From NCBI GenBank assembly GCA_900316955.1, contig ONEX01000025.1, positions 1 through 37,729 of the forward strand: 37,729 nucleotides of DNA, in the 5' to 3' direction. Each line of letters opens with the position of its first letter. Position 1 is the first letter of the stretch. The stretch comes from an uncultured Bacteroidales bacterium. GTDB lineage: Bacteria > Bacteroidota > Bacteroidia > Bacteroidales > UBA932. This document shows, piece after piece, positions 1 to 37,729 of the stretch. The position numbers and the translations under genes were made by a program. Under the pieces are notes generated by a model. The model worked only from the letters and a program-made list of their open reading frames with translations, was not told where the DNA came from and ran no database searches.

Positions 1-54
1 GAATAGCTATTATTTTGATGCCCCAAAAGGGCACGGTTTCTCTCTTTATACAAA

Positions 55-98
55 AAGAAGGTGACCAATCAGTCAACAGACTTTTTAGTCACCTTCTT
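55..98 (-). terminator. Probable intrinsic terminator of the nucleoside transporter gene
   Basis: Bases 55-65 (AAGAAGGTGAC) pair perfectly with 88-98 (GTCACCTTCTT), an 11-bp stem. A smaller AGTC/GACT hairpin (71-74 with 79-82) lies inside the loop. Read on the minus strand, the stem is followed directly by a short T run (54-52). The structure lies 17 bases beyond the stop codon of the leftward transporter gene, as expected for a Rho-independent terminator. Confidence 0.7.
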
Positions 99-115
99 CG
101 CTGTCAGGAAGGCGC

Positions 116-1396
116 TTACGCGGCCTTCTGCTTTTTCTGCGGATCCTTGAACAGGATCATGAACAGGATGCCCACCACGAAGGCGTAGGCGGCGAAGATG
201 TACCAGGCCTTGGGCCAGGACGGGTTCGCGGCCTTGTACACGGTGGCGTCCACGACGGCGCCGGCGGCGAGGGTGCCGATGGTGGCGCCGAAGCCGTTGG
301 TCATCATCATGAACAGGCCCTGGGCGCTGGAGCGGATGTCCTGGGGGGCGTTCTGCTCCACGTACAGGGAACCGGAGATGTTGAAGAAGTCGAACGCGAA
401 GCCATAGACGATGCAGCTCAGCACGAACAGGAGGACGCCGGGCATGGCCGGGTTGCCGAGGCCGAAGAAGGCGAAGCGGCCCACCCAGGCGAACATGGCG
501 ATCAGCATCACGTTCTTGATGCCGAAGCGCTTCATGGCGAACGGGATGAGCAGGATACACAGGGTTTCGGACGCCTGCGAGATGGCGATCAGGGCGTTGG
601 AGTTCTTCACGGCGAAGGTGTTCGCGAGGGCCGGATCCGCGGCGAAGGAGCCGAGGAAGGTGTTCGCGTAGCCGTTGGTGATCTGCAGGGAAGCGCCCAG
701 CAGCATCGAGAAGATGAAGAAGATCGCGAACTGGGGATCCTTGAACAGGGTGAAGGCCTTCAGGCCGAAGGCGTCGGCGAAGCTTTCGTTCTTCTTGGTC
801 TTGTCGATGGGGCAGTGCGGCATCGTGAGGGCGTAGCCGGCCAGCACCAGGGACAGGAGGCCCGAGGAGATGAGTTGCGTGTAGCTATCCTGCATCGCGA
901 CCCCGCCGATGTGGATGAAGTTGGTCGCCAGCATCGAGCAGATGAAACCGACGGTGCCGAACACGCGGATGGGCGGGAATTCCTTCACGGGGTCCATGCC
1001 TTCGACGGCCATCGCGTTGTAGGACACGGAGTTCACGAGGGCGATCGTGGGCATGAAGAAGGCGACGCTCAGGCTGTACAGGATGAACAGGGGAGCGAAC
1101 TGGACGGCCGCTCCGGCGCTCATGCAGTAGAACCCGGCCCCGGCCATGAAGATGCCGGCGAGGCCGTGGCACAGGGAGAGGACCCGCTGGGCTTCCATCT
1201 TCTTGTCGGCGACGATGCCCATCAGCGTGGGCATGAAGATGGAGACGATGCCCTGCATGGCGAAGAACCACTTGATCTGGCTTCCGAGACCGATGTTGCC
1301 CAGGTAGCGGCCCAGGGAGGTGAGGTAGGCCCCCCAGACGGCGAACTCCAGGAACAGCATCAGGATGAGCTTGAAGGTTACGGGTTTGATTTTCAT
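116..1396 (-). CDS. Nucleoside:H+ symporter, MFS (NupG/XapB-like)
   Basis: A 426-residue polytopic inner-membrane protein with about 12 hydrophobic segments, resembling the nucleoside:H+ symporter branch of the major facilitator superfamily (NupG, XapB), which imports ribo- and deoxyribonucleosides. Visible family signatures are the N-terminal FLEFAVWGAYLTSLGRYLG and the loop 2-3 motif GIVADKKMEAQR. I start at the ATG at 1396 (MKIKPVTF); an in-frame ATG 45 bases upstream would add a polar leader and lies close to the -7 box. It is monocistronic, divergent from tgt, with a terminator at 55-98. Substrate range cannot be read from sequence. Salvaged nucleosides would fit the nucleoside kinase at 13.3-15 kb, but that link is inference. 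Confidence 0.85.
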   Translation of the reverse strand: MKIKPVTFKLILMLFLEFAVWGAYLTSLGRYLGNIGLGSQIKWFFAMQGIVSIFMPTLMGIVADKKMEAQRVLSLCHGLAGIFMAGAGFYCMSAGAAVQFAPLFILYSLSVAFFMPTIALVNSVSYNAMAVEGMDPVKEFPPIRVFGTVGFICSMLATNFIHIGGVAMQDSYTQLISSGLLSLVLAGYALTMPHCPIDKTKKNESFADAFGLKAFTLFKDPQFAIFFIFSMLLGASLQITNGYANTFLGSFAADPALANTFAVKNSNALIAISQASETLCILLIPFAMKRFGIKNVMLIAMFAWVGRFAFFGLGNPAMPGVLLFVLSCIVYGFAFDFFNISGSLYVEQNAPQDIRSSAQGLFMMMTNGFGATIGTLAAGAVVDATVYKAANPSWPKAWYIFAAYAFVVGILFMILFKDPQKKQKAA

Positions 1397-1438
1397 CTCG
1401 GTGTATGGTTTGATTATCGTTTCGGATTCACAATCACA

Positions 1439-1446
1439 CAAAAATA
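1439..1446 (-). promoter_or_regulatory. Bacteroidota -7 box for the nucleoside transporter
   Basis: On the minus strand this reads TATTTTTG, a full match to TAnnTTTG, 42 bases upstream of the chosen ATG. No TTG is seen at the expected -33 spacing. Confidence 0.55.
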
Positions 1447-1458
1447 CGAAAAAATCCG

Positions 1459-1466
1459 TAACTTTG
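1459..1466 (+). promoter_or_regulatory. Bacteroidota -7 box for tgt
   Basis: TAACTTTG matches TAnnTTTG and lies 19 bases before the tgt ATG, giving a very short leader. It is 12 bases from the opposing box of the transporter gene, so the two promoters overlap. No -33 TTG is visible. Confidence 0.65.
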
Positions 1467-1485
1467 ACCGTTTAAAGGAAAATAG

Positions 1486-2628
1486 ATGTTCTCGTTCCAG
1501 CTCACAGCCCGGGATCCCGGGTCTTCCGCCCGCGCGGGCGTGATCTCCACCGACCACGGGGAGATCCGGACCCCCATCTTCATGCCGGTGGGCACCGTCG
1601 GCTCGGTCAAGGGCGTGTACCACAAGGATTTGGAGGAGGACATCCAGGCCGAGATCATCCTCGGCAACACCTACCACCTCTATCTCCGTCCCGGCCTGGA
1701 CACCCTCCTCAAGGCCGGCGGCCTGCACCGGTTCGAGCACTGGGACCGGCCCATCCTCACCGACAGCGGCGGCTTCCAGGTCTTCTCCCTGGCCCCCATC
1801 CGCAAGCTCACCGAGGAAGGATGCCGGTTCGCCTCGCATATCGACGGCTCCCGCCACACCTTCACCCCGGAGAACAACGTGGACACGCAGCGCATCATCG
1901 GCGCGGACATCATCATGGCCCTCGACGAGTGCTGTCCGGGCGACGCGGACTTCCGCTACGCCGCGAAGTCCCTGCGCCTGACGCAGGGCTGGCTGGAGCG
2001 CTTCGCCCGCCATTTCGACGAGACGGACCCCCTGTACGGCTATGGGCAGACGATGTTCCCCATCATCCAGGGCTGCGTGTATCCGGACCTGCGGAAGCAG
2101 GCGGTGGAGCATGCGCTGGGCCTGGACAACGCGAACCGCGGCGGCTACGCCGTCGGCGGCCTCGCGGTCGGGGAGCCTACGGAGAAGATGTACGAGATGC
2201 TGGAGGTGACCTGCCCGCTCCTGCCGGAGGGCAAGCCCCGCTACCTGATGGGCGTCGGCACGCCGGCGAACATCCTCGAGGGCATCGCCCGCGGCATCGA
2301 CATGTTCGACTGCGTGATGCCCACGCGCAACGGCCGCAATGGCATGCTTTTCACATGGCAGGGCATCATGAACATGCGCAACGCCAAGTGGACGGACGAC
2401 TTCACCCCGCTGGATCCGGAAGGAACCTCGTTTGTGGACCATTATTATACCCGGGCGTACCTCCATCACCTGTTCGTCGCGAAGGAGATGTTCGCGGCGA
2501 TGGTGGCGACGGAGCACAACCTCGCCTTCTACCTGGACCTCGTCCGCACGGCCCGCCGCCATATCGAGGCGGGGGATTTCGCGGCCTGGAAGGACGTGAC
2601 TGTCAAAAAGCTGATGCAGAGACTGTAA
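1486..2628 (+). CDS. tgt: Queuine tRNA-ribosyltransferase (tRNA-guanine transglycosylase)
   Basis: A 380-residue TIM-barrel enzyme that swaps guanine-34 of GUN-anticodon tRNAs (Tyr, His, Asn, Asp) for preQ1, a step in queuosine synthesis. DSGGFQVFSL carries the active-site Asp93, GGYAVGGLAVGE (219-230) matches the substrate-binding loop, and FDCVMPTRNGRNG holds the expected nucleophile Asp275. Length is normal. One oddity: at 310-320, where the CxCxxC zinc ligands sit in E. coli and Zymomonas Tgt, this protein reads DPEGTSFVDHY with no cysteine, although the downstream His344 (EHNL) is kept. From memory other Bacteroidota Tgt proteins share this, so it is probably a lineage trait. It is the first gene of tgt-lptF/G-dut-murF; its stop overlaps the next start as TAATG. 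Confidence 0.95.
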   Translation: MFSFQLTARDPGSSARAGVISTDHGEIRTPIFMPVGTVGSVKGVYHKDLEEDIQAEIILGNTYHLYLRPGLDTLLKAGGLHRFEHWDRPILTDSGGFQVFSLAPIRKLTEEGCRFASHIDGSRHTFTPENNVDTQRIIGADIIMALDECCPGDADFRYAAKSLRLTQGWLERFARHFDETDPLYGYGQTMFPIIQGCVYPDLRKQAVEHALGLDNANRGGYAVGGLAVGEPTEKMYEMLEVTCPLLPEGKPRYLMGVGTPANILEGIARGIDMFDCVMPTRNGRNGMLFTWQGIMNMRNAKWTDDFTPLDPEGTSFVDHYYTRAYLHHLFVAKEMFAAMVATEHNLAFYLDLVRTARRHIEAGDFAAWKDVTVKKLMQRL

Positions 2629-3713
2629 TGGGAATCAAGAAACTCGACTGGTATATCATCAAGAAGTTCCTGGGGTCGTTCATCGTCGCCCTGGGCCTGC
2701 TGACGGTCATCGTCATCATCTTCGACGTGAGCGAGAAGATCGATGACTTCGTCCAGAAGGAGGCCCCGCTGAAGGCGATCGTCGTGGACTACTACCTGAA
2801 CTTCATCCCGTACTTCATGAACATGTACAGCCCGATGGTCGTGTTCCTGACGGTGATCCTGTTCACGTCCAAGATGGCGCAGAACTCCGAGATCGTCGCC
2901 ATCCTCTCCTGCGGCGTCAGTTTCCACCGGATGATGGTGCCGTACCTGGTGTCGGCCTGCATTGTCGCGCTGGCGTCGATGGGACTCGGCCTCTGGGTGA
3001 TCCCGCGGGCGAACGTGACGCGGGTGGCCTTCGAGCAGAAGTACAACCCCCGCGCGAAAGTCAAGTTCGGGCACGACATGCATTACAAGCTGGAGGACAA
3101 CAAGTTCGTGTATCTGGAGTCCTTCAGTTCCTGGAACAACACGGCGTACAACTTCACCCTCGAGCAGATTTCGGACGACCATATGATCTCCAAGCTCTCC
3201 GCGGAGTCGGCCCAGTGGGACAGCCTCAGCGGGAAGTGGAAGCTCCGCAACTGGTTCATCCGCGACTACGGCGAGGGACTCCAGGACCGCATCCGGTCGG
3301 GCAGCCAGCTGGACACGACCCTGAGCCTCACCCTCGACGACTTCTACTACAACGACTATACGATCGAGCAGCTGGACGCCAAGCAGATGGACCAGCTCAT
3401 CGACACCCAGCTCGCCCGCGGCGACGCGACCGTGATGTACGCCCAGATGCAGAAGCACCGGCGGTATTCGATGCCGCTGTCGGCCATCATCCTCACCATC
3501 ATCGCCGTGTCCCTGTGCTCGAAGAAGCGCCGGGGCGGCATGGGCTGGAACATCGCCGTGGGCCTGGCCCTCGGCTTCTCCTACGTCCTGTTCGAGCAGT
3601 TCAGCAAGATGTTCGTCGTGACGGACACCCTGCCTGCGGGCATCGCCACCTGGATCCCGAACATCCTCTATGCCCTCATTGCGGCGTTCCTGTACATCAT
3701 CGCTCCGAAATAG
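2628..3713 (+). CDS. LptF/LptG-family LPS export permease
   Basis: A 361-residue inner-membrane protein of the YjgP/YjgQ family, the transmembrane part of the LptB2FG ABC transporter that extracts LPS from the inner membrane for transport to the surface. It shows the family layout: hydrophobic helices at about 15-35, 55-85 and 100-125, a central periplasmic beta-rich domain at about 130-265, and three C-terminal helices (from about 280) including the [10 protein letters not shown] region. F and G paralogues cannot be told apart from this sequence, and Bacteroidota often annotate it simply as LptF/LptG. The ATG overlaps the tgt stop by one base (TAATG), indicating translational coupling. The stop codon lies inside the 34-base repeat at 3708-3741. 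Confidence 0.88.
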
Positions 3714-3741
3714 ATACTTCGACAAGCTCAGTATGACAAAA
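3708..3741 (+). repeat. 34-base stop-start junction repeat, copy 1
   Basis: This copy begins with AAATAGAT, which contains the lptF/G TAG stop. It continues with TCGACAAGCTC and ends with ATGACAAA, whose ATG starts dut. A second copy lies on the minus strand at 33801-33834 in exactly the same relation to another gene pair. The two align without gaps at 27 of 34 positions. The TCGACAAGCTC core resembles dispersed intergenic repeats seen in other bacterial genomes; that resemblance is from memory. Confidence 0.75.
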
Positions 3742-4167
3742 GTCAAAATCGTGAACAAGTCCGGCCAGCCCGTGCCGGCCTATGCGACCCCGCTTTCCGC
3801 CGGGATGGACCTCCGGGCCGTGCTCGAGGCGCCCGTCACCCTCGGTCCGCTGGAGCGGACCCTCGTTCCGACGGGCCTTTTCATCGCCCTGCCGGCCGGT
3901 TTCGAGGCGCAGGTGCGCCCCCGCAGCGGCCTCGCCGCGAAGCACGGCATCACGGTCCTGAACACCCCCGGAACCATCGACGCGGACTACCGGGGCGAGA
4001 TCAAGGTCATCCTCGTGAACCTGTCGAACACCCCGTTCGAGATCGTTCCCGGGGAGCGGATCGCGCAGATGGTCGTCGCCCGCCACGAGCGGGTGGAATG
4101 GGAGGAAACCGACAGCCTGGACGAGACCGAACGCGGCGCCGGCGGCTTCGGAAGCACTGGAAGATAA
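3733..4167 (+). CDS. dut: Deoxyuridine 5'-triphosphate nucleotidohydrolase (dUTPase)
   Basis: A 144-residue trimeric-type dUTPase hydrolysing dUTP to dUMP and PPi, keeping uracil out of DNA and feeding dTMP synthesis. All five family motifs are present in order: [37 protein letters not shown] and the glycine-rich [11 protein letters not shown] tail. The start at 3733 gives the standard N-terminus MTKVKIVNK; the frame is open upstream to 3670 but that part has no family match. The ATG lies inside the junction repeat at 3708-3741, 19 bases after the lptF/G stop. murF starts 3 bases after the stop, so the gene is co-transcribed. Confidence 0.95.
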
Positions 4168-4170
4168 ACT

Positions 4171-5466
4171 ATGGAAATCAGCGAGTTATATGGTCTTTTC
4201 CGCGCCTCCAAGGGCGTGAATACGGACACCCGGACCATCCAGCCCGGCCAGCTTTTCGTCGCCCTCAAGGGCGAGACTTTCGACGGCAACGCCTATGCGA
4301 TGAAGGCCCTCGAGGCCGGCGCGGCCTATGCCGTCGTCAATGATTACGCCGAGGGCGATGACCCCCGCCTCCTCCGTTTTCCGGACACGCTCCGGACGCT
4401 GAAGGAACTGGCGGCCTACCATCGGCAGCAGCTGGATATCCCGGTCATCGGCCTGACCGGCACGAACGGAAAGACTACCACCAAGGAACTCATCCGCGAG
4501 GTCCTGGCCACGCATTTCACCGTCGCGGCCACGAAGGGGAACCTGAACAACGACATCGGCGTGCCCCTGACGGTCCTCGGCATCGGCCCGGACGCGGAAA
4601 TCGCCGTCGTGGAGATGGGCGCGAACCATCCCGACGACATCTCCGCCCTGACCTGGGTGAGCCAGCCGGCGTACGGCCTCATCACCAACGTGGGCAAGGC
4701 CCACCTCCTGGGCTTCGGCAGCTTCGAGGGCGTCAAGAAGGCCAAGGGCCAGCTCTACGACTGGCTCTCCGCGCACGACGGCCAGGCCTTTGTCAATGTC
4801 GACGACGACAACCTCTACGAGATGGCCGTCTCCCGGCCCCTCTCCATCATCCCGTATGGCGTGGTAGGGGAGGACGCAGAAATCCTGCCCACCTCCGCGG
4901 AGAACCCGTTCCTGCGGATGTCCATCGGCGGGGAAACGCTGGAAACCAAGCTCGTGGGCGCCTACAACGCCGCCAACGTGATGGCCGCCCTCGCGGTCGG
5001 CCGCCAGTTCGGCGTCCCGCTCGCGGACGGCCTAGCCGCCATCGCGGCCTACACCCCGTCCAACAACCGCTCCCAGATGACCCGCACCGAGCGCAATGTC
5101 GTCATCGAGGACGCCTACAACGCCAATCCTTCCTCGATGGCCGCCGCCCTGGACAACTTCGCCTTGTTAAAGGCCGACTGCAAGATTGCGATGCTGGGTG
5201 ACATGCGCGAACTGGGCGAGGACTCCGTCAAGGAACATGTCAAGATTCTCAAGAAACTGGACGACTGCAGCCTCACGCACGCCTGCCTGGTAGGGGAGGA
5301 GTTCAAGAAGGCCCTGGAAGAGGCCGGAACGCCGGACTACGTCAAGTGGTTCGCCACCTCCGACGACCTCGCCGCCGCCCTCGCCGAACGCCCTTTGAAT
5401 GGCGCCACCGTCCTCGTCAAAGGCTCCAACAGCATCCGCATGGGCAAGGTGCTTCCGACACTGTAG
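4171..5466 (+). CDS. murF: UDP-N-acetylmuramoyl-tripeptide--D-alanyl-D-alanine ligase
   Basis: A 431-residue cytoplasmic Mur ligase that adds D-Ala-D-Ala to the UDP-MurNAc-tripeptide in an ATP-dependent step, completing the peptidoglycan pentapeptide precursor. The N-terminal UDP-binding domain (about 1-85) has NTDTRTIQPGQLFVALKGE. The ATP loop GLTGTNGKTTTKE lies at about 94-106, and EMGANHPDDI and the C-terminal-domain motif DAYNANPSSM are typical of MurF rather than MurC, D or E. Length is normal. It is the last gene of the tgt unit and is followed at once by the hairpin repeat at 5486. No dcw cluster partners are nearby, so it is an isolated murF. Confidence 0.95.
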   Translation: MEISELYGLFRASKGVNTDTRTIQPGQLFVALKGETFDGNAYAMKALEAGAAYAVVNDYAEGDDPRLLRFPDTLRTLKELAAYHRQQLDIPVIGLTGTNGKTTTKELIREVLATHFTVAATKGNLNNDIGVPLTVLGIGPDAEIAVVEMGANHPDDISALTWVSQPAYGLITNVGKAHLLGFGSFEGVKKAKGQLYDWLSAHDGQAFVNVDDDNLYEMAVSRPLSIIPYGVVGEDAEILPTSAENPFLRMSIGGETLETKLVGAYNAANVMAALAVGRQFGVPLADGLAAIAAYTPSNNRSQMTRTERNVVIEDAYNANPSSMAAALDNFALLKADCKIAMLGDMRELGEDSVKEHVKILKKLDDCSLTHACLVGEEFKKALEEAGTPDYVKWFATSDDLAAALAERPLNGATVLVKGSNSIRMGKVLPTL

Positions 5467-5485
5467 CATCCTCTGGTCGCATAGT

Positions 5486-5571
5486 ATTTGCCCGTAGGTC
5501 CACTGGAGGTACCTACGGGCAAATTTCAAAGGGTTATTTCTTCCCGTAGGTACTGCAAATGGACCTACGGG
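5486..5571 (+). repeat. Double-hairpin repeat, copy 1
   Basis: Two consecutive hairpins with the same stem core. The first pairs 5486-5499 (ATTTGCCCGTAGGT) perfectly with 5511-5524 around an 11-base loop. The second pairs CCCGTAGGT (5543-5551) with 5563-5571, also around an 11-base loop. The copy lies between the convergent ends of murF and the PAP2 gene and could act as a bidirectional transcript end, although no clear T tract follows. A related copy lies at 25356-25440. Confidence 0.8.
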
Positions 5572-5584
5572 CAAGGTGGGCAGG

Positions 5585-6166
5585 CTATTCTAACCACTTC
5601 CGGATCACCCCGCGGGCGAGGGCGGCGCAGAAGAGGCCGACGGCCAGGCCGAAGAGGGTTCCGACGAAGATGTCGCCGAAGAAATGGGCCGCCATCATCA
5701 CGCGGCTCAGGGAGACGAGCGCCGCCCAGGCGAAGATGCACCAGCCATAGACCGTATAGCTGCGCGAGCGGTCGTTGAGCCGGAAACCCAGGAATGAGCA
5801 GATGGCGAATCCGAAGGAGTTGCTGGCGTGGCCGGAGAAGAAGCCGAAGAAGCTGGAGCGGTTGATGGGCCAGTGCAGGCCGCGCTGCAGCAGGTCCGTG
5901 GTATAATACGGCCGCAGGCGGTCGATGCCTTCCTTGATGTGGTAGGAGATCTGGTCCGCGAGGGTGACGCAGAGGATGCAGGACAGGATGACGACGAGTC
6001 CTTTCTTCCAGCCCAGGCGGTAGATCATCATGCCCATGATGACCCCGTACATGGGGAACCAGATGCGGACATCGGACAGGAACATCCAGAACGGGTCGCT
6101 CCACGGGCTGTGGAACCCGTTGAGCCACAGGGTGATTTCCTGGTCGATGCCGATGAGACGCTCCAC
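5585..6166 (-). CDS. PAP2-family membrane phosphatase
   Basis: A 193-residue integral membrane protein of the type 2 phosphatidic acid phosphatase family (PgpB, BacA-independent undecaprenyl-PP phosphatases, LpxE-like). The three phosphatase motifs are seen: KEGIDRLRP (KxxxxxxRP), FSGH in place of the usual PSGH, and SRVMMAAHFFGD (SRxxxxxHxxxD). Likely substrates are undecaprenyl pyrophosphate, phosphatidylglycerol phosphate or lipid A phosphates; sequence alone does not decide. The start is GTG at 6166, giving MERLIGID, which fits the family N-terminus. It follows obgE by 4 bases and is co-transcribed from the obgE promoter. Confidence 0.85.
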   Translation of the reverse strand: MERLIGIDQEITLWLNGFHSPWSDPFWMFLSDVRIWFPMYGVIMGMMIYRLGWKKGLVVILSCILCVTLADQISYHIKEGIDRLRPYYTTDLLQRGLHWPINRSSFFGFFSGHASNSFGFAICSFLGFRLNDRSRSYTVYGWCIFAWAALVSLSRVMMAAHFFGDIFVGTLFGLAVGLFCAALARGVIRKWLE

Positions 6167-6170
6167 GATG

Positions 6171-7163
6171 CTACTTGTTCAGCGCCTTCCAGAGTTCTTC
6201 CTTGAGTTCGTTCAGGCCCGTCTGCGCGACGGCGGAGATGAACACGTGCGGGATATCCGCTGGGAGTTTCTTCTCGATCTTCTTGCGCTCTTTCTCGTCG
6301 ATGAGGTCCGTCTTCGTGACGGCGAGGACGCGGTCCTTCACGAGCAGCTCGGGGTTGTATTCCTTGAGTTCACTCAGCAGGATGTCGTAGGCCTTCGCGA
6401 CATCGGGTTCGTCGGCGGCGACCATGAACAGGAGCACGGAGTTCCGTTCGATGTGCCGCAGGAAGCGCATGCCGATGCCCCTTCCCTCGTGGGCCCCCTC
6501 GATGATGCCGGGGATGTCGGCCATCACGAAGGAACGGTCGTCATAGTACTTGACGATGCCCAGGTTCGGCTCCAGGGTGGTGAAAGCGTAATTGGCGATC
6601 TTGGGTTTGGCCGATGTGATGGCGGCCAGCAGGGTGGACTTGCCCGCGTTCGGGAAGCCTACGAGGCCCACGTCGGCGAGGACCTTCAGCTCCAGGATGA
6701 ACCAGCCCTCGACCCCTTCCTCGCCTGGCTGGGAGTAGCGCGGCGTCTGGTTGGTGGGCGACTTGAAATGGTCGTTGCCCCAGCCGCCGCGGCCGCCCTC
6801 GCACAGGATGTACTCCTGGCCGGGCTCCACGATCTCGGTGATGACCTCGTCCGTCTCGGCGTCCTTCACGGTCACGCCCAGGGGCACTTCCAGGACGATG
6901 TCCGCCCCGTTCTTGCCCTTGCGGAGCGCTGCCCCGCCCGGCTCGCCGTTCTCCGCCCGCACGACCTTGCGGTAGCGCAGGTGGATGAGCGTCCAGAACT
7001 GCGGGTTCGCCCGGAGGATGATGTGGCCGCCGCGGCCGCCGTCGCCGCCGTCCGGCCCGCCCTTGGGCACATACTTCGCCCGGTGCAGGTGCATCGACCC
7101 GGCCCCGCCGTGTCCGCTCGCACAGAAGATCTTGACGTAGTCTATGAAGTTCGATTCAGCCAT
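6171..7163 (-). CDS. obgE: GTPase Obg
   Basis: A 330-residue ribosome-associated GTPase acting in late 50S assembly and stress control. The glycine-rich Obg fold (about 1-158) opens with [18 protein letters not shown] and is followed by the G domain: G1 GFPNAGKST (169-177), G3 DIPG (216-219), G4 TKTD (283-286) and G5 SAV near 310. The C-terminal OCT extension found in many Firmicutes and actinobacterial Obg proteins is absent; the protein ends soon after the G domain. It is the first gene of a two-gene unit with the PAP2 phosphatase, with a -7 box at 7184-7191. Confidence 0.96.
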
Positions 7164-7183
7164 CGTCTGGTAGGTTTATGCTA

Positions 7184-7191
7184 CAAAGATA
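7184..7191 (-). promoter_or_regulatory. Bacteroidota -7 box for obgE
   Basis: TATCTTTG on the minus strand, 20 bases before the obgE ATG. No -33 TTG is seen at the usual spacing. Confidence 0.65.
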
Positions 7192-7238
7192 AGGATTATT
7201 TCCCAAAGGAAAGCCCCAGCGCCGTCCCACTGATTCTT

Positions 7239-7396
7239 CCCAACCCAAAAATCGCAAAGCATCTCCACCCTCATCTCATGCGCCCCGGAGGCACATGGAG
7301 ATGCTCCGTGCGACAATTTGGGCGGGCAAAGCATCCGGGTGTGCCTTACAGGCCCATCCGGGGCATATGGAGATGCTCCGCGTTTTTTGGGTTGGG
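7239..7396. repeat. 158-base non-coding element with inverted-repeat ends
   Basis: The arms at 7239-7267 and 7368-7396 are inverted repeats matching at 26 of 29 positions. Each outer end reads CCCAACCCAAAAA and each inner end AGCATCTCCA. A third partial unit lies inside: TGGAGATGCTCCG occurs identically at 7296-7308 and 7368-7380, within a longer imperfect direct repeat (7285-7310 and 7358-7382). No reading frame here looks coding. With the next feature it fills most of the 424-base gap (7164-7587) between obgE and the Ntn hydrolase gene. Confidence 0.65.
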
Positions 7397-7421
7397 GTAG
7401 GGTCGGTCCGGCCGGAATTCT

Positions 7422-7561
7422 GCCAAACAGCCGCACATAGAAGGCCACTGTAGGCGCCTGTGTCGATGGTCGCCGTGCGCCGAGGGCCGATATCGGCACT
7501 TGGCGCACGCGAAAAGCCGCCCGAAGGGCCCCGAGGGGGTGCGTCGGTGCGGCTGTTTGGC
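7422..7561. repeat. 140-base inverted-repeat structure with nested palindrome
   Basis: GCCAAACAGCCGCAC (7422-7436) is the exact reverse complement of 7547-7561, 110 bases away. Nested inside, CGTGCGCC (7474-7481) pairs with 7502-7509, and the 12-base palindrome GCCGATATCGGC (7486-7497) sits at the centre. The structure ends 27 bases before the 3' end of the Ntn hydrolase gene. Possible roles are a transcript-end structure, a structured RNA or a small non-autonomous repeat. Confidence 0.6.
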
Positions 7562-7587
7562 GAGATGGGAAATGGCCGATGCGGGCC

Positions 7588-8721
7588 TTACAGCGAAAAG
7601 TGCTTCGTATCCCCGTAGGCGTTCCAGTTGCGGAGGTCGAGGGTGAGGGCGGTCTGGTCGTAGACGTTGCTGAACTGGGTGTCCTCGACGGTGCCGTTGT
7701 CCCAGACGAGGTCTTTCCAATGGACCTGGGCGAGGCATTCCTGCGCCTCGTCGAAGGTGAGGGTCCCGTTGTGACCGGCGAGGTAGGCGCCCGCGGTCTC
7801 GTAGCGCCACCAGCTCTTGCTGTGGGGGTTGCCCACGGCCGGGTCGGGCTCGGTGGTGTAGTACTTGTCTGACAGCAGGTGGTTGGTAACCAGCATGTAA
7901 TTGGCATCGGGGGCCTTGCGGACGATCATCGTCTTCCAGCCGTCGTCCTTGTCGAACTCCACGACGGCGCAGTCGCCGTTCGCGTCGGCCACCATGTAGT
8001 GATAGCCCGAGCCCACGGCGGCGTCGTGGCAGACGTCCACCGTCTCCAGCAGGTCAAGCGCCTCCTGGACGGTCGCGCAGCGGTCCAGCCACAGGCGCAT
8101 GATGATGGTCGTGCCCACGTTGTGCCGCTCGGTGTCCTGCTGGGCGGCCTGCTTCGGGAGGGCCATGATGGAGGTGCAGAGGCCCTTTTCGTTCATGCCG
8201 TCCACGGGCGCGTAGACGGAGGCTAGGCAGCTCAGCGAGGCCAGGAAGGAGCTCGGAAGCTTCTCCAGGGAGTATCCAAAGTGGGACATGTCGCTGACGG
8301 CGATGGACGCATAGCCCTTCTTCGGGCGGGAGACGGTCACCATCGTCGGGTTCTTGAAATAGTCGTAGTTGCGGCCGAACCGGAAGCCGTCGCCCTCGGC
8401 CTTCGCGGCCTGGAAGCTGGTGCAGTTGAAGGTCGCCAGCTCGCCGTTCTCGTCGGCCACCTGCGCGCTCTTGATCTTGAGGGGGAGGCCCTTGCCGATG
8501 CGGCCGATCACGTAGTCCAGCAGCTCCGCATTCGTGTCCACGTCCTTGGAGATGAGATCGTCCAGGTCGTAGGCGGCCTTGTACTCCATCTGATACAGGT
8601 AAGGGTTCCCGTCGACGGACTCGATGGAGGAGACGGTGCGGATTTCACCGCCCCAGATGCAGAGGACGGCGAGGACAAGGGCAACCAGGATGCCGAGGAT
8701 CCAGAGAAGGGCTTTTTTCAT
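7588..8721 (-). CDS. Membrane-anchored linear amide C-N hydrolase (Ntn, choloylglycine hydrolase/C45-like)
   Basis: A 377-residue protein with one N-terminal membrane helix (about 3-22) followed by an extracytoplasmic Ntn-hydrolase domain. Cys100 in TFNCTSF is the likely nucleophile, exposed by autocatalytic removal of the preceding segment. FGRNYD (about 115-120) is the conserved Arg/Asp signature of the choloylglycine hydrolase / acyl-CoA:6-APA acyltransferase (C45) superfamily. APVDGMNEKGLC and a VADANGDCAVVEF strand also fit. Members cleave non-peptide amides such as bile salts, penicillin side chains or N-acyl amino acids; the substrate here is not predictable. The start is the ATG at 8721, directly before MKKALLW; upstream in-frame ATGs precede or overlap the -7 box. 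It is a single-gene unit. Confidence 0.8.
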   Translation of the reverse strand: MKKALLWILGILVALVLAVLCIWGGEIRTVSSIESVDGNPYLYQMEYKAAYDLDDLISKDVDTNAELLDYVIGRIGKGLPLKIKSAQVADENGELATFNCTSFQAAKAEGDGFRFGRNYDYFKNPTMVTVSRPKKGYASIAVSDMSHFGYSLEKLPSSFLASLSCLASVYAPVDGMNEKGLCTSIMALPKQAAQQDTERHNVGTTIIMRLWLDRCATVQEALDLLETVDVCHDAAVGSGYHYMVADANGDCAVVEFDKDDGWKTMIVRKAPDANYMLVTNHLLSDKYYTTEPDPAVGNPHSKSWWRYETAGAYLAGHNGTLTFDEAQECLAQVHWKDLVWDNGTVEDTQFSNVYDQTALTLDLRNWNAYGDTKHFSL

Positions 8722-8740
8722 GGTCAGCGAATTAATCATC

Positions 8741-8748
8741 CAAAGATA
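8741..8748 (-). promoter_or_regulatory. Bacteroidota -7 box for the Ntn hydrolase gene
   Basis: TATCTTTG on the minus strand, 19 bases before the ATG at 8721. It is 12 bases from the opposing box at 8761, so the two promoters are back to back. Confidence 0.6.
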
Positions 8749-8760
8749 GCAAAAAATGCG

Positions 8761-8768
8761 TAACTTCG
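8761..8768 (+). promoter_or_regulatory. Probable -7 box for the DMT transporter gene
   Basis: TAACTTCG differs from TAnnTTTG at one position and lies 21 bases before the ATG at 8790. Confidence 0.45.
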
Positions 8769-8789
8769 CGGTCGTTTTTGCGTTACGGG

Positions 8790-9698
8790 ATGGATCAGGA
8801 AAGAAAAAGCTCACTCATCGGCAACCTGGCGTGCTTCGCGGCCTACGCCATTTTCGGGTTCAACATCATCAGCTGCAAGAGCATCGCGCTGGACGGGAAT
8901 GTCACGCCCATGGCGCTCTTCTGCCTCCGCTCCTTCGGCGCGACGGCCCTTTTCTGGCTGTGGTCCCTGTTCACGGCCCCGCACGAACACATCCACAAGG
9001 AAGATGTCTGGAAGGTGGTCATCGCCTCGTTCCTCGGCCTCTTCATGACCCAGCTCTCCTTCCTGTTCGCCATCACGAAGACGACCGCCATCGACGCGTC
9101 CATCATGAGCACGCTGAGCCCCATCATGACGCTCGTCATATCGGCCCTCGTCATCAAGGAAAGGATCACCTGGAGCGGCGTGGCGGGCATCGCACTCAGC
9201 CTCGTGGGCGTGCTGATCCTCATCTACAACTGCGTTTCCATCCGTTCCGGGGCCGATTCCACCTCCATCTGGGGCATCCTGGGGATGCTCGTGAACACCC
9301 TCTGCTTCGCCGCCTACGTGGGCATCTTCAAGCCGGTCATCCGCAAGTATTCGGTGGTGACCTTCATGAAGTGGATGTTCCTCTTCTCGTCCCTGATGGC
9401 CTTGCCGTTCAGTTTCGGCGCTTTCAAGGCGTCCAACCTCGCGGCCGTGCCCATGGACATTTTCTGGCAGATCGCCTACGTGGTCGTCTTCGCCACCTTC
9501 GTCGCCTATTTCCTCATCCCCATCGGCCAGAAACGCCTCCGCCCCGTGGTCGTCTGCATGTACACCTACGTCCAGCCCGTCATCGCGATGGTCATCGCGA
9601 TGATCATGGGCCTCGACCACCTCACCGCCCTCAAGGTCGCCGCCTCTCTCCTGGTCTTCATCGGCGTGGGCCTCGTGAACTTCGTTCCAAAGAAATAA
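8790..9698 (+). CDS. DMT-family transporter (EamA domains)
   Basis: A 302-residue inner-membrane protein with ten predicted helices formed by two EamA repeats (about 10-145 and 160-295), the drug/metabolite transporter layout used by exporters of amino acids, purines and other small molecules. Repeat hallmarks are the first-half TLSPIMTLVISALVIKERIT and the second-half CMYTYVQPVIAMVIAMIMG, both helix 4-5 signatures. I chose the ATG at 8790 (MDQERKSS) over a TTG four codons upstream. The substrate cannot be told from sequence. It is probably monocistronic; the mscS gene 37 bases downstream has its own -7 box. Confidence 0.85.
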   Translation: MDQERKSSLIGNLACFAAYAIFGFNIISCKSIALDGNVTPMALFCLRSFGATALFWLWSLFTAPHEHIHKEDVWKVVIASFLGLFMTQLSFLFAITKTTAIDASIMSTLSPIMTLVISALVIKERITWSGVAGIALSLVGVLILIYNCVSIRSGADSTSIWGILGMLVNTLCFAAYVGIFKPVIRKYSVVTFMKWMFLFSSLMALPFSFGAFKASNLAAVPMDIFWQIAYVVVFATFVAYFLIPIGQKRLRPVVVCMYTYVQPVIAMVIAMIMGLDHLTALKVAASLLVFIGVGLVNFVPKK

Positions 9699-9703
9699 TT
9701 GAT

Positions 9704-9711
9704 TATCTTTG
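9704..9711 (+). promoter_or_regulatory. Bacteroidota -7 box for the MscS-family gene
   Basis: TATCTTTG, 24 bases before the ATG at 9736 and only 5 bases after the DMT stop. Confidence 0.55.
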
Positions 9712-9735
9712 TGGATGTAACCAACCGGTCGATCC

Positions 9736-12342
9736 ATGAAGAAGAAAAGACTACTCGTCGTGATCATGACGCTTATTGCGCTGATTCCGGCGTATGCGGT
9801 GCTGAGCGAGAAGGACCTCTCGCAGACGCTGTCCGTGCTGCGGTACGAGCTCCAGTCCGCCTGGAAGGCATCCGCGGAGCGGGCCCAGCGGACGATGAGC
9901 CGCGGCGCCCGGCAGCGGGCCCAGCTCGTGGAGATGATGCAGCGGAGCAACGAGCTCTCCCTGATGCTGTATTCGCAGAAGCAGGACTACACGTTCGACA
10001 TGACGTATGCCTTGAACGAGGTGTCCCGCCAATACGAGGAGTTCGCCTCGCAGAAGCTCCCTTTCGACGACATTATCACCCGGCTGGACATCGACATCGA
10101 CCGGTACGACCGGCTGGTCCATACGCTCAAGCGCCTGCCGCCGGCGCAGTTGATGGCTTATCGCGACAGTACCGGCCAGCTGGTGTACCTGGACCGGGTT
10201 ACGTGGCGGCAGCGGCGGGATTCGCTCCGCCAGGCGCGCGGCGAGATGGCCACCCGGCGGGCCATGGACACGACCGGCCGGACCCGCCCCTTCATGCTGG
10301 ATTCGCTCGGCCAGGCCGACCGGGACAGCTGTATCTTCTACGCGCAGAGCCTGTTGGAGGCCTGCCGGATGCAGAAGGCGCAGCTGGTGCAGGACAGCAC
10401 GCATTACGCGGAGACCGCCGCGCTCCTGAAATCCAGCTACGATTACGCCCAGCAGCGGTACAAGACCGTCCAGAACCGCATCTTCATCGAGGGGCAGACG
10501 GCTTACGGCGCCCTCCTCAAGAACTTCCCCCGCTATTGGCAGCAGGCCACCCGTGACGCCATCGACAAGTACAGCCCCTCTGCGATCGGCGCCGTGAGCA
10601 GCCAGTGGCGCGGTCCGATGGTGACCGGATTCTCGCTCTTCGTCCTGTTCTGGCTGGTCATCTCCGTGCTCGTCAGCGTCCTTGTGGCGCAGTTCCTGAC
10701 CCGGAAAGTCCCGTTCTTCAAGCAGGAATGGATCTCTTCGCACCGCTTCGAGATGATCCTGATCCTGTCCGTGATCATCTTCGCCCTGTCGATCATGATC
10801 GCCAGCTGGGCCTCGAAGCAGAACTTCTTCGCGATGGCCTCGAAGCTGATGGTGGAGTTCGCCTGGATGCTCGCGGCCATCCTGATCTCGCTGGTCATCC
10901 GCCTGAAGGACGAGGGGGTGCGCAAGGGTATCGTCCTGTATTCCCCGATCCTGCTGCTCAGCCTCATCGTCATCTCGTTGCGGATCGCATTCATCCCCAA
11001 CAGCCTGTTGAACATCCTGTTCCCGCCCGTCCTCCTGATCTTCACCCTGCTGCAGGGATGGGCCCTGTTCCATTACCGGAAGGCGATCCCGGGCTGGGAT
11101 GTCTTCTATGGCTGGGTCTCCCTTCTGATCCTGGTGGCCACGACGGTCGTCGCCTTCTCGGGCTACGTCCTCCTCGGCGTGCAGCTCCTCATCTGGTGGA
11201 TCTTCCAGCTGACCATCCTCCAGACGGTCACGGCGGTCTATGACCTCCTGCACATCTACTATGTGCGGCATATCCGCGACGCCAAGCAGCATTTCATCGA
11301 CGAGCATCCCAACCTCCCGAACAAGACGGACGAAGACCTCATCGCCGTGACCTGGCCCCATTCCCTGGCGAAGCAGGCGCTGCTTCCCATCTTCCTCGTC
11401 CTGTCCATCCCGTTCAGCATCTCCATGGCTTCCGGCGTGTTCGACCTCCACAGCGTGTTCGAGGATTATTACCACTATCCTTTCCTGAACATCGAAGGCT
11501 ACATCCACCTGTCCTTCTCCAAGATCATCCTCGTGGTCACGCTGTTCTTCGTGTTCCGCTATCTGTCCTATACCCTCAAGGCCTTCTACCGCCTGGTCAA
11601 GATCCGCTCCCTCCTGAAGGGATCCAAGGAACGCGTCTTCCACGAGAACCAGGCGAACTTCACCCTGGCGGAGAACATCATCGGCATCTCCCTGTGGGCC
11701 ATCTACATCATCGCCGTGTTCCTCCTCCTGAAGATTCCGACAGGGGCCGTCAAGGTGGTCGGCGCCGGTCTCGCGACCGGTCTCGGTTTCGCCATGAAGG
11801 ACATCCTGAACAACTTCTTCTGCGGCATCCAGCTGATGTCCGGCCGCCTGCGGGTGGGCGACTTCATCGAGTGCGAAGGCGTGCGCGGCCGGGTGGATTC
11901 CATCTCCTACCAGAGCACCCAGATCATCGCTACCGACGGTTCCGTCATGGCCTTCCCGAACTCGACCCTGTTCAACAAGAACTTCAAGAACCTCACGAAG
12001 AACCACTCCTACGAGCTGGTCTCCATCCCCGTGGGCGTCAAGTACGGGGTCGATGTGGACGCCGTCCGGAAAGTCATCAAGGACGCGCTCCAGCCGCTCC
12101 TGGTCAAGGATGTCTATGGACGTGACGTCGTGGACCCGAGCTTCGGCATCCAGGTGCGGTTCGACGACTTCGGCGACAACAGCGTGAACCTGACCGTCCT
12201 CCAGTGCATCACGGTGGAGGAGCACTACACCTATCCGGCGCGCGCGAAGGAACTCATCTACAACGCCCTGAACGACCACGGCATCGAGATTCCGTTCCCG
12301 CAGCGCGACCTTCACATCAAGATGGAGAAGCCGGAGGCCTAG
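9736..12342 (+). CDS. Large MscS-family mechanosensitive channel
   Basis: An 868-residue inner-membrane channel that should open under membrane tension to release solutes during hypo-osmotic shock. Residues 1-22 form a signal peptide or membrane anchor. About 25-290 is a charged, helix-rich, probably periplasmic domain. Roughly eight hydrophobic helices follow between about 295 and 670. The C-terminal third is the MscS core, with pore helix GAGLATGLGFAMKDILNN (about 675-692), the beta-domain segment RVGDFIECEGVRGRVDSI, and the FPNS element. It is three times the length of E. coli MscS and comparable to YbdG/YjeP-type members, though the N-terminal domain matches nothing I recognise. Its stop shares bases with the convergent mutY stop. 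Confidence 0.88.
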   Translation: MKKKRLLVVIMTLIALIPAYAVLSEKDLSQTLSVLRYELQSAWKASAERAQRTMSRGARQRAQLVEMMQRSNELSLMLYSQKQDYTFDMTYALNEVSRQYEEFASQKLPFDDIITRLDIDIDRYDRLVHTLKRLPPAQLMAYRDSTGQLVYLDRVTWRQRRDSLRQARGEMATRRAMDTTGRTRPFMLDSLGQADRDSCIFYAQSLLEACRMQKAQLVQDSTHYAETAALLKSSYDYAQQRYKTVQNRIFIEGQTAYGALLKNFPRYWQQATRDAIDKYSPSAIGAVSSQWRGPMVTGFSLFVLFWLVISVLVSVLVAQFLTRKVPFFKQEWISSHRFEMILILSVIIFALSIMIASWASKQNFFAMASKLMVEFAWMLAAILISLVIRLKDEGVRKGIVLYSPILLLSLIVISLRIAFIPNSLLNILFPPVLLIFTLLQGWALFHYRKAIPGWDVFYGWVSLLILVATTVVAFSGYVLLGVQLLIWWIFQLTILQTVTAVYDLLHIYYVRHIRDAKQHFIDEHPNLPNKTDEDLIAVTWPHSLAKQALLPIFLVLSIPFSISMASGVFDLHSVFEDYYHYPFLNIEGYIHLSFSKIILVVTLFFVFRYLSYTLKAFYRLVKIRSLLKGSKERVFHENQANFTLAENIIGISLWAIYIIAVFLLLKIPTGAVKVVGAGLATGLGFAMKDILNNFFCGIQLMSGRLRVGDFIECEGVRGRVDSISYQSTQIIATDGSVMAFPNSTLFNKNFKNLTKNHSYELVSIPVGVKYGVDVDAVRKVIKDALQPLLVKDVYGRDVVDPSFGIQVRFDDFGDNSVNLTVLQCITVEEHYTYPARAKELIYNALNDHGIEIPFPQRDLHIKMEKPEA

Positions 12343-13313
12343 CGTTTTTCCAGCATCAACTCGAACAGGCGGGGCTTGGCATAGGCGTCAAGCTCCGCTT
12401 CTTCGATCCAGACATAACCTTCGGGGAGGGACGGCCTGTCGGCGGGCTCCCAGAGATAGAAATCCGCGAGGAGGGTGCGGTGCGTGAGCTGGTGCTTGAA
12501 GCCTTTCACGACGGGCTGCGCCCCGGCGGGGACTTCGTCGGTGAGCCAAGGTTCCCACAGGCCTTGCCAGATGTCGCCGGGCCCGCGCCGATGGAGGATG
12601 GTCTGGCCTTGGAATCGCACATAGACATACGTCAGATGCCGTTCAACGGGCTTCCGGGCTTCCAATTTGACGGGCAGGAGTTCCACGCGTCCGTCGCGGA
12701 AGGCCTGGCAGGAAGGCTGCAGCGGACAGGTCAGGCAGGCAGGGTTCACCGGCGTGCAGCAGGTGGCCCCGAAGTCCATCATCCCCTGGTTGAAGGCGGC
12801 GGGCGCTTCCTGCGGCAGGAGCCGCTGGGCGAGCGCCGTGAATTCCTTCTTCGCGGCCGTGGACCCGACCGGCGTGGCAATGCCGAAATACCGCGCGAGG
12901 ACGCGGTACACGTTCCCGTCCACGACGGCGGCCGGAAGGCCGAAGGCGATGGAGCCGATGGCCGCGGCCGTGTAGTCGCCTACGCCCTTGAGGCTACGGA
13001 TGCCCTCCAGGGTGTCGGGGAAGCCGCCCATCGACACGATCTGCTTCGCGGCGGTGTGCAGGTTCCGGGCGCGGGAATAGTAGCCGAGCCCCTGCCAGAG
13101 GCGGAGCACCTCATCCTCGGGGGCGGCCGCGAGGGATCCGACGGTAGGGAAGTGTTCCATGAACCGCTCCCAATAGGCCCATCCCTGGGCCACGCGCGTC
13201 TGCTGGAGGATGATCTCGCTCAGCCAGACGGCGTACGGATCCCGGGTCCTCCGCCACGGGAGGTCCCGGCCGTTCTCGGCGTACCAGCGGAGGATGGTCT
13301 CGGTAAAGACCAT
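12339..13313 (-). CDS. mutY: A/G-specific adenine glycosylase
   Basis: A 324-residue base-excision repair glycosylase removing adenine mispaired with 8-oxoguanine. The catalytic Glu33 lies in LSEIILQQTRV, the helix-hairpin-helix is LKGVGDYTAAAIGS (about 108-121), and Asp132 is in VVDGNVYRVL. The 4Fe-4S ligands Cys186, 193, 196 and 202 have the canonical x6-x2-x5 spacing. Residues 225-324 form the NUDIX-like 8-oxoG recognition domain. The start is ATG 13313 (MVFTETI); the frame is open far upstream but antisense to another gene. It is the last gene of the DUF1538/PII/nucleoside kinase operon, 8 bases after the kinase stop. Its TAG shares bases with the stop of the convergent mscS gene. Confidence 0.95.
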   Translation of the reverse strand: MVFTETILRWYAENGRDLPWRRTRDPYAVWLSEIILQQTRVAQGWAYWERFMEHFPTVGSLAAAPEDEVLRLWQGLGYYSRARNLHTAAKQIVSMGGFPDTLEGIRSLKGVGDYTAAAIGSIAFGLPAAVVDGNVYRVLARYFGIATPVGSTAAKKEFTALAQRLLPQEAPAAFNQGMMDFGATCCTPVNPACLTCPLQPSCQAFRDGRVELLPVKLEARKPVERHLTYVYVRFQGQTILHRRGPGDIWQGLWEPWLTDEVPAGAQPVVKGFKHQLTHRTLLADFYLWEPADRPSLPEGYVWIEEAELDAYAKPRLFELMLEKR

Positions 13314-13321
13314 GCCGCCGG

Positions 13322-14989
13322 CTATTTGAAGCTGGAGCCGCCCACGAACTCCCGGAGGAGGGAGGTGGAGGGGATTTCCTTGTCGGGCACCGGGGTGAAG
13401 TAATGGATGAACTTCAGCAGGCGGTGTGCCTCGGAATACTCCGGACAGTTCTGCGGCACGCTGCGGAGGATGGGCTCCGCGTGGTTCTTCAGGACGGCGA
13501 ACTCGATGAGATAGGCCGAATTGAACATCACGTCGGCCATCTCCTGGTAGGGATAGATCCACTTGTGCTCGGCCCGGCGGACGTTCGGCCACTGGCTGAT
13601 GGACTCCCGCGCCGTGAAGGCGCCCTTGTTGTAGTCGCGGACGATGCGGCGGAGGAGCCGGTTGTCGCTCGTGGGGATGCAGTTGTGGTTGTCCAGCAGG
13701 ATGCCCGTGAGGGTGTTGATGAAGATCTTGAACTTGGCCGGGGCCGGGATCTTCTCCGTCAGCGCCGGGTTCAGGGCGTGGATGCCCTCGATGAGGAGGA
13801 TGCAGCCCGGTTCCAGCTTGATCTTCTTGCCGTTGTACTCCCGCAGGCCGGTGACGAAGTTGAATTCGGGGACATTGACCTCCTCGCCGTCGATCATCCG
13901 CATGATGTCCTTCTCCATGAGGGCGTGGTCCACGGTGTCGAAGTTGTCGAAATCGAAGCTGCCGTCGGGGAAGCGCGGCGTGTCCAGCCGGTTCACGAAA
14001 TAGTCGTCCGTGGACATGGACAGGGGCTTGAGGCCGCAGGCCTTGAGCTGGATGGACAGGCGCTTGCAGAAGGTGGTCTTTCCGGAAGAGGACGGGCCCG
14101 TGATGAGGACGACCTTGACCGGGTCCGCGCTGCGGTAGCGGCGGTCGATCTCCTCGGCGATCTGGACGATCTTCTTCTCCTGCAGGGCCTCCGCGATCTG
14201 GATGAGCTCGGTGGCGTGGCCGTTCAGGATGGCGCAGTTGACGTCGCCCACGGTGTTCAGGCCCATGATGATGTTCCACCGGAGGTGCTCCTTGAACATC
14301 TCGTAGGTCTTGGGCTGGTCCGTGAAGGGGGCCAGGACGTTCGGGTTCTCCAGGTCCGGTTCCCGCAGGAGGATGCCGTCGTGGTAGGGCTGGATGCCCC
14401 AGACGGTCAGGTAGCCGGTGGAAGGGACGAGCTTGCCGTAATAGTAGTCGCTGGTGTCGTCCAGGGTGTAGTAGTCCGTATAGGCCTCGCCGCTGGTCTC
14501 CAGGAGCTTGACCTTGTCGTCGTAGCCGGATTTCCGGAATTCCTTGATGGCCCTTTCGGTCTGGACGTCATACCGGTGGAAGGGCAGGTCCTTCGCCACG
14601 AGTTCCTTCATCCGGGCTTCCAGAAGCTTGAGGTCCTCGGTGGTGAGGTCCGTGCCGTCGGCCTTCCGCAGGTGGCAGAAATAGCCGCCGGAGATCGGAT
14701 GTTCCATATACAGCTGGCTGTCCGGGAACACGTCCGTGGCCGCCTTGTACATCAGGAAGCACAGGGAACGGAAATACACCCGCCGGCCGCTGTCCTCGCG
14801 GACGTCCAGGAACTCGATGTCCTTGTTCTGGTACACCTTGAACTTGAGGCCCTGGGAGACATTGTTGACCTTGGCCGATACAATCGGGAAGGGGCGGTCG
14901 AATTCGAAATCGGGCAGCATCTGGGCGAGGGAGGTGCCCTCCGGGTACTTCCGGAATGTCTTCGTGTTCTTGCAATAGACCTGCAGCAT
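13322..14989 (-). CDS. Nucleoside kinase with ThrRS-like N-terminal domains (uridine kinase family)
   Basis: A 555-residue cytoplasmic protein. The N-terminus (about 1-65) looks like a TGS domain and about 70-230 like the threonyl/alanyl-tRNA synthetase second additional domain, with MEHPISGGYFCHL. The C-terminal half is a uridine kinase/phosphoribulokinase-type P-loop kinase with GPSSSGKTTF (about 296-305), STDDYFVNR, FDNFDTVDH and LIEGIHALNP. The expected reaction is ATP-dependent phosphorylation of a nucleoside, most likely uridine or cytidine. This architecture is common in Bacteroidota and clostridia; the synthetase-like part probably does not act on tRNA. The gene lies between the PII-like genes (5-base gap) and mutY (8-base gap). 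Confidence 0.87.
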   Translation of the reverse strand: MLQVYCKNTKTFRKYPEGTSLAQMLPDFEFDRPFPIVSAKVNNVSQGLKFKVYQNKDIEFLDVREDSGRRVYFRSLCFLMYKAATDVFPDSQLYMEHPISGGYFCHLRKADGTDLTTEDLKLLEARMKELVAKDLPFHRYDVQTERAIKEFRKSGYDDKVKLLETSGEAYTDYYTLDDTSDYYYGKLVPSTGYLTVWGIQPYHDGILLREPDLENPNVLAPFTDQPKTYEMFKEHLRWNIIMGLNTVGDVNCAILNGHATELIQIAEALQEKKIVQIAEEIDRRYRSADPVKVVLITGPSSSGKTTFCKRLSIQLKACGLKPLSMSTDDYFVNRLDTPRFPDGSFDFDNFDTVDHALMEKDIMRMIDGEEVNVPEFNFVTGLREYNGKKIKLEPGCILLIEGIHALNPALTEKIPAPAKFKIFINTLTGILLDNHNCIPTSDNRLLRRIVRDYNKGAFTARESISQWPNVRRAEHKWIYPYQEMADVMFNSAYLIEFAVLKNHAEPILRSVPQNCPEYSEAHRLLKFIHYFTPVPDKEIPSTSLLREFVGGSSFK

Positions 14990-14994
14990 GGGAA

Positions 14995-15309
14995 CTATTC
15001 TTTAATCGTGGTGGTTCGGTTCACGGGAAGGGAGAAGGCAATGCCCTTGGCCTCGTCGGCCAGGCCGCAGTCCTTGTAGATGGCCTTGAGGACGTCATCC
15101 TTGATGGCCTTCGGCACGAGGATCAGCACCATTTCCTTGTCCGACTGGATGTTGATGCTGAAGAACTCCTCGGCCTCGGGATTGGCCGACCCGCGAGCGC
15201 GGATGATGGTTCCGCCCTGGGCGCCGGCGGCCCGCGCCGACTCCATCACATTCTGCGAGAATCCTGCATTCACGATGCAGACGATCAGTTCGTGTTTGTG
15301 CTCTTCCAT
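14995..15309 (-). CDS. PII-like signalling protein B
   Basis: A 104-residue small alpha/beta protein of the PII superfamily fold. It has a first strand ELIVCIVNAGFSQNVMESA, then GAQGGTIIRARGS leading into a short, poorly conserved T-loop, a second strand EMVLILVPKAIKDDVLKAIY, and a C-terminal GIAFSLPVNRTT. PII proteins are trimeric sensors that bind nucleotides and regulate transporters or enzymes. The uridylylated T-loop Tyr context of GlnB/GlnK is not present, so it is a divergent PII-like protein rather than canonical GlnK. I start at the ATG at 15309 (MEEHKHEL). It is the second of two adjacent PII-like genes downstream of the DUF1538 gene. Confidence 0.75.
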   Translation of the reverse strand: MEEHKHELIVCIVNAGFSQNVMESARAAGAQGGTIIRARGSANPEAEEFFSINIQSDKEMVLILVPKAIKDDVLKAIYKDCGLADEAKGIAFSLPVNRTTTIKE

Positions 15310-15313
15310 AGGT

Positions 15314-15685
15314 TTATGCTTCTTCCTTGACGGTTCGCTTGTCGTTCGCCAAGAATCCATATACGAGGGTTCCGATGACGCTGGTCATCGGGACGGTGAA
15401 GGCGATCCCCTTGTAGTTCTTCCCTTTCTTGAAGGTCTGGTCCAGCAGGTCGATGAGGCTCGCGGCCTTGTCGGCGCGGACGACGCTCATCACCAGGGAT
15501 TTCGGCATCTCCGTGAGGCCCAGGTAGTTCAGGATCAGGTGCGTGGTGCCCTTGGCCGGGACCGTGAGTTGGAGATTGGCCTTGTGGGACTGGATGAGGC
15601 TGGAGAAATAGGCGGCCTTGTCGTTGTGCACGACGGCCAGCAGCAGCTCCAGCTTCATCGGGGCGATATTCCGGGTTTCTGCCAT
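15314..15685 (-). CDS. PII-like signalling protein A
   Basis: A 123-residue PII-like protein, paralogous in layout to its neighbour but clearly diverged. It has a first strand KLELLLAVVHNDKAAYFSSL, a central TVPAKGTTHLILNYLGLTEMPKSLVMSVV, a helix with DKAASLIDLLDQTF, and then KNYKGIAFTVPMTSVIGTLVYGF. The GIAF(S/T)(L/V)P element is shared with protein B. It starts 1 base after the DUF1538 stop and ends 4 bases before protein B. The operon position suggests both act on the DUF1538 membrane protein, like GlnK on AmtB or SbtB on SbtA; this is inference. Confidence 0.7.
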   Translation of the reverse strand: MAETRNIAPMKLELLLAVVHNDKAAYFSSLIQSHKANLQLTVPAKGTTHLILNYLGLTEMPKSLVMSVVRADKAASLIDLLDQTFKKGKNYKGIAFTVPMTSVIGTLVYGFLANDKRTVKEEA

Positions 15686-15686
15686 G

Positions 15687-17243
15687 CTATTCGAAGTAAA
15701 TGATCTGGTCGTCGGCCGAGGCGAGGATGCGGCGGATGGCCGCGCTCTCCCGTCGGCGGACGCTCAGGACGGATTTGAAACCGAGGGACTGGATGGTGAT
15801 GAGCGGGGTCATCGCCACCATGGACACGACGCCGAACGCGAAATCCAGCACCGCGGATTCCCCCTGCAGGGTGCAGCAGGCGCCGATCACCAGCGGGAGG
15901 ATGAAGCTTGAGGTGAGCGGGCCGCTGGCGACGCCGCCGGAGTCGAAGGCGATGGCGGTGTACAGCCGGGGCACGAAGAAGGACAGCCCGAGCGAGATCA
16001 GGTAGCCCGGGATGAGGTAATACAGGAGCGAGAACCCGAAGCGGACGCGCAGGACCGACAGGCCGATGGACACGCCCACGCCGATGGACAGGGCCAGCAT
16101 CATCTGCCGCCGGGTCACCTCGCCGCCGGTGATTTCCTCGACCTGGTTGTTCAGGACGTGGACGGCCGGCTCCGCGAGGACGACGACCATGCCCAGCACG
16201 AAGGCGAAGATGACCAGGAGCTTAGGGCTGTAGGCCGCGAGCTGGGTGCCGATCTTGAAGCCGATGGGCATGAAGGCCATGGAGACTGCGGCCAGGAAGA
16301 GGACGAGGCCGACGAACGTATAGACGATGCCGAACAGGATCTGGATGATCTTGGTCCGGGGGAGTTTCAGCACGGCCGCCTGGAGGATGAAGAAGAACAC
16401 GACCACCAGGAGGAGGGATTTGACCACGTCCACGGCCATCTCCCCGAACAGGTGCCAGACGCCGCCTTCCAGGACCGTGTCCATGGAATAGTCCGGGATG
16501 GCGAAGGACAGGTCGCCGGATGCGGTGAGGGAGAGGAGCAGGACGGCGGCGATGGGACCGACCGAGCACAGGGCGATCAGGCCGAAGCTGTTCTCGCCGG
16601 CGTTCCGGCCGCCCACCGTCAGGGCGATGCCCACACCGAGGGCCATGATGAAGGGAACCGTGATGGGGCCGGTGGTCACGCCGCCGGAATCGAAGGAGAG
16701 CGGCAGGAAAGACCCCTTTCCGCTGTCGATCAGGATGGCCGCCAGGCAGAACAGCACCATGTAGAAGAACAGCAGGATGCTGGTCAAGTCGCTGTGGAAC
16801 AGGATCTTGATGACGGCGATGAGCAGGAAGAGGCCCACGCCCAGGCCCACGGCCCCGATGAGGACCGTCCCGTTCATGACGGCGCCCACCTGGCCGGCCA
16901 GGACCGAGAGGTCCGGCTCCGCCACCGTAATGAGGAGGCCCATCACGAAGCAGACACTGAGCAGCACGCCCAGTTTCTTGGATTTGGTGAGGCCTTCGCC
17001 GATGTGCTGCCCCATCGGGGTCATCGCCATGTCGGCGCCCAGGTTGAAGAGGCTGATGCCGGCGATCAGCAGGAGGGCGGCGCCGGCGAAGACAAGGAGC
17101 TCGTGCCGGGAGATGTCCACCCAGGGAGTGATGGCGAGCAGGAATACCAGCAGGCTGACCGGTACGACGGAAAACAGGGACTCCTTGAGTTTTTCCCGCA
17201 AAGATTTCCAGAGGTCCCGAAAGATGGCAGAAGCGTTTCCCAT
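15687..17243 (-). CDS. Duplicated DUF1538 membrane protein, putative PII-regulated transporter
   Basis: A 518-residue polytopic inner-membrane protein made of two homologous halves. FDSGGVTTGP (about 184-193) in the first half corresponds to FDSGGVASGP (about 428-437) in the second. AEPDLSVLAGQV (about 110-121) corresponds to AEPAVHVLNNQV (about 353-364). This is the DUF1538 family, whose transport function is, to my knowledge, not established. Internal duplication with paired short conserved motifs in membrane regions resembles secondary transporters with inverted repeats. The first gene of a five-gene operon, it is followed by two PII-like genes. The likely start is ATG 17243, which lies only 4 bases beyond the -7 box and implies a leaderless message; a start 24 codons upstream would lie before that promoter. 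Confidence 0.78.
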   Translation of the reverse strand: MGNASAIFRDLWKSLREKLKESLFSVVPVSLLVFLLAITPWVDISRHELLVFAGAALLLIAGISLFNLGADMAMTPMGQHIGEGLTKSKKLGVLLSVCFVMGLLITVAEPDLSVLAGQVGAVMNGTVLIGAVGLGVGLFLLIAVIKILFHSDLTSILLFFYMVLFCLAAILIDSGKGSFLPLSFDSGGVTTGPITVPFIMALGVGIALTVGGRNAGENSFGLIALCSVGPIAAVLLLSLTASGDLSFAIPDYSMDTVLEGGVWHLFGEMAVDVVKSLLLVVVFFFILQAAVLKLPRTKIIQILFGIVYTFVGLVLFLAAVSMAFMPIGFKIGTQLAAYSPKLLVIFAFVLGMVVVLAEPAVHVLNNQVEEITGGEVTRRQMMLALSIGVGVSIGLSVLRVRFGFSLLYYLIPGYLISLGLSFFVPRLYTAIAFDSGGVASGPLTSSFILPLVIGACCTLQGESAVLDFAFGVVSMVAMTPLITIQSLGFKSVLSVRRRESAAIRRILASADDQIIYFE

Positions 17244-17247
17244 ACCG

Positions 17248-17255
17248 CAAATATA
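17248..17255 (-). promoter_or_regulatory. Bacteroidota -7 box for the DUF1538 operon
   Basis: TATATTTG on the minus strand. Only 4 bases separate it from the DUF1538 ATG, so transcription would start at or next to the start codon. No -33 TTG is seen. Confidence 0.5.
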
Positions 17256-17300
17256 GCAAAATCCTCCCTTATCCCGAAGATAACCTGCCCGGTTTTTTAC

Positions 17301-17308
17301 TATATTTG
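17301..17308 (+). promoter_or_regulatory. Bacteroidota -7 box for the AraC regulator gene
   Basis: TATATTTG, 22 bases before the ATG at 17331. Divergent from the DUF1538 promoter about 45 bases away, so the regulator could control both directions (inference). Confidence 0.55.
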
Positions 17309-17330
17309 TATTCACTAACTACACGATTCC

Positions 17331-18146
17331 ATGAAAAGAGTCATTCCATATTGGGAAAGAAAGGACGAATGGGCCCGGCAAGGTATTTTTATCAAGCGGG
17401 TAGAGTCAAGTCTTCCTGTGGAAGCGACGGAAATCCCGCGTACCACGTTGCCGTACTTCGCTTTTCTGTTCCTGCTGGAAGGGGAAATACTCGCGGACGT
17501 GGACGGCGAGCAGTGCCTTTGCCGGGGTGGCCAGTTGCTGGTGGTTCCGGCAAACGTTCCTTTCTCCGTCCATCATTATACCGACATCGTGGGCTATACG
17601 GGCGGTTTTATCCCGTCTGCCCTCCGAGACATGTCCTATTCCTTCCTGACCTCCGGAAAGCCGATTTTGCGCACCTACTGGTTTGACAGCGCCACCTTCG
17701 TCGCCCAGGTGATGGACCGGATGGTCGCCGCCTTCGCCCGCGGAGACACCGGGTATCTCATCCGCGCGTTCGACCTGATCCTCTATTCGATTCCGTCTCC
17801 CGGCGAGGCCAAGGCCAATCCGCTCGTGAACCGGTTTTTCGAAATGCTGTTCGACCGCAGCCAGGTGCTCGGTTCCGTATCGGGCTATGCGCAGCGCCTG
17901 GGCATCTCGCCCAGCTACCTGAACAAGCTCGTCCGCACCCAGACCCGCCACAGCGCCATGGACTGGGTGGAGATCTCCCGGGTCAACTGGGCCAAGTCCC
18001 TGCTCAAGGACAGCGACATGTCCGTCGGCGAGGTGTCCGTCGCCATCGGCGTGGACGACCCCTCCTATTTCACGCGCTTTTTCCGCAAGAGCACGGGCAT
18101 GACCCCCTCCGAGTTCCGCCACCGAATGGTGCGGAACCGGAAATAA
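17331..18146 (+). CDS. AraC-family transcriptional regulator
   Basis: A 271-residue cytoplasmic regulator. The N-terminal half (about 1-140) has a cupin-like pattern with LLEGEILADVDGEQCLCRGGQLLVVPANVPFSVHHY, typical of an effector-binding AraC domain. The C-terminal 100 residues hold the two helix-turn-helix motifs: SGYAQRLGISPSYLNKLVR, then VGEVSVAIGVDDPSYFTRFF with the terminal GMTPSEFRHR. The ligand is unknown. It is divergent from the DUF1538 operon with about 87 bases between the starts, a usual arrangement for local control. Only 2 bases separate its stop from that of the convergent amidase gene. Confidence 0.88.
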   Translation: MKRVIPYWERKDEWARQGIFIKRVESSLPVEATEIPRTTLPYFAFLFLLEGEILADVDGEQCLCRGGQLLVVPANVPFSVHHYTDIVGYTGGFIPSALRDMSYSFLTSGKPILRTYWFDSATFVAQVMDRMVAAFARGDTGYLIRAFDLILYSIPSPGEAKANPLVNRFFEMLFDRSQVLGSVSGYAQRLGISPSYLNKLVRTQTRHSAMDWVEISRVNWAKSLLKDSDMSVGEVSVAIGVDDPSYFTRFFRKSTGMTPSEFRHRMVRNRK

Positions 18147-18148
18147 TC

Positions 18149-21127
18149 CTATTTCACCAGGAATCCCATCGAGGTCAGGAGCACCGCTTCCAGGGCCCCT
18201 TCCGTCGTGAGCGCCTCCAGCGGGAAGCCGTAGGCGACGACCCGGTGCGTGCCGTCGTCGAAGACGGTGGCCGCCGGGATGTCCGTCCCGGCATAGCGGA
18301 GGAAGGTTTGCGCCTTTTCGCTGGCTGGCTCGATTCCGTCCGGATTCTCGACGCGGTAGTAATGCTCGTCGAACAGGCGGTTGTACTTCATCGGGTCGCT
18401 GAGCTGGACGGGCGCGCCCGGTTTCGGGACGATGCTTCCCGTCACGTCCCCGAAGTTAGTGACCCACTTGTAGCCGAGGACTTCCTGGATGAAGGCCCGC
18501 GTCTGCTCAGCATTCTTGATTGGGTAGGTCCCGGGATAGACCTGGTCCCAGGCGTCCGTGCCGATGTAAGCGCCCGCAACGAGGATGGAGCCGCCCCCTC
18601 CGGCATATTTCCGGAGCGCGTCCTGCATCGGGGCGGGGAAGACGGTGTACCGGTCAGGAACGGCGCCGCGGCCGATCCGGGTGGTGACCTGCTTCCCGCA
18701 GATAAGGTCGACCGCCGCATAGGGTGAAGCGTCCATCGACGGGAAGTAGTCCGCGCTCACGGAGCAGAAGGCGTATCCGGCGTTCAGCAGGATGCGACCG
18801 TGCAGGGCGGGGTAGTCGAAGGTGTTGCCCGCGATGACCCGTCCGCCGCGGTTGGTATACGACCCGCCGAAACCGGGATTGTCGTCGTCGGTCCAGGCCT
18901 TCGTCCGGTCGAACTGGTTCATCTCCCCGATGAAATTGATCTCCCGGATGAACGGCACGCCGCTGTCGATGTTGTCCATGAAACCGCCGTAGTTGGGGGT
19001 GTCGAACCAGGCGGGCGCGGAGATGCGGGTGAAGTTGTTGACGATGAGGACCGTCCTGGCGTCCTCGCCGGGCGTGCCGACGGCCAGCGTCTCGGACGGG
19101 AAGCTCTTGCCGCCGTCGTTGAAGGCGACGATGCGGAAACTGTACATCCGTCCCCGGCGGATCGGGACGGTCACGGACAGCCGTTTCCCGTCCTTCGTGA
19201 CGTCCTCCAGCCGGACGCCGTTGTCGAAGGCGCCGTCATCCTCGCGGGTATAGAGGATATAGCCCTTCGGCGACGCCGTGGGCTCGTCGGGATCCTTCGC
19301 GTCTTCCCAGCTCAACACGGCCTTCCCGTCCTGGAGGACGGCCGCGAAGGCCTTGACCGGCAGCGGCTGGACCGCGTAGGAGCAGCCGTACCGGGCGCTC
19401 AGGTACTTGAGGATGCCCTTGTACACGGACCGGGACACCGAGAAGCGGAACGACGGGTCCAGGCCGTATTTCATGTCGGCGAAATTCTGGTGGGACAGCA
19501 GTTCCAGGAGCATCGCCGGGACGGAAGTCGTCCGAGATTCGCTGTAGGAGCGGTCCCAGGTCTGGCGCCGGGACCACTTGGGCTCGAACTCTTTCCGGAT
19601 GTCCTCGACGACCTGCGTCTGCACGAAGTCGGTGAGGAGGCGTCCGTTCATGCGGGACTCGCCGTTCGGAAGCTCGTCCTTGTTGTCGGCCAGGAGGGTG
19701 TAGATGCCCAGGGTGCCGATGATGGAGTCGTTCTGGGTGACGCCCGCGTCGCTGTGGAAGGCGAAGGAAAGGTCGAAGGGCACCCTCCGGCCGCTCATCT
19801 CGGGGTTGACGCGCGATCCGCCGGTGAGGTGGGTGACCCACTTGCCGCGGCCCGCGAAATCCCGGGTGTAGTCGTCCTCCCAGTCGTCGAACAGGTGGGT
19901 GTCGATGCCGTACCACTGCATGCTGTACAGGGCGCCTTCCGCGAAAGCGGGATAGCCCGACACTTCGCCGCCGCGCTCGATCTTGCCGATGCCGCCGCCG
20001 AATTTCACGGCGTCGGCGCTCACGAGGCCGGCGGCCGTGCTCTGGTTCGTCAGGCGGACGAATCCCTCGTCCCCCTTGTCGAACGTGAAGGTCCCGAGAT
20101 AGACCCAGGTGCTCCCGGCCATGCGCTGGTTCACGTGGAACTCGCTCTCGCCGCCCAGGTGATGGACCGTATAGACGGCGTCCGTGGTGCTGTTGGCGAA
20201 GGAGCGGTAGGAGACATAGACGGCGTATTCGCCCCGCTCCGGAATCTCCGGCCGCCAGGTGGCGGACGCCTTCGGATGCGACTCCTCGCCGGTCACGGTC
20301 TCGCACATCCGGGCCGTGCCCGCCTCGAACGGGTTCTCGTAGATGCTGTACACGGGCTTGGTGTCGGCAAAGCCGGGGCCGGCTTCGCTCCAGGCGCCGG
20401 ATTCCTTGTAATGGCCGGCGCGGCGCATCTTCCCGGTGCGCTCGCCGTGGAAGGACGGGTCGTTGTCACAGATGACTTCCCAGCTCTGGACATCCCGTTC
20501 CCGCGGGGTCATTACGCAGGCGCCGGCGTTCTCCAGCATCGGGATGAGGAAGGGGAGGACATAGCTCTGGGTGTACAGGTCCTCCACGGTGCGGAAGGTG
20601 GCGGCCCGCTGCCATTCCCAGCGTTCGGTCTTGGCTTCATAGTAGCGGCCGTGGCTCTGCCAGAGGGCGATATGCCGGCCGGAAAGCCCCCGGGACCAGC
20701 GCTCGTCGGTCCGGACGAGGGGCGACTTGGCGCGCGGATCGCCCGTCCGGAGCGCCGTCTCGGCCGGCTTCCCGCTGGCCGTCAGCGCGGGCATGGGCAG
20801 TTTGGTCAGGTCGTTCTTGTCGGCAAAGATGTTCCCCAGGGCGAAAGCCCGGTAATTGGCCGGGAACAGGTCCAGGAGCTCTTTCCGGAACCATTCCACG
20901 TCCTCCGTCCGCCAGGGATAGTCTCCGAGCTCCTTGCTGAAATGGAAGTCCAGTGTCGTTCCCCGCTTGGTCACCTTGCTCACTTTCAGGAAAGAGTCCA
21001 CGGTGGTCCGCCGGTGGAGGCGGGCCCGCAGGGAGTCGGTGGCCACGCGGAACTCCCGGGCAGTCTGGGCGGGGAGGGCGAGGCCGGAAAGGAGGAGGGC
21101 GGCGAGGAGGAGGAACTTGCGCATCAT
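18149..21127 (-). CDS. Secreted golvesin-domain protein with split Amidase_3-like catalytic core
   Basis: A 992-residue secreted protein with a signal peptide (about 1-20, LALPAQT). It resembles the Bacteroides proteins often labelled xanthan lyase or N-acetylmuramoyl-L-alanine amidase. I read an Amidase_3-like zinc site in pieces: His159 (WQSHG), Glu182 (TVEDLY), His458 (SFAFHSDAG) and Glu542 (MLLELLSHQNFAD), the last like the catalytic Glu strand. The long gap between Glu182 and His458 is filled by a golvesin C-terminal-like beta domain (about 255-378). A fibronectin III-like domain follows (about 595-685), then a C-terminal alpha/beta region (690-992) I do not recognise. Cell-wall cleavage is likely but unproven. 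The start overlaps the VanZ-like stop by 4 bases. Confidence 0.72.
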   Translation of the reverse strand: MMRKFLLLAALLLSGLALPAQTAREFRVATDSLRARLHRRTTVDSFLKVSKVTKRGTTLDFHFSKELGDYPWRTEDVEWFRKELLDLFPANYRAFALGNIFADKNDLTKLPMPALTASGKPAETALRTGDPRAKSPLVRTDERWSRGLSGRHIALWQSHGRYYEAKTERWEWQRAATFRTVEDLYTQSYVLPFLIPMLENAGACVMTPRERDVQSWEVICDNDPSFHGERTGKMRRAGHYKESGAWSEAGPGFADTKPVYSIYENPFEAGTARMCETVTGEESHPKASATWRPEIPERGEYAVYVSYRSFANSTTDAVYTVHHLGGESEFHVNQRMAGSTWVYLGTFTFDKGDEGFVRLTNQSTAAGLVSADAVKFGGGIGKIERGGEVSGYPAFAEGALYSMQWYGIDTHLFDDWEDDYTRDFAGRGKWVTHLTGGSRVNPEMSGRRVPFDLSFAFHSDAGVTQNDSIIGTLGIYTLLADNKDELPNGESRMNGRLLTDFVQTQVVEDIRKEFEPKWSRRQTWDRSYSESRTTSVPAMLLELLSHQNFADMKYGLDPSFRFSVSRSVYKGILKYLSARYGCSYAVQPLPVKAFAAVLQDGKAVLSWEDAKDPDEPTASPKGYILYTREDDGAFDNGVRLEDVTKDGKRLSVTVPIRRGRMYSFRIVAFNDGGKSFPSETLAVGTPGEDARTVLIVNNFTRISAPAWFDTPNYGGFMDNIDSGVPFIREINFIGEMNQFDRTKAWTDDDNPGFGGSYTNRGGRVIAGNTFDYPALHGRILLNAGYAFCSVSADYFPSMDASPYAAVDLICGKQVTTRIGRGAVPDRYTVFPAPMQDALRKYAGGGGSILVAGAYIGTDAWDQVYPGTYPIKNAEQTRAFIQEVLGYKWVTNFGDVTGSIVPKPGAPVQLSDPMKYNRLFDEHYYRVENPDGIEPASEKAQTFLRYAGTDIPAATVFDDGTHRVVAYGFPLEALTTEGALEAVLLTSMGFLVK

Positions 21128-21522
21128 TTTCTTTTCTGGACGAGGATGAGGATCAGGACGAGGACCGAGCTGAGCAGGAGGGCGAAGGCGTCCGCCCGGA
21201 AATCGGCGGGGTCGCCGGACCGGTAGGGGAGCCGCGACTGGACCAGTTCGGTCAACGCGGCGAAGGCGCAGCCGCAGAGGAGCGCGGCAGCCGTCCAGAG
21301 GACGGACGCCCGGCGCTTTCCGCGGTAGCGGTCGAAAGCCAGGTACGTGAGGACCGGGAACGGGAAGAACATCAGGAAATGGACGATCTTGTCCATGGGA
21401 ATGCCCAAAAGGGACTTCGGCACGTCCTCAGACTCCGGGAAACGGGCGAAGCACAGGACGGCCACGGCGACGAGGTACAGCCCGAACAGGATCCGGGCCC
21501 ATTGGAGCTGCCGGCGCGTCAT
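21124..21522 (-). CDS. VanZ-like membrane protein
   Basis: A 132-residue membrane protein with about four helices. It shows the VanZ family pattern: MDKIVHFLMFFPFPVLTYLAF (first 20 residues from Met diagnostic) after the first loop, and ELVQSRLPYRSGDPADFRAD before the last helix. VanZ in enterococci gives low-level teicoplanin resistance, but the family is broad and its biochemical role is not settled. Both ends overlap neighbours by 4 bases (ATGA), so it is translationally coupled between the CBM9-like and amidase genes. This places it in an envelope-related operon. Confidence 0.8.
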   Translation of the reverse strand: MTRRQLQWARILFGLYLVAVAVLCFARFPESEDVPKSLLGIPMDKIVHFLMFFPFPVLTYLAFDRYRGKRRASVLWTAAALLCGCAFAALTELVQSRLPYRSGDPADFRADAFALLLSSVLVLILILVQKRK

Positions 21523-22154
21523 CTCAGGATCAGTTCCCCGAAGAACTCCGGGCGGTGGAAGTCCGGGGAGGGGGTTCCCACCGGGTTCCAGCTCAGGAAA
21601 TGCGGATGGGCGGTCTTGTCACCGCACTTGTAGAAGTTCGCGCGCAGTTTCTCCGGAAGGTTCTCCGGGTCCGCGCCCACGAGCTCGAACGGGATCAGCA
21701 CCGTCACGCGCCAGTCCCAGATGCCGCCGGCGTACTCCTGCGGCCCCTCGAACCGGGCGATGCGGAGGATTTCCTCCATCTCCTCGGCGGGACGCTTCAC
21801 GCGGCCCTCGCGGCCGGGACCCTTCGCCGCGAGAATCTTGCCGATGGGGTTGATCTCGAAGTTGTAGTATTCGCTTCCGTCGGGATTCTCGATGAAAACC
21901 TCCACGCAGCTGTCCTCCCACTGGGAGCCGTTGTCCTCCGTGTTCAGGGCGCGGAGGTCCAGGCCGCTCACGCGGAAGTCCACGACGAGGGCGTCCTCGG
22001 TGCGGGCGATGCGGCCGGCGCACAGCGGCGCGTAGGGGAATGCGGCGGGCCAGTTCACCTGGTCCACCTGGAAACGGGCGCCTTCCAGCTCGAGGGCGGT
22101 GTCCAGGTCGACTTCCTCGAAATCGGCGATGAAGGGAACTTGTATCTGTCTCAT
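21519..22154 (-). CDS. CBM9-like carbohydrate-binding family protein
   Basis: A 211-residue protein without an obvious signal peptide. It matches the carbohydrate-binding family 9-like group of Bacteroidota: WEDSCVEVFIENPDGSEYYNFEINPIG, a GGIWDWRVTVLIPFELVG strand pair, and the terminal HFLSWNPVGTPSPDFHRPEFFGEL are the recognisable elements. Members have a beta-sandwich fold and are presumed glycan binders, but function is not established. It sits between the ABC exporter and the VanZ-like gene, with ATGA overlaps at both ends. Confidence 0.78.
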   Translation of the reverse strand: MRQIQVPFIADFEEVDLDTALELEGARFQVDQVNWPAAFPYAPLCAGRIARTEDALVVDFRVSGLDLRALNTEDNGSQWEDSCVEVFIENPDGSEYYNFEINPIGKILAAKGPGREGRVKRPAEEMEEILRIARFEGPQEYAGGIWDWRVTVLIPFELVGADPENLPEKLRANFYKCGDKTAHPHFLSWNPVGTPSPDFHRPEFFGELILR

Positions 22155-24001
22155 AGGGCTTGCATGTCGTTGAGTTTCTTGTAATAGCCGTCCAGGGCGA
22201 TGAGCTCCTCGTGCCGGCCGCGCTCGACGACCTGCCCCTCGTGCATGACGATGATCTCGTCGGCGTTCTTGATGGTCGACAGGCGGTGCGCGATGGCGAT
22301 GGTGGTGCGGCTGGACATCAGGCGGTCCAGGGCGTCCTGCACGATGCGTTCGGATTCGGTGTCCAGCGAGGCCGTGGCCTCGTCCAGGATCAGGATCGGC
22401 GGGTTCTTGAGGATGGCGCGGGCGATGGAGAGGCGCTGGCGCTGGCCGCCGGAGAGCTTCGTCCCGCGGTCGCCGATGTTGGTGTCATAGCCTTCGGGCT
22501 TCTCCATGATGAAGTCATGGGCATTGGCGATCCTGGCGGCGGCGACGACCTCCTCCCGGGTGGCCCCTTCCACGCCGAAGGCGATGTTGTTGAAGATGGT
22601 GTCGTTGAACAGGATCGGGTCCTGGTTCACGTTGCCCATCAGGGCGCGGAGGTCCTTGATCCGCAGGTCCTTGACATCCTTCCCGTCGATGGTGATGCGG
22701 CCGCCGTCGGCGTCGTAGAAGCGGGGGATGAGGTCCACGAGCGTGGATTTCCCGGCGCCGGATTCGCCCACGATGGCGACCATCTTGCCGCGGGGAATCT
22801 CCAGGTCCACGCCCTTGAGGATCTGCCGTCCGCCTTCGTAGGAGAAGGTGACGCCCTCGAAGGCGATCTTGTCCTTGAACTCTTTGATCTCCAAGGGGTT
22901 CTCTTTCTCCGTGATGGGGTTCTCGGCCTCCAGGATGCGGTTGATGCGCTCCATCGACGCGAGGCCCTTCGGGATGCCGTAGGTGGCGCGGGAGAGTTCC
23001 TTGATGGGCTCGATCACGGAGTACAGGATGATCATGAAGAAGATGAACTGGGAGGCGTCCATGAAGGTGCCGCCGAACAGGCCCTTCCCCCGGATGATGA
23101 GGTAGCCGCCGAAGGCGAGGACCGCCATGATCATCACCGTCCCGAGGAACTCGCTCACGGGATGGGCCGATGCCTGCCGGGTGTTCACCCGGTTCACCTT
23201 CCGCCGCATCCGGTCGGTGACGGAATCGAAACGGGAGGACATCTTCTTCTCGGCGTTGAAGGCCTTGACGATGCGCAGGCCGCCGAGGGTCTCCTCCACC
23301 TGGGACATCGTGTCGCTCCAGAGGGTCTGCGCCTCCAGGGACTGCCGCTTGAGCTGCTTGCCGATCACGCCCATGATCCAGATGAAGGCCGGGACGAAGG
23401 TGAACATCACCAGCATCATCTCCGGGCTCAGGAAGATGAGGATCCCGAAATAGAACAGGATCAGGATCGGGTCCTTGATGAGCATCTCGATGGAGGCCGT
23501 GATGGAGTTCTCCACCTCGTTCACGTCGCCGCTCATCCGGGCGATGATGTCGCCCTTGCGCTCCTGGGAGAAGAAGCCGATAGGGAGGGCGAGGATCTTG
23601 TTGTAGATGCGGTTCCGGATATCCTTGACGATGCCGGTGCGGATCGGGATCATCACGGCCGCGGACCCGAAGTAGCAGGAGGTCTTGAGGGCCGTGAAGA
23701 AGATCATGATGAGGCACAGCAGGAGGAGCGCCGTCACGGCGCCGTGGCTGGCCGAGAAGTCGGAAACGAGCCAGTAGGCGTTGTTCACGAGGATGTCCTT
23801 GAATTTCATGCCTTCCGTTCCCCAGGGGATGAAGGCGTATTCCATCGTGTCCACCTTGAACAGGATGTTCAGGAGCGGGACGATGACCGCGAAGGAGAAG
23901 ATGTTGAAGATGGCGGACAGCATGTTCAGGACCACCGCCCCGGCCAGGTAGCCCTTGTACGGGGAGGCGTACTGTCTCATCATCTTGAAAAAGTCATGCA
24001 T
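22151..24001 (-). CDS. MsbA-like ABC exporter (fused permease and ATPase)
   Basis: A 616-residue half-transporter that should work as a homodimer in the inner membrane. Six helices form the N-terminal exporter domain (about 15-345). The nucleotide-binding domain has Walker A GESGAGKST (about 411-419), signature LSGGQRQRLS (about 513), Walker B ILILDEATASLD (about 535) and the H-loop IAHRLST. Closest in type to MsbA and related lipid or peptide exporters; the lipid A core flippase role is plausible but not proven. The start at 24001 (MHDFFKMM) is preferred because a longer frame reaches into the promoter. It is the first gene of a four-gene operon with a consensus promoter at 24030-24060. Confidence 0.88.
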   Translation of the reverse strand: MHDFFKMMRQYASPYKGYLAGAVVLNMLSAIFNIFSFAVIVPLLNILFKVDTMEYAFIPWGTEGMKFKDILVNNAYWLVSDFSASHGAVTALLLLCLIMIFFTALKTSCYFGSAAVMIPIRTGIVKDIRNRIYNKILALPIGFFSQERKGDIIARMSGDVNEVENSITASIEMLIKDPILILFYFGILIFLSPEMMLVMFTFVPAFIWIMGVIGKQLKRQSLEAQTLWSDTMSQVEETLGGLRIVKAFNAEKKMSSRFDSVTDRMRRKVNRVNTRQASAHPVSEFLGTVMIMAVLAFGGYLIIRGKGLFGGTFMDASQFIFFMIILYSVIEPIKELSRATYGIPKGLASMERINRILEAENPITEKENPLEIKEFKDKIAFEGVTFSYEGGRQILKGVDLEIPRGKMVAIVGESGAGKSTLVDLIPRFYDADGGRITIDGKDVKDLRIKDLRALMGNVNQDPILFNDTIFNNIAFGVEGATREEVVAAARIANAHDFIMEKPEGYDTNIGDRGTKLSGGQRQRLSIARAILKNPPILILDEATASLDTESERIVQDALDRLMSSRTTIAIAHRLSTIKNADEIIVMHEGQVVERGRHEELIALDGYYKKLNDMQAL

Positions 24002-24029
24002 GCGCAGGCGCGTTAAGAAGATTAACTTA

Positions 24030-24060
24030 CAAAAATAAAGCATTTTCGCTATCTTTGCAA
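24030..24060 (-). promoter_or_regulatory. Promoter of the ABC exporter operon, -33 and -7
   Basis: On the minus strand, TTG (24060-24058) is followed after 20 bases by TATTTTTG (24037-24030), the full Bacteroidota arrangement. The box is 28 bases upstream of the ATG at 24001. It overlaps the opposing -7 box at 24050-24057. Confidence 0.75.
24050..24057 (+). promoter_or_regulatory. Bacteroidota -7 box for the GT2-like gene
   Basis: TATCTTTG, 21 bases before the ATG at 24079. It lies within the -33 to -7 region of the opposing exporter promoter, so the two cannot easily be occupied at once. Confidence 0.6.
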
Positions 24061-24078
24061 GGATAAACCCACACGCTT

Positions 24079-24966
24079 ATGGCCGAGATCACCTTTGTCA
24101 TCCCCGCCCGGAACCTGGACACGCTCCACCGGACCCTCTCCATGCTTTCCTTCCAGAAAGACGCCTCGCTCCGGGCCGTCATCGTGGACCTGGCCGGTTC
24201 CGAGGCCGTCCGCGCCCTCGTGCCGGATTTCGAGTACAACCTCGCGGTGTCCGTCGTGACGATGGACCCGGCCGGACAGCCCCTGTGGAAATGCTGCCTG
24301 GACGCCGCCCCCGCTGCGGAATGGGTGTGCTTCCTCACCCCGGGCGTGGACTTCAACGAGAGCAGCGTCAAACGCATGGGCCGCTGCATCGACGACCACG
24401 ACAGCTATGATGTCCTCCACTGGAACCTGGCCGAACCGAACAAGAAATGGGGCCTGAAAACCCGTCCGGACCGTTTCTTCACGAACGTCTTCGTGGACGG
24501 TTACGCCGCGCCCATCTCCTCCTTCGTCTTCCGCGCGAAGGCGCTCCGGGAGGCCTTCGAGGCCGATTCCGAGGCCGCCGGCATGGCGTCCGCCATCATC
24601 CTCGCGGCCGCGAAGAAGTCCGGCATCCGCACGGCCCGGCGCGAACGCATCGGCTATACCGCCCCCGCGCCTTCCACCGACCCTTCGGTGGTCGAGCGGG
24701 AAGTCCGCGCCCGCCTCGCCTTCTTCCGCTGGTCCGAGCGCTACTTCGGCGAGGAGTATCCGCTGGGCGTGAGCGACCGGCTCGCCCTCTTCGCCGGCGA
24801 ACTCGCCCGCCTCTATCCCAGCTTCACGCCCGATGAACTGAAGGAGGACCTGAACACCTTCGCCTGCGTCAATGGACCCATCCGCCGCATGAAAGCCTCC
24901 TCCGCCCTGAAGTCCGCCCTGAAGGCCCGGCAGGAAGCCCTCTCTACGCCTCCGGCCGAAAAATAA
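24079..24966 (+). CDS. Divergent GT2-like glycosyltransferase fold protein
   Basis: A 295-residue cytoplasmic protein. The N-terminus ITFVIPARNLDTLHRTLSML with the following AVIVDLAGSE resembles the GT-A fold nucleotide-binding start of family 2 glycosyltransferases. EWVCFLTPGVDFNESSVKRM sits where the metal-binding DxD segment should be, but only one Asp is present (LTPGVD). The later part (about 120-295) shows no motif I recognise. It may be a glycosyltransferase with an altered metal site or an inactive relative. Divergent from the MsbA-like operon, with overlapping promoters. Confidence 0.5.
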   Translation: MAEITFVIPARNLDTLHRTLSMLSFQKDASLRAVIVDLAGSEAVRALVPDFEYNLAVSVVTMDPAGQPLWKCCLDAAPAAEWVCFLTPGVDFNESSVKRMGRCIDDHDSYDVLHWNLAEPNKKWGLKTRPDRFFTNVFVDGYAAPISSFVFRAKALREAFEADSEAAGMASAIILAAAKKSGIRTARRERIGYTAPAPSTDPSVVEREVRARLAFFRWSERYFGEEYPLGVSDRLALFAGELARLYPSFTPDELKEDLNTFACVNGPIRRMKASSALKSALKARQEALSTPPAEK

Positions 24967-24978
24967 GTGGCCTTCCTC

Positions 24979-25009
24979 TTGCATTTTCGGAAAAGAATAC
25001 CGATATTTG
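24979..25009 (+). promoter_or_regulatory. Promoter of the tRNA-Pro gene
   Basis: TTG (24979-24981), then 20 bases, then GATATTTG (25002-25009), one mismatch from TAnnTTTG. The spacing is exact and the mature tRNA begins 23 bases downstream. The same GATATTTG variant with exact spacing occurs at the recQ promoter. Confidence 0.65.
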
Positions 25010-25032
25010 CAATCCCTTTGAAAAAAGGACCT

Positions 25033-25108
25033 CTGGATGTAGCGCAGTTGGTAGCGCACCTGGTTAGGGACCAGGAGGTCGCTGGTTCAAGTCCAGTCAT
25101 CCAGACCA
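25033..25108 (+). tRNA. tRNA-Pro, anticodon AGG
   Basis: A complete 76-base tRNA including encoded CCA. The acceptor arm is CTGGATG (25033-25039) with CATCCAG (25098-25104), discriminator A105 and CCA 25106-25108. The D arm is GCGC/GCGC. The anticodon stem CCTGG/CCAGG encloses loop TTAGGGA, placing AGG at 25066-25068. The variable loop has 5 bases, and the T arm has loop TTCAAGT. The short variable loop rules out tRNA-Leu. The C1-G72 pair and A73 are known proline identity elements, supporting Pro. A34 in a proline tRNA is unusual for bacteria; it would read CCU, or CCU/CCC/CCA if converted to inosine. Confidence 0.9.
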
Positions 25109-25137
25109 AAAAAAGCAGGCAGCACGCCTGCTTTTTT
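25109..25137 (+). terminator. Intrinsic terminator of the tRNA gene
   Basis: A-rich GCAGGC stem (25109-25120, ending GCAGGC) pairs with GCCTGC followed by six T (25126-25137) around the loop AGCAC. It begins directly after the encoded CCA. The complementary A and T runs make it potentially bidirectional. Confidence 0.9.
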
Positions 25138-25355
25138 GGTCTAAAGACCCTATTATTTCATTGAGGGGGCGGACCCCCTCAAACTCCCCTGGGTCGCTTC
25201 GCTCCGATTTGAATCGTTCAAGGATGTCGGCAAGTTTCCACCGTCTGCCGGCCGGAGGACTTGAACCGTTCACCCCCGCCGCTGTCGCGGCTGCCCCCAG
25301 GGGCTGCCAGGGGAAGCCCCCCGGACCCCCTCCGTCGGCCTCCGAAATGCACTGG

Positions 25356-25440
25356 TTTGCCCGTAGGTCCAGTTGGAGGACCGACGGGTAAATTTTCGCG
25401 GGTTTTTCTTCCCCGTAGGTACTGCACGTGGACCTACGTG
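25356..25440 (+). repeat. Double-hairpin repeat, copy 2
   Basis: Same order and spacing as the copy at 5486. Hairpin 1 pairs 25356-25370 (TTTGCCCGTAGGTCC) with 25378-25392, with one mismatch and one G-T pair. Hairpin 2 pairs CCCGTAGGT (25412-25420) with 25432-25440 around an 11-base loop. The linker and the ACTGCA loop start are also conserved, so the whole unit of about 86 bases is duplicated, not just the stem. Confidence 0.78.
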
Positions 25441-25514
25441 CCATGAACCATAGATGGCAGATCGGCCATCGTTTCCGTACTCCTTCTACACGTCGAAGGC
25501 AATCTTCACTGGGC

Positions 25515-25651
25515 GGCCGCAATTGCGGAAAAGTGGCCTCTGGCATAGATCAGTGTGCAAATGCGTCCGGGGAAAAGCCTGTTTTGGGCGAAAAGCTTGC
25601 CGCGTTTGCATCCACATTGATGCAGAAAGCCTTTATACCGCAATTGCGGCC
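25515..25651. repeat. 137-base near-palindrome capped by GGCCGCAATTGCGG
   Basis: The ends GGCCGCAATTGCGG (25515-25528) and its exact reverse complement (25638-25651) are each built around the 12-base palindrome CCGCAATTGCGG. Pairing continues inward imperfectly for about 35 bases more, including TGCAAATGCG (25556-25565) against CGCGTTTGCA (25601-25610), leaving a loop of about 35 bases. No coding potential is seen. Candidates are a structured RNA, a small repeat element or a protein-binding site. Confidence 0.6.
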
Positions 25652-25700
25652 ATGGCCGCATACTGATTCTGTGGGGCGGCTTTGCGGCCGGGAGCGGCCG

Positions 25701-25736
25701 GGCATTTGGCAATTCGCCCACGAATGCCTATCTTTG
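25701..25736 (+). promoter_or_regulatory. Consensus promoter with dyad in the spacer
   Basis: TTTG (25705-25708), 20 bases, then TATCTTTG (25729-25736): a complete Bacteroidota promoter, 13 bases before the ATG at 25750. The spacer carries an inverted repeat, GGCATT (25701-25706) with AATGCC (25723-25728), plus inner GGC/GCC, exactly between the two boxes. This is a natural place for an operator. Confidence 0.7.
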
Positions 25737-25749
25737 GGACGGAAGCAAT

Positions 25750-26178
25750 ATGTGCAAGGTCAGGAAGATACATCTGCTGGCGGCGAATGGGCTACTGTGG
25801 ACGGGGATCGGGACGAGGATCTCGGTCAAGGGGGTGGTCAATTACCTGAAGGCGGCGCCCGGGAAGCTGTGGTGGATGATTCCGTCGTCCTTGCTGGTGT
25901 TCACGGCTTTCTATCTGATGTTCACGGGCATCGTGCGGAAGTATTCGGAAAGGATCCATGCTCTGCCCGGGCCCATGGAGCCCATCTACAAGACTTTCAG
26001 CCTCAAGGGGTATCTCATCATTGCCTTTATGGTTACGCTGGGGATTACGCTCAAGTATGTCCCGGGCATTCCGCGGACCTTCTTCGCCTGGTTCTATCTC
26101 GGGCTGGGGGTGGGCCTGCTTTCCGCGGGGATCCGTTTCCTCATCCGATGGTGGAAGGGGAGAGGCATTAAAGATTGA
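25750..26178 (+). CDS. Small membrane protein of unknown function
   Basis: A 142-residue protein I do not recognise. Three clear hydrophobic helices are seen (about 43-63, 85-105 and 110-130) and a weaker one may lie near 6-25. Charged stretches fall between them (RKYSERIHALPG, then a C-terminal RWWKGRGIKD). There are no catalytic or ligand motifs. The gene is preceded by a consensus promoter with a spacer dyad and followed after 4 bases by an alpha/beta hydrolase gene, so the two are expressed together. Confidence 0.75.
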   Translation: MCKVRKIHLLAANGLLWTGIGTRISVKGVVNYLKAAPGKLWWMIPSSLLVFTAFYLMFTGIVRKYSERIHALPGPMEPIYKTFSLKGYLIIAFMVTLGITLKYVPGIPRTFFAWFYLGLGVGLLSAGIRFLIRWWKGRGIKD

Positions 26179-26182
26179 TGGC

Positions 26183-26917
26183 ATGGATTTCAAGGTGTTC
26201 GGAAAGGAGGGGGCGCCCTCCTTGCTGCTCATCCCGGGATTGGGGGTGTCGTATGAGATTTTCCTCCCGCTGATCGGCCTGCTGGAGAAGCGGTTCCGCA
26301 TCATGGCCGTGCAGGTCGACGGTTTCACGCTGGGAACCTTCACGCGGTTCACCTCCATCGACGACCAGGCCGCGCAGGTGATCGCGTATGTCAAGGAGCG
26401 CCGGGGAGGCCGCCTGGACTGCGCCTATGGCTTGTCCCTGGGCGGGAAGATCCTCTCCCGCGTGCTGGAGCGGAACGAAGTCGTCATCGACCATTCCGTC
26501 CTGGATGCGGCGCCCTTGCTGCCGCTTCCGCGGTGGCTGGAAGGGCCGCTCCGCTATTACCAGTGCGCCAATGTATGGACTTGCTACCACTGGACGGGAT
26601 TCTGGCGCCGGGTGTTCCATTCGCACTATTTCGACGTCCTGTTGGACGAATGTCGGAAAGTGTATCCCTTCGGAGGCGGCCGGGCCGTTCTGGACGGGTA
26701 TAAATCGGTCTATACCAATAAGCTGGAATCCATTTCCGGTCCCGACATCCACTTCTGGCACGGCTCGCTCGAGGCCTTCGTGGCCCGCCCCCAGGCAGAG
26801 CATCTGCAAGCGATCTGTCCGTCGGCCCATATCGAAGTCTTCCCCAAGATGAACCACGGGCAGCTGCTCGTGGACCATCCGGAAGAGGTGGCGCGGAGGA
26901 TCCTGGAAATGGTTTAG
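26183..26917 (+). CDS. Alpha/beta hydrolase
   Basis: A 244-residue cytoplasmic protein with the alpha/beta hydrolase fold. LLLIPGLGVSYE is the oxyanion-hole region, YGLSLGG is the GxSxG nucleophile elbow, and MNHGQLLVDHPEE supplies the catalytic His. The acid residue is probably the Glu in HGSLEAF or a nearby Asp. A cap-like insert (LLPLPRWLEGPLRYYQCANV) follows strand 6. The substrate is unknown. I start at ATG 26183 (MDFKVFGKEG), which is in frame; a nearer ATG overlapping the previous stop is out of frame. It is convergent with the PagL-like gene 15 bases away. Confidence 0.8.
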   Translation: MDFKVFGKEGAPSLLLIPGLGVSYEIFLPLIGLLEKRFRIMAVQVDGFTLGTFTRFTSIDDQAAQVIAYVKERRGGRLDCAYGLSLGGKILSRVLERNEVVIDHSVLDAAPLLPLPRWLEGPLRYYQCANVWTCYHWTGFWRRVFHSHYFDVLLDECRKVYPFGGGRAVLDGYKSVYTNKLESISGPDIHFWHGSLEAFVARPQAEHLQAICPSAHIEVFPKMNHGQLLVDHPEEVARRILEMV

Positions 26918-26932
26918 GAAAGCATCCGACGG

Positions 26933-28117
26933 CTACAGCCTGATTCCCAGAGTCAGTTCCATCATCGCGGCGCGGGAGAAGCCGTGGGCTTTGCAGTCCA
27001 TGGCGACGAAAAGGCCTGTGGAGCCGGGAAGGAGGTATTTGAGGCCGATCCGCTGGTACAGTTTTCCCCGCTGGTCGTGGAGGCCGTTGTGGCGGTAGAG
27101 GTAGGCGCCGACGGTGGCGAAGGCGGAGAAATTCCCATAGTGGAGGTGCTGGATGACGCCGGCCCCGGCGCTGAATCCCCGGTAGGGGCCGTACGCATCG
27201 ACCTGATCATTCCCATACAGGGTGCGCTCGTATTCCTCGAGCTGGCCCAGGAAGGCGGGCGTTTCCGCGTACATGTCCACGGAGAGGCCGGTGGACAGAT
27301 GCGGCCGATAGCGGAAGTTCGCGCTGCCGCCGAACGAGATGATGGCCCATGGGCGGGTCGTTCCGGTGACGGACCATTCGATGGCGCACCGGTGGATGCC
27401 GGCGCCCGCATAGAGTTCGCAGAAGAAGCGGGACGGAGGGTCGGGGAACGCACCGGCGGGGCGACGTTTCGGGGGCTTCGCAGTCCGGTAGCGCAGGGAC
27501 AGACTGGCGGCCGGGTTGTTGAGCCCGGCGTTGGGGTAGGCGAGACGGCCGGAAGAATAATGGTTGAACCGGGCCGATATCCCCGCTTCCAGGTGCTCGG
27601 TCAGCGGGACGCGGAAGTCGAGTCCGCCGCAGACGTAGATCACCAGGCGGGATCCGAAATTCCGGTTCAGGGGATTGCGTTCGGGGTCATAGAAAGTCCG
27701 GTTGAACCCGGCGCCCAGGTCGAAGACGAAATCCAGGGAAAACCAGTCGCGCCGCAGGAGCGTGCGCTCCGCGAATCCGTACAGGTTGAAGATGTCGCCC
27801 AGCCGGGAAATCCCGTTGTACCGCAGGGTGGAAAACCCTTCCCAGCCGAGGCCCACCCCGAAGTTCGGGTAGCCGAACAAGGCGGCGTAGGGGCTGTCTT
27901 TCTCCGTCGTCTGGTAGCCGACGGCGATCCCCGAGACCGGATAGACGTAGGTGGACATCATCTCGTCCCGCCAGTCGAAGGTGGGCGCCACATAGCCGGC
28001 TCCGCCCTGCAGCGTGACATTCCAGGGGGACCCGGAGGGAGCCCCTTCCTGCGCCCACATTCCGATGGACACCAGCAAGGCGGCGAGGACGGGAATCGTA
28101 TTATTGCCCCGGAGCAT
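26933..28117 (-). CDS. Acyloxyacyl hydrolase / PagL-like outer-membrane protein
   Basis: A 394-residue protein with a signal peptide (about 1-22, cleaved near MWAQ) and a pattern of alternating beta strands ending in a typical outer-membrane hydrophobic C-terminus (ELTLGIRL). The segment FNHYSSGRLAYPNAGLNN matches the lipid A 3-O-deacylase (PagL) active-site motif, with His186 and Ser188 as His-Ser pair. At the position of the PagL catalytic Glu (12 residues after Ser) the protein has Asn200. The C-terminal half (220-394) is unlike plain PagL and may form extra strands. It is the last gene of a leftward unit after the WalJ-like hydrolase (2-base gap). Confidence 0.65.
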   Translation of the reverse strand: MLRGNNTIPVLAALLVSIGMWAQEGAPSGSPWNVTLQGGAGYVAPTFDWRDEMMSTYVYPVSGIAVGYQTTEKDSPYAALFGYPNFGVGLGWEGFSTLRYNGISRLGDIFNLYGFAERTLLRRDWFSLDFVFDLGAGFNRTFYDPERNPLNRNFGSRLVIYVCGGLDFRVPLTEHLEAGISARFNHYSSGRLAYPNAGLNNPAASLSLRYRTAKPPKRRPAGAFPDPPSRFFCELYAGAGIHRCAIEWSVTGTTRPWAIISFGGSANFRYRPHLSTGLSVDMYAETPAFLGQLEEYERTLYGNDQVDAYGPYRGFSAGAGVIQHLHYGNFSAFATVGAYLYRHNGLHDQRGKLYQRIGLKYLLPGSTGLFVAMDCKAHGFSRAAMMELTLGIRL

Positions 28118-28119
28118 CC

Positions 28120-28929
28120 TTACAAAAGCAGCAGGGGAGAGGGAATGCCGCGCTCAAGGACGCGGAGATGGACGGTGCCGGGATCGACGCCGAGTTCCTC
28201 CAGGACGGCGCGGGCGCTGTCGTAGGCGAGGCGCGGGGTGTTGTTGTTGCCGCTGAGGTGGCAGAGGAAGAGGTTCTTCAGGCCGGGATGCATGAACTGG
28301 CGGATGGCGTCGCCGCAGGCGTCGTTCGACAAGTGGCCGGCACCCTGGCAGATGCGCATCTTCAGGTAATGCGGATAGGAACCGCCCAGGAGCATGTCTA
28401 CGTCGAAATTGGATTCCACCACCACGGTATCGGCCTTCCGGGCCCATTCCATCGCCTCGTCGGTCACGTGGCCGAGGTCCGTCATCAGGACGAACAGGCG
28501 TCCTTCGCAGCGGATGGCGTAGCCGACCGTCTGCGTGGCGTCGTGCGGGACTTCGAAGTACTGGACCTCGATGCCCTCGGCCACGGGGTTCCATACGCGC
28601 GGCAGGAGGTCGCGGCGGCAGCCGCCGATTTCCAGCCGCGTGAAGGGATGCCAGGCCAGGGCGTCCTGGAGGATGGAGGTCGTATAGACGGGCCGGGAGA
28701 GCCGCTTGCAGATGGAGCCCAGGTTGCGGATGTGGTCGCCGTGGTCGTGCGTGACGAGGACGCTCTGGAAGCAGTCCAGGTCCAGGGACTGGCTCTCGAG
28801 GATCTTCTTCATCCGGCGGATGCTGACGCCCGCGTCGATGAGGACGCCCGAGGTGGCGCAGCCCTCCTCCTCGTGCAGGAGCAGGTAGCAGTTGCCGCAG
28901 CTGCCGCTGGAAAAACTCAGGAAGCGCAT
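28120..28929 (-). CDS. MBL-fold metallohydrolase (YycJ/WalJ-like)
   Basis: A 269-residue cytoplasmic metallo-beta-lactamase fold protein. The start MRFLSFSSGSCGNCYLL and the zinc motif THDHGDH (60-66) are typical of the YycJ/WalJ branch, a probable 5'-3' exonuclease linked to cell-wall stress and mismatch repair in Firmicutes. Further ligands appear as PHDATQT, MTDLGH and LCHLSGNNN. Function in Bacteroidota is less studied. I start at 28929, overlapping the TPR stop by one base (TGATG); a slightly upstream ATG is possible. It lies between the TPR and PagL-like genes. Confidence 0.85.
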   Translation of the reverse strand: MRFLSFSSGSCGNCYLLLHEEEGCATSGVLIDAGVSIRRMKKILESQSLDLDCFQSVLVTHDHGDHIRNLGSICKRLSRPVYTTSILQDALAWHPFTRLEIGGCRRDLLPRVWNPVAEGIEVQYFEVPHDATQTVGYAIRCEGRLFVLMTDLGHVTDEAMEWARKADTVVVESNFDVDMLLGGSYPHYLKMRICQGAGHLSNDACGDAIRQFMHPGLKNLFLCHLSGNNNTPRLAYDSARAVLEELGVDPGTVHLRVLERGIPSPLLLL

Positions 28930-30941
28930 CAGTTCCGTTCCTCCTCGCAATACCGGGAGATCACGTTGTAGGCGTCGCCGATGCCGAGTTCGCCGGCCCG
29001 GGACAGGTCGATGCAGCCTTTCTCCTTGTCTTTCAGATAGATGAGGACGAGCCCGCGGTTGAAGTAGGCTTCGCCCATGTACGGATACAGGGCGATGGCC
29101 CGGCCGTAGCTGTCGATGGCGTTCACCAGCTGCTGGGACAGGCAGTACAGATTGCCCAGGTTGAACTGGATGTACGGCATCGCCGGCTGGAGGGTGGCCG
29201 CCTGCTCCATGTCGGCGAGGGCCTCCGAATAGTCGTAATGGCTCGTGACCTGCTCGCGGACCCGGGCGCGGGTGTTGCCCTTGTCATCCATCGTCAAGGT
29301 CTGGACGTTGGATTCGATGGAGGCGATGAAGTCGATCATCTCCGCCCGGAGGACCGCCCGGTTCATGTAATAGAACGCCTTGTAATAGGCGTCGTAGCGG
29401 TCGCCGCCCTCTTCCGCGATGGCGCGGTCGTAATGCGTCTGCGCCGCATTGTACTGCTTCTGGTCCAGCTCGGCGAGCGCCAGGAGGAACTCCCGGGCGG
29501 GACCCTGCGCGCTTCCGCCGTACAGGATGGCGTCCAGGGTCTCCTGCGAAGGCGACGGGATCTTCGACGCGTCTTCGGTAATGGTGACCGGCAGCGGCAG
29601 GGTGGCATAGAAGCGGTCCAGGAGCGGGTTCTCATACCGGTGCTCCAGCGCGTAGTTCGTATCGTCCCGGCCGGAGGCGAGGACGAACTTGTACAGCGGC
29701 TTGAGGTTGATGTCCACGTCGCGGTGCTGGAGCATCTCGTCGTCGAAGTCGTGCTTGGCGAATTCGGCGTCCAGGGTGAGCAGGGAACTGTATTTCTTGG
29801 TGGTGTCCGCGAACTCCGCGGCGCCGGAGGCGTTCTTCGCGCGGTACTCCGCGACCTTCCGCCGGCCGGTCTTGTAGTCCTCCCGCGAGGCGCGGTTCAT
29901 GCCCAGCTGGAGCTCCGCATAGGCCCGGTTCATATAGGCCTTGGCGAAATCCGGATACAGTTCGATGGCCTTGTTGTAGTCCGCGAGGGCGTCGTCCCAG
30001 CGGCCCATCTCCAGGAAGAAGCCGGCCCGGTTGAAGTAGGCCAGCACATTGTTCGGGTTGATGTTGATGACGCGGTCCATGTCCGACAGGGCCGCCGCGA
30101 AATCGCCCACCTGGGCCGAGATGAGGCTGCGGTTGTAGAGGGTGAGGGCGTTGCCGGGTTCGTGCCGGAGGACGGTGTTGAGGTCCGCCATCGCCTCGTT
30201 CAGGTGGCTTTGCTCGGAGTGCAGGATCGCGCGGTTGAAATAGGCCAGGGTGTTGGTGGTGTCCAGTTCGATGGCCTTGTCCATGTCCTTGATAGCGGCG
30301 TCGTAGTCGCCCTGCTCCGCGAGCAGGCGGCCGCGCCGGATGTAGCCTTCGGGCTCGAACCGGTCGATCTTGATGGCCTTGTTGTAGTCGTTCACCGCCT
30401 TGAGGGTGTCGCCCAGGAAGAGGTAGGAGGCGCCGCGGTTCAGGTAGGCCGACGGGTCCTTGGGCTCCTGGCGGATGTATTTGTCGAAGTCCTTGACGGC
30501 GGGCTCGAACTGCTGGCTGAGGAAGTACGTGACGCCGCGGGTGAAGTACAGGCCGGCTGAGCCGGGCCGGAGCGAAATCGCCTTCTCCAGGTCCTTCAGG
30601 GCGTCCTCGTAGTCGCCGAAGCGGCTGGCCGTGATGGCCCGGTAGTGGTAGCCGGAGGTGAAGACCGGGTTCAGGCGGACGGCGGTGTTGAAGTCCGTCC
30701 GGGCGCCGCGGATGTCGCCCAGGTTGTACTTGGCGATGCCCCGGTAGAAGAAGGTCCAGTAGTCGGTCGTATCCAGTTGCGCGAGGACGTTGAACTGGGA
30801 CACCGCCTCCGCCAGACGCCCTTCCGCCAGGGCGTTGCGGCCCCGGAACATGAAGACGTCCTTGTCATACTGCGCACGGGCCTCCAGGGTCCCCAGAAGC
30901 ACGGCGAGCAGGCAGATAAGCAGTTTTCCCTTACACTTCAT
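28929..30941 (-). CDS. Large periplasmic TPR protein
   Basis: A 670-residue secreted protein with a signal peptide (about 1-23, LLGTLEARAQ). The N-terminal part (about 30-360) has about ten tetratricopeptide repeats of 34 residues, for example AYFNRAGFFLEMGRWDDALA. A less regular region follows (360-560) and a second TPR block ends the protein (about 575-660). Such proteins are common in Bacteroidales and probably scaffold envelope complexes; no partner is identifiable. It is first in a leftward unit with the WalJ-like and PagL-like genes, divergent from the M28 peptidase gene. Confidence 0.88.
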   Translation of the reverse strand: MKCKGKLLICLLAVLLGTLEARAQYDKDVFMFRGRNALAEGRLAEAVSQFNVLAQLDTTDYWTFFYRGIAKYNLGDIRGARTDFNTAVRLNPVFTSGYHYRAITASRFGDYEDALKDLEKAISLRPGSAGLYFTRGVTYFLSQQFEPAVKDFDKYIRQEPKDPSAYLNRGASYLFLGDTLKAVNDYNKAIKIDRFEPEGYIRRGRLLAEQGDYDAAIKDMDKAIELDTTNTLAYFNRAILHSEQSHLNEAMADLNTVLRHEPGNALTLYNRSLISAQVGDFAAALSDMDRVININPNNVLAYFNRAGFFLEMGRWDDALADYNKAIELYPDFAKAYMNRAYAELQLGMNRASREDYKTGRRKVAEYRAKNASGAAEFADTTKKYSSLLTLDAEFAKHDFDDEMLQHRDVDINLKPLYKFVLASGRDDTNYALEHRYENPLLDRFYATLPLPVTITEDASKIPSPSQETLDAILYGGSAQGPAREFLLALAELDQKQYNAAQTHYDRAIAEEGGDRYDAYYKAFYYMNRAVLRAEMIDFIASIESNVQTLTMDDKGNTRARVREQVTSHYDYSEALADMEQAATLQPAMPYIQFNLGNLYCLSQQLVNAIDSYGRAIALYPYMGEAYFNRGLVLIYLKDKEKGCIDLSRAGELGIGDAYNVISRYCEEERN

Positions 30942-30974
30942 CCAGAAAAATTTTCAAATGACGGGCGAAATGGC

Positions 30975-30982
30975 TATTTTCG
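30975..30982 (+). promoter_or_regulatory. Weak -7 box candidate for the M28 peptidase gene
   Basis: TATTTTCG, one mismatch from TAnnTTTG, 28 bases before the GTG start at 31011. It lies next to the opposing TPR box. Confidence 0.35.
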
Positions 30983-30992
30983 CATCAATTTA

Positions 30993-31000
30993 CAAAGATA
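30993..31000 (-). promoter_or_regulatory. Bacteroidota -7 box for the TPR gene
   Basis: TATCTTTG on the minus strand, 51 bases before the ATG at 30941. No -33 TTG at the usual spacing. Confidence 0.6.
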
Positions 31001-31010
31001 AGCATTTATC

Positions 31011-32015
31011 GTGCCCTTCGGACAGCTGACCCGAAAAATTTTGAGCATCTGCCTCGCCCTCGTTGTGCTGGCCCCCCTTGCGGCGGCGCAGCCTGCGGGC
31101 TACATCATCAGCGCCCGAAATGCCGAGCATCTGGCCGATACGGCCGCGCTCCGCTCCCGCGTCGCATTCCTCGCCGACAGCCTCTGCGCCGGGCGTGCCT
31201 CCGGGACGCCGGGCTCCCTGCATGCGCAGTCGGCCATCGCCCGCCAGTTCGCGGCCTACGGCCTCCAGCCCGCCGGCGGCACCTTCTTCCATGGCTTCCG
31301 CACCATCTCCGGTACTTCGGCGCACAATGTCGTGGGCTTTCTCCCCGGCAGCGGGGACCGCTACGTGGTCGTCGCCGCGCATTACGACCACATCGGCACG
31401 CTCGCCGGCACGCTGTATCCCGGAGCGGACAGCAACGCCTCCGGCGTCGCCGCGCTCCTGACCTTGGCCCAGATGTTCCGGCACTTGCAGGAACTCGGGA
31501 AAACCTATGCGCATACGATCATCTTCGTGGCCCTGGACGGCAAGGAACAGAGCCTTTCCGGTTCCTTCCACCTGTGGAACGAGATCGCCGGCGGCCTGAT
31601 CCGCGACCCGCGCACCGGCCGGACCGTCACCCCGAAGGACATCGACCGGATGGTCAACATCGACCAGGTGGGCGGCACCGAGGCCCCGCTCCACGGCAGC
31701 CGGCCCGACTACCTGATGATGCTCTGCGAGCCCGGGGACGGCCGCAAGGACGCCCTCCTCATCGCCAACCAGAGCCCTGAAGTGAGCCTGGACCTGGGCT
31801 TCGACTATTACGGGAGCAAGGATTTCACCCGCGTGTTCTACCGCACCATCAGCGACCAGAAACCCTTCCTGGACAACGGCATCCCGTCCGTGATGTTCAC
31901 CTCGGGCATCACCCTCCGGAACAACAAGGTTACCGACCATGCCGGTTCCCTGGACTACGGCATCCTCCGGCGCCGCGTCCTTGCGATGTTCTATTACCTC
32001 GTGCGTGTGATATGA
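31011..32015 (+). CDS. Secreted M28-family metallopeptidase
   Basis: A 334-residue zinc aminopeptidase-type protein with a signal peptide (about 1-26, ending LAAAQ). The co-catalytic zinc site is complete: His124 and Asp126/His127 in AAHYDHIG, Asp140 in PGADSNASG, catalytic Glu179 in DGKEQS, Asp218 in NIDQVGG and a late His in TDHAGSLDY. It probably releases N-terminal residues from peptides in the periplasm. The start is GTG at 31011; a downstream TTG would remove the positively charged part of the signal peptide. Its stop overlaps the next start (ATGA). Confidence 0.88.
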   Translation: MPFGQLTRKILSICLALVVLAPLAAAQPAGYIISARNAEHLADTAALRSRVAFLADSLCAGRASGTPGSLHAQSAIARQFAAYGLQPAGGTFFHGFRTISGTSAHNVVGFLPGSGDRYVVVAAHYDHIGTLAGTLYPGADSNASGVAALLTLAQMFRHLQELGKTYAHTIIFVALDGKEQSLSGSFHLWNEIAGGLIRDPRTGRTVTPKDIDRMVNIDQVGGTEAPLHGSRPDYLMMLCEPGDGRKDALLIANQSPEVSLDLGFDYYGSKDFTRVFYRTISDQKPFLDNGIPSVMFTSGITLRNNKVTDHAGSLDYGILRRRVLAMFYYLVRVI

Positions 32016-32416
32016 GGCGCGCCCTCACGGTCCTGACCGCCGTCCTCCTGCAGGTGTGGCAGTTGCCGCAAAACCTGGCGGGGCTCGTTTTCGGCTGGTT
32101 CCTGAAGGACAAGCGGCGGCATGCCGGCCTCCCCGGCATCCCGGATGATGTCCACGTGGTGACGGCCTCCAACATGTACGGCGGCATTTCCCTGGGGAAT
32201 TTCGTCTATTGCCGGGCTCCGGTGTACGACCGGATGGTCCGGCACGAGTACGGCCACTGCCGCCAGTCCCGCATCCTGGGACCTTTCTATCTATTGGTCA
32301 TCGGCCTGCCCTCGCTCTTGTGGGCCCTCTGGTGGACCCCGGGCCGCTCCGTCGGCTACTACAGCTTCTACACCGAACGCTGGGCGGACCGCCTGGGCGG
32401 GGTGAAGAGGGGCTGA
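32012..32416 (+). CDS. Small membrane protein with HEYGH zincin-like motif
   Basis: A 134-residue protein with an N-terminal hydrophobic segment (about 5-30) and a second one (about 88-108, GPFYLLVIGLPSLLWALWW). MVRHEYGHCRQS (75-86) contains HExxH (His78, Glu79, His82), the zinc-binding and catalytic motif of many metallopeptidases. Glu122 in FYTERWAD could be the third ligand, since ExxxD about 40 residues later is the gluzincin pattern. I do not know a named family. It is translationally coupled to the M28 peptidase by ATGA. It may be a small membrane peptidase; no activity is proven. Confidence 0.7.
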   Translation: MRRALTVLTAVLLQVWQLPQNLAGLVFGWFLKDKRRHAGLPGIPDDVHVVTASNMYGGISLGNFVYCRAPVYDRMVRHEYGHCRQSRILGPFYLLVIGLPSLLWALWWTPGRSVGYYSFYTERWADRLGGVKRG

Positions 32417-32429
32417 GGCCGCCTTTCGA

Positions 32430-33809
32430 TCAGACGGACGCTCCCAGCCACTTGCCGCGCGCGATGCGGATGAGGAAGATGGTGCCCCGGAAAGTGAGTT
32501 CGACGGCCATCGCGATCCAGAAGCCCACGAGGCCATAGACCTTCACGAGGAAGATGGCGGGGAGGATGCGGACGATCCACATCGAAGTGAAATTCATGAC
32601 ACTCGGCCACTTGGTGTCGCCGGTGCCCACGCAGACGCCGTAGGCGACGATGGACGCGGCGTAGCCCAGCTCCGCAAAGGCCTCGATCCGGAGGACGCGG
32701 GCGCCCAGGGAGATGACCTCCCCGTCGGGGGAGAGCATGTGCATGAGCTCGGGGGCGATCGCGTACATCAGGATGGCCAGGAGGCCCATGATGCCCATCC
32801 CCAGGCCGATGGTGATCCAGGCGAAACGCTTGGCGAGCTCCTTGCGGCCGGCGCCGACGGACTGGCCCACCAGGGCCGTGGCCGCGTCGGCGATGCCGTA
32901 GCCGGGCATGTAGCAGAAGCTTTCCGCCGTGATGGCGAACGAGTTGGCCGCGATGGCGATGGTCCCGAGCGGGGCCACGATGATGGTCGAGGCGATGTAG
33001 CCGCCGCGGATGAGGATGTTCTGGAGGGCCATCGGGCCGCCGATGCCGGCCGCCTTGGCGATCACCTTCCCGGTGGGCCGGAAAGAGCCCTTGTCCTGCC
33101 GCAGGTTGAGTTCGGGGGAGCGGACGGTGAGGAAGTACAGCATCGCCATCGCCGTGATGAGCTCCGCCAGGCCCGTGCCCAGGGCCGCACCCACGACGCC
33201 CATGTCCAGCACGTAGATGAACAGGTAGTTGAAGCACACGTCCATCAGGCACATCCCGATGTTCAGGTAGCTGGGCACCTTCATATTTCCGCTTACCTGC
33301 AGCATTGACGCGCAGATCCAGTCGATCTGCATGAAGGGGAGGAAGGCGGAAACGATGAAGAAGTACTTCGTCGCGTCGGGGATGATTTCCGGAGTGCCGC
33401 CGAGCCAGCGGGGGAGCGGTCCCGCGATGGCCATCCCGATGAGGGCGATGGCGCCGCTGAAAGCGAGGGCGCTGACGAGCGCCTGCCGGAGCACCTCCCG
33501 GGCGGTCTTGAAGTCATTGGCCCCGATCAGGTGCGCGACCTGCACGGAAAAACCGCTGCCGCAGGCGCCGCAGAAGCCCATGAGCAGCCACATGCAGGTG
33601 GAAACCAGGCCGATGGACGCGCCCGCCGCCGCGCCGAGATGCCCCACCATCGACGTGTCGATGTACTGCATCAGCACGGACGACAGCTGGGCGATGATGG
33701 CCGGGTAGCTGAGCACGAGGCACAGCTTCAGCTGCTGCGCGCCTGTCAGCGTCCCTCCGCCCCGGATCTGGGCGAGCAAATAATCCTTTGAGCTGTCCCC
33801 CTTTGTCAT
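32430..33809 (-). CDS. MATE-family efflux transporter
   Basis: A 459-residue inner-membrane protein with twelve helices in two related halves, of the NorM/DinF-type multidrug and toxin extrusion family that exports cationic compounds using Na+ or H+. AQLSSVLMQYIDTSMVGHLG is the conserved first-helix segment and its equivalent in the second half is ANSFAITAESFCYMPGYGIA. The start ATG at 33809 lies inside the 34-base repeat at 33801-33834, as for dut. The gene follows GH53 by 19 bases and probably shares its transcript. It is convergent with the HEYGH gene, 13 bases away. Confidence 0.9.
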   Translation of the reverse strand: MTKGDSSKDYLLAQIRGGGTLTGAQQLKLCLVLSYPAIIAQLSSVLMQYIDTSMVGHLGAAAGASIGLVSTCMWLLMGFCGACGSGFSVQVAHLIGANDFKTAREVLRQALVSALAFSGAIALIGMAIAGPLPRWLGGTPEIIPDATKYFFIVSAFLPFMQIDWICASMLQVSGNMKVPSYLNIGMCLMDVCFNYLFIYVLDMGVVGAALGTGLAELITAMAMLYFLTVRSPELNLRQDKGSFRPTGKVIAKAAGIGGPMALQNILIRGGYIASTIIVAPLGTIAIAANSFAITAESFCYMPGYGIADAATALVGQSVGAGRKELAKRFAWITIGLGMGIMGLLAILMYAIAPELMHMLSPDGEVISLGARVLRIEAFAELGYAASIVAYGVCVGTGDTKWPSVMNFTSMWIVRILPAIFLVKVYGLVGFWIAMAVELTFRGTIFLIRIARGKWLGASV

Positions 33810-33834
33810 TTCGAGCTTGTCGAGAAATCTATTT
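33801..33834 (-). repeat. 34-base stop-start junction repeat, copy 2
   Basis: On the minus strand this begins AAATAGAT, containing the GH53 stop. It continues with TCGACAAGCTC and ends with ATGACAAA, whose ATG starts the MATE gene. It is gap-free relative to 3708-3741, with 27 of 34 identical positions. Differences fall mostly in two 3-base blocks flanking the core. In this copy the two blocks pair (TTTC with GAAA around CTCGACAAGCTC), giving a better palindrome than copy 1. Confidence 0.75.
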
Positions 33835-34983
33835 GAAAGCCTCCATCACGCTCGTCGCCTTTCCGCTTGTCGTGAAAGCGCCCATGTCATAGGGGTTCCA
33901 AGTTTCCTTCTTTCCGGTATACTTGTAAATCACGTCTGGGAGATTAAATAAGGCCGGTTTCCAATTACCGTCCACTTCCGGCTCCCAATAGAATACACCG
34001 GCGCACTTGTTGATTTTCTTCGCCTCCGTCATGAACTCGGCGAGGACCTGGGCGGCCAGTTTCTCATTCGCGGGCGTTTTCACGCCCACTTCCGAGATTA
34101 TAATGGGAACACCCATTGATGAAGCAAAAGCTTTTATGTTATTGATTGCTTGAGTGTTTGCTGTTTCCCATGGGATCTGGACTTTACCATTCCAGCTCTC
34201 CTGAGGATAGTGGGAAAGAGCAATCATATCAAACTTGCCGCCTTGTTTCTTGAAATTGGAAAGCCACCAGCTATCGTTACTCAGATCAAAAGCCTTGTCA
34301 ATATGAGGCATAACTAGAGTGGTTGGAAATACCGCTTTAACCGCATCGTAACCTGTATTATACAAGACCAAAAAGCGAGAAAACTCATTTTCCTTATCAT
34401 CATATTTCAAATCACCGGAACCAAACAGCATGCCGTTGCGGGTCTCGTTCCCGACCTGCACCCAGTTGGGCGTGACGCCGGCGTCCTGGAGGGCTTTCAG
34501 CACCTCCGCCGTATGGTCGGAGACGTGTTTGGCCATCTTGTCGAGGTCGTTCTTGTCGGCCTCCCAGGCGGCGGGAATCGTCTGGCGGGACGGGTCGGCG
34601 AAGAAGTCGCTATAGTGGAAATCGACCATCAGCGCCATGCCGGCCTTGGCGGCGCGGGTGGCGAGCTTGACGACATCGTCTTTGCCGCTCCAGCCGCCGG
34701 TGGGGTTCACCCACACGCGGAGGCGGATGGCATTGACACCCGTTTCCTTGAGAACATCCATGATGTCGGCCTTCGTCCCGGCCTTGAGCTGGAACGTGCG
34801 GCCGTCCTTCTCCATCTCCGACACCCAGGAGATGTCGGCCCCCTTGGCGAAGGAGGGCGTGGGGACGGGTTTCGGCTTTACCTCGGGATCGGGTTCGTCG
34901 GGCGTGACCGGGGCCGGCTTGGAACAGTTGCAGGCGGTCAGGAACAGGGTGGCGATGGCCAGGAAGAGTCGGGTCGTTTTCAT
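33829..34983 (-). CDS. GH53 endo-beta-1,4-galactanase, lipoprotein
   Basis: A 384-residue lipoprotein with lipobox LTAC at 15-18 followed by a Pro-rich linker (about 20-42), so probably tethered to the outer membrane. The rest is a glycoside hydrolase family 53 TIM barrel: FAKGADISWVSEME, NAIRLRVWVNP, acid/base Glu180 in QVGNE and nucleophile Glu298 in IISEVGV. It should cut beta-1,4-galactan side chains of pectin. No SusC/SusD or other galactan genes are nearby, so it is outside a typical utilisation locus. Residues about 185-296 are encoded by clearly AT-rich DNA (34096-34430) unlike the flanks. It follows recQ by 6 bases. Confidence 0.9.
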   Translation of the reverse strand: MKTTRLFLAIATLFLTACNCSKPAPVTPDEPDPEVKPKPVPTPSFAKGADISWVSEMEKDGRTFQLKAGTKADIMDVLKETGVNAIRLRVWVNPTGGWSGKDDVVKLATRAAKAGMALMVDFHYSDFFADPSRQTIPAAWEADKNDLDKMAKHVSDHTAEVLKALQDAGVTPNWVQVGNETRNGMLFGSGDLKYDDKENEFSRFLVLYNTGYDAVKAVFPTTLVMPHIDKAFDLSNDSWWLSNFKKQGGKFDMIALSHYPQESWNGKVQIPWETANTQAINNIKAFASSMGVPIIISEVGVKTPANEKLAAQVLAEFMTEAKKINKCAGVFYWEPEVDGNWKPALFNLPDVIYKYTGKKETWNPYDMGAFTTSGKATSVMEAFK

Positions 34984-34989
34984 AGTTTA

Positions 34990-36846
34990 TCAGCAGTCAT
35001 AGTTCGGTACTTCGCCGCGGTCGATGAGGTCGCGGAGGACGTCCTCCCAGGCCGAATCGGCGGTGCCGAAGGCGGCGCGGACGTCCGCAAGGGTATAAGG
35101 GGCCTTGATGAAGGCTTTCAGGCGGGAGGCCAGGTCCTGCGGCTTCTTCGCGCGTTCGCGGCAGATGTCGCAGCGGCCGCAGTCGGCGCTCTCCTCCTGA
35201 CCGAAATAGCGCAGGAGGTAGCGGGAGCGGCATTCGTCCTCCTCGGCCACATAAGAGAGCATCGTTTCCACGCGCTCATGGAAGACGGAACGGAGCATTT
35301 CGTACCGTTTGGGCATCAGGTCCACGTTGCCTTCGTGCAGGCGGTCATGGAGGATGAAGATTACGTCGGACTGGTCCGAGGGAATGTACTTGATGAGGTG
35401 GTTGACGGCCAGGCCGTACAGGAGCTGGCGCAGTTCCGGCACCGTCAGGCCGCTCTTGCGGGCGACGGTTTCCTCGTCGATGGACACCGGGTAGGAGAAC
35501 AGGCCGGTGTAGGAGCGCATGAGCGTTTCCAGCAGCGGCACCATCCGGGCGTCCGGGAGTTCGATCCCGTACAGGGCCGTCCGGTCCACGGTGACCTGCA
35601 CGCGCGTCTGGATTTCCATGTCCTCGCTGAAGATCCAGTGTCCGGCGCGCTCGATGTATTTGATGGCGTAGAACACCGGGGACAGCTGGAGCTTGAAATG
35701 GCGGCAGAATGCGCCGATGTCGAACTTCAGCTGCCGGCCCATCCCCGTGTCGTAGGGGATGCCGTGGAAGATATGGACCTTGTGGTAGATGTCCTCGATA
35801 TAATCCAGCGGCGGGAAGGAGACGCGCTCGATTTGGGCGAGGCGCTTCCGGTCGCCGTCGTTCCACAGGAGGACGGCGTAGGAGGGCTTGCCGTCGCGCC
35901 CGGCGCGGCCCGCTTCCTGGAAATAGGCCTCGGGGCTGTCCGGCAGGTCCACATGGACCACGAACCGGACGTCGGGCTTGTCGATGCCCATGCCGAAGGC
36001 GTTGGTGCACACCATTACGCGGATCCGGTCCGCCTTCCAGTCCTCCTGCCGGAGGGCGCGGGCGGCGGAGCCGATCCCGGCATGGTAGAACGAGGCGGAG
36101 ACGCCGTTGTTCTTGAGCAGTCCGGCCAGTTCCTCGGCCTTCTTCCGGTTGCGGACATACACGATGCCCGAGCCCGGAACGCCGTTGCACACGGCCAGGA
36201 GCTGTCCGGCCTTGTCCTCGCTCTGCCGGACGATGTACGACAGGTTTGGCCGCTCGAAACCGCTCTTGAGGAGGTTCTTCTCCTTGAATCCAAGGCGGTC
36301 CATGATGTCGTCGGCGACGGCGGGCGTCGCCGTGGCGGTGAGGGCGATGACGGGCGCGTCGACACTGCCGCGCAGCGCCCCGATTTCCAGGTATTCCGGC
36401 CGGAAGTCATAGCCCCACTGCGAGATGCAGTGCGCTTCGTCCACGACGATGAACGAGATGGGGAGCACGGGCAGGTAACTCTGGAAGAGCCGGGTCTGGA
36501 GCCGCTCGGGGGAGACGTACAGGAACTTGCAGTCGCCGTAAGCGGCGTTGTTCAGGGCGAGGTCCACTTCGTGGCGGTTGAGTCCGGCGTGGACGGCGAT
36601 GGCCTTGATGCCTCGGGCGGCGAGGTTCTGGACCTGGTCCTTCATCAGGGCGACGAGGGGCGTGACCACGAGGGCGAGGCCCTCTTTCATCATCGCCGGC
36701 ACCTGGAAGCACACCGATTTGCCTCCTCCGGTGGGGAGGATGGCGAGCACGTCGCGGCCCGCGAGCGCCTCGTCGATGATGCGCTCCTGCATGGGACGGA
36801 AGCTGTCGTAGCCCCAATAAGCCTTCAAGGTCTCTTTCGGTGTCAT
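34990..36846 (-). CDS. recQ: ATP-dependent DNA helicase RecQ
   Basis: A 618-residue superfamily 2 helicase acting in recombination and fork repair. Walker A is LPTGGGKS (37-44), motif II VVDEAHC (about 140), motif III LTATATP, and motif VI QEAGRAGRDG. The RecQ zinc-binding cysteines CRSRYLLRYFGQ and CGRCDIC follow at about 560-583, with a winged-helix region before them. Compared with E. coli RecQ the C-terminus is short, and I see no clear HRDC domain. The order RQC-like region then zinc motif differs from E. coli, where zinc precedes winged helix, so the internal domains deserve a structure model. It is first gene of recQ-GH53-MATE. Confidence 0.93.
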   Translation of the reverse strand: MTPKETLKAYWGYDSFRPMQERIIDEALAGRDVLAILPTGGGKSVCFQVPAMMKEGLALVVTPLVALMKDQVQNLAARGIKAIAVHAGLNRHEVDLALNNAAYGDCKFLYVSPERLQTRLFQSYLPVLPISFIVVDEAHCISQWGYDFRPEYLEIGALRGSVDAPVIALTATATPAVADDIMDRLGFKEKNLLKSGFERPNLSYIVRQSEDKAGQLLAVCNGVPGSGIVYVRNRKKAEELAGLLKNNGVSASFYHAGIGSAARALRQEDWKADRIRVMVCTNAFGMGIDKPDVRFVVHVDLPDSPEAYFQEAGRAGRDGKPSYAVLLWNDGDRKRLAQIERVSFPPLDYIEDIYHKVHIFHGIPYDTGMGRQLKFDIGAFCRHFKLQLSPVFYAIKYIERAGHWIFSEDMEIQTRVQVTVDRTALYGIELPDARMVPLLETLMRSYTGLFSYPVSIDEETVARKSGLTVPELRQLLYGLAVNHLIKYIPSDQSDVIFILHDRLHEGNVDLMPKRYEMLRSVFHERVETMLSYVAEEDECRSRYLLRYFGQEESADCGRCDICRERAKKPQDLASRLKAFIKAPYTLADVRAAFGTADSAWEDVLRDLIDRGEVPNYDC

Positions 36847-36872
36847 TTTCCTTCAAATGTTCCGACTTTCGA

Positions 36873-36903
36873 TTGCAAATATCTTTAAAAATTGGTACTT
36901 TTG
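36873..36903 (+). promoter_or_regulatory. Promoter of pckA, -33 and -7
   Basis: TTG (36873-36875), 20 bases, TACTTTTG (36896-36903): a full match, 36 bases before the ATG at 36940. It is interleaved with the opposing recQ promoter. Confidence 0.8.
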
Positions 36904-36906
36904 CAA
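36876..36906 (-). promoter_or_regulatory. Promoter of the recQ unit, -33 and -7
   Basis: On the minus strand TTG (36906-36904), 20 bases, GATATTTG (36883-36876), one mismatch from TAnnTTTG. It lies 29 bases before the recQ ATG. Its -33 element abuts the pckA -7 box and the two promoters share nearly all their bases. Confidence 0.65.
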
Positions 36907-36939
36907 GATTAAAGATTTTAACTATTAATCCGTATATTT

Positions 36940-37729
36940 ATGGCAAACATCAATCTGGCCAAGTATGGCATCAAGGGAGTCAAGGAAGTCCTCTACAACC
37001 CCACGTATGAAGTCCTCTACAACGAGGAAACCAAGCCCGGTCTCGAGGGCTACGACAAGGGGCAGGTGACCGAACTCGGCGCGATCAACGTGATGACCGG
37101 CATCTACACCGGCCGTTCCCCCAAAGACAAGTACATCGTGTACGACAACACCACCAAGGAAGGCGCCCCGGGCGAAATCTGGTGGGACAGCGAAGGCTAT
37201 CACAACGACAACCACAAGATGTCCGAACGCCGTCAAGAAGCTCGCCCAGAAGCAGCTCAGCGGCAAGCGCCTCTTCGTCGTCGACGGTTTCTGCGGCACC
37301 CACGCCGACACCCGCATGAAGGTCCGCTTCATCATGGAGGTCGCCTGGCAGGCCCATTTCGTGACCAACATGTTCATCCGTCCGAAGAACCAGAAGGAGT
37401 TCGACCAGGAGCCCGACTTCGTCGTGTACTGCGCCTCCAAGGCCAAGGTTGACAACTACGTGGAGCTCGGCCTCCGCAGCGACACCTGCGTGGCCTTCAA
37501 CGTCACTTCCCGCGAGCAGGTGATCCTCAACACCTGGTACGGCGGCGAGATGAAGAAGGGTATGTTCTCCATGATGAACTACTACCTCCCGCTCAAGGGC
37601 ATCGCCGCGATGCACTGCTCCGCCAACACGGACATGAACGGCGAGAACACCGCCATCTTCTTCGGCCTCTCCGGCACCGGCAAGACCACCCTCTCCACCG
37701 ACCCGAAGCGTCTCCTCATCGGTGACGAC
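36940..37729 (+). CDS. pckA: PEP carboxykinase (ATP), 5' part, with apparent frameshift
   Basis: The first 263 or so residues of ATP-type phosphoenolpyruvate carboxykinase, which converts oxaloacetate to PEP in gluconeogenesis, or the reverse in succinate-forming Bacteroidota. [19 protein letters not shown] is read in the first frame (36940-37227). After MSE near 37227 the conserved sequence continues only in the +1 frame: [39 protein letters not shown], and the P-loop [12 protein letters not shown]. Inserting two bases before 37225 would restore MSPNAVKK, close to the family. The first frame alone stops at 37452. The gene runs off the window at 37729. A sequencing or assembly error is the simplest explanation. 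Confidence 0.88.

Follow-up and report, generated by a model that had tools for sequence, protein, structure and literature searches.

Use of a REP-like hairpin as stop and start is real and recurrent in this Bacteroidales genome, and we consider it very probable that the hairpin inserts at stop codons, with occasional capture of the start codon of the next gene. REPs are usually treated as extragenic; the family described here sits base-precisely in stop codons and appears to supply the starts of housekeeping genes, and starts of the form TAG...ATGACA, which are easily dismissed as mis-called, can be real in this group.

The analysis started from two 34-base copies of the repeat in the window (the whole stretch of 37,729 nucleotides analysed), located at 3708-3741 on the plus strand and 33801-33834 on the minus strand, which the original prediction described as the stop-start junctions of two unrelated gene pairs. 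This description was confirmed: by our own count 27 of the 34 positions are identical, six of the seven mismatches lie in two 3-base blocks, the frames check out for an element that supplies both the upstream TAG and the downstream ATG at either junction, and Pfam identifies the genes (Table 1) as the unrelated pairs LptF/LptG-dut and GH53-MATE. The blocks had been predicted to pair in copy 2, which they do (TTC/GAA), while the restriction to that copy did not hold, as ACT and AGT pair in copy 1; in both copies AT/AT extends the paired blocks to a 5-bp stem around TCGACAAGCTC. Within the element, TAG and ATG are separated by 19 nt. RNA folds of the two window copies reach only -1 and -2.2 kcal/mol, no better than shuffled sequences, and an RNA hairpin as their working form was set aside because of these weak folds. 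A search of the window with Rfam gave only a tRNA at the gathering threshold, and no curated RNA model matched the hairpin.

Table 1. Positions of the two hairpin copies and of the genes that they join in the window
Feature	Position	Strand	Details
REP-like hairpin, copy 1	3712..3738	+	AGAT-ACT-TCGACAAGCTC-AGT-ATGACA; stem arms 3714-3718 / 3730-3734
Invariant core/loop TCGACAAGCTC, copy 1	3719..3729	+	
TAG stop of LptF/LptG gene	3711..3713	+	T + element's AG
ATG start of dut	3733..3735	+	Within element's ATGACA; next ATG is codon 25, within dUTPase domain
LptF/LptG permease gene	2628..3713	+	Pfam PF03739, E 5.2e-72
dut (dUTPase)	3733..4167	+	Pfam PF00692, E 1.7e-33
REP-like hairpin, copy 2	33804..33830	-	AGAT-TTC-TCGACAAGCTC-GAA-ATGACA; stem arms 33828-33824 / 33812-33808
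Invariant core/loop TCGACAAGCTC, copy 2	33813..33823	-	
TAG stop of GH53 gene	33829..33831	-	T + element's AG
ATG start of MATE gene	33807..33809	-	Within element's ATGACA; next ATG is codon 47; different ATG in hairpin-free relatives
GH53 glycosidase gene	33829..34983	-	Pfam PF07745, E 6.3e-76
MATE transporter gene	32430..33809	-	Pfam PF01554, E 4.3e-56

The window copies, with the layout AGAT-NNN-TCGACAAGCTC-N'N'N'-ATGACA, belong to a single loop type within a large family of REP-like hairpins in their own genome. The pattern TCGACAAGCTCNNNATGACA matched this genome six times and its reversal not at all, while TCGACAAGCTC alone had 41 exact matches versus nine for the reversed string, and the contexts of these matches place this core in several hairpin types. 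The window's type, recognised by NNNATGAC after the core, accounts for eight matches, of which five are at same-strand junctions (LptF/G-dut, GH53-MATE, an oxidoreductase followed by a DUF1080-like gene, xseA-xseB and xseB-glgB) and three are between genes in other orientations; gene names outside the window come from our reading of the translations. With the more general pattern AGATTN{12,26}AATGAC there were 111 matches versus two for the reversed pattern, and among the 100 of these 111 places listed, five without a hairpin in their letters were left out. Across the family the loops vary (for example CCCGGTCAAGCCGGG, CCTTCGCTTCGCTCGG and TCTCGACAAGCTCGA) while the ends are constant, and stems of 8 bp occur in other loop types of this genome. 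The own-genome set used for counting comprises 110 hairpins, built by requiring AGAT and a clean stem and by dropping the five of 115 hairpins with less than 500 bases of flanking sequence; copy C35:104473 lies outside this set. In five loci (L061, L085, L093, L109 and L117) a copy is followed by tandem partial repeats of the 3' half of the element (CTCGAAATGACA and alike).

We expanded the search to 151 genomes of the same genus, drawn evenly out of a larger group, and found TCGACAAGCTCNNNATGAC in 28 of these and the reversed pattern in none. The variable triplets are fully complementary in 76 of the 85 genus hits, using eight pair types, where shuffles gave a mean of 29 and a maximum of 38. 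For copies from named genomes outside the genus set, among the matches listed, the figure is 110 of 123, with nine pair types (shuffles: mean 17, maximum 32). Judged from the letters, the hairpin fold is thus conserved by pairing, and the maintenance of pairing, combined with poor folding as RNA, suggests a role for the hairpin at the level of DNA. Several draft genomes have all their TCGACAAGCTCNNNATGAC hits on a single strand (seven forward and none reverse in G024, five and none in G066, none and four in both G113 and G003), although an arbitrary contig orientation would be expected in drafts.

Gene starts and ends were taken from a simple gene caller of our own. The 110 own-genome hairpins divide into 42 inside called genes, 36 located no more than 60 bases behind a same-strand gene, 22 that are only in front of an opposite-strand gene end, and 10 elsewhere. 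In 21 of the 36 copies behind a same-strand gene a TAG is located exactly at the edge of the element, and this does not depend on the window's loop type, without which the count is 17 of 31; the edge TAG is present in 12 of 21 copies that have a same-strand gene no more than 100 bases further downstream, as well as in 9 of 11 convergent ones. The null was derived from 278 kb of this genome, in which 104 same-strand junctions have a gap of no more than 60, and the 19 copies between codirectional genes whose gap without the element is also up to 60 were matched to it. Eleven of these 19 have TAG at the edge. Uniform insertion would place 6.3% there (p 3e-9) and insertion behind a T 24% (p 0.0014); the observed number is not clearly above the 40% expected for T|R sites (p 0.084). 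A T in front of the element was not clearly preferred in the own-genome copies which only precede the end of an opposite-strand gene (8/22, p 0.18), and a T preference as firm rule was dropped on this result; the raw count for the corresponding group of copies in the genus is 16/31.

In the genus, 82 of the 85 hits of the window's loop type form at least four of the five stem pairs, and the other three were dropped. Of these copies 31 follow a same-strand stop within 60 bases, 31 precede the end of an opposite-strand gene, six are in called genes and 14 elsewhere. The stop codon in the first group is most often T plus the element's AG (16 copies), followed by the TGA of ATGACA (6), a stop at -10/-11 (5), TG plus A (2) and other positions (2); when the own-genome copies and two orthologues are dropped, the edge TAG is still found in 11 of 24. 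The repeated bases at the ends make insertion at T|AG, at TA|G and after the stop all compatible with these data, and the ends and target of the element can therefore not be fixed. A tally of copies relative to stop and start codons, proposed with the original prediction, hence has two sides: most copies are elsewhere, while there is strong enrichment at the exact stop.

Beyond the genus, window-type hairpins were found in at least 119 stretches of named genomes holding 128 copies, of which five are shared with the genus set. Among the matches listed, 17 of the 123 copies outside the genus set are within 60 bases after a same-strand stop, only two have the T|AG arrangement and eight are in called genes, so that junction use is far more marked in the genus than in the named genomes listed. 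The records among the matches listed are from Bacteroidota as well as Kiritimatiellia, Verrucomicrobia, Clostridia, Fibrobacter, Nitrospinaceae, Alphaproteobacteria and others, a list of phyla that is provisional since MAG contigs can be misbinned. This spread is most simply read as mobility of the repeat. The expectation that a dispersed repeat forms the stop/start junctions of unrelated gene pairs is thus borne out by the recurrence of the edge TAG in own genome and genus, whereas a mainly dedicated intercistronic module is not supported by the proportion of copies behind a same-strand stop (31/82 in the genus, 17/123 in the listed named genomes).

With regard to start codons, in the own genome the called start of six genes is the ATG of the element, and the next ATG is at least 15 codons away: dut, the MATE gene, and cytidylate-kinase-like, nucleotidyltransferase-like (also in G003), aminotransferase-like and FtsW-like genes, the last four named by reading of their translations. 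The clearest of these is the MATE gene. In G003 there is no hairpin, and the GH53 end and MATE start are combined in a TAATG overlap (AAGTAATGGGC), while in G064 and G069 the MATE gene is behind a different gene, again without hairpin; at the level of sequence this comparison shows that the native ATG was lost at the window's MATE gene, the cleanest case of start capture. The other five genes are consistent with capture, and we infer that ribosomes use the ATGs of all six. In G017 a MATE gene seems, by reading, to start within a degenerate relative of the hairpin, at its ATGACA. Of the genus copies, 26 have a same-strand gene start within 100 bases downstream, and for seven of them this start was called at the element's ATG; in the remaining 19 the element's ATG is in frame in five, about as expected by chance, and unfused in-frame ATGs were therefore not counted as capture. 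The fused junctions have lost the native sequence as far as the ATG, which requires a second step in addition to insertion. In two loci with an lpxH-like gene beside an undecaprenyl-phosphatase-like gene (L112 and L126) the hairpin is reversed, no native ATG was seen, and the start was called at a TTG in the loop. Hairpins are also found in frame inside open genes (L052:4696-6195 on the minus strand, L402, L423, L438, L442, L453 and L456), examples being one between the catalytic and DALR domains of cysteinyl-tRNA synthetase and one in a protein that carries the DNA-binding domain of UvrA.

Comparison of orthologous junctions lacking the element, also proposed with the original prediction, pointed to insertion at xseB/glgB and MATE, the direction being less certain for dut and for the kinase-like and aminotransferase-like genes. 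The xseB/glgB junction is without hairpin in G064 and G003 (GAGGAATAATATGAA) and in G069 (an ATGA overlap), and is 27 nt longer in G000 than in G064, which is most simply explained by an insertion on the branch to G000. At murG/murC, G003 and G069 have an ATGA overlap, and a hairpin is present in G064, where it is of the window's type, and in G000, where its loop is different. The kinase-like gene is preceded by AAGATATGAACACG in G003 and by AAGATTTAG, hairpin and ATGACAAATACG in G000 and G064, and in G069 (L492) by TAGATTCCAGCATG (TAGATTCC), which resembles the left half of the hairpin and makes it uncertain whether this junction saw insertion or loss. The direction is likewise uncertain for the aminotransferase-like gene, as its junction in G069 has TAG and ATGAC without a hairpin. 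For dut, the junction reads AAGTAACATGAAAGTG in G069, while in G003 it has no hairpin, yet contains TAG and ATGAC (AAATAGTATGACCAAAGTC; AAATAGTATGACC), and may represent either the scar of a lost hairpin or the condition before insertion; shared sites of 37/46/28 and 52/33/38 in the tree of G000, G064 and G003 do not decide the direction. Where one close relative has the hairpin at a junction and another lacks it, the two form a natural pair for measuring the effect of a REP on translation of the next gene, and would also show how a coupled junction is dismantled in evolution.

Different loop types are found at the same junction in close relatives for murG/murC (L166 versus L168), the aminotransferase-like gene (L503, L504 and L505) and xseA/xseB (L372, L373 and L374). 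Loops thus appear to have been exchanged by recombination while the junction stayed.

The closest known systems are found in the accessible text of Di Nocera, De Gregorio and Rocco (2013, PMC3733652), which describes CGTC-tagged REPs in five phyla including Bacteroidetes, both intergenic and within genes, with four families that have an unpaired CGTC tag (TGTC and CCTC being allowed), complementary AT at stem positions 1-2, a stem of 8-9 bp, a loop of 4-5 nt and an unpaired tail which is mostly CCA, and with transposase genes that are not flanked. The element resembles these in its ATGACA/ATGACG ends, which are TGTCAT/CGTCAT in reverse complement (ATGAC being preset by the search pattern), in the AT stem end (the left AT, not in the pattern, is present in 80/85 genus hits, the right AT is preset by the pattern), and in that the RAYT-like (Y1_Tnp) genes are not flanked on both sides. 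It differs in the 5-bp stem and 11-nt core of the window type (a 2-nt bulge with two more pairs is possible by eye) and in a tail of CT followed by variable bases instead of CCA, and by comparison of letters its stem, loop and tail fit none of the CGTC families described in the accessible text. According to the same text, the termini of GTAG REPs often give a TAG stop to flanking ORFs, and many of the REPs located at N-termini may go untranslated; stop supply is thus known in kind, while start-codon capture does not appear in the accessible text. In the element, however, the TAG is supplied by the AGAT end and not by the side with the TGTC tag, there is no GTAG tag in the consensus, and unlike in the GTAG REP/RAYT system the RAYT-like genes are not flanked on both sides. 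Rickettsia RPE-4 and RPE-6 and Neisseria dRS3, listed there as CGTC repeats, are short palindromes of which some are within coding genes, and resemble the element by their description there. No REPs taking over start codons were found in a literature search that covered titles and the openings of abstracts, with most subscription papers outside it; searching for the peptide and core strings returned one paper, on miRNA and unrelated by its title and abstract.

In our preferred reading, the repeat is a mobile or formerly mobile hairpin of a family like the CGTC/TGTC-tagged REPs, with about 100 or more copies in this genome, which would enter narrow junctions between genes, at the stop codon or directly next to it. 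As the element begins with AG, a preceding T gives TAG and the upstream protein is kept, as the comparison at xseB/glgB shows. The ATGACA at the far end brings an ATG, from which the gene would begin where the native ATG is gone; in a second mode the upstream frame reads through the element and stops at the TGA of ATGACA, giving an ATGA overlap with the element's ATG as start. Insertion would be the direction also at sites beyond xseB/glgB and MATE, and the stop codon could be reached either because the element targets sites behind a T and in front of a purine or by selection. That there is no target rule, with insertion anywhere and selection keeping harmless or useful spots such as a stop codon restored by the AG, seems rather unlikely to us: the junctions are indeed short, with a median same-strand gap of 12 nt (133 pairs, own genome), and the 8/22 with T before opposite-strand gene ends show no clear preference, but uniform harmless insertion gives only 6% at the exact site versus the observed 11/19, and TAG is also found in 9/11 convergent copies, where a start codon does not limit the room. 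It is improbable that TAG and ATGAC were native and the hairpin was inserted between them, its ends only looking like its own; although the dut junction of G003 (AAATAGTATGACC) and the aminotransferase-like junction of G069 have both motifs without a hairpin, hairpin-free relatives have no ATGAC start at xseB/glgB, murG/murC and MATE, and copies far from junctions have the same ends.

The original prediction considered a translation reinitiation signal, which is neither shown nor favoured here: a selected cassette, in which a ribosome terminating at TAG unfolds the hairpin and resumes translation from its ATG, is quite improbable in our estimate. Replacement of the native ATG by the element's in-frame ATG at MATE would suit such a cassette, as would the six of 31 genus copies where the upstream gene stops at the element's TGA, giving ATGA overlaps with its ATG as start, and the different-loop hairpins held by the murG/murC and aminotransferase-like junctions in different species. 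However, the accessible part of a study of gene pairs (PMC10666635) reports near abolition of reinitiation at about 20 nt, and for its E. coli pairs a 40-80% drop at 14 nt, so that with the 19-nt gap reinitiation should be weak, not impossible; moreover, the window copies fold no better as RNA than shuffled sequences, and many copies precede opposite-strand gene ends or are in genes, with few at junctions outside the genus set among the matches listed. The ATGA and TAATG overlaps treated in that part of the study are also present at murG/murC and GH53/MATE in the hairpin-free relatives here, and by turning an overlap into a 19-nt gap the hairpin more likely weakens coupling than makes it. A wider version of the insertion reading is possible, if doubtful: REP hairpins in this genus would be exchangeable stop/start cassettes, which enter overlapping operon junctions, take over stop and start, loosen the coupling (or keep it via their own ATGA) and stay while their loops swap. 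If true, a selfish repeat would have become a working part of the starts of housekeeping genes.

A Y1 transposase (RAYT) was considered as mover of the element and not adopted, as the genes are not flanked by hairpins on both sides. Y1 transposase matches numbered four in the window's own genome, and were found in all 13 element-bearing genomes searched (of 28 such genomes; only element-bearing genomes were included), in 12 above the family cut-off. The 31 Y1_Tnp loci gave eight hairpin hits, six of these with AGAT and none on both sides of a gene, the nearest measured being 95 bases past the ORF (L208).

The window contains two further repeats. A second, unrelated repeat with inverted arms (TTTGCCCGTAGGTCC...) is present at 5487-5572 and 25356-25441, with 79% identity between the copies, outside called genes. 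Finally, a family of repeats with a spacing of 102 bases is located at 29965-30617 within a minus-strand gene, and these are probably protein repeat units.
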